Shown here: in pieces, positions 1 through 64,000 of the stretch
Layout of the letters: each line of letters starts with the position of its first letter
How positions within the stretch are numbered: position 1 is the stretch's first letter
DNA from: an uncultured Clostridium sp.
GTDB lineage: Bacteria; Bacillota; Clostridia; Lachnospirales; Lachnospiraceae
DNA: 64,000 bases
Direction of reading: 5' to 3'
NCBI GenBank assembly: GCA_945915475.1
Contig: CAMEFI010000018.1
Span: 1 to 64,000, forward strand
The notes under the pieces: generated by a model
Database searches by the model: none
The model's input: the letters and a program-made list of their open reading frames with translations, nothing else
What the model was told of the DNA's origin: nothing
Made by a program: the position numbers and the translations under genes

Positions 1-34
1 TATTGTCAAATTGCACAACGTTTATAGAAGAAAC

Positions 35-53
35 AGGCGTTTCGCAAACGCCT
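35..53 (-). terminator. Possible terminator hairpin of the permease gene
   Basis: An inverted repeat with 8-bp arms (AGGCGTTT / AAACGCCT) and a 3-nt loop lies about 25 bases past the permease stop codon. On the minus strand the stem is followed by TGTTTCTTC, a weak U-tract, so this is a plausible but not textbook intrinsic terminator. Confidence 0.5.
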
Positions 54-77
54 ATATAATATGTGATATTTTTTTCT

Positions 78-1073
78 TTAGATAATCAGATACTGTATTG
101 CATTAAAGAAATATCCCACAACGATAATTCCAAGCGTACAGATTGCTATAAATACACCTAACAGCTTTGGTTTTATGGCTTTTTTCAGCATAATCATGGA
201 GGGCAGACTAAGTGTTGTAACTCCCATCATAAAGGAAAGAACAACTCCAAGCTTTGCTCCTTTTATCAAAAGTGCTTCTGCAATGGGAATACATCCAAAG
301 ATATCTGCATACATAGGCACACCTGCGATGGTTGCAATGATGACGCCGAATGGATTTCCATTACCAAGAAATCTTACAATCAAATCTTCTGGAATCCAGT
401 TATGAATAACGGCACCAATTCCTACCCCCACAAGAATATACGGAAATACTTTCTTAAATGTCTCTACCACCTGTTCTGCAGCATATTGCAAGCGATCCTT
501 TACTGTAAGTTCTTCCTGCGGCACATCAATCTGCCTTGCATTCCTGATAAATTCCTCCACCTGATTTTCAAAATGCAGTTTTTCAATTAATGTTCCACCT
601 GCTACCGCTATCACAAGACCAAGAACAACATATACAATTGCTACTTTAGCACCAAAGATACTCATTAAAAGTACCAATGAACCAAGGTCCACCATAGGAG
701 AAGAAATAAGGAAAGAGAATGTCACTCCAATTGAAAGTCCGGCACTTGTAAAACCAATAAAGAGCGGAATAGACGAACAGGAACAAAATGGTGTTACGGT
801 TCCAAGAAGTGCTGCCATAACATTTGCACCGATTCCATGAAATCTTCCAAGTATCTTCTTTGCTCTTTCCGGTGGAAAGTGACTTTGAATGTAACTTATG
901 ATAAAGATCAGAGCACAAAGCAAAACCGCAATCTTTATCACATCATAGATAAAAAATTGAATACTTCCCCCAAGCCTTCCTGTTGTATCTAATCCTAATG
1001 TAGTTAGTAATTTTCCAATTAAGACACTTAACCATTTCATCCCAAGAATCTGGTCTTGTATAAATGTCCACAT
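78..1073 (-). CDS. UPF0718/ArsP-like permease
   Basis: A 331-residue integral membrane protein of the YraQ/ArsP-like permease family. About eight hydrophobic segments fall in two blocks separated by a charged cytoplasmic loop. The Cys-rich turn FCSCSSIPLF near residue 97 is the family signature. Known relatives export trivalent organoarsenicals or are of unknown substrate. It lies directly downstream of an ArsR-type repressor and shares an operator motif with it, so metal(loid) or thiol-reactive efflux is the likely role. The start was placed at the ATG at 1073 because GGAGG (1081-1085) stands 7 bases upstream; the in-frame start ten codons earlier has no such site. The substrate cannot be told from sequence. 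Confidence 0.85.
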   Translation of the reverse strand: MWTFIQDQILGMKWLSVLIGKLLTTLGLDTTGRLGGSIQFFIYDVIKIAVLLCALIFIISYIQSHFPPERAKKILGRFHGIGANVMAALLGTVTPFCSCSSIPLFIGFTSAGLSIGVTFSFLISSPMVDLGSLVLLMSIFGAKVAIVYVVLGLVIAVAGGTLIEKLHFENQVEEFIRNARQIDVPQEELTVKDRLQYAAEQVVETFKKVFPYILVGVGIGAVIHNWIPEDLIVRFLGNGNPFGVIIATIAGVPMYADIFGCIPIAEALLIKGAKLGVVLSFMMGVTTLSLPSMIMLKKAIKPKLLGVFIAICTLGIIVVGYFFNAIQYLII

Positions 1074-1088
1074 ACATCTACCTCCATC

Positions 1089-1110
1089 TATATAGACACA
1101 CATCTATATA
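1089..1110. promoter_or_regulatory. Putative ArsR operator upstream of the permease
   Basis: Inverted repeat TATATAGA-N6-TCTATATA (1089-1096 and 1103-1110), just upstream of the permease ribosome binding site. The same 8-6-8 arrangement with identical arms occurs at 1508-1529 upstream of the arsR-type gene. Two identical operators next to a regulator and its presumed target point to binding by that regulator. Confidence 0.7.
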
Positions 1111-1124
1111 TTTCTTTTATTTTT

Positions 1125-1147
1125 TGCTGGTGCAATTTGCACCAGCA
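1125..1147. other. Strong hairpin between arsR-type gene and permease
   Basis: A perfect 10-bp stem with a 3-nt loop (TGCTGGTGCA-att-TGCACCAGCA) in the 100-base gap between the regulator and the permease. On the minus strand it is followed by an A-rich run rather than Ts, so it does not look like an intrinsic terminator in the operon direction. It could act as an mRNA processing or stability element that sets the ratio of the two products. Confidence 0.5.
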
Positions 1148-1175
1148 TTTCATAGATCTTATTCCGTTTCACTTT

Positions 1176-1496
1176 CTATTTTGTTCCACAACAGCTTTCT
1201 GAATTATTATCTTTTGAAAAATCGCCACAACAGGTGATTGCTGCAATATAATCTTTGTACTCTTTGAACTTCTCACAATTAATTGAATAATGTTGCCACT
1301 TTCCATCTTTATAGGAACTTACCAGACCGCAGTCTGAAAGCACCTTCATATGATGAGACAAGGTAGGCTGCGTTACCTGCAACTCTTCTAAGAGGTGACA
1401 TCCACACTTTTCTCCTTGTGTAAGCATCTCTATAATTCTCAGTCTGTTTGCATCTGACATTGCTTTACAGATAATTGCAACTTCTTCTCTAGTCAT
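1176..1496 (-). CDS. ArsR/SmtB-family metalloregulator
   Basis: A 106-residue winged-helix repressor of the ArsR family. The DNA-recognition helix is visible around TQPTLSHHMKVL, followed by the beta-wing (YKDGKWQHYSI). Near residue 33 it carries CGCHLLEEL, a variant of the ArsR ELCVCDL metal-binding helix, and there are two further CC pairs near the C-terminus (ITCCGD, ESCCGTK) that could ligate As(III), Sb(III) or a similar soft metal. The start ATG at 1496 has AAGGAG six bases upstream; upstream in-frame codons lack a site. The inverted repeat at 1508-1529 overlaps its ribosome binding site, as expected for autorepression. The permease follows on the same strand. Confidence 0.88.
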   Translation of the reverse strand: MTREEVAIICKAMSDANRLRIIEMLTQGEKCGCHLLEELQVTQPTLSHHMKVLSDCGLVSSYKDGKWQHYSINCEKFKEYKDYIAAITCCGDFSKDNNSESCCGTK

Positions 1497-1507
1497 TTCC
1501 TTCTCCT

Positions 1508-1529
1508 TATATAGATCAAAATCTATATA
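1508..1529. promoter_or_regulatory. Putative ArsR operator upstream of the regulator gene
   Basis: Inverted repeat TATATAGA-N6-TCTATATA (1508-1515 and 1522-1529), immediately upstream of the regulator's Shine-Dalgarno sequence. The arms and spacing are identical to the element in front of the permease (1089-1110). Probably the autoregulatory site. Confidence 0.75.
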
Positions 1530-1596
1530 TACATATATCACACACATAGATATTTGTCAATGTGTCTTTCAAAGCATTCCAATCATGGACTTTTTC

Positions 1597-2931
1597 TTAT
1601 AAATTTTTTTCTTCCATTACACTCATATATGCCGGTCGAATAATCTTATCCGTACAGATAAGTTCTTCCATCCTATGGGCACTCCAACCCACGATCCGGG
1701 CTACTGCAAACATTGCCGTATATAATTCTACCGGTATTCCTAACATATCATATACAAACCCACTATAGAAATCAACATTTGGACTGACTCCTTTGTATAT
1801 ATGCCTTTTTTCAGCTATAATCTGTGGTGCCAGCTCCTCTATATTCTCATATAACTGTAAATCCTTCTGTCTGCCCTTTTCTTCCGCTAATTGCTTCACA
1901 TATTCCTTAAATACTCTCTCCCTTGGATCAGAAATAGAATACACTGCATGTCCCATTCCATAGATCAATCCCTTTCGGTCAAAGGCTTCTTTATCTACTA
2001 TTTTTCTTAGATATGTATCTATCTCTTCTTTATCGGAATAATCTGCAACATGACTTCGAATATCTTCCATCATATCCATAACCTTGATATTGGCACCACC
2101 ATGTTTCGGACCTTTTAAAGAGCACATTGCAGCTGCCATGGTTGAATATGTGTCAGAACCGGAAGACGTCACTACTCTTGTTGTAAATGTGGAGTTATTC
2201 CCTCCACCATGTTCCATATGCAAAATAAGAGCCGTATCCAACACTTTTGCCTCTGTCTTAGTATATTTCTGATCCGGTCGTAGAAGCATCAACAAATTCT
2301 CCGCTGTAGAAAGTTGTTTATCCGGATGATGAATAAACATACTTTCATTATTTTCATAATGATTATATGCATTATATCCATACACGGCCAGCAATGGGAA
2401 TTCACTAATGAGTTGAATACATTGCCGCAGAGAATTACTGATACTGGTATCCTTTGCACGAGGATCATAAGAAGCCAATGTCAGGATACTCCTTGTCATA
2501 GAATTCATAATATCCTCCGAAGGAGCTTTCATAATCACATCACGGGTAAAATTAGTGGGCAGTGTTCTACACTCTCCTATCACCCTTTTAAATTCCAGCT
2601 CTTCTTCCTTTGTCGGCAAATCTCCCATCAAAAGAAGATAAGCAATCTTTTCAAATCCAAATTCATTTTCCCCTAAGGCATGAATCAATTCCTCTACTCT
2701 GTAACCTCGATACCATAATTCTCCATCACAGGAAATTTTCTGGTTATTTACAATTTTTGAAGAAACAATCTTAGAAATATTGGTAAGACCGGTGAGCACG
2801 CCTTTTCCATTTTCATCCCGAAGACCTTGATTCACTCCATATTCTTCAAACAAACACGGAGCAATACTATCATTTTTCAAACAAATATTTTCAAGTGTTC
2901 CCACATAATCATTCATCTGCTCCATCATCAT
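1597..2931 (-). CDS. Citrate (or 2-methylcitrate) synthase
   Basis: A 444-residue citrate synthase-family enzyme that condenses acetyl-CoA (or propionyl-CoA) with oxaloacetate in the cytoplasm. The catalytic blocks are present: LHMEHGGGNNSTFTTR with the first active-site His, GPKHGGAN, the GMGHAVY segment with the second catalytic His, and the late Asp in NVDFYSGFVYDMLG. The length suits the longer clostridial form with an N-terminal extension. The start is one of three consecutive ATGs at 2931-2923; GGAGG at 2941-2945 favours the first. It overlaps the upstream MarR gene by 23 bases, so the two are translationally coupled. The shared promoter region contains a CIRCE element. Citrate versus methylcitrate specificity is not resolvable here. 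Confidence 0.9.
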   Translation of the reverse strand: MMMEQMNDYVGTLENICLKNDSIAPCLFEEYGVNQGLRDENGKGVLTGLTNISKIVSSKIVNNQKISCDGELWYRGYRVEELIHALGENEFGFEKIAYLLLMGDLPTKEEELEFKRVIGECRTLPTNFTRDVIMKAPSEDIMNSMTRSILTLASYDPRAKDTSISNSLRQCIQLISEFPLLAVYGYNAYNHYENNESMFIHHPDKQLSTAENLLMLLRPDQKYTKTEAKVLDTALILHMEHGGGNNSTFTTRVVTSSGSDTYSTMAAAMCSLKGPKHGGANIKVMDMMEDIRSHVADYSDKEEIDTYLRKIVDKEAFDRKGLIYGMGHAVYSISDPRERVFKEYVKQLAEEKGRQKDLQLYENIEELAPQIIAEKRHIYKGVSPNVDFYSGFVYDMLGIPVELYTAMFAVARIVGWSAHRMEELICTDKIIRPAYMSVMEEKNL

Positions 2932-3406
2932 CCTTATCCACCTCCAGATTTTCAAGTTCACTACTCATAATCGTCTCTAACTGTTTCATTAACTGAAGAA
3001 GTTCCATTAAATTATCTCTTCCAAATTTTTCAAAAACACATCCGTAATACTGCTTTAACATATTTTCCTGTTCCTTCAGCATATTACGCCCACTTTCTGT
3101 AATCGTCACATAGGTTCCTTCACTGCCATTTCCATCATGAGACCATACCACATAGCCGGCATCTCTCAGTTTTTCTATCATTTTGGAAATCTGGCGCATT
3201 GTCATCTGCAACTTTACAGACAAATCTCTCAAATATGTTCGTCCGGAATAAATGCTAGATGCTTCCTCCATTGCAATATACTGCAATGCAATATATTCCG
3301 GAATACTCACTTTCATAAAAACATCTTTCACATGTTCCCGGTTAAATAAATGCCTTTGATAAATCAATTCATTGGTCAATTTAATGATATCTGCTTTTTC
3401 TTCCAT
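2909..3406 (-). CDS. MarR-family transcriptional regulator
   Basis: A 165-residue winged-helix protein of the MarR type. After a helical dimerisation segment there is a helix-turn-helix (around YLRDLSVKLQMTMRQISKMIEKL) and a wing (SEGTYVTITESGRNML). It is the first gene of an operon with citrate synthase and overlaps it, so it may sense a metabolite linked to that reaction and autoregulate. The start at ATG 3406 has AAGGAG at 3414-3419, seven bases away; the ATG eleven codons earlier has none. The CIRCE operator at 3455-3481 lies about 50 bases upstream. The ligand is unknown. Confidence 0.85.
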   Translation of the reverse strand: MEEKADIIKLTNELIYQRHLFNREHVKDVFMKVSIPEYIALQYIAMEEASSIYSGRTYLRDLSVKLQMTMRQISKMIEKLRDAGYVVWSHDGNGSEGTYVTITESGRNMLKEQENMLKQYYGCVFEKFGRDNLMELLQLMKQLETIMSSELENLEVDKDDDGADE

Positions 3407-3454
3407 GGCTCTACTCCTTCCAATATTATTTCTTTCCAATCTTCCAATCCATTG

Positions 3455-3481
3455 TTAGCACTCTCATTTATTGAGTGCTAA
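3455..3481 (-). promoter_or_regulatory. CIRCE operator (HrcA site) of the marR-citrate synthase operon
   Basis: A perfect TTAGCACTC-N9-GAGTGCTAA inverted repeat, identical to the CIRCE consensus bound by the heat-shock repressor HrcA. It sits in the leader 48 bases upstream of the MarR start. The only other copy in this window is at groES (20520-20546). CIRCE normally controls groESL and hrcA-dnaK operons, so its place on a metabolic operon is unusual. Confidence 0.9.
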
Positions 3482-3600
3482 TCCAATTGTAAAAATATAT
3501 GGGTAATCACACCAAAATTAGATTGAAAATGCCTGAAAGACGTTATCTTAGTGTGACACCCCTCGCAAAATTAGTTTGTTTCCAAACTCTATAACAAAGA

Positions 3601-3628
3601 ATTATAACATATCTGTATCATATGTCAA
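3601..3628 (-). promoter_or_regulatory. Sigma-A type promoter of the marR-citrate synthase operon
   Basis: On the minus strand TTGACA (3628-3623) and TATAAT (3606-3601) are separated by 16 bases: a full consensus -35/-10 pair. It lies just downstream of the thrS terminator and points to the MarR gene. The implied leader is about 190 bases and holds the CIRCE element. Confidence 0.75.
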
Positions 3629-3650
3629 TCATTTTTGGAACAAGAAGGCG

Positions 3651-3693
3651 AAAAAAGGAGCTGTGCATGGATTTCACTCCATGCAGCAACTCC
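3651..3693 (-). terminator. Intrinsic terminator of thrS
   Basis: On the minus strand a long stem (GGAGTTGCTGCATGGA pairing with TCCATGCACAGCTCC) ends in TTTTTTCG, starting 9 bases past the thrS stop codon. Confidence 0.85.
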
Positions 3694-3701
3694 CTTCATC
3701 T

Positions 3702-5471
3702 TTAACTCATCCGCACAACAGATTTATTTTTAATCTCTTCTTTAATCTTCTCAACAAATTCCTCTAATGGAAGTACCGTTGTCTCCTCATGCCCATGCAG
3801 GCGGAACGAAACCGTTCTGCCTTCCTTCTCATTGAAACCAATCACAAGGAGATATGGAACCTTCTGAATCTGTCCTTCTCTCATACGATAGCCCAGTTTC
3901 TCTGCACGGTCATCTAACTCTACTCTGACATTGTTATCATCTAACATATCACATACTTCATTTGCATATGCCATCAGTTCATCATTATCTGTCTTAACCG
4001 GCATTACCTTAACCTGAACCGGTGCAAGCCATGTTGGAAGATTTCCCTTTGTTTCTTCCAAAATGTATGCCATAAAACGGTCTAGGGAACCAAGAATTGC
4101 TCTGTGAAGCACAACCGGTGTCTTCTTCTCTCCGTCTGTGTCCACATAAGTCAGCTGGAATTTTGCTGGCAGACAGAAATCTAACTGACAGGTAGATAAT
4201 GTATACTCATTACCCACTGCCGGCTTTACATTCACATCCAGTTTTGGTCCGTAAAATGCTGCCTCACCAATCTCCTCTGTATATTCAATTCCAATGCTGT
4301 CCATAACTTCTCTTAATGCGTCCTCTGCCTTATTCCACATCTCATCATCATCATGATACTTCTCTTTGTTTTCCGGATCTCTCAAAGATAACACACAACG
4401 GTAATCTGTGATTCCAAAGTCTTTGTAAGTGTCAAAAATCAGATTCACAACACTGGTAAATTCTTCCTTAATCTGTTCAGGTGTAACAAACAAATGGGCA
4501 TCATTCTGACAGAAATGTCTTCCTCTTTCTATACCTTTCAATGTACCACTGGCTTCAAATCGGAAGTCGTGTGCAATCTCACCAATGCGGATTGGAAGAT
4601 CCTTGTAGGAATGCATTCTGTTTGCATATATCATCATATGATGTGGACAGTTCATCGGTCTTAATACAAACGATTCGCCTTCAACTTCCATAGCCGGGAA
4701 CATATTCTCTTTATAATGATCCCAGTGTCCGGATGTCTTATACAGATTCACCGTGCCAACGCAAGGAGTCATAACATGGAGATATCCAAGTTTTCTTTCC
4801 TTTTCCTTAATATAATTCTCTAACTCCTGCCAGATTACATAACCCTTTGGAAGAAACATTGGCAAACCGCGTCCAATCAGATCGTCTGTCATAAAAAGTC
4901 CCATATCCTTACCAATCTTTCTATGGTCTCTTTCCTTTGCTTCCTCTAATAATCTTAAATGTTCTTCCAACTCTTCCTTTGTCGGGAAACATACACCATA
5001 TATTCTTTGTAATACTTTATTCTTGCTATCACCTTTCCAATAGGCTCCGGAATGGCGAATTAACTTAAAATTGCGGCATAACTTCACGTTATCAACATGA
5101 GGTCCTCTACAAAGATCCGTAAAGTCTCCCTGCTCATAGCAGGAAATGGTTCCATCTTCCAGATTAGAGATCAGATCAAGCTTATATTCATCATCCTTGA
5201 ACATTTCTAAGGCTTCTTCCTTTGAAATCTCCTTCCGAACAATTCTTTTACCACTTTTGGCAACCTTTTTCATTTCTTTCTCAATTGCAGCAATTGCTTC
5301 ATCATTTACAGACTCATCGCCAAGATCCACATCATAGTAAAAACCTTCCGCAACAACCGGTCCGACCCAGAACTTTGCCTGTGGATATAAATGTTTGATT
5401 GCCTGTGCCATTAAATGAGCGCAAGAGTGATTCAATGTTTTCAATTCTTCATTTTCTTTGAAATTAACCAT
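3702..5471 (-). CDS. thrS: Threonine--tRNA ligase lacking the TGS domain
   Basis: Class II threonyl-tRNA synthetase, 589 residues; charges tRNA-Thr with threonine. The protein starts directly in the N2 editing domain (HSCAHLMAQA at residues 15-24, the HxxxH motif, and the later CRGPH). The catalytic core has motif 2 (the FRFEASGTLKGIERGRHF region) and the zinc Cys/His residues (RPMNCPHH), and the C-terminal anticodon-binding domain is complete. Bacterial ThrRS is usually about 640 residues because of an N-terminal TGS domain of about 60 residues; that domain is absent, and the upstream frame contains only the T-box leader. The start follows an AAGGAG site (minus strand). Expression is controlled by the T-box at 5571-5809. 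Confidence 0.97.
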   Translation of the reverse strand: MVNFKENEELKTLNHSCAHLMAQAIKHLYPQAKFWVGPVVAEGFYYDVDLGDESVNDEAIAAIEKEMKKVAKSGKRIVRKEISKEEALEMFKDDEYKLDLISNLEDGTISCYEQGDFTDLCRGPHVDNVKLCRNFKLIRHSGAYWKGDSKNKVLQRIYGVCFPTKEELEEHLRLLEEAKERDHRKIGKDMGLFMTDDLIGRGLPMFLPKGYVIWQELENYIKEKERKLGYLHVMTPCVGTVNLYKTSGHWDHYKENMFPAMEVEGESFVLRPMNCPHHMMIYANRMHSYKDLPIRIGEIAHDFRFEASGTLKGIERGRHFCQNDAHLFVTPEQIKEEFTSVVNLIFDTYKDFGITDYRCVLSLRDPENKEKYHDDDEMWNKAEDALREVMDSIGIEYTEEIGEAAFYGPKLDVNVKPAVGNEYTLSTCQLDFCLPAKFQLTYVDTDGEKKTPVVLHRAILGSLDRFMAYILEETKGNLPTWLAPVQVKVMPVKTDNDELMAYANEVCDMLDDNNVRVELDDRAEKLGYRMREGQIQKVPYLLVIGFNEKEGRTVSFRLHGHEETTVLPLEEFVEKIKEEIKNKSVVRMS

Positions 5472-5570
5472 TTTGTTTCTCCTTTTTCATTATTCAGGAC
5501 TCCCTTGCGAGCCTTAGTGCGCATCCATAGCGGAGCGTTTTTGCTTTATAGGAAACGAGAAGATTCCTAT

Positions 5571-5607
5571 AAAATAAAAAAAACTTAGATATGAATCCAT
5601 ACCTAAG
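5571..5607 (-). terminator. T-box regulated terminator of thrS leader
   Basis: On the minus strand the stem CTTAGGTATGGATTCATATCTAAG (5607-5584) is followed by eight Ts (5583-5576). It lies just after the T-box motif, as needed for a mutually exclusive antiterminator. A second hairpin (TATAGGAA / TTCCTATA, about 5545-5571) lies between it and the ribosome binding site. Confidence 0.8.
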
Positions 5608-5809
5608 GGTGCAAAATACACGGTTCCACCTTATCTTTTACTCAATGCCTATAACGTAGCTACACGGTAACGCTTCAAGAACCACTTCTCTTCTACGCAC
5701 GGCTCAGGAATGGTCTTCCTATATGCTTCCCATAAACAACTTTCAGCATACGTTGTTCTCTCTGAATGGTTCTCATACAGTACTTTTTCCGTCTCTGCCT
5801 TTTCACACA
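5571..5809 (-). promoter_or_regulatory. T-box riboswitch (thrS leader)
   Basis: A leader of about 240 bases between the promoter at 5844-5816 and the thrS start. It contains the hallmark T-box motif AAGGTGGAACCGTG (minus strand, 5632-5619), which pairs with the NCCA end of uncharged tRNA, then a terminator. The upstream half can fold into a long stem I. A likely specifier is the Thr codon ACC in the GGAAGACCATTCC segment (about 5710-5722), but the fold was not computed. Uncharged tRNA-Thr would favour antitermination and raise thrS expression. Confidence 0.9.
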
Positions 5810-5815
5810 AGAGTT

Positions 5816-5844
5816 ATTGTACCACGCATAGTATTATTTATCAA
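5816..5844 (-). promoter_or_regulatory. Promoter of the thrS T-box transcript
   Basis: Minus strand TTGATA (5844-5839), 17-base spacer, TACAAT (5821-5816). It overlaps the last codons of the upstream HAD-carbonic anhydrase gene, so thrS starts from within the 3' end of its neighbour. Confidence 0.7.
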
Positions 5845-6979
5845 TCATTTTTTTTGCTTCTTCAACATAATACCTTGCGTTTGCCTGATTGTGGCTGATT
5901 TCATCTGGCCGGATCTGTCTTTGAACTTTGCCCGGATTGCCAATGACAACGGAACCATCCGGGATTTCCGTTCCACCTGTCACAAGTGTTCCCGCTCCAA
6001 TTATACAATCTTTTCCAATTTTACAATGATTTAGCAAAATAGCACCCATGCCAATCAACGAGCCATCTCCTATGGTACAGCCATGTACAATTGCTCCATG
6101 TCCGATAATAACATTATCTCCAATTCGAACCGGATATCCCTCATCCACATGAATCACACAATTATCCTGTATATTCGTGCCCTTTCCTATCTGTATGGAA
6201 TCTGCATCCCCCCGCACAGTTGCATGATACCAGATACTGGAGTTCTCCCCTATGGACACGTTACCGATAACATCTGCACTTGGTGCAATATAGACAGAAG
6301 CTGGAATTCCACTGACCCTGGATAACAGCTCCAGAGGTTCATCCAACGGCTCATACTCTTCTAATCGACCAACCGGCTGCATTGTTCCCTCTTTCAGATA
6401 CCAGGCTGCCTGTATAGCATGCATACCAAGCTTTTTCGCCACTACAAGCTCATTACTGCCTCCATCCCCAACATACACACATTCTTCCGGCTTTACAGAT
6501 AATTTATCCATGCATCGATAATATATCTCTTTATCCGGCTTTGCCACACCTTCCTCATAGGATAGACATACAGCATCAAAATACGGAAATAACACACTCC
6601 TTCGAATCACCATGGCCTCTTCGGAAAAGCAGTTACTAATGAGCCCCACCTTAATGCCTCTGCACCGCAATCCTTCTAACATTTGTCGAATCTGCGGGTT
6701 TATCTGCCGAAAACACTCTTCTTTTGTTGCAACTCTTTTTCTGACGATTCTACGTAAAATGTCCTCTGAAAAGCAATGGTTTTTTTTCAAAATATCCCGA
6801 ATAGTATCTTCAAATGTTATCTTTCCAACACTTCGTTCTATCTCCAGCGCTCTCCACATTGGAATAAATGTTTCCGCATCTATTCCCGCATCCACAGCCA
6901 TCTCCTTCCCAAAATATAAAGGACACACATAATGGGAAATCAACGTTTCAAACATGTCAAATATAACCGCTTTTACCAT
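5834..6979 (-). CDS. HAD hydrolase fused to a gamma-carbonic anhydrase-like domain
   Basis: A 381-residue two-domain protein. Residues 1-195 are a HAD-superfamily hydrolase: motif I FDMFETL with nucleophile Asp8, motif II LISNC, the Lys of VAKPDKEIYY, and acidic motif IV GDGGSNE. The second motif I acid is a Phe, as in non-phosphatase HADs. Residues from about 205 form a left-handed beta-helix of hexapeptide repeats with the three zinc His of gamma-carbonic anhydrases (one in NCVIHVD, two in GHGAIVHGC), ending in the usual C-terminal helix. The two are normally separate genes. The start ATG at 6979 has AAGGAG at 6986-6991; an earlier start would overlap the upstream gene without a site. The joint substrate is unknown. 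Confidence 0.88.
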   Translation of the reverse strand: MVKAVIFDMFETLISHYVCPLYFGKEMAVDAGIDAETFIPMWRALEIERSVGKITFEDTIRDILKKNHCFSEDILRRIVRKRVATKEECFRQINPQIRQMLEGLRCRGIKVGLISNCFSEEAMVIRRSVLFPYFDAVCLSYEEGVAKPDKEIYYRCMDKLSVKPEECVYVGDGGSNELVVAKKLGMHAIQAAWYLKEGTMQPVGRLEEYEPLDEPLELLSRVSGIPASVYIAPSADVIGNVSIGENSSIWYHATVRGDADSIQIGKGTNIQDNCVIHVDEGYPVRIGDNVIIGHGAIVHGCTIGDGSLIGMGAILLNHCKIGKDCIIGAGTLVTGGTEIPDGSVVIGNPGKVQRQIRPDEISHNQANARYYVEEAKKMIDK

Positions 6980-6995
6980 AGGCTTCTCCTTTACT

Positions 6996-7916
6996 TTATC
7001 CAATCATTTTCTTTAACTTCTGTCTTGTCTCTTCCCTCGAACGCTCTCGAATTGTTTTGTTAAGCAGATTCAGTACCCTCTTCTTGTCACAACTCCACAG
7101 GGGAGCAATCAGTGTCTTCTTATCACCATCTCCGGTCATACGATGAATTACCATATGCTCCGGCAAGATTGCAATACAATCTGCAACTAACGAAACATAT
7201 TCCTCCATGCTCAGTAATTGAAATACTCCTTTTGCATATTCTTTTTCCAGATCCGTTCCTTTGATCACATGCAATAACTGTAATTTAATTCCATCTGCAC
7301 CACTGTTTCCCACATAGGACACTGTCTGTAACATATCCCTCCTGCTCTCCCCCGGTAAACCGAGAATTACATGTACAACAATCGCTATACCTGTCCCTTT
7401 CAATCTCTTAACCGCATCATCATAGACAGACAGGGAATACCCTCTTCGTATATATCTTGCACTGTGTTCATGAATTGTTTGCAATCCTAATTCTACCCAT
7501 ACAGGCTTAATCTCATTACATTCCACCAAAAGCTCTATAACTTCATCAGACAAACAATCCGGCCTTGTGGCGATAGATAATGCAACGATATCCTCATGTG
7601 CTAATGCTTCCTGATACAGCTCTTTTAATCGCTCCACCGGAGCATAAGTATTGGTAAATGCCTGAAAATATGCAATATATTTTCCATTCTGTATCTTGCC
7701 AGCTAATTGCTGCTTGCCATGTTCGATCTGCATCGTTATAGATTCCTGCCGTTTTCCAGCAAATTCACCGGAGCCTGCTCCCGAACAAAAAATACACCCT
7801 CTTGTACCCAATGTTCCATCCCGGTTTGGGCAGGTAAATCCTCCGTCTAGCGCCAACTTATATACTTTATGTCCAAATGTATCCTTAAGATATGCATTCA
7901 ACGAATAGAATTCCAT
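6996..7916 (-). CDS. Radical SAM protein, TIGR01212/YhcC family
   Basis: A 306-residue radical SAM enzyme of the YhcC (TIGR01212) family. The N-terminus carries the 4Fe-4S cysteines in a family-typical spread arrangement (TCPNRDGTLGTRGCIFC), followed by the SAM-binding strand and the C-terminal RMTGDGDK segment typical of the family. The function is not established; relatives are often near tRNA or rRNA modification genes. ATG at 7916 was chosen because GGAG (7926-7929) stands nine bases upstream. It precedes the HAD-carbonic anhydrase gene by 16 bases and is probably co-transcribed with it. Confidence 0.85.
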   Translation of the reverse strand: MEFYSLNAYLKDTFGHKVYKLALDGGFTCPNRDGTLGTRGCIFCSGAGSGEFAGKRQESITMQIEHGKQQLAGKIQNGKYIAYFQAFTNTYAPVERLKELYQEALAHEDIVALSIATRPDCLSDEVIELLVECNEIKPVWVELGLQTIHEHSARYIRRGYSLSVYDDAVKRLKGTGIAIVVHVILGLPGESRRDMLQTVSYVGNSGADGIKLQLLHVIKGTDLEKEYAKGVFQLLSMEEYVSLVADCIAILPEHMVIHRMTGDGDKKTLIAPLWSCDKKRVLNLLNKTIRERSREETRQKLKKMIG

Positions 7917-7962
7917 CACCATTATCTCCATACAAATTAAGAATATCTCTACATTTTTGAGA

Positions 7963-8008
7963 TAAAAATACCGGATCTCTGTAATCCCCGATTACAAAGT
8001 CCGGTATT
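7963..8008 (-). terminator. Intrinsic terminator of the chemoreceptor gene
   Basis: Minus strand stem AATACCGGA / TCCGGTATT with an inner GTAATC-GATTAC stem, followed by TTTTTATC, starting about 60 bases after the chemoreceptor stop. Confidence 0.85.
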
Positions 8009-8070
8009 ATCATACAAATCCTGCTACTGCAAGTCAAGCCCACCTGTTCAGGAAATGCTATACTTGCCAC

Positions 8071-10053
8071 TTATTCTTCCAAAGAATCCTCTGTATTGTC
8101 TCTTAAATTGTACTCATCCACTGTAGTCTTCAAAGCATTCGCACAATTGATCAATTCATCGCTGATTGCTGCATTCTCCTGGCTTGTCGCTGCATTCGCA
8201 TCAATAATAGCCGCAATATCATGTACGCTCTTTTCAATTGCCTCCACTGCACCTACCTGACTCTTAACAAACTCTGTAATCTGCATAATATCTTCATTGG
8301 ATTTCAATGAGTTATTAATTCCCGTCTGCAACGTTACGGATGTCTTATCTGCTAAATCCTTACCCACATCTACAGCTCTCATGGAATTCTCAATCAATTT
8401 CGTTATGGTATCTGTTGCTTCTGCAGAAGCTGCTGCAAGTTTACTGATCTCATCAGCAACAACAGCAAAGCCTTTGCCCGCTTCTCCCGCTCTTGCTGCT
8501 TCAATAGAAGCATTCAACGCCAGCAGATTGGTCTCTTCGGAAATATTATTGATAGTCGTAATAATAACACCAATCTCTTTAGAGGTCTCCTCAATAGATT
8601 CCATAGCCTGTAATAAAGACTGCATCTCCTCGTTACCAAGAGCCAATTGCTTATTCGTTAATTTTGATACTTCACTGGCTGTCTCAGCATTCTCTGTAAT
8701 ATGCTGAATCTGCTCAGATAACACACCAATATTGCTAACAAGTCCCTGTACTGCTAAATTCTGTTCTGTTGCACCATTTGCAACCTGCATGGTACTCTCC
8801 TGCACCTGTCCGGAATAATTAACTACAATCTCAGACTGTTCATTCACCTGACCAAATGCATGATTTAACTTATCAATAATCGTATTCAAACCATTCTTGA
8901 TGGCAATAAATGCACCCTGATATTCTACGTTGGATTCAACGGCTAAATTATTATTAGAAATATTATTGACAACAAAAGTAATATCCCCTATGTACTTCTT
9001 AAGCTGCTCTACTGTGTCATTCAAAGAAACTGTCAGCATGGCAATCTCTTCTGCAATTGGTTCTTCATTAAATACGATATCCAGATTACCCTGGGCGATC
9101 TCTGTTACCTTCTCACTGATTGAAGTAAGAGGACGGAACCAGTGATTCATCTCCTTCTCGCAATAGCGGCGAATCACAATTCGAACTCCAAATAAATTCA
9201 CAATCAAAAAGATTACAATAAAGATTGTCACATTCAGATTCTGGCTTGCCGGCGTAACATAGACAACCTTCCATCCTACTGATGGAATATCACAGGACAT
9301 TGCTGTCTTCATTCCAAATGTATGATCCTTAATATAACATACTTTTCCTGTTGTCTTAAGCTTCTTGTATTTACCATTCTTCGCATTATCTAATGTATAG
9401 CTTTTCTCTTCACTTAAAGAAAGGCTCTTATCCGGATTCGTAACAATGGTGCCATCCGCTGAAACAAGAAATGCATATGATTTCCCTTTGTAGCTTTCCT
9501 TCATCAGAGATATGATATCATCCATATACATATCCATGCCACATACACCTACAAATTCCCCATCCCGCATAATCCGCTTAGAAAGTGTGATACAGTATTG
9601 TCCGGATTGCTCATCAATATAAGGAGTTGATACATACATATCCTCTATATCCTTTGCTCCTGTATACCAGCTTCTATCACGGAAGTCAAAATCCTCCGGC
9701 GGCTGCCATCCTCCACTCATAACAAGATCCTTATTGGAATATGCTACATACACTGCAGAAAGATTCGTATTCGCTTCAACTACAGTATCTACATATTGCA
9801 ATGTGCTATTATAGCCTCTCACCTGCTCCGTCTCCATCATCTTAACTAGACTGTTAAGCTGTACCTGCTTATCACTAAATTGCCGATCAACTTCCGTTGC
9901 ATAATTTGTATTATTCTCTTTCATTGAATAATTACCAATCTGTGTTGCATAGAAAAGAGTAATAACGATTGTAATTACCCCTAATCCTAATAATAACCAA
10001 CTTATTATCCGCATAATAATCTTATTAATACGGTTAACATACGAACCCTGCAT
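8071..10053 (-). CDS. Methyl-accepting chemotaxis protein with dCache sensor
   Basis: A 660-residue transmembrane chemoreceptor. TM1 spans about residues 12-36. An extracytoplasmic double-Cache sensor runs to about 270 (RDRSWYTGA and VSTPYIDEQSGQYCITLSK are typical ligand-pocket segments). TM2 is at about 273-294, followed by HAMP, then the long coiled-coil signalling domain with the conserved tip EETNLLALNASIEAARAGEA. It would relay binding of a small solute, perhaps an amino acid, to CheA/CheW. The start at ATG 10053 has GGAGG at 10061-10065; the ATG twenty codons earlier lacks one. It is a single gene with its own terminator, divergent from the TetR gene. No che genes are nearby. Confidence 0.93.
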   Translation of the reverse strand: MQGSYVNRINKIIMRIISWLLLGLGVITIVITLFYATQIGNYSMKENNTNYATEVDRQFSDKQVQLNSLVKMMETEQVRGYNSTLQYVDTVVEANTNLSAVYVAYSNKDLVMSGGWQPPEDFDFRDRSWYTGAKDIEDMYVSTPYIDEQSGQYCITLSKRIMRDGEFVGVCGMDMYMDDIISLMKESYKGKSYAFLVSADGTIVTNPDKSLSLSEEKSYTLDNAKNGKYKKLKTTGKVCYIKDHTFGMKTAMSCDIPSVGWKVVYVTPASQNLNVTIFIVIFLIVNLFGVRIVIRRYCEKEMNHWFRPLTSISEKVTEIAQGNLDIVFNEEPIAEEIAMLTVSLNDTVEQLKKYIGDITFVVNNISNNNLAVESNVEYQGAFIAIKNGLNTIIDKLNHAFGQVNEQSEIVVNYSGQVQESTMQVANGATEQNLAVQGLVSNIGVLSEQIQHITENAETASEVSKLTNKQLALGNEEMQSLLQAMESIEETSKEIGVIITTINNISEETNLLALNASIEAARAGEAGKGFAVVADEISKLAAASAEATDTITKLIENSMRAVDVGKDLADKTSVTLQTGINNSLKSNEDIMQITEFVKSQVGAVEAIEKSVHDIAAIIDANAATSQENAAISDELINCANALKTTVDEYNLRDNTEDSLEE

Positions 10054-10182
10054 ACTAACTCCTCCACTTTTCCGTAGTAATATTTCTTTGATATATTTTA
10101 CTATATTTTGCATTGTGTTGCAAGGTTCAATTAAATATATTATACTGGATAAATAATGAATAATTTACCAAGGAGAATCATA

Positions 10183-10848
10183 ATGGCAAATACATATCAA
10201 ACCGGAGATGCTACAAAAGCTAACATTCTACTAACCAGCAAAAGACTATTTTTCCAAAAGGGATACATTGCAACAACTTATACAGATATCAGCAATGAGG
10301 CTGGTGTTAACCGAGCCTTAATTCCTTATCATTTCAAGAACAAATCCGTCTTAGGGTCTGCTGTCTACCAGGAAATCCTTCAGGATGCTTTCTCATTATT
10401 GGATAATATTCTAGATATGGAACAGTTTTCTTCTGATTTTGTAGGAATGTTACATTTGATGACATTTTATCATCTGTCAAAAATTCCTTCTTTTTCCCGT
10501 TTTTGTGTCCAAGTCTTAAAAGATGCCGGGAATACCCTTTTTCATATCGAAAACGAGAAACAGGAGTTACAACAGATCAGCAGAAAAATCGCTCAATTAC
10601 CAGAATCGCAATTGGATCTTCTTGCCCATATGAACATAGGAATCAAACAGCAAATGATGCAGTACCTTTATGAACACAAGGATACATCCATAAAAGAAAT
10701 CGCCAACACACACACTGCACTTATCTTAAGCTACACCGGACAGTCTCGAAAAAAGACAGAAGAATTAATAGAAGCCGCTTGTGAAATACTAGACCTTATT
10801 TCCTTCGAATTTAATGATGACTTTGAGGTATCTATAGCCTACCGATAA
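10183..10848 (+). CDS. TetR-family transcriptional regulator
   Basis: A 221-residue regulator. The N-terminal TetR DNA-binding domain is clear: helix 1 with ILLTSKRLFFQKGYIATTYTDI, the HTH with AGVNRALIPYHFKNKSVL. The C-terminal ligand domain is not recognisable. ATG at 10183 has AGGAG at 10171-10175. It stands between the divergent chemoreceptor and the convergent fabV, so it could control the chemoreceptor, itself or a distant target. It shares a bidirectional terminator with fabV. Confidence 0.88.
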   Translation: MANTYQTGDATKANILLTSKRLFFQKGYIATTYTDISNEAGVNRALIPYHFKNKSVLGSAVYQEILQDAFSLLDNILDMEQFSSDFVGMLHLMTFYHLSKIPSFSRFCVQVLKDAGNTLFHIENEKQELQQISRKIAQLPESQLDLLAHMNIGIKQQMMQYLYEHKDTSIKEIANTHTALILSYTGQSRKKTEELIEAACEILDLISFEFNDDFEVSIAYR

Positions 10849-10879
10849 CATGTCGGATTCACCCTTTTATGGCCTAACG

Positions 10880-10924
10880 AAAAAGTCCAAGCTATATTCC
10901 CCTGAACATAGCTTGGACTTTTTT
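10880..10924. terminator. Bidirectional terminator between tetR-type gene and fabV
   Basis: Perfect 16-bp inverted repeat beginning in five As and ending in Ts (AAAAAGTCCAAGCTAT / ATAGCTTGGACTTTTT) with a 12-nt loop. It serves both convergent genes. Confidence 0.92.
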
Positions 10925-10952
10925 AAAATTCATATTCCATAATTTTTTGAAA

Positions 10953-12116
10953 TCAAACCATAACATCCTTTGTATAATCAACATCGGCAACCCGGAAACC
11001 AAACATCTGGTAGAAGTCATCCCAATATCCTTCTGTATCGGCTAACTGCAGCAGGTTATCGGAATCAATTCTTTTCCATATATCCATAACTTCCTTTTGA
11101 ACGTCTTCCTGCATTTCATAATCATCAACATGAATCATACCATCATTTTCGCTGATAATCCCATCTGCACCATATACACGGTCTTTGTACAAACGATACA
11201 TCTGTTCAATGCATCCTTCATGCAAATTCTTTTCTTTCATTACCTTATAGAGAACAGATAAATATAATGGTACCACCGGTATCGCAGCACTGGCCTGTGT
11301 TACCAAAGCCTTATTAACAGATACATACGCTTCAATACCTTTTTCCTTATACGCATCTGTAATGACTTTTGCACTTTCCGTAAGATGTTTCTTTGCCTGT
11401 CCAATTGTTCCTTCATGATAGATTGGATATGTCAGAACCGGACCAATATAAGAATATGCTAATGTCTTTGCATGATCTTCCAATACATCGGCATCAACTA
11501 ATGCCTGAATCCAATCCATCCAGTCTTCTCCACCCATTACCTTGACAGTTGCCGCAATCTCTTCCTCGTTTGCACAGGAAATAGTTGCTTCATTAATTGT
11601 ATTATCACGAAGATTCCAGTTCTTTTGCGTAAATGGCTCTCCTACCGTTTTCAAAGTAGATACATAAGTTGTCCCATCCGGTGTCGTTCTTCTTGGGGAA
11701 GCAAGGGAATATACAACCAAATCCACCTTACCCAAATCTTTCTTAATACAATCAATGACCTGACTTTTCATATCAGCGGAAAATGCATCACCATTAAATG
11801 ATCTTGTGTAAAGACCTGTCTTCTGTGCTTCTTCATCAAAAGCCTTCGTATTATAAAATCCTGGTGTTGCCGTTCTCTTTCCACTTGCCGGCTTATCAAA
11901 ATACACGCCAATAGTTGCCGCATTCATTCCAAATGCGGCTGTAATCCTGGAAGCTAATCCATATCCCGTGGAAGCTCCGATCACTAATACTTTCTTTGCC
12001 CCATTGATTGTTCCCTGCTCTTTCACATATGCAATCTGACGCTCTACATTCTTCTGACATCCAACCGGATGTGCCGTTGTACAGATAAATCCTTTTACTT
12101 TTGGTTCTACAATCAT
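10953..12116 (-). CDS. fabV: Enoyl reductase FabV / trans-2-enoyl-CoA reductase
   Basis: A 387-residue FabV/TER-family NADH-dependent enoyl reductase. It reduces trans-2-enoyl-ACP in fatty acid elongation or crotonyl-CoA in butyrate-type metabolism. The NADH-binding loop IGASTGYGLASR is near residue 47. The active site follows the family pattern Tyr-x8-Lys-Lys (Y in PIYHEGTIGQAKK), and the C-terminal FAD/NAD-independent signature MYRLYKDRVYG is present. The ATG at 12116 has AAAGAG eight bases upstream; a TTG two codons earlier is possible. ACP versus CoA preference cannot be decided from sequence. It lies 18 bases downstream of carB and may be read from the carAB promoter. Confidence 0.93.
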   Translation of the reverse strand: MIVEPKVKGFICTTAHPVGCQKNVERQIAYVKEQGTINGAKKVLVIGASTGYGLASRITAAFGMNAATIGVYFDKPASGKRTATPGFYNTKAFDEEAQKTGLYTRSFNGDAFSADMKSQVIDCIKKDLGKVDLVVYSLASPRRTTPDGTTYVSTLKTVGEPFTQKNWNLRDNTINEATISCANEEEIAATVKVMGGEDWMDWIQALVDADVLEDHAKTLAYSYIGPVLTYPIYHEGTIGQAKKHLTESAKVITDAYKEKGIEAYVSVNKALVTQASAAIPVVPLYLSVLYKVMKEKNLHEGCIEQMYRLYKDRVYGADGIISENDGMIHVDDYEMQEDVQKEVMDIWKRIDSDNLLQLADTEGYWDDFYQMFGFRVADVDYTKDVMV

Positions 12117-12134
12117 ATCCAAATCTCTTTTCTA

Positions 12135-15100
12135 TTATAATTTACAGATATCTACCAATGTCAAATGCTCTTTGTTTGCTTTCTCTAAGGATGTCAACAA
12201 TGCATCTGCCGTATCTAAGCTTGTAAGAACAGTAACACCTGTCTCAATCGCATGGCGGCGGATAATAAATCCATCCTTACTTCTCTCAATACCCTGTGCC
12301 GGTGTATCGATAACCAAATCAATCTCATGGCTTAAGATCAAGTCTAAAAGATTTGGTGATGGCTGCTCTACCTTATTAATTGGCTTTGCCGGAATTCCAT
12401 TCTCATTTAAGACACGACATGTACTTCTGGTAGAGTAGATTTCATAACCTAATGCAGCGAAACGTTTACCAATCTCAACCGCATCCAGCTTATCTGCATC
12501 TCGAACAGTAAGAACCATTTTCTTATGTTTTGGTAAATCAACTCCATTGCCAAGGAATGCCTTATACAACGCTTCATTAAAGTCCTTAGCAATACCTAAA
12601 CACTCACCAGTTGATTTCATCTCTGGTCCAAGGCTGATCTCAGCACCACGTAATTTTTCAAATGAGAATACCGGCATCTTTACTGCATAATATTCACTCT
12701 CCGGTTGCAAGCCCGGCTCATAACCAAGATTACGAATCTTCTCTCCGATAATAACCTTAGACGCAAGATCAACAATCGGAATGCCTGTTACCTTACTAAT
12801 ATATGGAACCGTTCTGGAAGAACGTGGATTCACCTCAATTACATACACCTCATCCTGGTATACAATAAATTGAATATTGATCAAACCAATTACATGCAAA
12901 CTGGTTGCAAGCTTTCTTGTATAATCTTCCAGAACTCTCTTCACCTTATCAGAAAGACTTCTGGCCGGATATACAGAAATACTATCACCGGAATGGATAC
13001 CTGCACGTTCCACATGCTCCATAATACCCGGAATCAGGATGTCTTCTCCATCACATACTGCATCGACTTCAACCTCTTTACCCATGAGGTATTTATCTAC
13101 CAGGATTGGATGTTCCTGAACTGTACGGTTGATAATATCCATAAATTCTACGATATCTTCATCACAGATTGCAATCTGCATGCCCTGTCCACCTAATACA
13201 TAAGATGGTCTTACAAGTACCGGATATCCTAACTCATTTGCAGCCTCTAATGCTTCCTTGCAAGTAAATACCGTCTTTCCTGCAGGTCTTGGAATGCAGC
13301 ATTTTTCAAGAATCTCATCAAATAACTCTCTGTCCTCGGCAGCATCCACATTCTCCGCAGAAGTACCAAGAATCGGAACACCCATTTTCAGTAAATCTTC
13401 TGTCAGTTTAATAGCAGTCTGACCACCAAATTGAACAACTGCACCATCCGGCTTTTCTAAGTTCACAATCGCCTCTACATCTTCCGCTGTCAAAGGTTCA
13501 AAGTATAATTTATCTGCAATATCAAAATCCGTACTAACGGTCTCCGGATTATTGTTAATGATAATGGTCTCATATCCGCTTTCTGAAAGTGCCCATGTAC
13601 TATGAACTGAACAGAAATCGAACTCAATACCCTGGCCGATACGGATTGGTCCGGAACCTAACACCAGTACTTTCTTCCTGGTACGGGTTGCATCCACTTC
13701 ACAATCACCATCATAGCAGGAATAATAATACGGTGTACTTGCCTCAAACTCAGCCGCACAGGTATCAACCATCTTGTAAGCCGGGTGAATATCATAAGAA
13801 AACCGCAAGTCATGAATCTCTTCCCTGGTCTTACCTGTAATCTGTGCAATAACCTCATCCGGGAACTCAATCCTTTTTGCCTCGTACATTAACTCTTTTG
13901 TTAACTCTTCCGTTGCAAGACGTTTTTCCATATTTACAATATTGTGAATCTTATCAAGGAACCATAAATCAATCTTGGTAATATTCTGAATCTCTTCTAA
14001 AGAAATACCACGACGAATCGCCTCCGCAACAACAAAGATACGTCGGTCATCCACGCGATGTAATTCCTCATGAATCTCTTCAATCGATCGGTCACTCAAA
14101 TCTTCATAGATTAAGCTGTTCACATGCTGTTCCAGCGAACGAAGTGCCTTCATAAGAGCTCCCTCAAAATTCGTGCAGATGCTCATAACCTCACCGGTTG
14201 CTTTCATCTGTGTTGTCAGCTTACGGCTTGCCTTGATGAATTTATCAAACGGAAGTCTTGGAATCTTCACTACACAGTAATCCAATGCCGGCTCAAAACT
14301 TGCATAGGTCTTACCGGTAATCGCATTTTTAATCTCGTCCAAATGATATCCTAATGCAATCTTAGCAGATACTTTTGCGATGGGATACCCGGTTGCCTTG
14401 GATGCCAACGCAGAAGAACGGCTTACACGAGGGTTAACCTCAATAACACAATATTCAAAAGAATCCGGATTCAACGCAAACTGCACGTTACAGCCACCAG
14501 TAATCTTCAATTCAGAAATGATATTAAGAGCTGAGCTGCGAAGCATCTGATACTCTTTATCCGCTAATGTCTGAGAAGGTGCCACAACAATAGAATCACC
14601 TGTATGAACTCCCACCGGATCCAGATTCTCCATGTTACATACACAGATACCGGTACCATTTGCATCGCGCATTACCTCGTACTCAATTTCTTTCCATCCT
14701 GCGATACAACGTTCCACCAACACCTGTCCTACACGTGATAAACGGAGACCATTTTCCAGTATTTCGATAAATTCCTCTTCATTGGCAGCGATACCGCCAC
14801 CGGAACCACCTAATGTATAAGCCGGACGAAGAACTGCCGGATAACCAATTACCTTAACAAAATCAAGACCATCTTCTACATTTGTTACAACTTTAGAAGG
14901 TGCAATCGGCTCACCAATCTTCTCCATTGTTTTCTTGAACTCATCACGGTCTTCTGCCTTCTTAATTGTCTTAGCAGATGTACCGATCAGACGTACATTA
15001 TGCTGACGAAGAAATCCCGACTCCTCTAATTCCATTGCAATATTCAGAGCTGCCTGACCTCCTAATGTAGGCAAAATACTATCCGGCTTTTCTTTGATAA

Positions 15101-15332
15101 TAACCTTTTTAACAATTTCCGGTGTCAAAGGTTCAATATATACCTCATCTGCAATATTCTTATCTGTCATGATGGTTGCAGGATTGGAATTAATCAGTAT
15201 AACAAAAATTCCTTCCTCACGAAGTGCACGACATGCCTGTGTACCTGCGTAATCAAACTCTGCTGCCTGTCCAATAACGATGGGACCGGAACCTATTACG
15301 ATAACTTTTTTAATATTCGGATTCTTTGGCAT
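12135..15332 (-). CDS. carB: Carbamoyl-phosphate synthase large subunit
   Basis: Full-length (1065 residues). Two homologous ATP-grasp halves (first starting PNIKKVIVIGSGPIVIGQ, second KKVLVLGSGPIRIGQ) phosphorylate bicarbonate and then carbamate. A C-terminal MGS-like allosteric domain is present (about residues 935-1065). With CarA it makes carbamoyl phosphate from glutamine-derived ammonia for pyrimidine and arginine synthesis. Its ATG shares one base with the carA stop codon (TAATG), so the two are translationally coupled. No other pyrimidine or arginine genes adjoin. Confidence 0.98.
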   Translation of the reverse strand: MPKNPNIKKVIVIGSGPIVIGQAAEFDYAGTQACRALREEGIFVILINSNPATIMTDKNIADEVYIEPLTPEIVKKVIIKEKPDSILPTLGGQAALNIAMELEESGFLRQHNVRLIGTSAKTIKKAEDRDEFKKTMEKIGEPIAPSKVVTNVEDGLDFVKVIGYPAVLRPAYTLGGSGGGIAANEEEFIEILENGLRLSRVGQVLVERCIAGWKEIEYEVMRDANGTGICVCNMENLDPVGVHTGDSIVVAPSQTLADKEYQMLRSSALNIISELKITGGCNVQFALNPDSFEYCVIEVNPRVSRSSALASKATGYPIAKVSAKIALGYHLDEIKNAITGKTYASFEPALDYCVVKIPRLPFDKFIKASRKLTTQMKATGEVMSICTNFEGALMKALRSLEQHVNSLIYEDLSDRSIEEIHEELHRVDDRRIFVVAEAIRRGISLEEIQNITKIDLWFLDKIHNIVNMEKRLATEELTKELMYEAKRIEFPDEVIAQITGKTREEIHDLRFSYDIHPAYKMVDTCAAEFEASTPYYYSCYDGDCEVDATRTRKKVLVLGSGPIRIGQGIEFDFCSVHSTWALSESGYETIIINNNPETVSTDFDIADKLYFEPLTAEDVEAIVNLEKPDGAVVQFGGQTAIKLTEDLLKMGVPILGTSAENVDAAEDRELFDEILEKCCIPRPAGKTVFTCKEALEAANELGYPVLVRPSYVLGGQGMQIAICDEDIVEFMDIINRTVQEHPILVDKYLMGKEVEVDAVCDGEDILIPGIMEHVERAGIHSGDSISVYPARSLSDKVKRVLEDYTRKLATSLHVIGLINIQFIVYQDEVYVIEVNPRSSRTVPYISKVTGIPIVDLASKVIIGEKIRNLGYEPGLQPESEYYAVKMPVFSFEKLRGAEISLGPEMKSTGECLGIAKDFNEALYKAFLGNGVDLPKHKKMVLTVRDADKLDAVEIGKRFAALGYEIYSTRSTCRVLNENGIPAKPINKVEQPSPNLLDLILSHEIDLVIDTPAQGIERSKDGFIIRRHAIETGVTVLTSLDTADALLTSLEKANKEHLTLVDICKL

Positions 15333-16405
15333 TATTTAGACACCTCCATCATATTCATAAACTCATCAAACAAATAGTTGGTATCAAGGGGACCGGCACA
15401 AGCTTCCGGATGGAACTGAACAGTCTGCACATTCTTCCCAAGATAATGGACACCCTCTACGGTTCCGTCATTCACATTCACAAAACTAACTTCCGCAATG
15501 TCACGGTCAATTGTGGACTCTTTTACCATATATCCATGGTTCTGTGTAGAAATATATACCTTTCCAGTCTTTAGATCCTTTACCGGATGATTGGCACCAC
15601 GATGTCCATATTTCATCTTTTCTGTATCCGCACCATTTGCCAAAGCCAACAACTGGTGTCCTAAACATATTGCAAAAATCGGTACTTTCGTAGCAAATAA
15701 TTTCTTAATCTCTTCAATCACTTCTACATTTGTCTTCGGATCCCCAGGGCCGTTTGTTAACATAATACCATCTGGTTTCGCTTCCAAAATGGTCTCTGCC
15801 TTTGTATAGGAAGGATATACAGTAACATCGCAACCTCTCTTAGTGAGTTCACGAATAATATTCTTCTTGGCTCCAAGATCGATTACCGCAACTTTGAATC
15901 CGTCTCCGTCAAAATGTTGAATTTCTTTACAGGTAGTTAAGCGAACCACATCACCTATCTCATATTCCTTGAGTTTGGGAATAATTGCGTCCAAATTATA
16001 ATTCTCATCTGTTGTAATCATTCCACGCATAGTTCCTTTTTCACGAAGAATCTTTGTAATTGCTCTGGTATCGACACCCTCAATTCCTGTAATCTTATTA
16101 TCTTCAAGGAATTTCTCCAATTTCTCCTGATTTCTGAAATTGCTCGGAAGTTTAGCAATCTCTCTTGTAATGAACCCTGACTGCCATGGTTTATCTGCCT
16201 CCATATCCTCAAAACAGATTCCATAATTACCGATCAACGGATATGTCATACATACTGCCTGACCTGCATAAGACGGATCGGTTAAGACCTCCAGATAGCC
16301 CGTCATCGACGTGTTAAATACAATCTCACTGATAATCTCTTGTGTACAACCAACGCTTTTCCCTTCAAAAACATGGCCGTCTTCTAAGATTAGAAATGCT
16401 TTCAT
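15332..16405 (-). CDS. carA: Carbamoyl-phosphate synthase small subunit
   Basis: A 357-residue glutaminase subunit. An N-terminal CPSase small-chain domain (residues 1-140) precedes a class I glutamine amidotransferase domain with the catalytic Cys in FAICLGHQLLA and the His-Glu pair in VQFHPEA. It hydrolyses glutamine and channels ammonia to CarB. The ATG follows an AAGGAAGG site. First gene of carA-carB (possibly with fabV). Confidence 0.98.
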   Translation of the reverse strand: MKAFLILEDGHVFEGKSVGCTQEIISEIVFNTSMTGYLEVLTDPSYAGQAVCMTYPLIGNYGICFEDMEADKPWQSGFITREIAKLPSNFRNQEKLEKFLEDNKITGIEGVDTRAITKILREKGTMRGMITTDENYNLDAIIPKLKEYEIGDVVRLTTCKEIQHFDGDGFKVAVIDLGAKKNIIRELTKRGCDVTVYPSYTKAETILEAKPDGIMLTNGPGDPKTNVEVIEEIKKLFATKVPIFAICLGHQLLALANGADTEKMKYGHRGANHPVKDLKTGKVYISTQNHGYMVKESTIDRDIAEVSFVNVNDGTVEGVHYLGKNVQTVQFHPEACAGPLDTNYLFDEFMNMMEVSK

Positions 16406-16428
16406 ACGTACCTTCCTTTCCGATTTTT

Positions 16429-16484
16429 GCCCAAAAAAAAAACCACTAATAAAACCTATACATATCCGATAGGCGGGCTTTTTT
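16429..16484. other. Hairpin and T-tract in the carA leader
   Basis: The carA leader contains nested complementary segments: GCCC (16429-16432) with GGGC (16475-16478), and CCTAT (16455-16459) with ATAGG (16469-16473). On the minus strand the inner stem is followed 12 bases later by ten Ts. This could be an attenuator of carAB or the terminator of queH. I see no clear PyrR-binding motif. On the plus strand the same stem ends in TTTTTT but no plus-strand gene precedes it. Confidence 0.4.
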
Positions 16485-16550
16485 CATATCTATATGTTCT
16501 CAAATTGTTAAAAGTTTAACATACTTCCCCCTCTTTTGCAACCCTTTTTT

Positions 16551-17210
16551 TTAATTTGTCATGTGTTTTTGTTTTCGTGCAATTTCTTCCTGCTTACTAT
16601 ACTTGCAGCCGCAAAAATCCTGTCGATATAAATGATATTGCTCTGATAATTCTATCGAACGCTTATAACCATTCTTCTTTTTGAAATCCGCATACAGATA
16701 TGGAATATCCATCTGATGCATCAGTTGTTCTCCAATCTCATTCAGCCATTTTGCATTCTTATAGGGACTAATGGATAATGTTGTGGTGAAATAATCAAAG
16801 CCTTCCGTTTTTGCCACTTCGGCAGTATGCGCAAGTCTAAGCTGATAACAGGCATAACAACGTTTACTTCGCTCTCCTAGGGTTTCTAATCCCTTGATTG
16901 CTTCCTTAAACTCCAGAATACAATAATTCCCTTCCATAAAAGATACCGGGTATTTTGTCGGTATTTCTCCAATCAGACGCTTTTGTTCTGCAACGCGTTT
17001 CAGATATTCATTTTCTTCTGATATATTGGGATTATAATAATAAACAGTAATGTAAAAATATTGGCTAAGGTATTCTAACACATAGCTAGAACATGGTGCA
17101 CAGCAACTGTGTAATAACAAAGTCGGAACGTATCCGGACTCCCTTGTGGCTTCTTCAACTCTAAGAAGAATTTCATTTAATTTCAGCTGAAAGTTTATAT
17201 TTCCCTGCAT
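16551..17210 (-). CDS. queH: Epoxyqueuosine reductase QueH
   Basis: A 219-residue QueH-family (former DUF208) protein that carries out the last reduction in queuosine synthesis on tRNA. It has the metal/FeS cysteine sets of the family: SCCAPCSS near residue 40, CYACYQLR in the middle and DFCGCKYS near the end. The start was set at the ATG at 17210 because GGAG lies six bases upstream; longer in-frame starts have no site. Other queuosine genes are not in the window. It may share the divergent promoter region with the small gene at 17401. Confidence 0.9.
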   Translation of the reverse strand: MQGNINFQLKLNEILLRVEEATRESGYVPTLLLHSCCAPCSSYVLEYLSQYFYITVYYYNPNISEENEYLKRVAEQKRLIGEIPTKYPVSFMEGNYCILEFKEAIKGLETLGERSKRCYACYQLRLAHTAEVAKTEGFDYFTTTLSISPYKNAKWLNEIGEQLMHQMDIPYLYADFKKKNGYKRSIELSEQYHLYRQDFCGCKYSKQEEIARKQKHMTN

Positions 17211-17294
17211 TTTTTTCTCCATATTATTCAAATTTACCAACATCAAATTGACGTTTATTATATTTATTGCTACATTTTTGTACATTATTACTAG

Positions 17295-17323
17295 TTGACT
17301 TTGTGTACAATAAACAATATACT
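17295..17323 (+). promoter_or_regulatory. Promoter of the small gene at 17401
   Basis: Plus strand TTGACT (17295-17300), 17-base spacer, TATACT (17318-17323), about 70 bases upstream of the start codon. On the opposite strand TTGTAC-N17-TAATGT in the same stretch could drive queH, giving overlapping divergent promoters. Confidence 0.65.
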
Positions 17324-17400
17324 ATTATTAAAAGAACGTATATAATTATGAATAGATTTTGACGATTTGTCAAATTATTTTTAAGCAGGAGGTGTCTCAT

Positions 17401-17634
17401 ATGACAGTCGAACAAGCAGTTAAGAAATATAAGTTAGAACCACTTAATGTATATACAGCCAAGGCAAAAGCAAAAGAGTTGAATGTCGAAGAAGTTTTAT
17501 ACATGAATGTACAGAAGAATAAGTATGCTTATATTGTTAAAGATGGCGCAAGAGGATATGTACTTTATCAGGATGAGATGAGTTTCTATACCAAGATGTA
17601 CAAAGGACTTAAGATGACTCCATTAGAGCCTTAA
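17401..17634 (+). CDS. Small protein of unknown function (77 aa)
   Basis: A 77-residue soluble, basic protein that I do not recognise. The N-terminal part (VEQAVKKYKLEPLNVYTAKAKAKEL) looks helical and resembles a short HTH-like fold. The C-terminal half is rich in Tyr and Lys and likely beta-stranded. No signal peptide or membrane segment. A consensus promoter, an AGGAGG site eight bases before ATG and its own terminator make it a convincing monocistronic gene. Confidence 0.75.
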   Translation: MTVEQAVKKYKLEPLNVYTAKAKAKELNVEEVLYMNVQKNKYAYIVKDGARGYVLYQDEMSFYTKMYKGLKMTPLEP

Positions 17635-17663
17635 TTATATTACATAGCTTGAAAAATGATATT

Positions 17664-17712
17664 AAGAACTGTTATTTCGGGAATCATTTCTCCCCTATAA
17701 CAGTTCTTTTTA
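17664..17712 (+). terminator. Terminator of the small gene
   Basis: Perfect 12-bp stem AAGAACTGTTAT / ATAACAGTTCTT followed by TTTTAATTT, 30 bases past the stop codon. Confidence 0.88.
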
Positions 17713-17803
17713 ATTTACAATCTATTCCAGAATATTATTTCTCTCATTTCAAATACTATTTCTAACTACACTACTCTTTTTCCTACATGAAATGAGGTTT
17801 CAT

Positions 17804-18250
17804 ATGAATTTCCAACGAAACAGACAAGCAATAATCACAAATGCATATAAATATCTTTTTCTCTTTCTAATAGGTGGATTTACCTATTTTTATATGGAGA
17901 TATTATTTCGAGGCTATTCCCATTTTTCCATGATTATCTGTGGTGGTCTTGCCTTTATATTATGTGGTGCTATCAATCAGATGATGCATTTCCAGATTCC
18001 TGTGATTAGCCAGATGTTTCTATCTACTCTCATTATAACCGGACTGGAATTTATCACCGGATATATTGTGAATATCCGATTACATTGGAATGTATGGGAT
18101 TATTCCGGTATGCCATATAATCTTTACGGGCAGGTCTGTGCTGCTTATTCTGCAATATGGTTTGTATTATCCCTGATCTGTATCTTTGCAGATGACTGGA
18201 TTCGCTGGAAAATTTTTGATGAACCCAAAGCAATATATAAGTGGTGGTGA
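17804..18250 (+). CDS. Putative ABC-transporter type IV membrane protein (PF06541-like)
   Basis: A 148-residue membrane protein with four predicted transmembrane segments. The motifs ILFRGYSHFSM, GLEFITGYIVN, WNVWDYS and NLYGQVC match the small membrane family annotated as putative ABC-transporter type IV (former DUF1113). No ATPase is adjacent and the biochemical role is not known. ATG at 17804 has GAGG six bases upstream; another ATG four codons earlier has none. The stop codon overlaps the first of two 49-bp direct repeats. Confidence 0.78.
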   Translation: MNFQRNRQAIITNAYKYLFLFLIGGFTYFYMEILFRGYSHFSMIICGGLAFILCGAINQMMHFQIPVISQMFLSTLIITGLEFITGYIVNIRLHWNVWDYSGMPYNLYGQVCAAYSAIWFVLSLICIFADDWIRWKIFDEPKAIYKWW

Positions 18251-18297
18251 TGTACATCATCTCAACTTCGCTTTGCTCGTCTCGATGTTGTGCATCC
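18249..18297. repeat. 49-bp direct repeat, copy 1
   Basis: Identical over 49 bp to 18338-18386. Its ends are imperfect inverted repeats (GATGTACATCATC and GATGTTGTGCATC, 11 of 13 complementary), so each copy can fold as a hairpin with a 23-nt loop. Copy 1 starts inside the stop codon of the PF06541-like gene. Confidence 0.9.
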
Positions 18298-18337
18298 GTA
18301 TCCTTCTAACGTGCTCCCTTACTTCATAAGGCGGTTA

Positions 18338-18386
18338 GATGTACATCATCTCAACTTCGCTTTGCTCGTCTCGATGTTGTGCATCC
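18338..18386. repeat. 49-bp direct repeat, copy 2
   Basis: Second identical copy, 40 bases after copy 1 and just before the convergent terminator. Only two copies are seen here, and the arrangement differs from a CRISPR (long repeat, two copies, no leader). It may be a REP-like intergenic element. Confidence 0.9.
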
Positions 18387-18393
18387 AACCTAT

Positions 18394-18458
18394 AACCACA
18401 AAAAAAGAAGTGTTCATATGTAAGCAAGCTTACATGAACACTTCTTTTTTTTGTGGTT
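18394..18458. terminator. Large bidirectional terminator between the membrane gene and groEL
   Basis: A 65-base near-perfect palindrome (AACCACAAAAAAAGAAGTG... pairing with ...CACTTCTTTTTTTTGTGGTT, 2-nt loop, two single-base bulges). The poly-A and poly-T tracts in the arms make it work in both directions. Confidence 0.93.
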
Positions 18459-18474
18459 GCACGTTAGATTATGA

Positions 18475-20112
<1,638 letters not shown>

Positions 20113-20176
20113 TCAAAACCTCCGTTTTCTATATTCCGGTAATCCTCTTACCAACTTATGTTCTGCTTTTATTGAA

Positions 20177-20464
20177 TTAAGCTTCTACAACAGCATGAAT
20201 ATCATTCTGTTTTACGATAATGTACTTCTCGCCATCTAATTCCACATCATTACCTGCATATCTGGAATATATGACCTTGTCACCTTCCTTAACCTGCATC
20301 TCAATCTTCTCACCGTCTACAACTGTTCCAGGTCCTACAGCAACAACCTCAGCATACTGTGGCTTCTCCTGAGAAGAAGTTGGTAATACAATACCAGACT
20401 TAGTAGTCTCTTCTGCTACACACTCTTTTAATACAACTCTGTCACCTAATGGTACTAACTTCAT
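20177..20464 (-). CDS. groES: Co-chaperonin GroES
   Basis: A 95-residue 10-kDa chaperonin lid. It has the mobile loop (EETTKSGIVLPTSSQEKP) and roof hairpin. ATG at 20464 was chosen because GGAGG stands eight bases upstream and the family begins MKLxPLGDRV; the frame extends nine codons further without a site. First gene of groESL. Confidence 0.99.
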   Translation of the reverse strand: MKLVPLGDRVVLKECVAEETTKSGIVLPTSSQEKPQYAEVVAVGPGTVVDGEKIEMQVKEGDKVIYSRYAGNDVELDGEKYIIVKQNDIHAVVEA

Positions 20465-20519
20465 TATTGTTTCCTCCTTTTTATTCAGCACAAAAGCTGC
20501 ATACTTGCTCTTTCAATCG

Positions 20520-20546
20520 TTAGCACTCACTAATGTTGAGTGCTAA
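20520..20546 (-). promoter_or_regulatory. CIRCE operator of groESL
   Basis: TTAGCACTC-N9-GAGTGCTAA, matching the HrcA consensus on both arms. It lies directly downstream of the -10 box, in the classical position over the transcription start. Confidence 0.97.
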
Positions 20547-20556
20547 CATAGTTATT

Positions 20557-20584
20557 ATTGTACCCTATTTTTTCAAAAAATCAA
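20557..20584 (-). promoter_or_regulatory. groESL promoter
   Basis: Minus strand TTGATT (20584-20579), 16-base spacer, TACAAT (20562-20557), ending about ten bases before the CIRCE element. Confidence 0.75.
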
Positions 20585-20662
20585 CCCCTAATTTGAAAAT
20601 AATTGTGTATATTTTGTTAAATTTCTTTTTATTGTATGTGAGGAAACATGTTCTCATACCAT

Positions 20663-22465
20663 TTAACGTATGGATTTCTTTGTCCATTTCGAGTAATAGC
20701 GGGTTCCTTTCCTATCTATGTAAGCCTGAATCCTGATATAACATTTTTTGCGGGATGTCATTTTCCACTGTTTACTGACTTTGTCTGTTTTCACATATAT
20801 TGTTTTTGCTTTTCTGAATTTACTGTTTGTAGCATACTGTATCCGGTAACCCGAAACACCATTCCATTTCTTCCATATCAATTTTATCCGGTTATTGCCC
20901 ACACGACTGACTTTCTTTATTTTAATCTTTTGGTCTAAATTTATGCTTTGAACATCATTAGAAAGTGTTTGTTCCATTGTACTTTTCTCAGACTGCATTG
21001 TACTCTCATGATCTATTGTAGCAGTCAATATTGTATTCCCTGTCACTCCATTCCCAGATGTATGGACAACAGGTGCAGTCACATGAATCCAGATTCGTTT
21101 TCCAATACTTCTTGAATTAAACTTATTATTAACGTCCTTTCTGTAATTCACAATATCTTCACTCACAACATCGATATATGCATATCCGGTACCCGTTGCA
21201 GTTACCTTTCCATTTTCATCCACCATGACAATCTTATTATCAGAGGATGTGTATGTAAGGTTCTTGTTCACGGTTGTCTCCGGAATAAATGTTGTTGTAA
21301 TCTGACAGGTATCTCCAACATAGATATCGTTTGCAGAACAGCTTACTGTTATCTCCCGTGCTCTCGTATCTTTTTCATCAAAAGCAACAGCTACCGCATT
21401 CACATTCTTCATGGATTCTTCATAATAGGATATCCATAGGTATCCCGTTGCTTCCGCCTGTTTCTCTCCTGTCTCACGCAAATAAGTCCTCAGATTATCA
21501 TCATATTGATTATAATATTTTTCTCCCCAACTATTCTTAACAAGCCATGCTCCATCACCATCCGGGGTATCTAGAAAATTCTCGGCAGGATAGTTGTCAT
21601 CCCAACCAACAATTTCCACCATGTGACTGACAGATTCTCCATCATAACAGGAATTATAATAGGTGGCATCCCCTGTGTTATTATAAGCATCATCCTCAGC
21701 ACTTGCCGGATCACTTAAATAAAATGTATTATATGTGTCTGCATCTACATCTTCATCAACGTAATATGCGATAGTTGCTCCTCCATACTTTGCAATCAGA
21801 TTCTTAATAGCAGAACTATTTGTTCCACTGTAGGTGACATAGGTCAGTGAACTTAAATCATATAAATTGGAGTATACGGTTTCATCTGATAACTGCTGCC
21901 CCTTATAATCCTGTATAGACCCAAAATCAGATTCATCTGCCGGTCCGATTCCCTGAATCATATACTCCCACGCCTGAGTCAATCGCGCTCCTTTGCCAAA
22001 GGAATACTCATACGTTTCATTTTCTTCTCCAGACGCTTTTGAGTAAGGATCCTTCCAATAATAATATGCATACTGCAACTCAGCCAAATCAACCGAAGCA
22101 TCTGCAAGTCCCTGCTGTATCAGCGACGATTCTGCCGCTGCAAGAGCCGCATAGATCCAACAGGTTCCATATGGATTCTGATTCTTAACGCTAGTAACCA
22201 TTTCCTCCAATCTCGGATCATAACACGAAGTATCTGAAGTCATACTATCTGTTGCCGCCCTGACCCTTGTATGATTTGTCTCCTCCTGTGCCTGAAAAAA
22301 TGCATTATATTCTTCTTTTGTCATACTGTTATTCTGCAGACTTTGCCCAATCTCTGTTCCATCAGCAATTGGTATCATAGCAGAAGAATCTGCCCTTACT
22401 TCCATACCAAATATCATAGCAAAACATAATGCACAAATTAAAATCACATTCCATTTGTTCTTCAT
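20663..22465 (-). CDS. Secreted papain-like (C1) cysteine protease with Ig-like and FN3-like domains
   Basis: A 600-residue exported protein. A signal peptide (residues 1-25, likely cleavage after VRA) is followed by a pro-region and a C1-type peptidase domain. The oxyanion Gln96 and nucleophile Cys102 (QNPYGTCWIYA), His281 (SVSHMVEIVGW) and Asn311 (VKNSWGEKY) are all visible. From about 370 there is a bacterial Ig-like (Big2) domain (VTATGTGYAYIDV), then a fibronectin III-like domain at about 515-600 (LIWKKWNGVSGYRIQYAT). There is no LPXTG motif, so it is probably released or held by charge. A gut-type surface or extracellular protease is likely; the substrate is unknown. It is transcribed alone. 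Confidence 0.9.
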   Translation of the reverse strand: MKNKWNVILICALCFAMIFGMEVRADSSAMIPIADGTEIGQSLQNNSMTKEEYNAFFQAQEETNHTRVRAATDSMTSDTSCYDPRLEEMVTSVKNQNPYGTCWIYAALAAAESSLIQQGLADASVDLAELQYAYYYWKDPYSKASGEENETYEYSFGKGARLTQAWEYMIQGIGPADESDFGSIQDYKGQQLSDETVYSNLYDLSSLTYVTYSGTNSSAIKNLIAKYGGATIAYYVDEDVDADTYNTFYLSDPASAEDDAYNNTGDATYYNSCYDGESVSHMVEIVGWDDNYPAENFLDTPDGDGAWLVKNSWGEKYYNQYDDNLRTYLRETGEKQAEATGYLWISYYEESMKNVNAVAVAFDEKDTRAREITVSCSANDIYVGDTCQITTTFIPETTVNKNLTYTSSDNKIVMVDENGKVTATGTGYAYIDVVSEDIVNYRKDVNNKFNSRSIGKRIWIHVTAPVVHTSGNGVTGNTILTATIDHESTMQSEKSTMEQTLSNDVQSINLDQKIKIKKVSRVGNNRIKLIWKKWNGVSGYRIQYATNSKFRKAKTIYVKTDKVSKQWKMTSRKKCYIRIQAYIDRKGTRYYSKWTKKSIR

Positions 22466-22531
22466 CAGATTACCCCTTTTCCCATATTCACTTTTTCAAG
22501 TTTCACAATCGCCTCTAATCATACAAAGACA

Positions 22532-23437
22532 CTATAAGACATACGGAGTTACCTGATACACGTAATAATTCAGCCAGTTAAAATACAATGTGTTGGCATG
22601 ACATCTCCATGATTTGATCGGTTTATTATCCGGATTATCCTCCGGATAATAATTACATGGAATATCAGGATTCAATCCCTTTGCAACATCTCGCTTATAC
22701 TCCTGATCCAACGTCATCGTATCATACTCCGGATGCCCTGTTACAAATATATTCTTACCACCCTCCGCAATGATCAGATAAGGACCGGTCACATCACTTT
22801 CTGACACAATCTCTAACTTGTCATTTGCCACAATATCTTCCTTTCTGACGCCTGTATAGCGGGACTGCGGCACCAGGAATGAGTCGTCAAACCCACGCAC
22901 TAGCGGTGTCCGCTTATGAAATGTGTAATGTTTATAAATGCCTGAAAATTTCTTTGGAAGCATATATTTTCTAACCCCATAACGGTAATACAATCCCGCC
23001 TGGGCACCCCAGCATATATGAAGTGTAGAGGTGACATTCTTCTCCGACCAGTCCATAATCTTCGTAAGTTCATCCCAGTACTCCACTTCTTCAAAATCCA
23101 TCTTTTCAACTGGTGCTCCTGTTATGATCATTCCATCAAATCTGCGATTCTTAATCTCTTCAAATGTGGTATAGAAACGCTCTAAATGCTTTCTGGCAAC
23201 ATTTTTGGGTTCATATGTGCCTGTCCGGATAAATGAAATATTAACCTGTAATGGAGTGTTGGCAAGGCTCCGAAGCAACTGAAGCTCCGTATCCTCCTTA
23301 AGCGGCATTAAGTTAAGAATTACGACCTCAAGTGGACGAATATCCTGACTCATTGCCCGTTCTGCATCCATGACAAATATATTCTCTTCTTCTAATATTT
23401 TCTTTACTGGTAAATCGTTGTCTATTCTGATTGGCAT
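22532..23437 (-). CDS. metA: Homoserine O-acetyltransferase (MetA family)
   Basis: A 301-residue MetA-family homoserine acyltransferase, first step of methionine synthesis from homoserine. The nucleophile is Cys142 (LHICWGAQ) and the His-Glu pair lies in VTGHPEYD (236/238). Residue 111 is Glu (APVEKMDF). In this family Glu111 goes with acetyl-CoA use and Gly111, as in E. coli, with succinyl-CoA, so acetylation is predicted despite the MetA name. It is 15 bases downstream of ligA and probably co-transcribed. No SAM riboswitch or S-box is visible. Confidence 0.95.
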   Translation of the reverse strand: MPIRIDNDLPVKKILEEENIFVMDAERAMSQDIRPLEVVILNLMPLKEDTELQLLRSLANTPLQVNISFIRTGTYEPKNVARKHLERFYTTFEEIKNRRFDGMIITGAPVEKMDFEEVEYWDELTKIMDWSEKNVTSTLHICWGAQAGLYYRYGVRKYMLPKKFSGIYKHYTFHKRTPLVRGFDDSFLVPQSRYTGVRKEDIVANDKLEIVSESDVTGPYLIIAEGGKNIFVTGHPEYDTMTLDQEYKRDVAKGLNPDIPCNYYPEDNPDNKPIKSWRCHANTLYFNWLNYYVYQVTPYVL

Positions 23438-23452
23438 AACCTTTCCTCTTTT

Positions 23453-25429
23453 CTATCTATAATCTGCAAGCTTCATGAAATCCGTCTCTGAAAGAATCGG
23501 AATATCCAGTTCCCTTGCCCTCTTATTCTTTGTCGAATTGGACATCACATCATTATTGATGAGATAATCTGTATTCTTTGATACTGAACCTGTTACTTTG
23601 CCGCCTAATTTTTCAATATAATCTTTTAATGCATTGCGATTAGCAAATTGCTCTACACTGCCGGTAATCACAAACACCTTACCCTCTAATGTCTGTTCGG
23701 AATCATTATCTTCCTGTTCAAAAGTAATCTCCTCAAGAAGTTCTTTTACAATCCGCATTCGTTCCGGGTCCGCAAAGAAATCACAAAATGCTTTTGCAAG
23801 CACCTCACCAATTCCATCAATGGCTATCAGTTCTTCCTCGTCTGCCTCCATAATTTTATGAAAATCCTGTCCAAAATGTGCAACAATCACTTTCGCATTG
23901 GCAAGTCCGATTCCACTGATTCCAAGGCTGTAAATAAACTTAGCCATGGCAACCCTGCGAGCCGCGTCAATTGACTTCATGAGATTATCATAAGATTTTC
24001 TTCCAAAACCCTCCATGTTCACAATGGCTTCTTCATGGCGGTCAAGATGAAAGATATCCGCTAAATCTTTTAAAAATCCCATGGAAATAAACTTTTCCAA
24101 TGTAGCATCAGAAAGTCCATCTATATTCATGGCATTTCTTGATACGAAATGTGAAAATCCCTTAATCTGTTTCGCACTGCACAAGGGATTCATGCAGTAT
24201 AATGACTGCACACCATTTACATCCTGCAATGTTGTTGGCTTCCCACAGGCAGGACACCGTGCCGGAATTGTAAGATTACTACTTCTTGTGAGATTATCAG
24301 CCACCTGCGGTATAATCATGTTTGCTTTATATACTGTAATTTTATCTCCAAGTCCCAACTCAAGTGCCCGAAGAATACTTACATTATGAAGACTGGCTCT
24401 CGTCACGGTAGTTCCCTCTAATTCTACTGGTTCAAACACGGCAACCGGATTGATAAGCCCGGTTCTGGATGGAGACCATTCCACCTCGGTAAGTGTCGTC
24501 TCTGCCTGTTCATCTGCCCATTTAAATGCAATAGAATCTCTTGGAAACTTTGCCGTAGTTCCAAGGCTTTTTCCATAAACTATATCATTATAGGAAAGCA
24601 CCAGCCCATCCGACGGAATATCATTATCCGGAATCCTTGCCGCAAAATCCATAACTCTCTGCTCTAATGTATCTTTCCTTACAACAAAATGTTCTACCAC
24701 ATCAAAACCCTGGTCTTTAAGCCACGCAAATCGTCCGGTCATGGTATTGTCAAATCCTGCTTCTTTTATCTGAGTCTCATCTAATACATCCGCCACTAAT
24801 GCAAATGCATAAAAATACACATGTCGCTTGGCTGTAATCTCATTATTAAGCTGTCTGACGGATCCGGAACATAGATTTCTTGGATTCTTATATCTGTCTT
24901 CTGCCTCCGCAATCTCTCCATTCATCCGGTTAAAATCGGAATATTTGATAACCGCTTCCCCGCGCAACACCAGCTTGCCCATATATGGGATCTTCTTTGG
25001 AACATTCACAAAAGTCCTTGCATTATTGGTAATAACCTCTCCGATCTCCCCATTTCCTCTTGTCACCGCATTCTTAAGTTCTCCATTCTCATAGATAAGC
25101 ACCACCGTAAGTCCATCTAATTTCCAGGAAAGCACCCCTTCATGACTGCCTAACCAGCTTACCAATGTACCAACATCCTTTGTCTTATCAAGGGATAACA
25201 TTGGAGATGGATGCTCCTGTTTTTCCAACTCACTAAGTACCTCATAACCGACATGCACCGTGGGACTATTAGCAAGTACAATTCCTGTTTCTTGCTCAAG
25301 TGCCACTAATTCATCATATAATTTATCATATTCAAGATTTGACATTATCTCTGTATCTTTCTGATAATAGGCTTTTGATGCCTCATTTAAGATAGATACT
25401 AATTCTTTCAATCTGTCTTGTTTTTTCAT
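23453..25429 (-). CDS. ligA: NAD-dependent DNA ligase
   Basis: A 658-residue LigA that seals nicks in replication and repair. Order: Ia domain, adenylation domain with active Lys103 (SWKLDGL), OB fold, a four-Cys zinc finger (CPACG...YCMNPLCSAKQ), helix-hairpin-helix repeats and a C-terminal BRCT domain. The start at ATG 25429 is preferred because GAGG lies six bases upstream; the ATG two codons earlier would abut the site. It heads the ligA-metA pair. Confidence 0.98.
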   Translation of the reverse strand: MKKQDRLKELVSILNEASKAYYQKDTEIMSNLEYDKLYDELVALEQETGIVLANSPTVHVGYEVLSELEKQEHPSPMLSLDKTKDVGTLVSWLGSHEGVLSWKLDGLTVVLIYENGELKNAVTRGNGEIGEVITNNARTFVNVPKKIPYMGKLVLRGEAVIKYSDFNRMNGEIAEAEDRYKNPRNLCSGSVRQLNNEITAKRHVYFYAFALVADVLDETQIKEAGFDNTMTGRFAWLKDQGFDVVEHFVVRKDTLEQRVMDFAARIPDNDIPSDGLVLSYNDIVYGKSLGTTAKFPRDSIAFKWADEQAETTLTEVEWSPSRTGLINPVAVFEPVELEGTTVTRASLHNVSILRALELGLGDKITVYKANMIIPQVADNLTRSSNLTIPARCPACGKPTTLQDVNGVQSLYCMNPLCSAKQIKGFSHFVSRNAMNIDGLSDATLEKFISMGFLKDLADIFHLDRHEEAIVNMEGFGRKSYDNLMKSIDAARRVAMAKFIYSLGISGIGLANAKVIVAHFGQDFHKIMEADEEELIAIDGIGEVLAKAFCDFFADPERMRIVKELLEEITFEQEDNDSEQTLEGKVFVITGSVEQFANRNALKDYIEKLGGKVTGSVSKNTDYLINNDVMSNSTKNKRARELDIPILSETDFMKLADYR

Positions 25430-25500
25430 ATTCATCCTCGATTTCTATAATCTATACAATTAATCATTATGTTCTATTCTGCATGACACATTACCATCTT

Positions 25501-26226
25501 CTAGGAATTCTTAATCCGTGCCCGCAATTCTTTCAATTCATCCTCTGTTACCGGACGAATATCTCCCGGTTTCATGTCACCAATTAAAATATTCATTACT
25601 CTGATTCTTCGCAATTTCACAACTTTATATCCAAAATGTTCACACATTTTACGAATCTGACGATTCAGTCCCTGGGTCAATATAATAGAGAATGTCTTAT
25701 CATTTTCCTTATGCACTTTACACGGCCGTGTAACAACCCACTCCTCTTTATTCGAATCATGAATCCTGACGCCTGTCGCCATTTCTTTCAAAAACTCATC
25801 TGTCAAAGAACGATTCACCGTCACAACATATTCCTTTTCGTGCTGATTTCTGGCCTTGGCAATCGCATTACACAAATCTCCATCATTTGTAAGCAATAAT
25901 AATCCCTCAGAATCTTTGTCTAATCTTCCTACATATTTGAGTCCATCTTCCAAATCAAAATTACGGAAAATACCAGACTCATCTCCACGATATGCCGTAC
26001 AGGCATAACCCTTGGGTTTATAAAATGCAATCATTTTAAAATTCTGCTGTCTGTATACACGTTGCCCCCCTGCTATAACGATATCTTCTTCGGATACATG
26101 CATTCCCATCTGTGCTTTTTCACCATTCACAAGCACTCTGCCAGCAGCAATCCATTCATCTGCTTTTCTTCTGGAACAGACTCCTGCTTCACTTAAATAT
26201 TTATTCAAACGAATCTTATCACCCAT
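25501..26226 (-). CDS. 23S rRNA pseudouridine synthase, RluF/RluB type
   Basis: A 241-residue RsuA/RluB/RluF-family pseudouridine synthase. An N-terminal S4 RNA-binding domain (IRLNKYLSEAGVCSRRKAD) precedes the catalytic domain, with the active-site Asp in GRLDKDSEGLLLLTNDG. C-terminal QGLNRQIRKMCEHFGY is the family's last motif and favours RluF/RluB. The exact target uridine in the 23S rRNA peptidyl-transferase region is not certain. Divergent from the Lrp gene. Confidence 0.9.
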   Translation of the reverse strand: MGDKIRLNKYLSEAGVCSRRKADEWIAAGRVLVNGEKAQMGMHVSEEDIVIAGGQRVYRQQNFKMIAFYKPKGYACTAYRGDESGIFRNFDLEDGLKYVGRLDKDSEGLLLLTNDGDLCNAIAKARNQHEKEYVVTVNRSLTDEFLKEMATGVRIHDSNKEEWVVTRPCKVHKENDKTFSIILTQGLNRQIRKMCEHFGYKVVKLRRIRVMNILIGDMKPGDIRPVTEDELKELRARIKNS

Positions 26227-26370
26227 AGCTGTATAACCTCATTTGTATTCAATATCTACCTTATCATAACACGGTCATTTCGCTTTTTCAATTTTTTCTA
26301 TGAAAAACGTTTTTTTCCTACCCCTCCCATATTATTTCATATAAAAATTGTAAAAAATTACATTTTCCAC

Positions 26371-26399
26371 TTGAAAAAATTAAGAAAAGCGACTATAAT
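26371..26399 (+). promoter_or_regulatory. Strong promoter upstream of a short leader
   Basis: TTGAAA (26371-26376), 17-base spacer, TATAAT (26394-26399). It points at the terminator hairpin at 26415, which starts only about ten bases after the expected transcription start. Confidence 0.8.
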
Positions 26400-26405
26400 G
26401 CATAT

Positions 26406-26453
26406 TGAATACAACGAGGTGTTCTTACTTTATTAAGAGCATCTCGCTTTTTT
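26406..26453 (+). ncRNA. Candidate short RNA or attenuated leader of the Lrp gene
   Basis: Between a consensus promoter (26371-26399) and an intrinsic terminator (26415-26453) lies a transcript of only about 48 bases, nearly all of it the terminator stem. It is either a small stable RNA or a leader that lets a fraction of polymerases through to the Lrp gene 68 bases further on. There is no open reading frame in it. I found no convincing second promoter between 26454 and 26520. Confidence 0.45.
26415..26453 (+). terminator. Intrinsic terminator upstream of the Lrp gene
   Basis: A 13-bp stem with two G-T pairs (CGAGGTGTTCTTA / TAAGAGCATCTCG), a 6-nt loop and six Ts at 26448-26453. Unusual in that no plus-strand gene precedes it. 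Confidence 0.85.
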
Positions 26454-26520
26454 ATGTAAAAACATATTGCATACCTATCGGTATCAATAATTTACAAATT
26501 TTCTCAAAGGAAGTGATCTC

Positions 26521-26997
26521 ATGGATAGTATTGATAAGAAAATACTACATTTATTGCAGGAAAATGCCCGTTATCCATTAAAATATCTGGCAAGCAAAGT
26601 CTTTTTATCTTCTCCTGCCGTTTCTGCCCGCATTGATCGCTTGGAAAAGGCAGAAATCATCACCGGATATCATGCAACTGTAGACCCTGTTATGTTGGAT
26701 TACCATGTGACGGCATTTATTAATATGTCCCTGGACCCAAAACAAAAACCGATCTTCTACCCATATATTGAATCCTGTCCCAATGTATTGGAATGTAATT
26801 GTGTAACCGGAGCCTACTCTATGCTCATTAAGGTCGCTTTTCCAAGTACAATGGAATTAGACTCTTTCATTGGGCAACTTCAGAAATATGGAAAAACAGA
26901 GACGCAGATTGTCTTCTCCACACCGGTAAAACCACGTGGTATCGACGTCTATGCAACCGGCTCCCCAGAAGATATGGAATCAGATGAAAATGCATAA
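26521..26997 (+). CDS. Lrp/AsnC-family transcriptional regulator
   Basis: A 158-residue feast/famine regulator. An N-terminal winged HTH (IDKKILHLLQENARYPLKYLASKVFLSSPAVSARIDRLEKAEII) and C-terminal RAM ligand domain with the expected beta-alpha fold (VTGAYSMLIKVAF; MELDSFIGQL). It probably binds an amino acid as an octamer. The start follows AAGGAAGTG. Expression may be limited by the terminator at 26415. Convergent with the membrane gene downstream, sharing a bidirectional terminator. Confidence 0.9.
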   Translation: MDSIDKKILHLLQENARYPLKYLASKVFLSSPAVSARIDRLEKAEIITGYHATVDPVMLDYHVTAFINMSLDPKQKPIFYPYIESCPNVLECNCVTGAYSMLIKVAFPSTMELDSFIGQLQKYGKTETQIVFSTPVKPRGIDVYATGSPEDMESDENA

Positions 26998-27005
26998 CAA
27001 ATGTA

Positions 27006-27041
27006 AAAAGAGACTATCACCTCATAATGATAGTCTCTTTT
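27006..27041. terminator. Bidirectional terminator after the Lrp gene
   Basis: Perfect 14-bp stem AAAAGAGACTATCA / TGATAGTCTCTTTT with an 8-nt loop between two convergent genes. Confidence 0.9.
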
Positions 27042-27043
27042 AT

Positions 27044-27979
27044 TTACTGTGCAGTTTCCTCTGCAGGTGTCTGAATTTCCTGAGTTTCAGTCACTGGAGT
27101 TTCCGTTGCCTCACTTGTCTCTGTTTCAGAAGCTGTCTCACTTAGCTGTGCATCCTCTGCAGAAGTATCACTTTGCGAAGCTGCCCCATCTTCTGCCTGT
27201 TCTGTTGTCTGGTCTGCTGCTGACTGTGTTTCAACATTTCTTCTGCTGATAATATCATAGAATTCCTGTAAAGATGCATCTTTCTCTTTCATAGCAGCAT
27301 TCTTTTTCTCAACAGACTTATAGACTTTCTGAATATCCTTATCTCCTTTTACCTTCTCAATATACTTGCTGATTTCCTCGGAAAGCGTACCATTCTGAAT
27401 ACGGAATCCCTGGGAACCCATTACAATATATAATGTACTGATATCATACGGGGATGAATTCACCCCTGCAATTGTAAGATTTGATACTACAAAGGCAACA
27501 TAACTTCCCTCATCTAATCCTTCCTTCGTATATACTGTAATGTTATTATATTCTGTGATAAACTCTGCTTTTCGCTTTAGATTCTCGTTATCTGCAAACT
27601 CAGATGCGTCCGTCACCATGTCCTTAAGCTTCTCATTATCACAATCCGTTATGGCTGTGAAATATTCCTTAATAAATGCGTTCAAATCTTTATCTGCATC
27701 TTTTTCATATGGAACCATGGTATCATGTTCCTCATTCACATCGATTTCTTTCTGCAACACTTCATCTTTATCCGTTTTCTTTGCTTTTCCCGCATTCACA
27801 AATGGAAATCCGACAAAGATGTAAGCGAATACACAACATAATATAAATATACTCCATCCAAGTGCTAATTTTAACTTAGGGCTTACAGAAATCGTATCAC
27901 TGCCCATGTGTATCTCTGACTCTTTCAAATGAAACCGCTCATAAGAGTCTGACATTTTATCAAATATATTTTTTTTCAT
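27044..27979 (-). CDS. Membrane-anchored protein of unknown function with Thr/Glu-rich tail
   Basis: A 311-residue protein that I do not recognise. A short cytoplasmic N-terminus (1-35) is followed by one transmembrane segment (about 38-62). The extracytoplasmic part (about 85-215) is a mixed alpha/beta domain of roughly 130 residues resembling NTF2-like or membrane-bound substrate-binding folds in outline only. A charged helix follows, then from about 255 a low-complexity tail rich in Thr, Glu, Ala, Ser and Gln (TETSEATETPVTETQEIQT). The start has AGGAG. The tail suggests a wall-spanning or proline-free linker region. It stands alone. Confidence 0.8.
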   Translation of the reverse strand: MKKNIFDKMSDSYERFHLKESEIHMGSDTISVSPKLKLALGWSIFILCCVFAYIFVGFPFVNAGKAKKTDKDEVLQKEIDVNEEHDTMVPYEKDADKDLNAFIKEYFTAITDCDNEKLKDMVTDASEFADNENLKRKAEFITEYNNITVYTKEGLDEGSYVAFVVSNLTIAGVNSSPYDISTLYIVMGSQGFRIQNGTLSEEISKYIEKVKGDKDIQKVYKSVEKKNAAMKEKDASLQEFYDIISRRNVETQSAADQTTEQAEDGAASQSDTSAEDAQLSETASETETSEATETPVTETQEIQTPAEETAQ

Positions 27980-28126
27980 CGTAATCTCCTTATTTCATCT
28001 CATACAAAACGACGAATTTATTCTACGTTTTACACGTCATACAGCATCATTCTAACAAAACAGAAATTAAAATGCAAGTTTCGTTTGCTATTTTGAAAGA
28101 TTTGTAGTATTATACTATTTGTGATT

Positions 28127-28198
28127 GCACCAGTAGCTCAGTGGATAGAGCAATGGCCTCCGGAGCCATGTGCGGAGGTTCGATTCCTCTCTGGTGCA
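28127..28198 (+). tRNA. tRNA-Arg (anticodon CCG)
   Basis: Full cloverleaf: acceptor GCACCAG / CTGGTGC, D-arm GCTC...GAGC, anticodon stem ATGGC / GCCAT with loop CTCCGGA giving anticodon CCG, and T-arm GGAGG TTCGATT CCTCT. Discriminator base A; the CCA end is not encoded. It reads the rare Arg codon CGG. The RlmH-like gene begins 46 bases downstream with no evident terminator between them. Confidence 0.97.
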
Positions 28199-28244
28199 TT
28201 TTCTATACCCTTTTTTCAAAAAATGTTAAAAAGGAGACAGCTTT

Positions 28245-28682
28245 ATGACATATCATATCCATTGTAATTGCAAAACAATTTCTCCACATTACGGAGAGGC
28301 TATTCAGGAATTTGCAAAACGATTATCCTCTTACTGCAACACCACTCTGAACATATCTTCCAATCTCACAGACTTCCTCTCTTCTTATAAACGGGAACAA
28401 TTAGTAATCTGGGTGCAGTCTGGTCCTTCTACTTATAACTCTGAAGAATTTGCCGGATATATTCACAATCTGCAACAACATGGTCAATCCATCGTACACA
28501 TTTTAATCGGGTATCCTTCCGATGTGCTGAGTACAGTCTATGAAGCCATCCACAAAAACGACCCTCTGTTTTTCCTTTCAATAACCGGATTCCATTTGCC
28601 TAGCGACACAGTTTGCCTGCTCTTTCACGAACAACTATATCGTGCTTATACGATATTGCAAGGGAAAACTTATCACAAATAG
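28245..28682 (+). CDS. Divergent RlmH-like SPOUT protein with intact C-terminal tail
   Basis: A 145-residue protein alignable by eye with RlmH along its whole length. It keeps the N-terminal AIQEFAKRLSSYC block (residues 19-31) and the C-terminal EQLYRAYTILQGKTYHK (129-145), the hallmark YRA...YHK tail of RlmH. Its SAM knot is degraded: IGYPSD (88-93) replaces IGGSxG, and SITGFHLPSDTV (112-123) replaces SFSKMTFPHQMMR, so it is unlikely to bind SAM itself. The next, convergent gene is an RlmH with the opposite pattern. The two may form a heterodimer. AAGGAG precedes the ATG. It follows tRNA-Arg on the same strand and its stop lies three bases from the rlmH stop. Confidence 0.8.
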   Translation: MTYHIHCNCKTISPHYGEAIQEFAKRLSSYCNTTLNISSNLTDFLSSYKREQLVIWVQSGPSTYNSEEFAGYIHNLQQHGQSIVHILIGYPSDVLSTVYEAIHKNDPLFFLSITGFHLPSDTVCLLFHEQLYRAYTILQGKTYHK

Positions 28683-28685
28683 GCA

Positions 28686-29162
28686 TTAGTATCTGTTTTG
28701 TTTTACCTCGCCAATTACATTTGCAATTTCCTCACAAAGCACCATGCGCATCATCTGATGAGGAAATGTCATTTTCGAAAAACTCATGCACAGGTTCGCC
28801 CGTTGTTTTATCCATTTCGGCAATCCAAGAGATCCTCCAATCACATAAGTCACACTACTATATTCTTCATCCAATGCCTTTTGAATGTGCATAGCATGTT
28901 TCTTCGTCGTCAATTCCTTTCCCTCGATACATAATGCAATCACATAATCTCTATTCGCGATCTTTTCTTTCATCTTAGCACATTCTTTTTCCAGAAAACT
29001 TTCTTTGTTCTCATCCTTTAAATTGTCCGGAATCCGGGAATCCGGAAACTCCATAATCTCCAGCCGTTGTCCTTTTCTCCGAATCTCATCCTGCAAATCA
29101 GCAATTTCATCCCGAAAAAAACCATCTTTCACTTTTCCCACACATAAAATTCTATAATTCAT
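28686..29162 (-). CDS. rlmH: 23S rRNA pseudouridine-1915 N3-methyltransferase RlmH, tail-deficient
   Basis: A 158-residue SPOUT methyltransferase of the RlmH family, which methylates pseudouridine 1915 in helix 69 of 23S rRNA. The SAM knot is canonical: VIGGSLGL (107-114) and SFSKMTFPHQMMR (127-139) with the conserved His. The C-terminus is not: where RlmH reads EQxYRAxxIxxGExYHK, this protein has EEIANVIGEVKQNRY, losing Tyr-Arg and the final His-Lys. The N-terminal KRLxxY block is also altered. Other reading frames at the 3' end do not restore the tail. ATG 29162 has AGGTGA eight bases upstream. The convergent neighbour carries the missing tail. Confidence 0.92.
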   Translation of the reverse strand: MNYRILCVGKVKDGFFRDEIADLQDEIRRKGQRLEIMEFPDSRIPDNLKDENKESFLEKECAKMKEKIANRDYVIALCIEGKELTTKKHAMHIQKALDEEYSSVTYVIGGSLGLPKWIKQRANLCMSFSKMTFPHQMMRMVLCEEIANVIGEVKQNRY

Positions 29163-29302
29163 ACTAATTTTCACCTGTATTATGTAAATGTTTTCAAATT
29201 GTTTTTTTCAATGTCATAATTTGTTCATATTTATAGATTATAGTATAAGCATAGTAACTTTTTCATAATTTTTTCATTAATTCTCCCTTATACTATAAAA
29301 AG

Positions 29303-29330
29303 AGCTTGCCGATATAGCAAGCTTTTTTTT
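29303..29330. terminator. Terminator hairpin between putP and rlmH
   Basis: AGCTTGC / GCAAGCT stem with a 7-nt loop, eight Ts on the plus strand and CTTTTTAT on the minus strand. In the minus direction it can end putP transcripts before rlmH. The remaining gap 29163-29302 is AT-rich, with a TATAAT-like box on the minus strand but no clear -35. Confidence 0.75.
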
Positions 29331-29395
29331 ATGAATATTAAGGTGTCAAAAGCTCATTTCCAAAAACTTGAATAAGCCTTTGCTGAACACGATTT

Positions 29396-29430
29396 TTGCG
29401 CTTAGAGGCTCATTGGACCGGTTAGCGCAA
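29396..29430. other. Hairpin in the putP 3' region
   Basis: TTGCGCT / AGCGCAA, 7-bp stem with a 21-nt loop containing ACCGGT, 34 bases downstream of the putP stop. The GC content exceeds that of its surroundings. No gene or tRNA fits here. It might be an intergenic repeat unit or a 3' mRNA stability element. Confidence 0.4.
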
Positions 29431-29463
29431 TGGAATGCGAACAATCTATTTTGTGCAAGCTAT

Positions 29464-31041
29464 TTAGATATCCATTGTCTGCATTTGTTCAAATTCTTTG
29501 ATCATCTCGTCTGATGGCTTTTTCGTAAGTAAAGAAACAATAACAATCAATACCATACTAACTGCAAATCCCGCTACTAAAGAATACAAACCTGTCTGTG
29601 TCGCCAATGTATTCACAATCTCTTTACCCGTTTCGTCCATGGTTCCCGTTGCAAACATCGGAATATAATCCCATACCAACACAGTTGCTGCACCAGAAAC
29701 AATTCCTGCAATTGCACCAGGAAGATTCACTCTTTTCCAATACAAAGAGAGTAATATAATCGGTCCAAATGCAGCACCGAACCCAGCCCATGCATTTGAT
29801 ACAAGACCCATGACAGAACTATTAGGATTCAATGCGATAATATATGCCAAAACTGCTACGATCACAACCGTTACACGACTTACCCGAAGCACCGTCTTAT
29901 CCGATGCGTTCTTTCGAAATACTCCCTTAAACAGATCTTCCGCTACAGAAGATGCTGTTACAAGTAACTGGGAATCTGCAGTTGACATGATAGCTGCCAG
30001 GATTCCACAAAGGAATAATCCCCCAATAAAAGCAAGGTGCAGATCACTTGTAAACACCTTCTTAATCATCTCAATAAATACGTTCTCTGCCGTTATATCA
30101 GTAGTTACTCCTAAAACAGTAGGATACAGATATGCACGTCCCAAAATACCAATTATTACAGCAAAGCTTAGGGAAATCGCTACCCATATGATTGCAATCA
30201 TCTTAGACTTCTTAAGCTCTTTCTCACTAGAAACAGCCATAAAACGCACGAGAATATGTGGCATACCAAAATATCCAAGTCCCCATGCCAACTGGGAAAT
30301 AATATAAACCGGAGAAACCGTAGAGCCGGAATCTTCCATTATATTAAGGAATGAACTTGCTCCTCCTGCTACTCCACTTTCCCCTATTAAAGAAATCACA
30401 TTCTGTGGTCCCACCAATATATAAGTAATAATCGGTACACAAAGAATTCCAATCAACATCAACATACCCTGAATAAAGTCAGTCACACAAACCGCCATAA
30501 AACCACCTAGGAATGTATAGATCAAAATAACCGTTGCACCAATCGTCAGTGCAACCTTGTAATCAATGCCAAATACCGATGAGAATAATTTGCCACCTGC
30601 TGTCAAAGCGGATGCTGTATATACCAAAAAGAAAATTACAATTACAGCAGATGAAGCTACTAACAGAATCTGTTTCCGGTCATGGAACCGATTTTCTAAA
30701 TAAGCCGGAAATGTGAGTGCGTTATTCGCACAAATTGTATAGCGTCTCAATCTGGATGAAACAAACAACCAGTTACATACAGTACCAATAAACAATCCTA
30801 CTGCTATCCATGCCTGGCCGGTACCAAACGCATATACGCTTCCCGGAAGTCCCATTAACAGCCATCCGCTCATATCAGACGCCTGTGCAGAAAGCGCAGC
30901 TACCCATCCGTTTAAATTTCTTCCTCCGAGGAAATAGTCCTCTGAATTTTTGGTTTTCCCTGCATATTTTACTCCAATTACAATCATTACAGCTATATAA
31001 GCTATAAATGCAAGCAAAATCCATACTAGTGAATCTGTCAT
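29464..31041 (-). CDS. putP: Sodium/proline symporter
   Basis: A 525-residue sodium:solute symporter (SSS family) with about 13 transmembrane helices. SEDYFLGGRNLNGWVAALSAQASDMSGWLLMG at the N-terminal end matches PutP, as does the Na+-site region STADSQLLVTASSVAEDLF. It imports proline with Na+ for nutrition or osmoprotection. The start has AAGGAG. It is transcribed alone from a consensus promoter (31075-31103), divergent from the Na/Pi transporter gene. Confidence 0.93.
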   Translation of the reverse strand: MTDSLVWILLAFIAYIAVMIVIGVKYAGKTKNSEDYFLGGRNLNGWVAALSAQASDMSGWLLMGLPGSVYAFGTGQAWIAVGLFIGTVCNWLFVSSRLRRYTICANNALTFPAYLENRFHDRKQILLVASSAVIVIFFLVYTASALTAGGKLFSSVFGIDYKVALTIGATVILIYTFLGGFMAVCVTDFIQGMLMLIGILCVPIITYILVGPQNVISLIGESGVAGGASSFLNIMEDSGSTVSPVYIISQLAWGLGYFGMPHILVRFMAVSSEKELKKSKMIAIIWVAISLSFAVIIGILGRAYLYPTVLGVTTDITAENVFIEMIKKVFTSDLHLAFIGGLFLCGILAAIMSTADSQLLVTASSVAEDLFKGVFRKNASDKTVLRVSRVTVVIVAVLAYIIALNPNSSVMGLVSNAWAGFGAAFGPIILLSLYWKRVNLPGAIAGIVSGAATVLVWDYIPMFATGTMDETGKEIVNTLATQTGLYSLVAGFAVSMVLIVIVSLLTKKPSDEMIKEFEQMQTMDI

Positions 31042-31074
31042 ACTCGTTTTCTCCTTAACACAAAAATATTTTCT

Positions 31075-31103
31075 ATTCTATCACAATTTGATAGAACTTT
31101 CAA
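31075..31103 (-). promoter_or_regulatory. putP promoter
   Basis: Minus strand TTGAAA (31103-31098), 17-base spacer, TAGAAT (31080-31075), about 35 bases before the putP start. The rest of the 226-base divergent gap (31104-31267) is AT-rich; I see several TATAAT-like boxes but no clear plus-strand promoter. Confidence 0.7.
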
Positions 31104-31267
31104 ATTTTTTAAGAATAAATAAATTTCGTAGTGACAAACCATCAAAAAGAATTTATAATATCTGAGTATATGTTTTTACACAGATATAACATAGAATTAA
31201 CTTAAATTCACATAATATTACCATTTACTTATTTTTGTTAAATCTAAGTAAACTCAGGAGGAAAAAA

Positions 31268-33253
31268 ATGGACATATTATCAGTATTACAGCTTTTAGGT
31301 GGTGTAGGATTATTTCTATATGGTATGAACCTCATGGGGGCTTCCTTAGAGAAATTAGCAGGATCCGGATTGGAACGTATTTTAGAGAAGCTTACCACCA
31401 GCAAACACAAAGGTGTCGGTTACGTCAAAGGTTGGGGGCTGGGTGCGGGAGTTACTGCAATTATTCAAAGTTCTGCCGCTACTACCATCATGTTAATTGG
31501 CTTCGTAAATGCCGGTATTATGAAATTAGCCCAGGCTATCCCTGTTGTTATGGGTGCTAACGTTGGTAGTACCATAACAGCGCAGATTCTTCGTTTAGGA
31601 GATTTAGGTTCCGATAACCTGATTCTCAAACTCTTAAAGCCTTCTGCATTTGCCCCTATGCTAGTGGGTATTGGTGCATTTATTCTTTTGTTTACAAAAA
31701 AGAAAAAGGCAAAAGATATAGCAGGAATCATGGTAGGCTTAGGTGTTTTATTCTATGGTATGACTACCATGGAGAGCGTTTTTGCACCGCTGAAAGATTC
31801 TCCTGCTTTTAAACAGGCCTTTACTTCTTTTGAAAATCCAATATTAGGTATTCTGATTGGTCTTGTCATTACAGCAATTATCCAGAGTTCCTCTGCATCT
31901 GTTGGTATTTTGCAGGCATTATCAGCAACGGGAAGTGTCAGCTATGCAACTGCTGTTCCAATTATTATCGGTCAGAACCTGGGTAAATGTATGACCATTA
32001 TCCTTGGAGGTATCGGTGCAAACAAAAAGGCAAAACGGGTATCCTTGAGTTATCTTTTGTTTAATATTTTAGGAGCTATTTTATTCACCGTTGTTATTTA
32101 TGGCATTTATTATACCATTGGCATTGGCTTTTGGAATGATACCGTCAATCGTGGTGATATTGCAAATGTGCATTTCCTCTTTAACTTTTTAACAAGTATC
32201 ATTTTACTTCCATTTAGTCAGAAAGTGGGCGACCTCACCGGTAAATTAATTGGTGATGATGAAATATCCAAGACAGATAAAGAACTTGCAACTTTAGATG
32301 ATATGTTATTAAACACTCCTACTATCGCCTTAGAACAATGTAAGCATGTTATCTGTTCCATGGCAGATGCCATTTATGAAAACTATAAGATTGCTACCGA
32401 TCTGATCTACAACTACGACCCTTCCAAACAGGCGATTCTCGATGAAAATGAATCTTTCATTGACAAATGCGAAAGTGCTCTTTCTTCTTATATCGTTAAG
32501 ATTAATTCAAAGCGGCTTTCAAAGGATGACCGTCTTGTGGTATCCGAGATTCTGAATTCCGTCAGTGACTTTGAACGTATGGGAGATCACTGTATTAATA
32601 TTTTTTATGTAGCCCAGAATAAGAATGCTCAAAACATCCATTTCTCTCCTGCCGGACATCAGGAAGTAGAAACCATTATTCATGCTGTAGACAACACTAT
32701 GAAGACAACCTTTGAAGCTTTCAAGCATGATAATGCCAGTGCCGCTATCCGAATCGAGCCATTGTCAGAGATTATTGATAAATTAAAAGAAGTTATCAAA
32801 TCACATCATGTTGACCGTTTACAATCCGGGGAATGTGGCATTGCAGGTGGCATTGCATTAGTAGACCTTGTAACCAGCTTTGAACGTATTTCTTCTCACT
32901 GTGCAAACATTTCCCTGCATATTGTCAAACGTGTTGGTAACGACCGTAATTTTGATGAAATGCATGGACATGCCAACGATAGTTTTAGTGAAGAATACAA
33001 AGCCTTATATCATTATTATGAATCCCAGTATATTAGCCCGGTTTTGGAAAAATCTGCTATAGAAGAGCCTTTGTCTATTGCAGAATCTAAGTTCTCCGAA
33101 AATGATAATGGGGAGGCAAAAAAATCCGGTGGTAAGAATTCAAAAGCTAATAAAGTCTATACTACAAAGAAAAAGCAGGGCAAAAATGAATCTTCCAAGA
33201 AATATAGCAAAAACCATCCAAAGAAATTATCTGATAAACACAAGAAATCCTGA
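31268..33253 (+). CDS. Na+/phosphate cotransporter with C-terminal PhoU-like domain
   Basis: A 661-residue NptA/PhoU-fusion type transporter. Two Na/Pi-cotransporter repeats each carry the QSS signature (IIQSSAATTIMLIGFVNAG and IIQSSSASVGILQALSATG) within about eight transmembrane helices. From about residue 345 a cytoplasmic PhoU-like helical domain follows (FERMGDHCINIFY; FERISSHCANISL). The last about 45 residues are very rich in Lys. It probably imports phosphate with Na+ under PhoU-type control. AGGAGG stands six bases before ATG 31268. No pho genes adjoin. Confidence 0.92.
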   Translation: MDILSVLQLLGGVGLFLYGMNLMGASLEKLAGSGLERILEKLTTSKHKGVGYVKGWGLGAGVTAIIQSSAATTIMLIGFVNAGIMKLAQAIPVVMGANVGSTITAQILRLGDLGSDNLILKLLKPSAFAPMLVGIGAFILLFTKKKKAKDIAGIMVGLGVLFYGMTTMESVFAPLKDSPAFKQAFTSFENPILGILIGLVITAIIQSSSASVGILQALSATGSVSYATAVPIIIGQNLGKCMTIILGGIGANKKAKRVSLSYLLFNILGAILFTVVIYGIYYTIGIGFWNDTVNRGDIANVHFLFNFLTSIILLPFSQKVGDLTGKLIGDDEISKTDKELATLDDMLLNTPTIALEQCKHVICSMADAIYENYKIATDLIYNYDPSKQAILDENESFIDKCESALSSYIVKINSKRLSKDDRLVVSEILNSVSDFERMGDHCINIFYVAQNKNAQNIHFSPAGHQEVETIIHAVDNTMKTTFEAFKHDNASAAIRIEPLSEIIDKLKEVIKSHHVDRLQSGECGIAGGIALVDLVTSFERISSHCANISLHIVKRVGNDRNFDEMHGHANDSFSEEYKALYHYYESQYISPVLEKSAIEEPLSIAESKFSENDNGEAKKSGGKNSKANKVYTTKKKQGKNESSKKYSKNHPKKLSDKHKKS

Positions 33254-33280
33254 ACATTATACACTGTTTTCTATTCTATT

Positions 33281-33324
33281 AAATGGGCTGACCGCATATC
33301 ACACGTAATGCAGTCAGCCCATTT
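33281..33324. terminator. Bidirectional terminator between Na/Pi transporter and thiN
   Basis: A 17-bp stem with one mismatch (AAATGGGCTGAC... / ...GTCAGCCCATTT) and a 10-nt loop between convergent genes. Confidence 0.9.
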
Positions 33325-33339
33325 GATTTCCATGTGTTA

Positions 33340-34023
33340 TTATCTCCATGTATCTTGACTCTCAATCACAAGTGCCTGACCTTTTCTGATCGTAATAATA
33401 ATCTCATCCTCTGCAATCTCATTACTTATCGTCCGGCTGCTCCCACGATATATCGTCGCATTCGTTAACGGATAACAGGCCCCCTGTAAAGTTACACCCT
33501 CTGTGGTATCCGTCAGGGACAATAAGGATATATACGTTCCAAACTGCTCTTCCCTTCGAATCCGGCACTCTGAATGAAATTTTCCATCTACAATCTGTAT
33601 CCTGTTTGTCTCATCCACAACCTGCATAAAAATGTTGTGTTCAACCGTCTGTTTCAGTAATCCAACATTAGCAAGTACATGATCAAGCCGACTTCCGGTT
33701 GCACCCAATAATGTAATTACCGTAGCATTTTCTTCCATGGCTTCCCATACTGCTATTTCTGTATCTGTAGCATTCTTTTTTGCAGGATGCCGTTCAATTA
33801 CAATTGGCTTTCCCTGTCTTTCCTGCTTCTCATATTGAGCCAGCACATTCATATTTACAGTATCAAAATCTCCCACAACATAATCCGGTATCAGGCCCAG
33901 CTCCTGTGCATATTCTAATCCCTTATCAACAACAAAGAGCCTATCATAGGATAGGCTCCTTATATACTCCCTGGCAAATGTTGCATTCAGATATCCACCT
34001 GTTAGAATCAATATATGTTTCAT
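33340..34023 (-). CDS. thiN: Thiamine diphosphokinase
   Basis: A 227-residue thiamine pyrophosphokinase that converts thiamine and ATP to thiamine diphosphate. It has the N-terminal ILTGG and VDKGLEYAQELGLIPDYVVGDFDTV (substrate and Mg2+), DTEIAVWEAME, LLGATGSRLDHVLANVGLL, and a C-terminal beta-domain. Last gene of the yicC-to-thiN cluster, 12 bases after rpe; AGGAG precedes the ATG. Confidence 0.95.
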   Translation of the reverse strand: MKHILILTGGYLNATFAREYIRSLSYDRLFVVDKGLEYAQELGLIPDYVVGDFDTVNMNVLAQYEKQERQGKPIVIERHPAKKNATDTEIAVWEAMEENATVITLLGATGSRLDHVLANVGLLKQTVEHNIFMQVVDETNRIQIVDGKFHSECRIRREEQFGTYISLLSLTDTTEGVTLQGACYPLTNATIYRGSSRTISNEIAEDEIIITIRKGQALVIESQDTWR

Positions 34024-34034
34024 TCTATTCTCTC

Positions 34035-34691
34035 CTATGCATTTACACTCTCTAATAATCGCCTTGTATTCGCTGCCATATCTCCTTTAAATACAGCAGA
34101 ACCCGCAACAAATACATTGGCTCCGGCATCTCTTACTTTCACTATATTACCAGCCCCGATTCCGCCATCTACCTCAAGCCAGACATCATCTCTTCCGGAA
34201 TCTGCAAGTAACTTCTGTGCCGCAACAATCTTATCCATACTTGTCTCTATAAAACTTTGTCCACCAAATCCAGGATATACACTCATAACCAATACCATAT
34301 CCACCATTTCAACATAGGGCACCAGCACATCCACCGGTGTATCCGGACTAATGGCCAATCCTGCTTTCACTCCCTTTTTATGAATCGCAGAAAGTGTCTC
34401 CTGCACATTCTTACAGGCCTCATAATGCACAGTAATGATATCTGCTCCCGCTTTTACAAAATCATCCAAATAACGGATAGGTTCATCAATCATTAAATGT
34501 ACATCAAAAATAGCATTTGTCACTTTACGAACAGATGCAATAACCGGTGCCCCAAAAGAAATATTCGGTACAAAGCTGCCATCCATTACATCTAAATGAA
34601 TCATCTGTGCCCCTGCTGCTGCAACTACAGCAATATCTTTACCCAATGTTGAAAAATCCGCTGACAATACGGATGGTGCTAAATAATTCAT
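34035..34691 (-). CDS. rpe: Ribulose-phosphate 3-epimerase
   Basis: A 218-residue TIM barrel interconverting ribulose 5-phosphate and xylulose 5-phosphate. It shows APSVLSADF, the metal ligands of HLDVMDGSFVPNISFG, HLMI, VMSVYPGFGGQSF and the C-terminal phosphate loop EVDGGI...AGSAVF. ATG 34691 has AGAGG eight bases upstream; a TTG five codons earlier is less likely. It directly follows rsgA in the operon. Confidence 0.97.
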   Translation of the reverse strand: MNYLAPSVLSADFSTLGKDIAVVAAAGAQMIHLDVMDGSFVPNISFGAPVIASVRKVTNAIFDVHLMIDEPIRYLDDFVKAGADIITVHYEACKNVQETLSAIHKKGVKAGLAISPDTPVDVLVPYVEMVDMVLVMSVYPGFGGQSFIETSMDKIVAAQKLLADSGRDDVWLEVDGGIGAGNIVKVRDAGANVFVAGSAVFKGDMAANTRRLLESVNA

Positions 34692-34706
34692 ATCAATACC
34701 TCTCAA

Positions 34707-35582
34707 TCAATATTTCCTTTTGTCCTTCATTTCCTTAAAAAACAAACAATAATTATCATATCTCGATCTTGCAATTCTCCCATCTTCAACTGCCTGTTTC
34801 ACACCACATTCCTTTTCTCCAATATGATTACAACCGGCAAATCTGCAATATGGCTCATATGCATCAAACTCTCGATAATACTTTTTTAAATCCTCTGCTT
34901 CCACATCATAAAAATAAATGGAACTGAAACCCGGTGTATCCATAAGATATGTTTCTTCGCCAATTGGTAATATCTCTGAATGTCTGGTTGTGTGCTTTCC
35001 TCTTTGAATCTTTGTACTGATAGCCCCGGTATCCATATTCGCATCCGGATTCAGCATATTCATGATAGAAGACTTACCTACACCCGAAGGACCTGCCAGG
35101 GCAGTTGTCTTTCCTGCAAGTACTTCTCTAATTACATCCATTCCATGTTCTTCGTAAGTACTTGCTTCTAATACACGACAACCACTGTTACAATATATCT
35201 TCCAATATTCCTTCATAACATCCTGCGTAATCAAATCCATCTTATTAAAACATATGACCGTTGGTACTTTCTGCTGTTCCATCATGATCAGAAAGCGGTC
35301 CAGGAGATTAAAGTTCGGATTAGGCGACGCCGCTGCAAAAACAACAAGTGTCTGATCTACATTTGCTACCGCCGGACGAATCAGTTCAGAGTGTCTCGGC
35401 AAAATACGTTCTATATTTCCTAAATGTTCCTCTTCATTCAAAACCGTGATGTCAACATCATCCCCAACCAATGGTTTCACTTTCTGATTACGGAACTTTC
35501 CTTTTGCCTTGCACTCATAGGTATTTCCGTTTGCATATACGTAATAAAATCCAGCAATTCCTTTGATTATCTTTCCCTTCAT
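34707..35582 (-). CDS. rsgA: Small ribosomal subunit biogenesis GTPase RsgA
   Basis: A 291-residue circularly permuted GTPase acting late in 30S assembly. N-terminal OB fold (residues 1-65), then G4 (CFNKMDLI), G5, G1 (GPSGVGKSSIMN), G3 (DTPGFSS), and a C-terminal zinc motif (CRFAGCNHIGEKECGV). GGAG for its start lies in the last codons of prkC, six bases before ATG. Its place next to prkC/stp is conserved in Firmicutes; RsgA is a known substrate type of that kinase. Confidence 0.97.
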   Translation of the reverse strand: MKGKIIKGIAGFYYVYANGNTYECKAKGKFRNQKVKPLVGDDVDITVLNEEEHLGNIERILPRHSELIRPAVANVDQTLVVFAAASPNPNFNLLDRFLIMMEQQKVPTVICFNKMDLITQDVMKEYWKIYCNSGCRVLEASTYEEHGMDVIREVLAGKTTALAGPSGVGKSSIMNMLNPDANMDTGAISTKIQRGKHTTRHSEILPIGEETYLMDTPGFSSIYFYDVEAEDLKKYYREFDAYEPYCRFAGCNHIGEKECGVKQAVEDGRIARSRYDNYCLFFKEMKDKRKY

Positions 35583-35585
35583 TTA

Positions 35586-37772
35586 CTACTCCGTTTTCAA
35601 ACTTGCCTGCAGACTTGACGAAAAGTTTCCTGTTACATCATTACCATTTGCATCTAAAACACTATATACCAATGATACATTGGTCTTATCTGTAATACCG
35701 GAAATACTACTGAAAGAAGATCCATCTAACGGTAATGATGCTTCATCATAATAATCATCTGCTACCGTATAGGTTGTTCCACCCGCCTGTAATTTTACAA
35801 TGATGCGAACCTGAGTGCCTTCCGGGAAGGAATAACTATTGTTATTAATTGTTCCGGAAAATGATGCCGTATAAGAAGATGCCGCTGCTGCCTGTGTGGT
35901 AGCCGGTTTCTTACCCTTACTGATGGTAATAGACACCTCTGCCTCTTCTTTCACCTCAGTTCCGGCTTCCACGCTCTGTGAAATTACTTTTCCTTCTTTG
36001 ATCGAATCACTATATTCCTGCGTAACATTGCCAAGCTTCAAATTCACATCGGATAATGCTTTCTCTGCTTCTTTTATTGTCATCTTACTAAGATCCGGAA
36101 CCTTTGTAACCTTTACTTCTTCTCCTTTACTTACCACAATGGTAATCTTGGATCTCTTGGCAGCCTTCGTATTACCTCCCGGATTCTGACTGATAACGAT
36201 ATCCTTCTCAACTTCTTCGTCATATTCTTCATCCACATCTACCTGGAAGCCTGCCGCCGTCAATGTTGTCTGTGCTTCATTGGATGTCTTACCTGTAACA
36301 TCTGGCACATCCACCATTTCCTGTCCTTTACTGATGATCAATTTTACCCGATCACCTTCATTCAATTTTGTTCCTTCATCAATACTCTGACTGATAACCC
36401 GGCCCTCTTCAAAAGTATCGTTATATTCTCTCTCAATCTCATAAGCAATTCCCGCATTATTCAAAGCTTCAATTGCTTCCTCTTCATCCATATTGACAAC
36501 GGAGATCATAGTATCCACTACACTCTCTGTGGAAGAAGCCATCTCTGTTGTACTTGTTTTCTTTTTGCCAATACCACTAATGGATACCACCACTACAATC
36601 AAAATAATAGCAATCAACACTGTTGCCGCAATCGCACCAATTGTAATGATTTTTTCCATCTTCGGATCTAATGAATCTTTATCGGATTGCTCATCAAATA
36701 ATTCTTCATCTTCCTCCTCATCATCCTCATCATATTCCTCATCATCTTCGTAATGGGAATCATGATACAGACTCTCTAATGCACTATTGGCTTCTTCTAA
36801 TTTCTGATTCCGTCTCTGGTTATCTATCGGAAACATAGATATGCCACTCTGCCTGCCCGCTGCTGTATTAATTGCAGATAGCTCATCTTCCGAAATCTGA
36901 ATCGTTGGTGCACTTGTGGAATCTATTGCATTTACAATACCAACATTGGCATTGGGATCTAAGGCTAATTTTTTCAAATCTGTAAGCATTGCGCTTGTTG
37001 TCAAATATCTACGTTCTGGTTTCTTCTGGGTGGCTTTCAATACCACTCTCTCAATTCCAACCGGAATATCCGGATAATACTCTCTTGGCGGAATAATCTC
37101 ACTCTGAATATGCATCAATGCAACCGTGACATTATTCTCTCCCTCAAATGGTACTCTGCCAGTTAACATCTCATAAAGCGTGATACCCAATGAATAAATG
37201 TCTGAACGTTCGTCTGAATATCCACCTCTTGCCTGCTCTGGGGAAATATAATGTACACTTCCCATTGCACTGGATGCAATCGTATTGGAGGTTGCGGCTT
37301 TTGCAATACCAAAGTCTGTTACTTTCAATGTTCCATTTTTAGAAACAATGATATTCTGTGGTTTGATATCCCGATGAATCGTATGATGCTCATGTGCTGC
37401 TTCAATACCAGAACATATCTGGGTAATGAAGTTAAGTGCTGTGGAATATGGTAAGCGACCATTCTGCTGGATATACTCCTTCAAAGTTATCCCTTCTACT
37501 AATTCCATTACAATATAATAGTATCCATTCTCTTCTCCAACATCATATACATTCACAATGTTAGGATGGGAAAGTCCTGCTGCAGACTGCGCTTCAATCC
37601 GGAACTTACTGACAAAACTCTTATCATCTGCAAATTCCGGTTTCAAAACTTTAATTGCCACATAACGATTCAGCACATGACATTTTGCTTTATATACAAC
37701 TGACATTCCGCCAGTTCCAACTTCTTCTATGATCTCATATCGATTCTGGATGATTGTTCCTGGTTCAAACAT
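35586..37772 (-). CDS. prkC: PASTA-domain serine/threonine kinase PrkC
   Basis: A 728-residue transmembrane Hanks-type kinase that senses muropeptides or lipid II. Kinase domain at about 11-270: GTGGMSVVYKA, Lys41, HRDIKPQN, DFGIAKA. A juxtamembrane region contains a very acidic run at about 337-360, then TM at about 377-400 and three PASTA repeats (about 424-617; the second and third begin VDVPDVTGK and KVPDLSKM). The last about 100 residues, after an Ala/Ser/Thr linker, form an extra beta-rich module that I do not recognise. It is three bases downstream of its phosphatase gene and would control growth, wall synthesis and germination-type responses. Confidence 0.96.
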   Translation of the reverse strand: MFEPGTIIQNRYEIIEEVGTGGMSVVYKAKCHVLNRYVAIKVLKPEFADDKSFVSKFRIEAQSAAGLSHPNIVNVYDVGEENGYYYIVMELVEGITLKEYIQQNGRLPYSTALNFITQICSGIEAAHEHHTIHRDIKPQNIIVSKNGTLKVTDFGIAKAATSNTIASSAMGSVHYISPEQARGGYSDERSDIYSLGITLYEMLTGRVPFEGENNVTVALMHIQSEIIPPREYYPDIPVGIERVVLKATQKKPERRYLTTSAMLTDLKKLALDPNANVGIVNAIDSTSAPTIQISEDELSAINTAAGRQSGISMFPIDNQRRNQKLEEANSALESLYHDSHYEDDEEYDEDDEEEDEELFDEQSDKDSLDPKMEKIITIGAIAATVLIAIILIVVVVSISGIGKKKTSTTEMASSTESVVDTMISVVNMDEEEAIEALNNAGIAYEIEREYNDTFEEGRVISQSIDEGTKLNEGDRVKLIISKGQEMVDVPDVTGKTSNEAQTTLTAAGFQVDVDEEYDEEVEKDIVISQNPGGNTKAAKRSKITIVVSKGEEVKVTKVPDLSKMTIKEAEKALSDVNLKLGNVTQEYSDSIKEGKVISQSVEAGTEVKEEAEVSITISKGKKPATTQAAAASSYTASFSGTINNNSYSFPEGTQVRIIVKLQAGGTTYTVADDYYDEASLPLDGSSFSSISGITDKTNVSLVYSVLDANGNDVTGNFSSSLQASLKTE

Positions 37773-37775
37773 ATT

Positions 37776-38513
37776 CTACACCTCATTCAAAGCTTGTTCT
37801 ATTACTACTACACCTATATTATCCTTGCCACCATAATAATTGGCTCGATCAATCAACTGTTCACAAATTCTGTCTACAAACTGTTGTCCCATGATAATGT
37901 TTCCAATCTCATCATCTTCTACCATATTGGTCAGACCATCTGAACAAAGTAATACTTTCTCGCCAGACTGCAATTCTACCTCAAAGAAATCCGGTATGGC
38001 TTCTTTACTGGTTCCCAGAGCTCTGGTAATAATATTCTTCTCCGGATGGAAACGAACCTTTCTCCTGTCTAACTGACCTGTCCGAATCAGTTCTTCCACC
38101 AATGAATGATCCAACGTAATCTGTTTCGTTTCTCCCTGACGTATGACATACAATCTGCTGTCTCCAATATTCGCCACATACATCTTATTCTCCACAATCA
38201 CAGCCGCAACAAAAGTGGTACCCATACCACGTAATTCACTATGTGCAGAGGACATTTCAAGGAGCATATTGTTTACTTTTGCAATTCCTGTTTTCATGAT
38301 TGTTATAGGATTCACATATGTACATTCCCTTACATAATCCACAAACCAGGATACTGCATGTGCAGATGCATAATCACCAGCCTTATGACCGCCCATTCCA
38401 TCTGCCACTATATATAGATTCGGAAGGTTTCCGACTTTCTTGTCTGAAAAATAGATGCTATCCTGATTGATGCTTCTAACCATTCCAATATCTGTTTGTC
38501 CGTAGGATATCAT
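37776..38513 (-). CDS. stp: PP2C-type Ser/Thr phosphatase (Stp/PrpC)
   Basis: A 245-residue PPM-family phosphatase, partner of PrkC. The metal-binding motifs are DGMGGHKAGDYAS, GDSRLYV, CSDGLTNMVEDDEI and GGKDNIGVVVIE. ATG 38513 has GGAGG six bases upstream. It reverses PrkC phosphorylation; the pair is a standard signalling module. Confidence 0.96.
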   Translation of the reverse strand: MISYGQTDIGMVRSINQDSIYFSDKKVGNLPNLYIVADGMGGHKAGDYASAHAVSWFVDYVRECTYVNPITIMKTGIAKVNNMLLEMSSAHSELRGMGTTFVAAVIVENKMYVANIGDSRLYVIRQGETKQITLDHSLVEELIRTGQLDRRKVRFHPEKNIITRALGTSKEAIPDFFEVELQSGEKVLLCSDGLTNMVEDDEIGNIIMGQQFVDRICEQLIDRANYYGGKDNIGVVVIEQALNEV

Positions 38514-38528
38514 CAAAACCCTCCTATC

Positions 38529-39551
38529 CTATTCTGATTCCATATAGGCTTTTCGGAGCTGCCCGCAGGCGGCATCAATATCTTTGCCCATACCCTTTCT
38601 AATTGTAACATGTATGCCGTTGTTTTCAAGCATAACTTTAAATTTTTGAATAGATTTTTCATCTGCCCGCTTAAAATTCCTCTCCTTGATGGGGTTAACC
38701 GGAATCAGATTCACATGACAGGACATTCCTTTTAACAAATCTGAAAGTTGTCTGGCATCCTGTCTGGAATCATTTTCTCCGGCTACTAAAGAATATTCAA
38801 AAGTCACCCGCCGTCCGGTCTTTTCAAAATAATATCGACATGCCTCTAATACTTCTGCAATACTGTACTTATTTGCAATAGGCATTAATTCCCGACGTTT
38901 CTCATCTGTTGCTGCATGTAAGGATAAGGCAAATGTGATTGCAAATTCCTCATCAGCTAATTCATATATCTTAGGGACAATTCCACAACTTGATACTGTG
39001 ATATTACGCTGACTGATATGCAATCCGTCTTCATTTGTAAGCAGTCGGATAAAACGACATAGATTATCATAATTATCTAACGGCTCACCCGTTCCCATCA
39101 CTACAACATTCGATATACGTTGTCCCATTACTCTTGTTATGGCATATATCTGGTCAAGCATTTCTGAAGCTTTCAGATTTCTTGCAAGCCCCATCAAGGT
39201 AGACGCACAAAAACGGCAGCCCATTCTACATCCCGCCTGAGAAGAGATACATACAGAATTACCATAAGAATATGGCATAAATACACTCTCGATCACATTC
39301 CCATCCTGTAAACGAAATACAAACTTATTCGTGCCATCAATCTTTGATTCATAACGATCCACAATCTCCAAAGAGATAAAATCCTCCGCAATCCATTGCT
39401 GTATCTCCTTTGGAACATTTTTCATCTCTTCCACATTCCGCACCAGCTTCACATGCATCCAGTCATAGATCTGCTTCGCCCGGAACTTCGGATATCCCTT
39501 TTGCGTTATATACTCTGATAACTCCGATAATGTCATTGACTTGATATCCAT
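38529..39551 (-). CDS. rlmN: Dual-specificity 23S rRNA A2503 / tRNA A37 C2-methyltransferase RlmN
   Basis: A 340-residue radical SAM methyltransferase. The cluster motif is CRMGCRFCAS (C-x3-C-x2-C). GTGEPLDNYDN and the C-terminal catalytic Cys near the end (AACGQL) are visible. It adds a C2 methyl to A2503 of 23S rRNA and A37 of some tRNAs. It lies two bases after rsmB in the operon; the Shine-Dalgarno (TTGAGTAGAG) is weak, so coupling with rsmB is likely. Confidence 0.97.
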   Translation of the reverse strand: MDIKSMTLSELSEYITQKGYPKFRAKQIYDWMHVKLVRNVEEMKNVPKEIQQWIAEDFISLEIVDRYESKIDGTNKFVFRLQDGNVIESVFMPYSYGNSVCISSQAGCRMGCRFCASTLMGLARNLKASEMLDQIYAITRVMGQRISNVVVMGTGEPLDNYDNLCRFIRLLTNEDGLHISQRNITVSSCGIVPKIYELADEEFAITFALSLHAATDEKRRELMPIANKYSIAEVLEACRYYFEKTGRRVTFEYSLVAGENDSRQDARQLSDLLKGMSCHVNLIPVNPIKERNFKRADEKSIQKFKVMLENNGIHVTIRKGMGKDIDAACGQLRKAYMESE

Positions 39552-39553
39552 CT

Positions 39554-40927
39554 CTACTCAACTTTCTTTCTAAACTTTGCAATAAAAAATCCGTCACACT
39601 GGCAACTTCCCGGTAATAATTGTAACATATTGTCTTCCACAAATTGCTCCAGGGATTCCGGTACAAACTCTTTAACCGATTCTGCTTCCAGGGGAAGATG
39701 TGATAGTGCCCATTCCACATTATCCCGATTCTCCGCCGGATTGATCGTACAGGTAGAAAACAGCAGGACACCGCCCGGTTTCACATAGGATACCGCATTG
39801 GTTAAAATAGTCTTTTGCAAATTAGACAATTCCAACAACTGTTGTTCACTAATGTGATATTTAATATCATTTTTATGGGATAGTATTCCCAATCCGGAAC
39901 AAGGCAAATCTGCAATCACCAAATCCGCCCATTCTTTCCTCGATTCATCTAAAATCAGAGCATCCCATATTGTCTCTTCTATATTAGTGAGACCTAATCG
40001 TTCCCTATTCTCCTTAATCAATGCCGTCTTGCGCTCTGATACATCTCTGGCCTCTACAATAGCTTTGCCACCCAGCTTCTGGGCAAAATGCGTACATTTA
40101 CCGCCCGGTGCAGCACACAAATCCAGAATCTGCAATTTTTCACCCGGTTTCCACGCTTTCTCGATATCTGCAATGGGATACAACAGCATGGAGCTTTCAT
40201 CCTGTATAAAAAATTCTCCCTGTTTAAATCCCGGAATCCGGTTCACATAGTTAATTTTGGATAAATGAAGTGCATCCTCCGAATAATATCCCTCTATAAC
40301 CTCAATTTCATGTTCCGTCAACTTTGCTGTCAATTCCTGTTTTGTTGTCTTATTCTCATTAATCCGAATGGTAATACCGGTTGTCTGCAGGGAGGCTTCT
40401 AAAATCTGTTTCACCTGCGCCTCATCATACCATTGTAAAAAATGTTCTACTAACCACTGGGGAATCGAATATCGAACTGACAGATATGGAATCATTCCAT
40501 CTTCTTGTGTTGGATATGGAATCCTATCTATATTGCGTTCCACGGATCTCAATACACCATTCACAAAACCTGCAAGATTCTGGAATCCCTTCTTCTTGGC
40601 AAGTTTCACACATTCATTACAGGCTACACCATTTGGCACACTTTCCATATATAGCATCTGATAGACTCCCATCCGTAACAGACAACGGATAAAAGGTTTG
40701 CATTTATTGACCTTCGTCTTACTGTACAAATTGATCACATAATCCAGCCTTGTCTGATATTCTGTGGTTCCCTCTACCAGCCTTGTTATAAAAGCGCGAT
40801 CCTGTTTGCTCAAAAACTGCTTCTGATACAAGGTTTTGTGAAGTGCATCCTTTGCGAAAATATTCTTTTTTTCTACTTCTACCAGTACCTCTAAGGCGAG
40901 TAATCTGGTATTCTCTGTATCTGCCAT
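39554..40927 (-). CDS. rsmB: 16S rRNA m5C967 methyltransferase RsmB
   Basis: A 457-residue methyltransferase. The N-terminal NusB-like RNA-binding domain covers residues 1-130. A Rossmann methyltransferase follows with the SAM motif DLCAAPGGKCTHFAQ and the catalytic ADLPCSGLGIL, and the second Cys in LLFSTCTINP. It methylates C967 of 16S rRNA. It sits between fmt and rlmN as in most Firmicutes. Confidence 0.96.
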   Translation of the reverse strand: MADTENTRLLALEVLVEVEKKNIFAKDALHKTLYQKQFLSKQDRAFITRLVEGTTEYQTRLDYVINLYSKTKVNKCKPFIRCLLRMGVYQMLYMESVPNGVACNECVKLAKKKGFQNLAGFVNGVLRSVERNIDRIPYPTQEDGMIPYLSVRYSIPQWLVEHFLQWYDEAQVKQILEASLQTTGITIRINENKTTKQELTAKLTEHEIEVIEGYYSEDALHLSKINYVNRIPGFKQGEFFIQDESSMLLYPIADIEKAWKPGEKLQILDLCAAPGGKCTHFAQKLGGKAIVEARDVSERKTALIKENRERLGLTNIEETIWDALILDESRKEWADLVIADLPCSGLGILSHKNDIKYHISEQQLLELSNLQKTILTNAVSYVKPGGVLLFSTCTINPAENRDNVEWALSHLPLEAESVKEFVPESLEQFVEDNMLQLLPGSCQCDGFFIAKFRKKVE

Positions 40928-40978
40928 TTTCTATCCCTATTCTATATGAAATGTTCGAACTTTCTGCCTTCCCTTCTA

Positions 40979-41917
40979 TCAGCCGAGACACATTCCGGGT
41001 TCTATCTTATAGCCTAACAGAAATGCAGCTGTGTCCATACGTTTCTTTCCTTCTAATTGTAAATTGAGAATACGGAGTGCCCCTTTGCCACACCGTATCG
41101 TAAAGCTCTTCTTATCTACCGCTATCACCACACCCGGTGCCGAATCCATCTTCACGTTGTCCTCTGCAACAATCTCAGCAACATAGATCTTCAATGTCTT
41201 ATTCTGAATTCTTGTATAAGCACTCGGCCATGGATTGAGACCTCGGATCAAACGCTCTAATTCCACTGCATCCTTTGTAAAATCAAGACATCCCATATCC
41301 TTTGAAAGCATCTTGGCATAACTTGATTGATTGTCATCCTGCTTTGTTCTGGTTGCTGTTCCATTCTCTAACATCGTAAGTGTCTGCACTAATAAACCGG
41401 CACCTTCCTTTGCAAGTTTATCAAACAGGGAACCCCCCGTTTCATCCGGTGCCAATGTTATCTTACTCTGACAGATAATATCCCCTGTATCTAATCCCTT
41501 TTCCATATACATGGTTGTCACTCCCGTCTCAGCAATTCCGTCAATGACAGCCCACTGAATTGGTGCCGCACCACGGTATGCAGGAAGCAGAGATGCATGT
41601 ACATTGATACATCCATACTTAGGAATATTCAAAATAGATTCCGGCAAAATCTGCCCAAAAGCAACTACTACGATTATGTCCGGAGCAATGGCTTTCAGTT
41701 TCTCCACAAAAGATTCCTCTCTCACCTTCTCCGGCTGGGCAACCTCCAGATTATATTCCAACGCCTTCTCTTTCACCGGTGTATAACATATTTTTTTTCC
41801 TCTGCCTTTGGCTTTATCCGGCTGTGTTACAACTAATGCAACATCATGTCCGGCATTCACAATAGCCTCCAATGTATTCACCGCAAAATCCGGTGTTCCC
41901 ATATATACTATTTTCAT
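40979..41917 (-). CDS. fmt: Methionyl-tRNA formyltransferase
   Basis: A 312-residue enzyme that formylates initiator Met-tRNA. MGTPDFAVNTLEAI at the start, catalytic Asn-His-Asp context in CINVHASLLPAYRGAAPIQWAVIDG, and LDTGDIICQ are family motifs. The C-terminal OB-like tRNA-binding domain starts at about 205. It is paired with def, 16 bases upstream. Confidence 0.98.
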   Translation of the reverse strand: MKIVYMGTPDFAVNTLEAIVNAGHDVALVVTQPDKAKGRGKKICYTPVKEKALEYNLEVAQPEKVREESFVEKLKAIAPDIIVVVAFGQILPESILNIPKYGCINVHASLLPAYRGAAPIQWAVIDGIAETGVTTMYMEKGLDTGDIICQSKITLAPDETGGSLFDKLAKEGAGLLVQTLTMLENGTATRTKQDDNQSSYAKMLSKDMGCLDFTKDAVELERLIRGLNPWPSAYTRIQNKTLKIYVAEIVAEDNVKMDSAPGVVIAVDKKSFTIRCGKGALRILNLQLEGKKRMDTAAFLLGYKIEPGMCLG

Positions 41918-41933
41918 GTTATCACCAACCTAT

Positions 41934-42416
41934 CTAGCCTTCATCCGGCTCATTACACTCCACATCACGAATCGGTCCATCTGCCACATCCTTATAGAGA
42001 ACGCCCTCTAAATGATCTAACTCATGACAGATTGCTCTGGCAAGAAGCCCTTCTCCTTCAATCTCAATCTCTTCCATATCTTCGTTCAGACATTTGCAGA
42101 TTACATGATTCGGTCTGGTAACAGTTGCCACTTTCCCCGGCAGACTCAAACAGCCCTCATCTCCCGTCTGTTCACCATCTCTTTCCACAATTACCGGATT
42201 GATAAGAACATACGGATTCTCATAATCAACGTCAATAACTACAATCCGCTTAAGGATTCCTACCTGAGGGGCTGCAAGTCCCACTCCATTCGCCTCGTAC
42301 ATTGTATCAAACATATCATCAATCAATGTACGGGTCCGATCTGTCATTTCCTTCACTTCTTTGCATTTCTTTCGTAAAATATCATCCCCGTCAAAGCGGA
42401 TCTGTCTAATTGCCAT
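41934..42416 (-). CDS. def: Peptide deformylase
   Basis: A 160-residue metallo-deformylase that removes the N-formyl group from nascent chains. All three motifs are present: GVGLAAPQVG, EGCLSLPG with the metal Cys, and HELDHLEG with the metal His pair and catalytic Glu. AAGGAG precedes the start. It acts directly after the product of fmt in the same operon. Confidence 0.98.
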   Translation of the reverse strand: MAIRQIRFDGDDILRKKCKEVKEMTDRTRTLIDDMFDTMYEANGVGLAAPQVGILKRIVVIDVDYENPYVLINPVIVERDGEQTGDEGCLSLPGKVATVTRPNHVICKCLNEDMEEIEIEGEGLLARAICHELDHLEGVLYKDVADGPIRDVECNEPDEG

Positions 42417-42482
42417 AATAACTCTCCTTTACTCACACAGATATTATAAGTATATCATATACTGATTATAATGTCACGTTGA

Positions 42483-44771
42483 TTAGTATGCCGTTAACGG
42501 GTCAAAATCAAATGTCACATAGCATTCCTTTCCAACAGGATTCTCCTCCAGATATCCTTCCATCTGATCCTTCATCCACACCAGTCTCTGTTTGTCGGCA
42601 TGTTTTAAATACAAAACCCTCCGATACCGGTCATTGATCCGGGCAATTGTTGCATCACAGGGACCAACTACAGAAACCTTATATTCATCGGGAACTTTTT
42701 CTGATAACTCTTTCAACGATACCGATAACTGCATTGCCATTTCATAACGCTCTGCTTCCATAAATACTGCCAACATATGCCCAAAAGGCGGGTAAGACAT
42801 AAGACTCCGATATGCCTTCTCCTCTTCATAAAAGGCCTCATAATCCTGTCTGGCCGCTGTCTCAATACAATAGTGGTCCGGTGCATATGTCTGGATAACC
42901 ACCTCTCCGGGAAGTTCTCCCCGTCCTGCCCGTCCTGCCGCCTGAGTCAGCAGATCAAAAGTCCTCTCGGCTGACCGAAAATCGTTGTCAAACATAGTCG
43001 TATCTGCCGCGATCATACCTACTAAAGTAACATTGGAAAAATCATGCCCCTTAACGATCATCTGGGTTCCAACCAATATGTCTGCTTCGCCATTGGCAAA
43101 CTTGGAAAGAATTTGTTCATGGGAGTTCTTATTTCGTGTAGTATCTGCATCCATGCGAAGCACTTTTGCCTCCGGAAACTGCACCCTCACCTGTTCTTCC
43201 ACTTTCTGGGTCCCAATACCAAATCCTGCAATATACGGAGAGGAACACTTCGGACATACTTTCGGTTTGGGTATCTCATACCCACAATAGTGACATACCA
43301 GCTTCGTCTTTGTCGTTCCCGGAAAATGTTCCGTCAAGGATACATCACAATGCGGACATTCAAAAACATATCCACAACTTCTGCAGGATACAAAACCTGC
43401 AAATCCTCTCCGATTAATAAACAGCATAATCTGTTCTCTCTTTTGCAGCCGTTCCGCCATCAATTTTTGTAAATGCCTGCTAAAAATACTACGATTCCCC
43501 TGTTTCAATTCCTCCCTCAGATCCACTACAGAAACCTCTGGCAAAGTTGCTTTCTCATTTGCCCGTTCTGAAAGGGTCAGTAACGTATACTCCCCTTTCA
43601 CGGCATGATAATAGGATTCCACAGAAGGAGTTGCCGAGCCAAGTAATACAAATGCTCCTGCCATCCTTGCCCGTTCAATAGCAATCTCCCTGGCGTGATA
43701 CTTCGGTGGATATTCACTCTTATAACTTGTCTCATGTTCCTCATCTATGACAATGATGCCCAGATTCGGGAACGGTGCAAACAACGCTGATCGTGGTCCG
43801 ATCATAACTGATACATCCCCATTCTTAGCCCGTTCAAACTGATCATATCGTTCCCCTTTGCTCAAACGGGAATTCATAATCGTAACCTTATTACCAAATC
43901 GTTTTCGGAAGCGTTTCACTGTCTGGTAAGTAAGGGCGATCTCCGGAATCAACACAATGGCCTGCTTTCCCATTGCTACCATCTTTTCGATCACCTCCAA
44001 ATACACCAGTGTCTTGCCGCTTCCGGTTACCCCTTTCAACAGATAGGTATTTTTCTTTCCCTCTTCGTAATCCTTAAGCATCCGATGAATGACTGCCTGC
44101 TGCCGTGTATTTGGGATTTCCCTTTCCGTATCCCCATGACCCGGTATCATGTTTTTGCTCTCAGCAGCATTTTCTTCTTCTTTAAATATTGTGCGGTAAT
44201 ATCCCTCCTCAGCAACAGAAATAATGCCTTCATTCTCCATTGCCCTTAAGGTAGGTGCAGATATGTTAAGCTTTCCTGTCACCAACTCATATGGAATCAC
44301 CTTTTCCTGCATCAACTCCTGTAACAGCCGACGTTTTGCTTTTGCATTTTTCTTCTGATACAGAGCCAGACATTCCTGACATTGTTCAAAACCGACTAAA
44401 AGACAGACTTCCTTATGTGTTAATCCTCTGACTTTTTCTTTGATGGGCATTACCGTCTTTAAGGCATTGATCATAGTAGATCCATACTGTTCCTTCATAT
44501 ACGCTGCAAGTTCAATCAATTCTCTCTCAATAGCAACTCCATTTTCACAGACACTATCAATCTCCTTCAGCTTACTTTCTTCGAAGTGCGGCTCCTGCGA
44601 AAACGATATGACATATCCTGTCCGTAAATGATTGCCACGACCAAAAGGGATAGACACTTTTGTGCCTATCCCAATCTGCCCTGCAAGCATTTCCGGAACA
44701 ATATACTGAAATGTCCGGTCAATGGCTTCATGCGAAATATCGATTATTATATCCGCATATTTGTGTAACAT
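42483..44771 (-). CDS. priA: Primosomal replication helicase PriA
   Basis: A 762-residue superfamily 2 helicase that restarts stalled replication forks. N-terminal 3'-DNA-binding domain, winged helix, Walker A GVTGSGKTLVYLEVI, DEEH box, the zinc-binding Cys clusters (CRSCGYVFECPHCD; CHYCGYEIPKPKVCPKC), and motifs V-VI (QAAGRAGRG). GGAGGAAGAGG stands immediately before ATG 44771. The start lies 44 bases inside the 3' end of murE, an overlap suggesting coupling. Confidence 0.98.
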   Translation of the reverse strand: MLHKYADIIIDISHEAIDRTFQYIVPEMLAGQIGIGTKVSIPFGRGNHLRTGYVISFSQEPHFEESKLKEIDSVCENGVAIERELIELAAYMKEQYGSTMINALKTVMPIKEKVRGLTHKEVCLLVGFEQCQECLALYQKKNAKAKRRLLQELMQEKVIPYELVTGKLNISAPTLRAMENEGIISVAEEGYYRTIFKEEENAAESKNMIPGHGDTEREIPNTRQQAVIHRMLKDYEEGKKNTYLLKGVTGSGKTLVYLEVIEKMVAMGKQAIVLIPEIALTYQTVKRFRKRFGNKVTIMNSRLSKGERYDQFERAKNGDVSVMIGPRSALFAPFPNLGIIVIDEEHETSYKSEYPPKYHAREIAIERARMAGAFVLLGSATPSVESYYHAVKGEYTLLTLSERANEKATLPEVSVVDLREELKQGNRSIFSRHLQKLMAERLQKREQIMLFINRRGFAGFVSCRSCGYVFECPHCDVSLTEHFPGTTKTKLVCHYCGYEIPKPKVCPKCSSPYIAGFGIGTQKVEEQVRVQFPEAKVLRMDADTTRNKNSHEQILSKFANGEADILVGTQMIVKGHDFSNVTLVGMIAADTTMFDNDFRSAERTFDLLTQAAGRAGRGELPGEVVIQTYAPDHYCIETAARQDYEAFYEEEKAYRSLMSYPPFGHMLAVFMEAERYEMAMQLSVSLKELSEKVPDEYKVSVVGPCDATIARINDRYRRVLYLKHADKQRLVWMKDQMEGYLEENPVGKECYVTFDFDPLTAY

Positions 44772-46233
44772 CCTCTTCCTCCAACACTTCTTTGATCAAA
44801 TCTCGTTCATCCATATGATACTTCTTTCCTTTAATCTCCTGATAATCCTCATGTCCCTTACCTGCCAAGACGATAACATCGCCTTCCTTTGCATTCATAA
44901 TAGCATATCGGATGGCTTCTTTCCTGTCGATGATCTCAACGTATTCTCCCTTTGTCTTACCGATTCCAATCTTAATATCATCCACAATTGCCTGTGGCTC
45001 CTCATCTCTTGGATTATCTGATGTAATAATCGTAAAATCAGCCAGCTTACCAGAAACCTCTCCCATTTCATATCTGCGAACCTTCGAGCGGTTACCACCA
45101 CAGCCAAATAAAGAAATCAACCGTTTTGGGTGATAAGCACGCAATGTGGTCAGGATGCTCTCTAAACTCATGGCATTATGTGCATAATCGATCAGGATTG
45201 TAAATGCATCTGAGATTGGAATCAGCTCCACACGTCCCTTTACGTGAATATGTGTAAGAATATCTAATATCTTATCCATAGGTACACCCATTTCTTTTGC
45301 AACAGCAATGGCTGCTAAAGAATTGTGAACAGAAAATTCTCCCGGAAGACTAACTCTGACATCTGCCTTGTATTTACCCTCTAAATGATAGGTAATACCA
45401 AGTTCTCCATCTTTTTTATATAAGTTAAGATTCTCTGCCTGGTAATCAGCACCATCTTTCTCACCATATGTAATAACATCACATGTATGATTTTTCAGGA
45501 TATCCTTACAATACATATCATCTATATTGAAGATACCGGTTTTACAAAGAGTGAACAACTTTGCTTTCCAGCCAAGATATTCTTCAAAATCCTTATGTTC
45601 ATTTGGTCCGATATGATCCTCCGAGAGATTCGTAAAAATACCGTAATCAAAATCAATTCCAGCCACCCTGTCAAGCATCAATCCCTGAGAGGATACTTCC
45701 ATAACAACACTGTCAAGCCCTGCTTCCACCATCTCATATAAAGTTCTCTGTATCACGATAGATTCTGGTGTAGTATTACTTGCCGGAGTTACTTTACCTC
45801 CCACAATGCTTTCAATCGTTCCAATCAATCCTGTCTTATGTCCTGACGCTTCTAACATTGATTTGATCATATAAGTTGTAGTTGTCTTACCTTTTGTTCC
45901 TGTAATTCCAACTACAGTTAATTTTTGGGATGGTTCACCATAATATGCTGAACAGATCATACCCATTGCATATCGGGTACTCTTCACCTTTATTATGGTA
46001 AGTGTATCGTGTCCCTGCAAGTCCACATCTTTCTCAACAACAACCACACTTGCACCCTTGTCTGCCACATCTGCCACATACTGATGTCCATCAAATACCG
46101 CACCGGTCACACAGAAGAATAAGGCACCCGGAATCACCCTTCTTGAATCATTCTCAACTGTTACAACCTCTGTATCCAAACTTCCCTGTACCAGTTCACA
46201 ATCTAAATTCTTCACTAATTCCCTTAATATCAT
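44728..46233 (-). CDS. murE: UDP-MurNAc-L-Ala-D-Glu:meso-DAP ligase
   Basis: A 501-residue Mur ligase adding the third residue of the peptidoglycan stem. ATP-binding GITGTKGKTTTTYMI is in the central domain. The amino acid signature in the C-terminal domain is DNPRDEEP, the meso-diaminopimelate form rather than the lysine form, so the wall should be of the A1-gamma DAP type. GGAGG stands seven bases before the start. Confidence 0.97.
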   Translation of the reverse strand: MILRELVKNLDCELVQGSLDTEVVTVENDSRRVIPGALFFCVTGAVFDGHQYVADVADKGASVVVVEKDVDLQGHDTLTIIKVKSTRYAMGMICSAYYGEPSQKLTVVGITGTKGKTTTTYMIKSMLEASGHKTGLIGTIESIVGGKVTPASNTTPESIVIQRTLYEMVEAGLDSVVMEVSSQGLMLDRVAGIDFDYGIFTNLSEDHIGPNEHKDFEEYLGWKAKLFTLCKTGIFNIDDMYCKDILKNHTCDVITYGEKDGADYQAENLNLYKKDGELGITYHLEGKYKADVRVSLPGEFSVHNSLAAIAVAKEMGVPMDKILDILTHIHVKGRVELIPISDAFTILIDYAHNAMSLESILTTLRAYHPKRLISLFGCGGNRSKVRRYEMGEVSGKLADFTIITSDNPRDEEPQAIVDDIKIGIGKTKGEYVEIIDRKEAIRYAIMNAKEGDVIVLAGKGHEDYQEIKGKKYHMDERDLIKEVLEEEDVTQICGYNNRYFA

Positions 46234-46264
46234 TCCTATACCTCCAACTACTTGAAATTACAAA

Positions 46265-46294
46265 GGCTGTTGCACTTATTTCCGTGTAACAGCC
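46265..46294 (-). terminator. Possible terminator or attenuator between rpoZ and murE
   Basis: GGCTGTT / AACAGCC with an additional inner CAC-GTG pairing; on the minus strand it is followed by TTTGTAAT, a short U-tract. A second stem, CTTGTA / TACAAG, lies just upstream at about 46304-46331. It probably reduces rather than stops read-through. Confidence 0.5.
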
Positions 46295-46344
46295 TCCTAA
46301 TGCTCTTGTATGTAAGGAAAGCTGCCTACAAGCAACCATTCCTA

Positions 46345-46692
46345 TTATTCTTCTGGCTCTTCCTCTTCTGTCTCCATATCGAGTTCTGCCTCATCGACAA
46401 CATCAACTTTATCTTCTAATTCGGAAATCTCTAACTCTAATTCCTCCGCATCGCCTTCTTCATCTTCGCCCATAATCTTAATCTTGCCTTCATATAATTC
46501 CTGCACCGCAATTGACAAAGGCTTCTTACCTGACTCTGCCTTTACAAGTGGCTCATCACCTGCAATAATCTGTCTTGCCCTCTTAGCGGTAGCAAGTACA
46601 ATAGAATATCTACTATTAACCACCGGCTGTTCTCCCGGCTCAACCTCACTGTTAACAACTTCCATTAAATCCGTATACGATGGATGAATCAT
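46345..46692 (-). CDS. rpoZ: RNA polymerase omega subunit with acidic tail
   Basis: A 115-residue omega subunit. The N-terminal two thirds fit the family: IHPSYTDL, NSRYSIVLATAKRARQI and KPLSIAVQELYEGKI. From about residue 75 there is a tail of some 40 residues in which about half are Glu or Asp. Omega is normally 60-90 residues, so the tail is an extra. It supports beta-prime folding and in many bacteria contributes to ppGpp binding. The start overlaps the gmk stop and AAGGAG precedes it. Confidence 0.95.
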   Translation of the reverse strand: MIHPSYTDLMEVVNSEVEPGEQPVVNSRYSIVLATAKRARQIIAGDEPLVKAESGKKPLSIAVQELYEGKIKIMGEDEEGDAEELELEISELEDKVDVVDEAELDMETEEEEPEE

Positions 46693-47324
46693 GATAAAAT
46701 CTCCTTTCGAATCTCAAATAATTCTTCTTTCATATTATTAATATAATCATTATGTTTCTTCGTCTTAAAACTCTCTGCCCGGATGACAGCATGCACATCA
46801 TCCACGCAGGTATCTAAATCATCATTGACAACAAGGTAATCATACTGTGACATATCATCTGTCTCCTCATATGCACGTTTAAGCCGTTTTGCAATGACTT
46901 TCTTTTCTTCCGTTCCACGGCCCTCTAATCTCTGCTGCAATGTTGCCGCATCCGGTGCTGTAAGGAAGATCAGTACCGCATCCGGATACTGTTCCTTAAT
47001 ATGCATCGCACCCTGTACCTCAATCTCTAAGATGACATCGTTGCCCTTTTCCAACTCATCTTCAACATATTTTCGTGGGGTTCCATAATAATTATCCACA
47101 TATTGAGCCCACTCAATAAATCCATTGTAATCAATTAAATTCTGAAATTCGGCTACTGTCTTAAAATGATAATCCTTACCATCCACCTCGCCCGGTCTTG
47201 GTGCTCTTGTGGTGGCTGAAACAGAAAGACTATAATGATATTTCTCTATCAGCTTCTTCACAACGGTTCCTTTGCCAACTCCGGAAAACCCGGAAATGAC
47301 GATCAGTTCGCCTTTTCTGCTCAT
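46689..47324 (-). CDS. gmk: Guanylate kinase
   Basis: A 211-residue GMP kinase. P-loop SGFSGVGKGTVVKKL, GMP-binding SATTRAPRPGEVDGKDYHF, and the lid segment RGTEEKKVIAKRL. ATG 47324 has GGGTG six bases upstream; a GTG three codons earlier is possible. The yicC-gmk-rpoZ order is conserved in Firmicutes. Confidence 0.98.
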   Translation of the reverse strand: MSRKGELIVISGFSGVGKGTVVKKLIEKYHYSLSVSATTRAPRPGEVDGKDYHFKTVAEFQNLIDYNGFIEWAQYVDNYYGTPRKYVEDELEKGNDVILEIEVQGAMHIKEQYPDAVLIFLTAPDAATLQQRLEGRGTEEKKVIAKRLKRAYEETDDMSQYDYLVVNDDLDTCVDDVHAVIRAESFKTKKHNDYINNMKEELFEIRKEILS

Positions 47325-47336
47325 ATGTCTCACCCT

Positions 47337-48215
47337 CTACTCTATATTCTGTATCTGCTCTCTCACTTTCTCAATCTCTGTCTTAAGATCAATTGCTTTA
47401 TTGGACACATCTAAGCTATCTGCTTTTGACAAAATGGTATTGGCTTCACGGTTCATCTCTTGTGCAATGAAATCCAACTTGCGTCCAACATTACCACCTT
47501 CTAACAGAATCGCCTTTGTATTCTCAATATGACTGCGTAGTCTTACAGTCTCCTCATCCACACATATCTTATCTGCATAAATGGTAACTTCCGTAGCAAT
47601 TCTGCTTTCATCCATCGCCATTCCATCTAGCAGATCCTTAACCTTATCTTCTAACCTCTGCCGGTAAGACTCCACTAATGAAGGGGACACGGATTCAATA
47701 TAATCAACCATAAGAAGCATTCCATCTAATTTCTGAATGAGATCCTGCCTCAATGTCTCGCCTTCCTTCATTCTTGACTCCACAAACTGTGTAGCAGCTT
47801 CATCTAAGCAGGTAACAATATCCTTCCATAATTCCTCTTCGTTGATGGACTGTTCTTCTAAAGTAAATACTTCCGGGAATCTGGAAAGTGCAACCGGTGA
47901 TAAATCATTCCTTAAGCCAAAATCCTCTGAAATCTGATTCAAATACTTTACATACTCTGCTGCTAACTCCGCATTGTATTTCACGCAGACATTACTCTCT
48001 GTATAATCTTCATAGGTAATGAAAATATCAACCTTGCCTCTACCAATATACTGTTTCAAATGACTACGGATAGCCGCCTCAAAAAAATTGAACTTCTTCG
48101 GCATCTTAATATTCAGATCACAATACCTGTGATTCACCGACTTCATCTCAATTACAATCTTGCGTTCTTTCGTAATGCTCTCACTACGTCCGAAGCCCGT
48201 CATACTCTTTATCAC
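47337..48215 (-). CDS. YicC/YloC-family endoribonuclease
   Basis: A 292-residue protein of the YicC/YloC stress-related endoribonuclease family. N-terminal IKSMTGFGRSE and C-terminal ILLEGGNVGRKLDFIAQEMNREANTILSKA are family signatures. The start is assigned to a GTG at 48215, since AGGTG lies six bases upstream and the protein then begins MIKSMTGFGR as in relatives; a GTG three codons earlier and an ATG four codons later have poorer spacing. First gene of the long cluster. Confidence 0.93.
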   Translation of the reverse strand: MIKSMTGFGRSESITKERKIVIEMKSVNHRYCDLNIKMPKKFNFFEAAIRSHLKQYIGRGKVDIFITYEDYTESNVCVKYNAELAAEYVKYLNQISEDFGLRNDLSPVALSRFPEVFTLEEQSINEEELWKDIVTCLDEAATQFVESRMKEGETLRQDLIQKLDGMLLMVDYIESVSPSLVESYRQRLEDKVKDLLDGMAMDESRIATEVTIYADKICVDEETVRLRSHIENTKAILLEGGNVGRKLDFIAQEMNREANTILSKADSLDVSNKAIDLKTEIEKVREQIQNIE

Positions 48216-48342
48216 TAGTTTCACCTGCTTTGCTTCAATTTAAACAATACAAGTTATTATAACAAAGGCACCGGCAAAATGCAAGCATTCCGAAACTTAT
48301 TTAAATTCGGCATGCGTACATTCCTGCTGGCGAGTCTCGATT

Positions 48343-50088
48343 CTATGCATTCACTTCTTCAATACCGCGAATGTCCGGCAGTGCCACCATGGAATAATTT
48401 GTATGGTAAATGACATATCCCGGATTGGCCTGCGGCGGTTTCTTCAGATTACCACGTCTGGTATAATCAATCTCTACCTTTGGACTGGTCTTGCCGGATG
48501 AATAATATGCAGCCAGTCTTGCTGCTTCTTCATAAGTCGCATCCGGAACATCTTCTGCACCTTCTAATTTCACAATGACATGGGAACCAGGCATCTCTTT
48601 CGCATGAAACCACAAATCTTTTGAATTTGCCAATTTGAAGGTCAAACGATCATTTTGTAAATTATTCTTACCTACATACATGTGAAATCCATCTGATGAA
48701 ATGTAATGGAGAGGCTTACTCTGTTCTTGTTTTACACCATTCCGTTTCACAGGCTTCGCTTTCATAAAGCCTGCAAGAACCATCTCCTCCCGTATTTCGG
48801 AAAGATCGGCTTCCGTCGTTGCCATCTCAATGCTCTGTTGTAACGAAAGCAACTGATCTAATGTCTGTCTGCTTTCTTCCACCAGTTGCAGGGATGCTTC
48901 ATAGGTACGTTTCAATTTGTTATATTTGTTGAAATACTTATTGGCATTCTCAACCGGTGTAAGAGTCGGATCCAGTGGAATCGTCACTTCCTTATTATCA
49001 TAATAATTCGTAACCGTAATGCTCTTATCCTCCGGGCTGATCTCATAGCCATAAGTCTGTAGTAATTCACCATAGATACGGTACTTATCCCTTTTTTCTG
49101 TATCCTTCAACTGCTTGCGCTGAATATCATATTTTCTGGATGTCCGTTCAATTGCCGTGGACAAAAGTTTCCTCAAATCCGTCGATTTCTGATGGATTCT
49201 TGAATATGTGTCCTTCTTTGCATAATATTCACGAAGCAATACGGAAATATCATTAAATGTCTGTACTGTCAAATCTTCATACATCAGAAGCGGTACGGAA
49301 GCAAACGCAACCGGCTCATCCTTATCATATACAATCACCGGGGCGTAATTACCTGTTGTGATTCGTTCCATTACACTGCAAAATGCTTCCCACAGACATT
49401 CTTTATTCACATCCGCAAGACTGTCCGTACTAAAATCACCATCCACACCTGCCTCATAGCAAATCTCATCAGCCATAAGTTTCGAAAATCCGGTAATAGA
49501 TGTATAGATGGCTTTCTCAATACTAATCGGTTTTCCAAGGATTACGGAACAAAATGTATCCTTCCCTAATTCCATCGGGTTATATTTCTCATTCGGTGGT
49601 GACACATAATCATAACCCGGCAATACTTCCCTCACAGAACTAATATGCGCACCTATCCGCTTGACGGAATCAATAATTACATCCTGATCGTCTGTAAAAA
49701 TGATATTGCTGTACTTCCCCATCAGTTCAATGATCAGTTTCTTATGCCGCAAATCTCCCATCTCATCAAGATGCTCTAATTCCATGACAATGATTCGTTC
49801 CAATCCCGGCTGTGTCACCGACACAATCCTTGCATTCCCGATATGTTTTCTCAACAACATACAAAAATTCGGTGCCTGAGCCGGATTTGCTTTATTCTCC
49901 TCTAGAAAATATACAAGCGGAAGTGTTGCACTGGCATTCAACATCAAACGAAATGTTGTCTTCTGATTCTTAACCACTAAGTTAATTTCATCCGGTTCCG
50001 GCTGGTATATCTTATATATTCTGCCCCCCACCAGACGTTCTTTCATATCATGTACAATATTCGATATCACTACTCCGTCAAAAGCCAT
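48343..50088 (-). CDS. rqcH: Ribosome quality control protein RqcH (Rqc2/NEMF homologue)
   Basis: A 581-residue NFACT protein, formerly called fibronectin-binding protein. It binds stalled 50S-peptidyl-tRNA and recruits tRNA-Ala for C-terminal alanine tailing. NFACT-N (1-about 190), HhH region, coiled-coil middle (about 295-450) and the NFACT-R domain (HYISSDGFHMYVGKNNLQND; LWFHAKEMPGSHVIV). The catalytic pair, usually Asp97-Arg98, is Glu97-Arg98 here (QPGLERIIV). It has its own start 73 bases after glgA. Confidence 0.95.
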   Translation of the reverse strand: MAFDGVVISNIVHDMKERLVGGRIYKIYQPEPDEINLVVKNQKTTFRLMLNASATLPLVYFLEENKANPAQAPNFCMLLRKHIGNARIVSVTQPGLERIIVMELEHLDEMGDLRHKKLIIELMGKYSNIIFTDDQDVIIDSVKRIGAHISSVREVLPGYDYVSPPNEKYNPMELGKDTFCSVILGKPISIEKAIYTSITGFSKLMADEICYEAGVDGDFSTDSLADVNKECLWEAFCSVMERITTGNYAPVIVYDKDEPVAFASVPLLMYEDLTVQTFNDISVLLREYYAKKDTYSRIHQKSTDLRKLLSTAIERTSRKYDIQRKQLKDTEKRDKYRIYGELLQTYGYEISPEDKSITVTNYYDNKEVTIPLDPTLTPVENANKYFNKYNKLKRTYEASLQLVEESRQTLDQLLSLQQSIEMATTEADLSEIREEMVLAGFMKAKPVKRNGVKQEQSKPLHYISSDGFHMYVGKNNLQNDRLTFKLANSKDLWFHAKEMPGSHVIVKLEGAEDVPDATYEEAARLAAYYSSGKTSPKVEIDYTRRGNLKKPPQANPGYVIYHTNYSMVALPDIRGIEEVNA

Positions 50089-50161
50089 GTTGTCTCATCC
50101 TCTATTCTTTCAAGATACTCTTACTGTCATCATTCCATGTGATTCCTTCACAGAATCACCA

Positions 50162-51592
50162 TTAGCGATATAACTCCTCATACTGTTTTGCTGAGTTTGT
50201 CCAGGAATAATCCTGATTCATGGCACGAACCTGCATGTTTTCCCAGCTCTTCTTCTGATTATAGTATACTTCCTTTGCATAATTAATTGTATTCAATAAC
50301 TCATGTGCATTATAATTGGCAAAAGAGAATCCTGTACCTGTCTGGTCATACTCATTATATGGAATGACCGTATCCTTCAGGCCTCCCGTCTCCCGTACAA
50401 TTGGAAGAGAACCATACCGAAGTGCCATTAACTGTGTCAGACCGCAAGGCTCAAACCTTGACGGAACCAATAAGGCATCACACCCTCCATACATCTTATG
50501 GGACAGTGCGTCAGAGAAATAAATATTAGCACTTACCTTTGCCGGATGAATATTCTGATAATACCGGAACATATCTTCATAGCGACGATCCCCTGTTCCT
50601 AATATGACAAACTGCACTCCATCCTGACAGATATCATTCATTACCGCATCCACCAGATCTAAACCTTTCTGATCGGTCAACCTTGAAATGATACCAATCA
50701 CAAACTGATTCTTATCTACAGGAAGTCCTAACTCCTTCTGCAATGCAGTCTTATTCATTGCTTTATTCTTTTTGAAATTCTTCGTATTATAATTCTTATA
50801 TAGATTCTTATCCTTTTCCGGATTATAGATATCATAATCAATTCCGTTCACAATACCTACAAGGGATTGATTCCTTGCACGGAGCAATCCATCCAATCCT
50901 ACTCCATAATAAGGTGTCTGAATCTCATACGCATATGTATTACTTACCGTTGTAATAACATCTGCATATACAAGACCGCCCTTTAACATGGATGCATCTT
51001 TATTGAGTTCCAGTTTATCCGCAGTGAACAGATAATCCGGCAAACCGCTGCAATATCTCACATGTTCAATGTTCCATTTGCCCTGGAACTGCAGATTGTG
51101 AATGGTCATGATGGACTTGATTCCACTAAAGAATGGATTACCTGCAAACAATGTCTTCAAATACACCGGAACCATACCAGCCTGCCAATCATGACAATGT
51201 ACAATATCCGGACGAAAACCAATTACCGGCAGAATCGCCAGTGCTGCTTTAGAAAAGTAACAGAACTTTTCAATGTCCCACTTATCATCCCCATAAGGTA
51301 CAATACCATTGAAATAATATTCATTATCTATAAAATACACAGGAACACCTTCGTATTCCATATACATGATTCCAACATACTGTGAGCGATTCCCGATATC
51401 CAGCTGAAAATTTGTAATAAAACGCATTTTTTCCTTGTATTTTGATGGAATACACATATAATTCGGAATGATAATTCGCACATCGTACTTAGACTTATCA
51501 AAAATCTTAGGCAGTGTCCCTACAACATCAGCCAATCCTCCGGTCTTAATAAATGGTACACATTCTGATGCAATATAAGCTATTTTCTTCAT
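50162..51592 (-). CDS. glgA: Glycogen synthase (ADP-glucose type)
   Basis: A 476-residue GT5 glycosyltransferase that extends alpha-1,4-glucan from ADP-glucose. N-terminal KTGGLADVVG (residues 16-25) binds ADP-glucose, and the C-terminal half has PSRFEPCGLTQL and RETGGLKDTV. GGAGAAGGG precedes the start. No other glycogen genes (glgB, glgC, glgD, glgP) are in the window. Confidence 0.97.
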   Translation of the reverse strand: MKKIAYIASECVPFIKTGGLADVVGTLPKIFDKSKYDVRIIIPNYMCIPSKYKEKMRFITNFQLDIGNRSQYVGIMYMEYEGVPVYFIDNEYYFNGIVPYGDDKWDIEKFCYFSKAALAILPVIGFRPDIVHCHDWQAGMVPVYLKTLFAGNPFFSGIKSIMTIHNLQFQGKWNIEHVRYCSGLPDYLFTADKLELNKDASMLKGGLVYADVITTVSNTYAYEIQTPYYGVGLDGLLRARNQSLVGIVNGIDYDIYNPEKDKNLYKNYNTKNFKKNKAMNKTALQKELGLPVDKNQFVIGIISRLTDQKGLDLVDAVMNDICQDGVQFVILGTGDRRYEDMFRYYQNIHPAKVSANIYFSDALSHKMYGGCDALLVPSRFEPCGLTQLMALRYGSLPIVRETGGLKDTVIPYNEYDQTGTGFSFANYNAHELLNTINYAKEVYYNQKKSWENMQVRAMNQDYSWTNSAKQYEELYR

Positions 51593-51701
51593 TCTTCCCT
51601 TCTCCTTAGCACAAATAGATGTTTGTTTGTGAAATTGTTTTCATTATAGCACAAAGCTTTTTACAAAGAAAGATAATTTGTGCAAAGGCACCATACAAAT
51701 T

Positions 51702-51759
51702 CAGAGCCGGACCTGAACAAAATGCCTAAATTATTCTGCATTTTATTCAAGCGGCTCTG
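51702..51759. other. Long hairpin between the Spo0A-like gene and glgA
   Basis: Extended stem CAGAGCCG.../...CGGCTCTG continuing through an inner CTGAACAAAATGC / GCATTTTATTCAAG pairing, 12-nt loop. On the minus strand it follows the Spo0A-like stop by about 20 bases but ends in AATTTG, not a U-tract. It may act as a terminator with a poor tail or as a 3' protective structure. Confidence 0.6.
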
Positions 51760-51780
51760 AAATATTCATTGATTCTTTTC

Positions 51781-52611
51781 TTAAGCTGAATATTTTCCAA
51801 GTGGAAAACCTTTCATCCGGTATTCTAACCGGAACTTATCAGCGATCAGGGCAATAAATTCTGAATTGGTCGGTTTCCCTTTTCCAGAATTCACACTATA
51901 TCCAAACAGTTCTTCCATTGTGTCTAATTTTCCCCGATTCCACGCTACTTCAATGGCATGTCGGATAGCACGCTCTACACTGCTTGTTGTTGTATGGTAT
52001 TTTTTCGCAATAGCCGGATAGAGATACTTTGTAATATAGTTAAGGCTTTCCGGATCTTTGATAGAAAGGATGATTCCTTCCCTTATATACTGATACCCTT
52101 TGATATGTGCCGGAATTCCAATGCTACGTATCATCTTCGTAACATCACTTTCTAAAGTAGAATCCACCAAAAACTTCTTCTGCTCATTTGTCATATTTTC
52201 CTCTTGTTTCTTCTGCATCCTGGCACCATACTGCACTTCCAAAATTCTTTCCAGAATTCTTGCTATGAACCTTGTATCCTGGTTAAGCATCAGATAATAA
52301 TCTGCTCCTACTTCATATGCTAAATCAATGATCTTTTGTGATGTACCTGCCGTCAGAAATACAAACTTGGTATCCTGAAGACTCTTTTCTTTACGACATG
52401 CCTGCAACAGACTGATGCCATCTCCATCTACAAGACATATATCGGAAATAATCATATCCGGGCACATTTGTTTTATCTGTTCCATTACTTCCTTATACGT
52501 TTCTGTCGTTTCTCTTACCACATACTCAAACTGTTTCATATATTCAAATATCTGGCTGTAAATATCTCTGTTACATTCAGAGACAATCAATATTTTCATA
52601 CTATCTCGCAT
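51781..52611 (-). CDS. Spo0A paralogue (second copy)
   Basis: A 276-residue response regulator with a full C-terminal Spo0A DNA-binding domain ([51 protein letters not shown]). The receiver keeps the phospho-acceptor Asp57 ([12 protein letters not shown]) and the switch Thr (VFLTAG). The first acidic pair is Glu-Cys, and the conserved Lys before Pro is Leu (YYLMLNQD), so phosphorylation would be atypical. It has an extra linker of about 20 residues and a C-terminal extension. ATG 52611 has GGAGG five bases upstream. It lies 63 bases downstream of the other Spo0A gene. Confidence 0.9.
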
Positions 52612-52674
52612 TATTCCCTCCCTATCACATGCGGTTAACAAGTTGCTGTCAAAGACTTCTGCCTCAAGTCTTTT

Positions 52675-53460
52675 TTATGCTTGCATCTGCTCTAAGCGGA
52701 TACGGTCCGCCATCAATGCAATAAACTCAGAATTGGTTGGTTTTCCTTTATCTGCCTGAATGGTATATCCAAACAGATCATGGATCATATCAATGTTGCC
52801 TCGTTCCCATGCAACTTCAATTGCATGACGTATTGCTCTCTCTACTCTTGTATCTGTCGTTCCATGTTCTTTGGCAATATCCGGATATAATTGCTTCGTA
52901 ACGGCATTTAATACATCTACATTCTCAACTGCCATTAAAATTGCAGTCCGAAGATATAAATATCCTTTAATATGTGCCGGAACCCCTATCTCATGAATCA
53001 TCTGTGTAACAAGCATATTGAGATCCTTCTTGTATGTACCGCGCTTTACCACAATGTCCTCCACCTGCAATGCACGTCCCTGCATTCCTGCCTGTTTCGG
53101 ATTCTCAATAATACATTTTTCCAATGTATCCATATTATTCTCCCATGGAAAGAATTTGACATTTTTCCTGTTTTTCAGTATTTCCAACACTTTTGTCTGT
53201 TTGGAATTAGCTACCAGTATGAACCGTATACTGTCATACTGTATCTCAGAACGTATCTTTTCGATTACACCAATACCATCCAGCACAGGCAAAACCGGAT
53301 TCAGTAATACCAGATCCGGCTCATTTTCCCGAATGCCAGCCAGTAATAGATTCCCCTCTTCATATGTCCCTATCAAACGACATTGTGTCTGTTTGCGAAC
53401 GACATCCTCCATTTTCTTTCGCATTGTCTCGTCATGATTTCCTATTATTATACGAATCAT
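52675..53460 (-). CDS. Spo0A-type regulator with degenerate receiver
   Basis: A 261-residue Spo0A homologue in the conserved position after spoIVB. The C-terminal effector domain is nearly canonical ([55 protein letters not shown]). The N-terminal receiver keeps the fold but no phosphorylation residue: the acidic pair is Asn-His (GNHDE), the acceptor Asp is Asn54 ([11 protein letters not shown]), the Thr position reads VANS, and the Lys is absent (FFPWEN). It probably acts without phosphorylation or by dimerising with the paralogue. GGAGG precedes the start. Being in the spo0A locus, it may be the displaced original gene. Confidence 0.92.
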
Positions 53461-53636
53461 ATTTCCCTCCTAATATATGATATTCGTCATAAACTATGCA
53501 ACTCACTGACAGAAACATAGCAACATCGACCATATATGACTATATCAGATATTATTTAGAATGATAAGATGTCACAAAACAAATTCTAAAAAAAGAATTT
53601 TTCTTTTTTTGTTATACGTCAAGACATCTTTTATCA

Positions 53637-53643
53637 GTCGACA
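53637..53643 (-). promoter_or_regulatory. 0A-box-like site upstream of spo0A-type gene
   Basis: Minus strand TGTCGAC, one mismatch from the Spo0A box TGTCGAA, in the 240-base gap between spoIVB and the Spo0A gene. The gap also has an AT-rich hairpin (53581-53600) and no small gene that I can see. Confidence 0.45.
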
Positions 53644-53670
53644 TCATAATATATACATTATGTGACACAT

Positions 53671-53677
53671 ATCGACA
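53671..53677 (-). promoter_or_regulatory. Second 0A-box-like site upstream of spo0A-type gene
   Basis: Minus strand TGTCGAT, one mismatch from TGTCGAA, 27 bases upstream of the previous box in the transcription direction. The pair would suit autoregulation by Spo0A or its paralogue. Confidence 0.45.
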
Positions 53678-53700
53678 TAGTATGAAAAATATTTCATATT

Positions 53701-54792
53701 TTATTCCATCATACTTTCCATAAAAATCCCATATCCCTTCGTGGGATCGTTCACAAACACATGAGTTACTGCCCCTGCTATTTTATTATTCTGAATAATA
53801 GGAGAACCACTCATTCCCTGCACAATCCCTCCCGTAAGAGTAAGAAGCTTGTCATCTGTTACCTGAATTTCCATCTCACTGTCTCCTCGGTCATTTTTAT
53901 GAATATTAACAATTTCTATCTCATATAATTGCCTTGTTCCGCTGACATAAGATTGTATATATGCTTTTCCTTCTTTCACTTCAGACGTTGCTGCCACCGG
54001 TATTGGCTCTATGTTGGAAAGTTCCTGTCTAAGCTGCTTTGTAGTCGTACCAAAAATCCCATACACTTTGTTTTTATCAATATAACCTACCACATTTTCT
54101 GTCTGATACGTAATCATCCCCTCAATCTCCCCCGGTGTTCCGGCAATTCCCTTCTCTACGCCGAAGATATCTGCAGAGTACAACTCTCCACCCGACACCT
54201 CAAGCAACTCCCCGGTATCCACATCTGTAATGCTGTGTCCTAAAGCACCAAATGATTCCCCATCTGCATAAGTAATCGTTCCAAGTCCCTGTAAATCGTC
54301 CCGAACCCAAATTCCAACTTTGTACATATCTACCCCTGTTTCAACGGGTTCCACCTTAACTTCCACATCCTCCCCATTTCGACACACGCCAAATACAAGT
54401 GTCTCCCCACCACAATGAACGATTGCATCAATAAGCTGCTTCTTCGTCTGCATCATTTTCCCGTTAAGAGTCTCAATATAATCCCCTTTTATAAGACGGT
54501 TTTTAGCCGGATTACTCTTCTTGCCATCTATGTCTGTCACTTCACCCGTATCAATCACAAGAATTCCTTTTGTATTGATATAAATACCAACCGTCTTTCC
54601 CACCGGTATTACTTTTTTACCGGATATATCTGTCCTCTTTCTCTTATTAGACGTATCTGCATGGAAAGTGGCATTGGTCTTCATAATCTCCTTGGAATGA
54701 TGTTCCTGCCAGTATCCCATTGCTGCAACCGCCAGGACAAATAATACATTTGCCACTAACATAATTCTCAACATTTTCTTATATGTTTTCAT
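53701..54792 (-). CDS. spoIVB: SpoIVB peptidase
   Basis: A 363-residue S55-family serine peptidase, signalling protease of the forespore. An N-terminal membrane anchor (about residues 10-28) precedes a PDZ domain (LIKGDYIETLNGKMMQTKKQL), then the SpoIVB domain with the catalytic His (FGALGHSITDVDTG) and Ser (GGIVQGMSGSPI). In Bacillus it triggers pro-sigma-K processing. ATG 54792 has AGGAG seven bases upstream. Its presence with Spo0A argues for endospore ability or recent ancestry. Confidence 0.95.
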   Translation of the reverse strand: MKTYKKMLRIMLVANVLFVLAVAAMGYWQEHHSKEIMKTNATFHADTSNKRKRTDISGKKVIPVGKTVGIYINTKGILVIDTGEVTDIDGKKSNPAKNRLIKGDYIETLNGKMMQTKKQLIDAIVHCGGETLVFGVCRNGEDVEVKVEPVETGVDMYKVGIWVRDDLQGLGTITYADGESFGALGHSITDVDTGELLEVSGGELYSADIFGVEKGIAGTPGEIEGMITYQTENVVGYIDKNKVYGIFGTTTKQLRQELSNIEPIPVAATSEVKEGKAYIQSYVSGTRQLYEIEIVNIHKNDRGDSEMEIQVTDDKLLTLTGGIVQGMSGSPIIQNNKIAGAVTHVFVNDPTKGYGIFMESMME

Positions 54793-54876
54793 CCCGTTTC
54801 TCCTTTTATATTCCATATTTCTTCCAGCTTGTTCTAATATTTTATTTCATAAAAATAAAACAATATAAAGCAAAAA

Positions 54877-54913
54877 AGAACCCATACTAAATGTTACTTT
54901 TAGTATGAGTTCT
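54877..54913 (-). terminator. Terminator of recN
   Basis: Minus strand stem AGAACTCATACTAAA / TTTAGTATGGGTTCT followed by TTTTTGC, 16 bases past the recN stop. It separates recN from spoIVB. Confidence 0.9.
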
Positions 54914-54928
54914 CCTTGCAACAATCAA

Positions 54929-56602
54929 TCAGTTAACCTTTGCCTTGATTGCCAATTCTTTCATTTCTTTTGCACTCTGTAATACTGTATCCGTAATCTT
55001 AACTCCACCGATCAGCCGTGCAAGCTCTTTAATCTGTTCTTCTTCCTCTAACTGGTATATCTCGGTAACTGTTTTACCATCTATTACCTGTTTTTCAATT
55101 AAATAATGCTGCGATGCCATGGCTGCTATCTGTGGCAGATGCGTAATGCAGATAACCTGATGATTCTTTGCAATTCCATGAATCTTCTCTGCCACCATCT
55201 GTGCCGTTCGACCGCTGATTCCCACATCAATCTCATCAAAGATCAATGTTTCGATCCGGTCCACATCAGCAAGACAGGACTTCATTGCAAGCATAATCCG
55301 CGAAAGTTCACCACCAGATGCTACCTGCCATAACGGTTTCATATCTTCACCCACATTCGTTGAAATAATGAAGTATGCATGATCGATTCCGGATGCCGTG
55401 TAGGATTCCAACGGTTCAAACACCATATCAAACCGTACATCTAAAAAATTGAGATCCACCAATGCCCTTCTAATATTGTCACAAAGTGTCTTTGCAGTCT
55501 TCTTACGCTTATTGCTTAACTGTTCACAGACTTTGGAAAGCTGAGCTTCTATCTTAGCTAGACGATTTTTAATATCTGATAAATAAACTTCCTGATGTTC
55601 TAACTTCTCTAACCGTTCTTCTAAGTCTCTCTGATATGCAAAAATATCCGGTATTGTCTTCCCATATTTTGCCTTCAAATGGTTGATGGTATTCATCCGG
55701 TCTTCCATCATCCGGAATTCCTCTTCTGAAAAAGTATGTTCTTCTAAATATTCCCGGCTTTCTCTGGAAAAATCCGTAATCAGATCTGATATTGTCGCTA
55801 AAGAATCCGTAAGAGATGCCAGTTCCGTGTCATATTCCGACACACTCATCATCTCTCTAAGTGCCCGGTCAACAGCTTCCTGTGCTGCATCTTCTGTCAG
55901 GGAATGGGCATTACCTACACTTTCTACAATATTTTTTCCATTTGCAGCCATCCTGTAATCCTCTTCCAGGCTCTCATCTTCACCCTCTTTGAGATTCGCA
56001 TCCGTAATCTCTTTTAGTTCAAAGGCAATCAGATCCATCTGCCGCTTCTTCTCTTCTTCATCCATGGAATTATCAGCTAACTCCTTGCGCAGTGCTGCAT
56101 ATTCTTTATAACAATTATTCACATTTTCTTTATCCTGCGCAAGCTGCTCCATGCCATAGCGGTCTAATAATTTCAAATGATTGGCGGGAATCAGCAATGA
56201 CTGATGCTCATGCTGTGCGTGCAAATCCAGCAACAACCCTGCAATCTCTCTGACTTTTGTAAGAGTAACTGTCTCACCATTTACCTTGCTGACACTCCGA
56301 TTGCCAATCACTTTTCTGGAAAGGATCAGTTCCCCATCCTCAATATCCGGCACCTCTAACTGCTTAAGCTTTTCTATTGTTTCTGCATCCTCCACAGAAA
56401 ACAGCAGTTCCACAAGCCCATAAGCTGCATCTCTTCTCACAAAATCCTTAGGTACCTTACCACCTAGCGCCAACATGACAGAACCGATGATAATGGATTT
56501 TCCTGCACCTGTTTCTCCCGTTAAGATGTTCAAATGATCCGAAAAATCAATCTCAATCTCGTCAATCAACGCCATATTCTTAATATGTAGATTTAATAGC
56601 AT
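54929..56602 (-). CDS. recN: DNA repair protein RecN
   Basis: A 557-residue SMC-like ATPase acting in double-strand break repair. Walker A (TGETGAGKSIIIG) is near residue 30. Long coiled-coil arms occupy about 160-360, and the ABC signature (VASGGELSRIMLAMK) and Walker B (LIFDEIDVGISG) are in the C-terminal head. ATG 56602 has GGAGG six bases upstream. It partly overlaps the end of argR only if a longer start is used; with this start they are 14 bases apart. Confidence 0.97.
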   Translation of the reverse strand: MLLNLHIKNMALIDEIEIDFSDHLNILTGETGAGKSIIIGSVMLALGGKVPKDFVRRDAAYGLVELLFSVEDAETIEKLKQLEVPDIEDGELILSRKVIGNRSVSKVNGETVTLTKVREIAGLLLDLHAQHEHQSLLIPANHLKLLDRYGMEQLAQDKENVNNCYKEYAALRKELADNSMDEEEKKRQMDLIAFELKEITDANLKEGEDESLEEDYRMAANGKNIVESVGNAHSLTEDAAQEAVDRALREMMSVSEYDTELASLTDSLATISDLITDFSRESREYLEEHTFSEEEFRMMEDRMNTINHLKAKYGKTIPDIFAYQRDLEERLEKLEHQEVYLSDIKNRLAKIEAQLSKVCEQLSNKRKKTAKTLCDNIRRALVDLNFLDVRFDMVFEPLESYTASGIDHAYFIISTNVGEDMKPLWQVASGGELSRIMLAMKSCLADVDRIETLIFDEIDVGISGRTAQMVAEKIHGIAKNHQVICITHLPQIAAMASQHYLIEKQVIDGKTVTEIYQLEEEEQIKELARLIGGVKITDTVLQSAKEMKELAIKAKVN

Positions 56603-56616
56603 ATTATACCTCCAAC

Positions 56617-57072
56617 TCAATCGTCAGATGCCACTTTTTTGACTTCCTCAATAATTTCTTTACAAAATCCTTTGCTTCTTGCCACAGCAAAAATTGTATC
56701 ATCACCTGCAATACAACCTAAAAATCCCTGTAACTCCATGTTGTCTAAGGCAGCAGCAACTGCCATTGCCATTCCGGATACAGTACGTACCACAATAATA
56801 TTCTCAGCATAGTCCATACTCAGAATGCCTGCACTCAATACCTGGTGATACTTCTTCATCACATCGGTATCTGCATTCTGAATTAAGGCATACTTTTGCT
56901 TTCCCGTTCCATCCGGCACCTTTGTCAGATGCATCTCCCGGATATCTCTCGAAATCGTTGCCTGAGTGGTAGAAAATCCCTGTTTTAACAATTGATTCAG
57001 CAATTCATCCTGCGTCTCAATCGCTTGCGTTTCAATGATTTCTTTAATTTTATTCTGTCTGTTTTCTTTCAT
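56617..57072 (-). CDS. argR: Arginine repressor ArgR
   Basis: A 151-residue ArgR/AhrC. An N-terminal winged HTH (FSTTQATISRDIREMHLTKVP) and a C-terminal hexamerisation and arginine-binding domain (GCIAGDDTIFAVAR with the Asp pair). It represses arginine synthesis genes and in this conserved cluster is co-transcribed with nadK and recN. carAB at 12-16 kb is a natural candidate target. Confidence 0.97.
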   Translation of the reverse strand: MKENRQNKIKEIIETQAIETQDELLNQLLKQGFSTTQATISRDIREMHLTKVPDGTGKQKYALIQNADTDVMKKYHQVLSAGILSMDYAENIIVVRTVSGMAMAVAAALDNMELQGFLGCIAGDDTIFAVARSKGFCKEIIEEVKKVASDD

Positions 57073-57088
57073 GGAATCACCTTTTCTG

Positions 57089-57943
57089 TTATAAATGATG
57101 CGTCATCTTCTCCCGAAGCACCTCATAAAAGCTTACATCGAAAAGTTTCACCATCTTTGTGGTCTGATCCGCTTTTCGAATAACAACTCTGTCTCCTGCT
57201 GACAACTGTGTACCCGGCTGTCCATCAAAATTCACAATAGCTTCCTCTTCCTGTGCTTTCCGCATCTTAAGCACTTCTATTACAATCTCATCTGCATCGC
57301 CAAGAACAATGCTTTTTGATGTCAATGAATGGGGCGAGATGGGTGTAATAATCATGACATTCGTTCTCGGTGATACAATGGGTCCGCCTGCAGACAGATT
57401 ATATCCAGTAGAACCGGTAGGTGTACTGACGATGACACCATCTGCCTCATAGATATCCATCACTCTTCCATTCACGTAGACACGCAGCCCAATAACACGG
57501 GAAAATCCGGCACGGGATACAACAATATCATTTAACGCCACATCCTCAAGAAGTGGTTTTTCATTTCCATGCTTATATACACTACCGCATATATTCATAC
57601 GTTCTTCCAATTCATAATCGGATGAAAGAAGCCTGTCTAACACCGGATAAATCTGTTCCGGTTCAATCTCTGCTAAGAAACCAAGTGTTCCGAGATTCAC
57701 ACCCACAATGGGAATATTCAGATGTCGTAAATCTCTTCCTACTTTCAGAATGGTACCATCGCCACCAAGGGCAATGACACAGTCAAAGGCTTCTCCATTG
57801 TCTATATCCGCCGCATAATTTCCATCCTGTCCGGTAATCCGTTTGGAACTTCCCCCATGTTCTGCAAGATACTTCTCCACCTTTGATGTTAACAATAAAT
57901 TCTCATCTTTTATGAAATTAGTTGCAATCAAAAAATGCTTCAT
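57089..57943 (-). CDS. nadK: NAD kinase
   Basis: A 284-residue NAD+ kinase making NADP+. GGDGT motif (ALGGDGTILK) and ADGVIVSTPTGSTGYNLSAGGP are visible. GAGG precedes the ATG. 16 bases upstream of argR in the operon. Confidence 0.97.
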   Translation of the reverse strand: MKHFLIATNFIKDENLLLTSKVEKYLAEHGGSSKRITGQDGNYAADIDNGEAFDCVIALGGDGTILKVGRDLRHLNIPIVGVNLGTLGFLAEIEPEQIYPVLDRLLSSDYELEERMNICGSVYKHGNEKPLLEDVALNDIVVSRAGFSRVIGLRVYVNGRVMDIYEADGVIVSTPTGSTGYNLSAGGPIVSPRTNVMIITPISPHSLTSKSIVLGDADEIVIEVLKMRKAQEEEAIVNFDGQPGTQLSAGDRVVIRKADQTTKMVKLFDVSFYEVLREKMTHHL

Positions 57944-57955
57944 ATTATATCCTCG

Positions 57956-58756
57956 CTATTTATCCAATGTACCATGAGAAGCTTCCACAATCGCATCCAC
58001 GTCAAGTTCACTGACTGTATGGTCTGCACTCTTACTAATATGTAACAGATATTCAATATTACCCTCTGGTCCCTTAATGGGAGAAAACTCCAGATTGCAC
58101 AACAAAAAACCAATGGATTGTGCATATTCCATTACCATATGAATGACTTCCCTGTGGACGTTCTTATCTCTGACAACGCCCTTCTTTCCAACCTTTTCCC
58201 TGCCTGCTTCAAACTGCGGCTTGATCAGGCAGACAACCTCTCCATCCTCCGTCAGCAATTCCTTTACCGGGCCTAACACCTTCGTTAGAGAGATAAAGGA
58301 AACATCAATGGAAGCAAATGCGATTCTATCCTCAATCTGATCCGGTGTCACATAACGAATATTCGTCTTCTCCATGCACACCACCCGTGGGTCATTCCGA
58401 AGTCTCCAATCAAGCTGTCCATGTCCCACATCCACTGCATAGACTTTAACAGCCCCATTTTGCAACATACAGTCTGTAAATCCACCAGTGGAAGAACCTA
58501 CATCCATACATACCTTACCTTCCAGGGTCACATCAAAATGCTGCATGGCTTTCTCCAGTTTCAATCCACCACGGCTCACATATTTAAGCGTGGAGCCTTT
58601 AATCTCAATGGGAATCCGGTCGTCGAAGGTGGAACCTGCCTTATCCTCCCGCTGTCCATCCACAAATACAATTCCCGACATGATAATAGCCTTTGCCTTC
58701 TCCCTTGATGCTGCCAGTCCTCTGTTTACCAATAATACATCCAATCGTTCTTTCAT
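57956..58756 (-). CDS. tlyA: TlyA-family rRNA 2'-O-methyltransferase
   Basis: A 266-residue protein with an N-terminal S4 RNA-binding domain (MKERLDVLLVNRGLAASREKAKAII) and an FtsJ/RrmJ-type methyltransferase domain (DVGSSTGGFTDCML; KPQFEAGR). In mycobacteria TlyA methylates 16S C1409 and 23S C1920; Firmicute orthologues are presumed rRNA methyltransferases. Co-transcribed with dxs and nadK. Confidence 0.92.
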   Translation of the reverse strand: MKERLDVLLVNRGLAASREKAKAIIMSGIVFVDGQREDKAGSTFDDRIPIEIKGSTLKYVSRGGLKLEKAMQHFDVTLEGKVCMDVGSSTGGFTDCMLQNGAVKVYAVDVGHGQLDWRLRNDPRVVCMEKTNIRYVTPDQIEDRIAFASIDVSFISLTKVLGPVKELLTEDGEVVCLIKPQFEAGREKVGKKGVVRDKNVHREVIHMVMEYAQSIGFLLCNLEFSPIKGPEGNIEYLLHISKSADHTVSELDVDAIVEASHGTLDK

Positions 58757-58777
58757 GTTATCCTCATTTCCAATCTG

Positions 58778-60646
58778 TCATCTGTCCCAATACGAACGAA
58801 CTACTTCTGCCACACTGTCTGCGTCTAGTCCTAACATCTTACGCAATTCTCTCACAGAACCATGCTCCACATACATATCTGAGATTGCGATATTATGCAC
58901 ATGAATGCCTTCTATATTTGCATTCATATAAAATGCATCAACCGCCTGACCATATCCACCATTTAACTCATTTTCTTCTAATGTAATGATGGTATCATGA
59001 TCGTTTGCCAGTTGCAGCAAAAGCTCTTCATCCAAAGGCTTAACAAATCTTGCATTCACAAGGGTTATTTCTCTGCCCTCTTCTTTCAACATATTGTATG
59101 CTTTCCCTGCTTCTTCCACTAAGTTTCCCACTGCAACTAAAGCAACTTTGCCCCCTGAAAACAACACTTCACTTTTCCCAAGTTCCATCGGCGCTAAATG
59201 ATCCTTCAATCCATAATATGCGTCCCCCTTGCTATATTTTATAGCAATCGGTCCATCATATTCCACTGCAAATTCCATTGCTTTCGTAAGTTCATACCGG
59301 TTTTTCGGTGCCACCACAATCATATTGGGAATCTGGCTTAAATACGCAATATCAAAAATTCCCTGATGTGTCTCGCCATCCTCCCCTACGAGACCAGAAC
59401 GGTCAATCGCAAAAATGACATGCAGATTTTGCAAACATACATCATGCAGAATCTGATCATATGCCCTTTGCAGGAAAGAAGAGTAGACTGCTACAACTGG
59501 TATCATACCCTCACTGGCCAGTCCTGCCGCAAACGTGACAGCATGCTGTTCTGCAATTCCCACGTCAAAAAATCGTTTCGGATACACATTGCCAAACTTG
59601 ATAAGTCCCGTACCGGATGCCATTGCCGCTGTAATTGCAACCAGATTTGGGTATGTCTCACCAAGTTCTAACATCTTTCTGGCAAAAACATCCGTATTGC
59701 TCATCTTTGTTTTCTTCTCCAATGATTTACCCGTTGCCAGATCAAATGGCTTTACTCCATGAAAATGTCTCGGATATTTTTCCGCAAAATGATATCCCTT
59801 TCCCTTCACTGTCTTGACATGGACGACTACAGGCTTACGAAGCTTAATGGCTGACTCAAAAGTATCTACCATTTGCCCAATATTATGTCCGTCAATGGGA
59901 CCGATATAAGTTATGCCTAAATCTTCAAAAAACATCCCCGGTACTAATAATTCCTTGATACTGTCCTTTCCTCGTTTCACTACCTTCGCAAGTCCCTCAC
60001 CAATTCCCGGAATATTCATAAGTCCCTTTTCCACACCGGTCTTCACATCATTGTACGTCTGTCCCACACGAATCTTATTCAGATAATTAGACATACCGCC
60101 CACATTTTCATCAATTGACATCTCGTTATCATTTAATACAATCATACAACTGCTCTTAAGCCTGGCCAGATTATTCAGAGCTTCATATGTGAGACCACCG
60201 GTAAAAGAACCATCTCCGATTACTGCTACAATGGTATTCCGAATCCCCTTGAGCTCACTTGCCTTTGCCATGCCAATTGCAGCAGAAATGGAAGTCGAAC
60301 TATGCCCCGTCTCAAACACATCCGTCTCACTCTCTTTACGCTTCGGGAAACCACTCATTCCGCCTAACTGCCTTAAATGATCAAACCCTTCCTGTCTTCC
60401 GGTCAGAATCTTATGGGTATAACTCTGATGACCCACATCCCAGATAATCTTATCCTCCGGTAGATTCAATACAAGATGGAGTGCCATCGTAAGCTCCACA
60501 CATCCCAGGTTGGACGCAAGATGCCCACCCGTCTTTGATAAATGTTCCAATAAAAATGTACGAATCTCCTGTGCTAAAGGTTCCCAGTCTTCTATATCAT
60601 ATTGTTTGATATCATTTGGCTCCTTAATATTTTCTAACAATCCCAT
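58778..60646 (-). CDS. dxs: 1-deoxy-D-xylulose-5-phosphate synthase
   Basis: A 622-residue thiamine diphosphate enzyme that condenses pyruvate and glyceraldehyde 3-phosphate, first step of the MEP isoprenoid route. ThDP-binding GDGSFTGGLTYEALNN, the Glu in GIAEQHAV, and DRSGLVGEDGETHQG are all present. It is followed in the pathway sense by ispA upstream in the same operon, giving prenyl diphosphates for quinones and undecaprenol. Confidence 0.98.
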   Translation of the reverse strand: MGLLENIKEPNDIKQYDIEDWEPLAQEIRTFLLEHLSKTGGHLASNLGCVELTMALHLVLNLPEDKIIWDVGHQSYTHKILTGRQEGFDHLRQLGGMSGFPKRKESETDVFETGHSSTSISAAIGMAKASELKGIRNTIVAVIGDGSFTGGLTYEALNNLARLKSSCMIVLNDNEMSIDENVGGMSNYLNKIRVGQTYNDVKTGVEKGLMNIPGIGEGLAKVVKRGKDSIKELLVPGMFFEDLGITYIGPIDGHNIGQMVDTFESAIKLRKPVVVHVKTVKGKGYHFAEKYPRHFHGVKPFDLATGKSLEKKTKMSNTDVFARKMLELGETYPNLVAITAAMASGTGLIKFGNVYPKRFFDVGIAEQHAVTFAAGLASEGMIPVVAVYSSFLQRAYDQILHDVCLQNLHVIFAIDRSGLVGEDGETHQGIFDIAYLSQIPNMIVVAPKNRYELTKAMEFAVEYDGPIAIKYSKGDAYYGLKDHLAPMELGKSEVLFSGGKVALVAVGNLVEEAGKAYNMLKEEGREITLVNARFVKPLDEELLLQLANDHDTIITLEENELNGGYGQAVDAFYMNANIEGIHVHNIAISDMYVEHGSVRELRKMLGLDADSVAEVVRSYWDR

Positions 60647-60675
60647 AACACTACCTCTTTTGTCTCCCGCTGCCT

Positions 60676-61611
60676 CTAATTCTTTCTATGAATTAAATAA
60701 GTGGTAAGTTCTTTTAGAAATGTGCAATCCCCATCCATCTGCTCCAAAATATGAATTGCCTGATTAGAGAGCAACTCCACCTCTCTCTTTGCCTCCTCAA
60801 TTCCATGAATCGTCACATAGGTTATTTTCCCACTCTCTTCATCACTGTGAATTGGTTTCCCCAGCTCTTCAAAGGTCGCTATCTCATCCAGGATATCATC
60901 CTGAATCTGAAATGCCATACCGATGTTATAGGCCACTTCTGCAATCTTCGTAATCTGTTCCTCATCTGCACCTGCCAAAATAGCTCCTATCGTCATGGAT
61001 GCTTCAATCAAAGCACCTGTCTTATTCTCATATATATATACAAGCTGTTCTTTTGTGAGTCTCGTCCCCGTAAGTTCCACATCTGCGACCTGTCCACCAA
61101 TCATACCATAAATGCCGGGCTTCAATGCAAGTACTGCTAATGCGCGATCCACAACCCTTCGTTCCTGCAATTCTTTCTTTACAGCCTCAGCATCTTCCAT
61201 GTTCTCAGCCACTTCCACCTCATTATATGCCTTAGATGCAGTCTCATAAGCATAATTAAGAAGACTGTCTCCTGCAAGAATTGCCATTGCCTCACCATAC
61301 ACCACATGTGCTGTCTTGCGCCCTCTCCGGTAATCATCATTATCCAATGCCGGAAGATCATCATGAATCAGCGAATATGTGTGTATCATTTCCATTGCTG
61401 CCATAAACGGTTCAATCACTTTACCGTTTCCCCCAAACAATCGGTAAGTTTCTTCCATTAACATTGGACGAATGCGCTTTCCCCCGGCAGACATGGTATA
61501 TTCCATGGCATCTGTTACTGTTTTTTGAAAAGTTGCTTCCTTGGGCATATACTGCATAATAATCTGCTCAATCTCTTCTGTTTTCTTTCTAAGTTCCTCA
61601 TCAAAGCCCAT
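60676..61611 (-). CDS. ispA: Farnesyl/geranyl diphosphate synthase
   Basis: A 311-residue polyprenyl synthase. The first Asp-rich motif is LIHDDLPALDNDDYRRG and the second QIQDDILDEIATFEELGK. It condenses IPP with DMAPP/GPP to FPP. One base separates it from xseB; AAGGAG precedes the start. It is slightly longer than usual (about 295). Confidence 0.96.
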   Translation of the reverse strand: MGFDEELRKKTEEIEQIIMQYMPKEATFQKTVTDAMEYTMSAGGKRIRPMLMEETYRLFGGNGKVIEPFMAAMEMIHTYSLIHDDLPALDNDDYRRGRKTAHVVYGEAMAILAGDSLLNYAYETASKAYNEVEVAENMEDAEAVKKELQERRVVDRALAVLALKPGIYGMIGGQVADVELTGTRLTKEQLVYIYENKTGALIEASMTIGAILAGADEEQITKIAEVAYNIGMAFQIQDDILDEIATFEELGKPIHSDEESGKITYVTIHGIEEAKREVELLSNQAIHILEQMDGDCTFLKELTTYLIHRKN

Positions 61612-61612
61612 T

Positions 61613-61831
61613 CTATTCTCCTTCTTCTTCCGATAATGAATCGCCGATCACGATCATTTCCTTTTCAATTCCATTGAGTTCTTTCTTGCAGGATGCTAAT
61701 AACTTGGCACCTTTCCCATACAACTGTATGGATTCCTGAAGCGGAGTATCTTCCTTTTCTAACTTTGCTATGATCTCCTCTAACTCTTCAAATGCTTTTT
61801 CTAATTCAAACTCTTCTTTCTTAGCTGCCAT
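61613..61831 (-). CDS. xseB: Exodeoxyribonuclease VII small subunit
   Basis: A 72-residue coiled-coil small subunit: FELEKAFEELEEIIAKLEKEDTPLQESIQLYGKGAKL is the family core. It lies two bases after xseA and one before ispA. Together with XseA it degrades single-stranded DNA. Confidence 0.97.
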   Translation of the reverse strand: MAAKKEEFELEKAFEELEEIIAKLEKEDTPLQESIQLYGKGAKLLASCKKELNGIEKEMIVIGDSLSEEEGE

Positions 61832-61833
61832 CT

Positions 61834-63111
61834 CTATTCCTCACTCTTATCTGTAATCTTCGTTACTGTTGCATGGATTCTGCCATCCTGCAGGATAACG
61901 GAAATCTTGTCCTTAGGCCTCACCGTCTGTATACTTGCTACCGGACTGCCTTCCTCATTCTCAATATACCCATAACCACCTGTTAACTTTGCTGTGGGAC
62001 TAAGACCGTCTAATTTTGCCAACAACACTTCAAACTTATGCTGTCTGGCATTATATTGCCTGATAAATGCCGACGGCATCCGGTCAATCATCCGGTCATA
62101 CCGATGTAACGCCTCCTGATAACGCTTCGTAAGGACTGCTGACATCCGGTCTGCCAACGAATCCATGTAGATATTCTGGTTGCGCAGACGCATCCTTGGA
62201 GAAGCCGTGTCTAACTTGGCCTCTAACTTCTGTAAATACAAATGCACTCTTTGTATCTTACTATCCATCAATTGCTGCAGAACATCCGCATACTGTCTTA
62301 CCTGACTGACTCTCACCATAATATCCGGAATCGCCAGTTCACATGCTGCACTCGGCGTCGGTGCCCGCAAATCCGCTGCATAGTCTGCAATGGTATTATC
62401 AATCTCATGTCCGGTTCCTGATATGATTGGTGTCTTTGCATCATAGATGGCTCGGGCTACTATCTCCTCATTAAACGGCCATAAATCCTCAATAGAACCA
62501 CCACCACGGCCAATAATGATTGTATCCATACCCATAGCATCTAATGTCTGAATTCCTTTGACGATCGTTGCTGCAGCACCATCTCCCTGTACCTTCGCCG
62601 GATAGAGATATAACTGCACATAAGGATTCCTTCGTCTTGCCACATTCCGGATATCCTGAATAGCTGCCCCTGTGCTGGCTGTAACAATCCCTACTTTTTG
62701 AGGAAATTGCGGAATCTCTTTCTTGTGCTCAAAATCAAACAGACCTTCCTCATAAAGCTTTTGCTTCAAAAGCTCATATGCCTCATATAGATTACCTTGT
62801 CCATCTAACACAATCTGTTTCGCATAAACCTGATATCTTCCATCTCTTTCATAAGAAGATATACTACCTGTTACCACAACACTTTGCCCATTCTCCAACG
62901 TAAAATCAAGACCACTCATTCTTGCAGAGCGAAACATCACTGCCGCAATACTGCTTCCTTCTTCCTTCAATGTAAAATAGATATGTCCGGAAGTATGATA
63001 CTTCACATTGGATATCTCCCCCCGTACTTCTATCTTACGCAGAAAAAGATCGTTGTCAAACATTGTCCTAATATATTTATTTACCTGCGAAACCGAATAA
63101 ATTGTTCCCAT
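61834..63111 (-). CDS. xseA: Exodeoxyribonuclease VII large subunit
   Basis: A 425-residue XseA. N-terminal OB fold (ISNVKYHTSGHIYFTLKEEGSSI) then the nuclease domain with GIVTASTGAAIQDIRNV and TIIIGRGGGSIEDLWPFNEE, GHEID, and a helical region. GGAG stands six bases before the ATG. Confidence 0.98.
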   Translation of the reverse strand: MGTIYSVSQVNKYIRTMFDNDLFLRKIEVRGEISNVKYHTSGHIYFTLKEEGSSIAAVMFRSARMSGLDFTLENGQSVVVTGSISSYERDGRYQVYAKQIVLDGQGNLYEAYELLKQKLYEEGLFDFEHKKEIPQFPQKVGIVTASTGAAIQDIRNVARRRNPYVQLYLYPAKVQGDGAAATIVKGIQTLDAMGMDTIIIGRGGGSIEDLWPFNEEIVARAIYDAKTPIISGTGHEIDNTIADYAADLRAPTPSAACELAIPDIMVRVSQVRQYADVLQQLMDSKIQRVHLYLQKLEAKLDTASPRMRLRNQNIYMDSLADRMSAVLTKRYQEALHRYDRMIDRMPSAFIRQYNARQHKFEVLLAKLDGLSPTAKLTGGYGYIENEEGSPVASIQTVRPKDKISVILQDGRIHATVTKITDKSEE

Positions 63112-63114
63112 TTC

Positions 63115-63522
63115 CTACTCCAAGCTTTTCTCTGCTTTACCAAGCACAGCATTCACAAATCCTTTTGCTTCCTCATCACAATATTGCTTGCTCAGTTCCA
63201 CTGCCTCATTGATTGCAACCTTATTCGGAACATCCTCTTCATAGATCATCTCATATATCGCAATTCGCATAATCGCAATCTCAGCTTTACCTATTCTGGA
63301 TAGATTCCATCCTTCACAATTTGCTGCAATCTTCTCATCAAGCTCTGCCACATGTTCTATAATTGACTGTGCTTTATCATGTATATATTGTATATTATCT
63401 TCACTTTTTCCCTGTAATTCCTCTAATGCATAGGAAATCTGTTCTTCCATTCCTTCTTCTCCTGCAAAAGGAATGCGAAAAATAATTTTAAACAGTTCTT
63501 CCCGTATCTGACTTCTTAACAT
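63115..63522 (-). CDS. nusB: Transcription antitermination factor NusB
   Basis: A 135-residue all-helical NusB, which binds boxA with NusE in rRNA antitermination. LRSQIREELFKIIFRIPF at the start and PNKVAINEAVELSKQYCDEEAKGFVNAVLGK near the end are characteristic. ATG 63522 has AGAGG seven bases upstream; the frame extends 14 codons further without a site. Confidence 0.96.
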   Translation of the reverse strand: MLRSQIREELFKIIFRIPFAGEEGMEEQISYALEELQGKSEDNIQYIHDKAQSIIEHVAELDEKIAANCEGWNLSRIGKAEIAIMRIAIYEMIYEEDVPNKVAINEAVELSKQYCDEEAKGFVNAVLGKAEKSLE

Positions 63523-63577
63523 ATTCAATCCTCTTATAAATACTATTATTACACAATTGTTCATCTAACATTCGAAA

Positions 63578-63617
63578 GGCTGCCTCGAAAGCCTCTTGCA
63601 AGGTCTACGAAACAGCC
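63578..63617 (-). other. Hairpin between asp23 and nusB
   Basis: GGCTGTTTCG / CGAGGCAGCC stem with inner pairing in the 111-base gap. On the minus strand it is followed by TTTCG. It may partly terminate or process the asp23-nusB transcript. Confidence 0.5.
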
Positions 63618-63633
63618 CTTTGTTCATGCCTTA

Positions 63634-64000
63634 TTATGCTTTTTCCTCTTTTGCAATTGCAACACCGGCAATCCGAACTCTAACCTGTGACACGGTCAGA
63701 CCGGTCATTGTCTCGATTGCCTGCTTCACTTTCTCCTGAACCTTTGAAGATACATCAATGACACTATAACCATATTTTAACTCAATGGATAAATCGACTT
63801 TGACATCCTCCGGAGAAACGGAAACCTTAACTCCCTTTGAAAGATTCTTCATTCCTAACTTGCTAACTAACTCATTGGTAATATTGCCATACATCTTTGC
63901 GACACCTTCTACCTCCGTTGCTGCAAGTCCTGCAATGATTGCAATGACATCATCTGCAATCTGAATATCTCCAAGAACGCCTGCTTCTTTGAAGCTGTAG
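63634..64000 (-). CDS. Asp23/Gls24 family envelope stress protein (partial, 5' end outside window)
   Basis: The open frame runs through to the window edge (in frame from 63999) with no stop, giving at least 121 residues. The upstream part reads YSFKEAGVLGDIQIADDVIA then IIAGLAATEVEGVA, the typical Asp23 start region, so the ATG at 63894 is internal and the real start lies beyond the window. Asp23/Gls24 proteins (such as AmaP partners) are membrane-associated and linked to alkaline and wall stress. First visible gene of the nusB-xseAB-ispA-dxs cluster. Confidence 0.93.
   Translation of the reverse strand, partial: YSFKEAGVLGDIQIADDVIAIIAGLAATEVEGVAKMYGNITNELVSKLGMKNLSKGVKVSVSPEDVKVDLSIELKYGYSVIDVSSKVQEKVKQAIETMTGLTVSQVRVRIAGVAIAKEEKA

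Follow-up and report, generated by a model that had tools for sequence, protein, structure and literature searches.

Complementary RlmH paralogues of a Lachnospiraceae genome as candidate subunits of one heterodimeric rRNA methyltransferase

Can two genes that have each lost a different half of an active site still encode one working enzyme? The question is raised by a stretch of 64,000 nucleotides (the window) from an uncultured Clostridium sp. of the family Lachnospiraceae, in which two convergent genes, here called A and B, are both divergent copies of the gene for RlmH, the 23S rRNA m3Ψ1915 methyltransferase. An original prediction, made from the letters of the window, regarded the pair as a split methyltransferase. 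The comparisons reported here favour the same reading, with a probability of roughly 0.84: A and B would be the two subunits of one obligate heterodimeric RlmH with a single composite active site. The open reading frames, the spacing of their stop codons and the position of the tail-bearing gene after a tRNA-Arg were all found where they had been placed (Table 1).

Table 1. Coordinates of the features discussed; the first four rows refer to the window, the last to locus L288 of Lutispora saccharofermentans
Feature	Position	Strand	Remarks
Subunit A, SAM-binding, tail-less RlmH, 158 aa from ATG	28686-29162	-	GTG start would give 162 aa
Subunit B, RlmH paralogue as tail donor, 145 aa	28245-28682	+	ORF, PF02590 match
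Gap of three bases separating the stop codons of A and B	28683-28685	.	Without terminator-like site
tRNA-Arg(CCG)	28126-28199	+	45 bases upstream of B
Large serine recombinase, Lutispora L288	16758-18869		PF00239, PF07508, PF13408

Both proteins match PF02590 above the Pfam cut-off of 27 bits, A with 121.9 bits over profile positions 1-141 of 154 and B with 60.6 bits over positions 1-154, and neither reaches any of the NCBIfam RlmH equivalog cut-offs (against 172 bits, A scores 147.5 at best and B 51.6). The AlphaFold model of A has a mean pLDDT of 93.6 and a TM-score of 0.90 (by query length) to both 1vh0 and 4fak; by SPOUT/RlmH fold and PF02590 match, the window pair belongs to the RlmH family. 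A carries the predicted SAM knot (VIGGSLGL, its residues 107-114) with the GGSxG loop, FPH and E138 kept, Y141 and R142 changed and H153-K154 absent. B ends in the predicted tail (YRAYTILQGKTYHK, its residues 132-145), keeps K25-R26, E138, Y141, R142 and Y152-H153-K154, and has lost the glycine SAM loop. Neither polypeptide holds both the SAM loop and the catalytic tail; taken together, the two hold the SAM loop, E138, R142 and the tail.

In the RlmH of E. coli, one monomer binds SAM and the other gives E138, R142, Y152, H153 and R154 (Koh 2017, PMC5430550). According to the available part of the same source, the RNA-facing charges are divided between the two sides, with K11, K42 and R43 on the one and R25, R26, R142 and R154 on the other, and mutants of E138 as well as Y152F, H153F and R154A are inactive. 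The losses in A and B match this division of labour, as seen in an alignment (E. coli numbering) that sets 51 A and 52 B proteins beside 120 ordinary RlmH (C). On the SAM-binding side, the glycine loop G103, G104 and G107 is present in 117/120 C, 50/51 A and 0/52 B, and H129 in 120/120, 51/51 and 4/52, respectively. A basic residue is found at position 12, which adjoins E. coli K11 in the alignment, in 110/120 C, 49/51 A and 6/52 B, and at position 42 in 103/120, 31/51 and 8/52. On the tail-giving side, R142 is present in 120/120 C, 12/51 A and 52/52 B, and basic residues at both 25 and 26 in 113/120, 12/51 and 52/52, figures to be read with the fact that 65 of the C rows came from a scan with patterns including EQ[LI]YR and KRL, which favours those residues. 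Position 154 is basic in 119/120 C, 5/51 A and 52/52 B. Y152 together with H153 is present in 120/120 C, 0/51 A and 52/52 B, the zero being partly so by construction, since ten A rows (L172, L175, L184, L203, L204, L206, L208, L209, L210 and L215) and three B rows (L100, L208 and L213) were placed by hand, on pair membership or a missing tail, despite a higher score with the canonical profile, so that tail state is not independent of their assignment.

The complementary loss of active-site halves, as originally proposed, is also seen in the first 31 A and 31 B rows (from 22 genomes of the genus and 9 others of the family), which were grouped by phmmer comparison with the window proteins and by match strength, with the tail unused; these rows supplied three profiles, by which the later ones were assigned. 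All 31 A proteins have G103-G104-G107 and none has H153, and all 31 B proteins have Y152-H153-K154. The B proteins are hydrophobic at interface positions 122 and 127 (52/52 each) and 125 (38/52), and at position 74 in 3/52. One feature is left unexplained by a simple heterodimer: E138 is retained in 46/51 A, although in E. coli it is supplied by the tail-giving side. As a further observation, position 73 is Cys in 39/51 A, the window's A among them, and in 6/120 ordinary RlmH; D73 of E. coli lies near the homocysteine moiety of SAM, according to the available part of PMC5430550.

From the two genes, their complementary residues and shared occurrence, the purifying selection on both, the predicted fold and a search that found no canonical copy, we infer an A:B complex, its activity and its substrate. 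A would hold S-adenosylmethionine in its knot, while B, without a SAM loop, would still fold as RlmH and make some of the dimer contacts, and would lend the helix-5 Glu and Arg, the C-terminal Tyr-His-Lys tail and Lys25-Arg26 to the pocket of A. The composite site would then act on Ψ1915 of helix 69. An A:A dimer would have SAM without tails and a B:B dimer tails without SAM, so that only A:B would be complete, with one site per dimer.

The original prediction held that relatives should carry both genes and lack a canonical one, and this agrees with what was found in 50 distinct genomes: the genus contributes 22, the family scan 9, the named loci a further 7 and other genomes 12, the scans themselves overlapping. 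Within the genus, the pair is present in 22 of 26 genomes, adjacent and convergent in all 22, which is more than chance would give; three of the remaining four have no match and one has only a 15-bit match. Among 298 genomes of the family (280 genera) that are at least 90% complete, 287 have a PF02590 match. Two matches occur in 16 of them, all of which were examined (the window's own genome and G010 with the genus set), and the pair is present in 11, belonging to 10 genera. The 11 without a match are G050, G069, G093, G125, G140, G164, G193, G219, G237, G272 and G282. In the class scan, a match was obtained in 361 of 392 genomes, and all 24 with two or more matches were followed. A complete A and B were found in twelve genomes of nine coded families. 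In a thirteenth, G699, A is present and B is cut by the contig end, for which reason it was omitted from the row sets. Outside the 24, G646, G699, G560 and G569 were the genomes examined singly, and divergent pairs may consequently have been missed. Of at least 511 loci in named genomes, 80 were kept, and 16 of these carry B, in Lachnospiraceae and others, including Youngiibacter fragilis (G325) and Lutispora saccharofermentans (G331, identical to G489, as contig and coordinates coincide).

Several candidates were rejected as pairs. G236 has a canonical gene split over contigs and G423 one canonical gene in two frames, listed in pieces only; G248 has a single divergent gene. The second matches are noise in G092 and G198, a tail fragment in G103 and G285, and below the cut-off in G430, G448, G449, G524, G539, G631 and G670, and G445, G506 and G540 hold canonical genes plus tail fragments. 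The lowest-scoring A-B pair seen is L215/L228 in G510, a single contig of 1.5 Mb, with L262/L276 of its congener G699, both in tandem. In G560 (g422), the single RlmH-like protein L261 is divergent (100 bits) and has the tail SYNK in place of PYHK.

A full rlmH elsewhere in the genome had been named as an observation that would speak against a split enzyme. No third PF02590 gene was found in the window's own assembly (3.09 Mb, 97.87% complete) at E-values up to 10, and no canonical third copy in any of the 50 pair genomes, two of which, G291 and G510, are single contigs. Exceptions to the strict pairing are G696, in which a full-length RlmH coexists with B, G646, with a tail-less A in which B was not found, G330, with B and neither A nor a canonical copy found, and G326, in which a convergent A-B pair is accompanied by one more copy of B on a separate contig (L199, L179). 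The other foreseen objection, a frameshift at the 3' end of A, has no sign in the window, where no YHK-like motif occurs there in any forward frame; a Y[HY][KRH] match lies around the 3' end in 4/51 A loci, the window's A not being one of them. Both genes are under purifying selection, with dN/dS of 0.13 and 0.09 for A and of 0.21 and 0.13 for B in the two genome pairs with dS under 1. Regarding the proposed target, the sequence of helix 69 is unchanged in the three pair genomes in which it was found (G291, G379 and G510). It was found in 7 of 12 genomes outside the window's genus, and no match was obtained in the window's assembly, in the 26 genus assemblies or in the pair genomes G056, G081, G359, G489 and G680, in which the rRNA is taken to be missing from the assemblies.

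The convergent order had also been suggested to provide antisense control. As a general rule this is rejected because gene order varies. Adjacent convergent pairs are found in the genus, in several other Lachnospiraceae and in G590; seven genomes (G393, G541, G512, G450, G680, G510 and G699) have adjacent tandems with A followed by B, five (G240, G179, G291, G227 and G327) have both genes on one strand with gaps, and in the remaining pairs the genes are far apart or on different contigs. Convergence is thus a local variant, and for a heteromer a transcription unit common to A and B would be fitting. For the window itself the suggestion retains some ground, as no terminator-like site separates the stop codons. 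Downstream of A there is a single such site, a consensus match only, at 28297-28281 on the minus strand and inside the start of B, so that the transcript of A could run antisense across most of B; the stretch scanned gave two terminator-like sites, 0.8 being the number expected.

The tRNA-Arg(CCG) beside B is present at 18/22 pair loci of the genus versus 0/35 canonical rlmH loci of the family, and it may be a second landing site. It also lies near B in some other Lachnospiraceae-type pairs (L068, L073, L074, L076, L082 and L108), at L076 and L082 even though A is on another contig or kilobases away, and is mostly absent elsewhere (present at 2/37 loci).

How the two halves arose goes beyond the original prediction, as does the link with mobile elements. 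Trees were built from 148 columns with a quick method, the larger taking 97 of the 120 C rows and the smaller 64 of the 120 C and 30 of the 51 A rows (19 of the 22 genus rows, L214 and L215 being left out). With the tail columns removed, the 52 B rows form one side of a branch with an SH-aLRT of 86, a moderate support to which long-branch attraction may contribute. A needs seven changes on the larger tree, four of them forced by the starred branches, and again seven on the smaller, three of them forced, and A as a single clade is rejected (p-AU 0.00167, 30 A rows against 64 C rows). Copies of A stand beside the full-length rlmH of their own family, L204_A with L238_C (f21) and L209_A with L239_C (f22), and the A of Lutispora is placed among f20 sequences. 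Between Lutispora (G489, f20) and G379 (f21), DNA identity is 92.8% for B and 59.6% for A, which indicates that B has moved recently. These sequence comparisons partly show that B is one lineage and that A would have arisen repeatedly and independently from resident rlmH. Successive stages appear to be visible, from full RlmH plus B (G696), through an A short of its last residues (Lutispora, G379), to fully diverged pairs such as that of the window.

The most recent cases carry traces of a mobile element. The A proteins of Lutispora, G379 and G646 are each an ordinary RlmH short of little beyond its last residues (C-termini YRGYRINMGER, YRAFKILNNEP and YRAFKIMNGEP, respectively), and the DNA directly after the truncated end of A is common to all three: TGATTTAC[CT]GAATACATGACTCC. 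In Lutispora saccharofermentans, an element of 15,934 bases (15.9 kb) extends from attL at the end of A to attR, where an inverted near-copy of the element end adjoins an orphan GEPYHK followed by a stop. In order, its genes are those for a large serine recombinase, an HTH protein, type I restriction-modification, a phage-type integrase and an RNase H-like protein, followed by B and two more; the Pfam scan covered the element except the genes at 3266-3706 and 7187-8293. A large serine recombinase thus stands at the rlmH 3' end between att sites that include tail codons, with B inside the element that occupies the tail of rlmH, and the insertion has not left the gene intact: it took YHK from A, leaving the orphan GEPYHK at the far end. 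The same element end, recombinase and a restriction gene follow A in G646 up to the contig end, and G379 has the element end, with no recombinase found as far as its sequence could be read. A recombinase of the same kind and a related end also occur in G378 (g299, the coded genus of Lutispora), whose rlmH retains PYHR and whose genome gives a single PF02590 match. In G696, with full-length rlmH and B, a different serine recombinase is found at the rlmH 3' end, B being about 24 kb away.

Homologues of the four query recombinases were detected at 2/51 A, 0/52 B and 2/120 canonical loci, in flanks of mostly 1.5 kb. Given this rarity at pair loci, a mobile origin is shown for the recent cases only, and for the older pairs, that of the window included, it would be an extrapolation. 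In Bacillus sp. ISL-37 (L167), a full-length rlmH is followed directly at its 3' end by a serine recombinase (6556-8049) with 35% identity to that of G696. Fragments of the rlmH 3' end are found elsewhere in genomes with a full rlmH, at L226 (G445), L227 (G506), L264 (G540), L080 (G103), which begins at a contig end, and L087 (G285), as is expected of scars of rlmH-targeting elements. B gave one match among viral contigs (29% identity) and 34 plasmid and 24 phage matches, all under 60% identity; among the 20 plasmid matches listed, every annotated one is named RlmH, the 20 phage matches listed are without annotation, and all these matches are taken for ordinary rlmH.

On these observations, B would be a tail-donor paralogue that has passed from one lineage to another, carried in at least one genome by a serine-recombinase element seated at the 3' end of rlmH; resident rlmH would have become A independently several times. 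We give even odds to the fuller account, in which an element landing on the tail codons amputates RlmH and pays with a B that restores the tail in trans, so that a homodimer becomes an obligate heterodimer, the rRNA modification of the host is tied to the element, and several lineages, the window's genus included, have kept the pair as chromosomal genes. A somewhat less probable competitor, which bears on the origin alone and leaves room for a heterodimer, is an ordinary chromosomal duplication with division of labour, B having been acquired later by the Lutispora element. It draws on the lack of a related recombinase near most pair loci, on the seven adjacent tandems and on a gene at the G510 locus that starts like the gene upstream of rlmH in G352 and G378; it sits less well with an A that is not one clade while B groups together, and with the high identity of B across the families of G489 and G379, whose A genes have diverged.

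Regarding function, A might still be active as a homodimer whose C-terminus is changed or shorter, B being a non-catalytic regulator or decoy. The SAM-site residues of A, its frequent retention of E138 and the tail-less A of G646 without a detected B would suit this reading, which is nevertheless improbable: Y152-H153 are missing from every A and, as far as the available part of PMC5430550 reports, Y152F, H153F and R154A abolish activity in E. coli, whereas every B keeps Y152-H153 plus R142, K25 and R26, which a decoy would not need. It is similarly unlikely that A and B have turned to another RNA substrate or reaction and no longer methylate position 1915. Scores of both proteins under the equivalog cut-offs, and a loss of rlmH that seems tolerated in the 11 family genomes without a match, point that way, but B shows no change in its catalytic and RNA-facing residues, nor does helix 69 in the genomes that yielded it, and the A proteins of Lutispora, G379 and G646 are nearly ordinary RlmH. 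Many of the source genomes are metagenome assemblies, which could evoke decaying duplicates or assembly artefacts; with purifying selection, the same residues kept in 50 genomes and the pair present in two single-contig genomes, that explanation has next to no probability. The heterodimeric RlmH stands as the preferred reading of the pair.

No description of a split or heterodimeric RlmH was found in the open-access literature, a search with most subscription papers and bioRxiv preprints outside its scope. The closest known relative is RlmH itself (YbeA, OrfX; COG1576, PF02590), a minimal methyltransferase and a homodimer with the same fold, in which one monomer supplies the C-terminal tail that completes the SAM pocket of its partner, according to the available parts of PMC5430550 and PMC9508554. 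It differs in being made from one gene, with two potential sites, whereas the window genes hold one half each, so that at most one site per dimer would form. The available text of PMC9508554 argues, without showing it, that only one of the two sites of RlmH works at a time, a question which a natural pair allowing one site only would make directly testable.

The pair would also illustrate a route from homodimer to obligate heterodimer, for which a parallel is SLIMP/SerRS2 of animal mitochondria, a homodimeric RNA enzyme that became an obligate heterodimer by loss in both copies, with the active site in one and the RNA-binding domain in the other (PMC10570016). That system has an unrelated fold, is eukaryotic and is traced to one duplication, and the available part of the source mentions no mobile element. 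The mt-LAF5/6 proteins of Trypanosoma mitoribosome assembly are likewise a SPOUT heterodimer acting on large-subunit rRNA, in a eukaryotic 2'-O-methyltransferase context and with no divided composite site mentioned in the available part of PMC12123411. METTL3/METTL14 and DNMT3A/3L also join a methyltransferase to a paralogue that is inactive or does not bind SAM, but there the inactive partner gives no catalytic residues, as far as the available part of PMC10908127 describes them.

As for the element, the SCCmec and ECC cassettes of staphylococci and enterococci also use serine recombinases and insert at the rlmH 3' end, their att motif TATCATAA spanning the YHK codons; the available parts of PMC6222049 and PMC4723332 describe the gene as functionally intact after SCCmec insertion, whereas the Lutispora element has cost the gene its tail and carries a further gene whose protein has one. 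Should B indeed be the price paid by an rlmH-targeting element, this may account for the tolerance of such landings in a gene as conserved as rlmH, a matter that concerns the staphylococcal SCC too.
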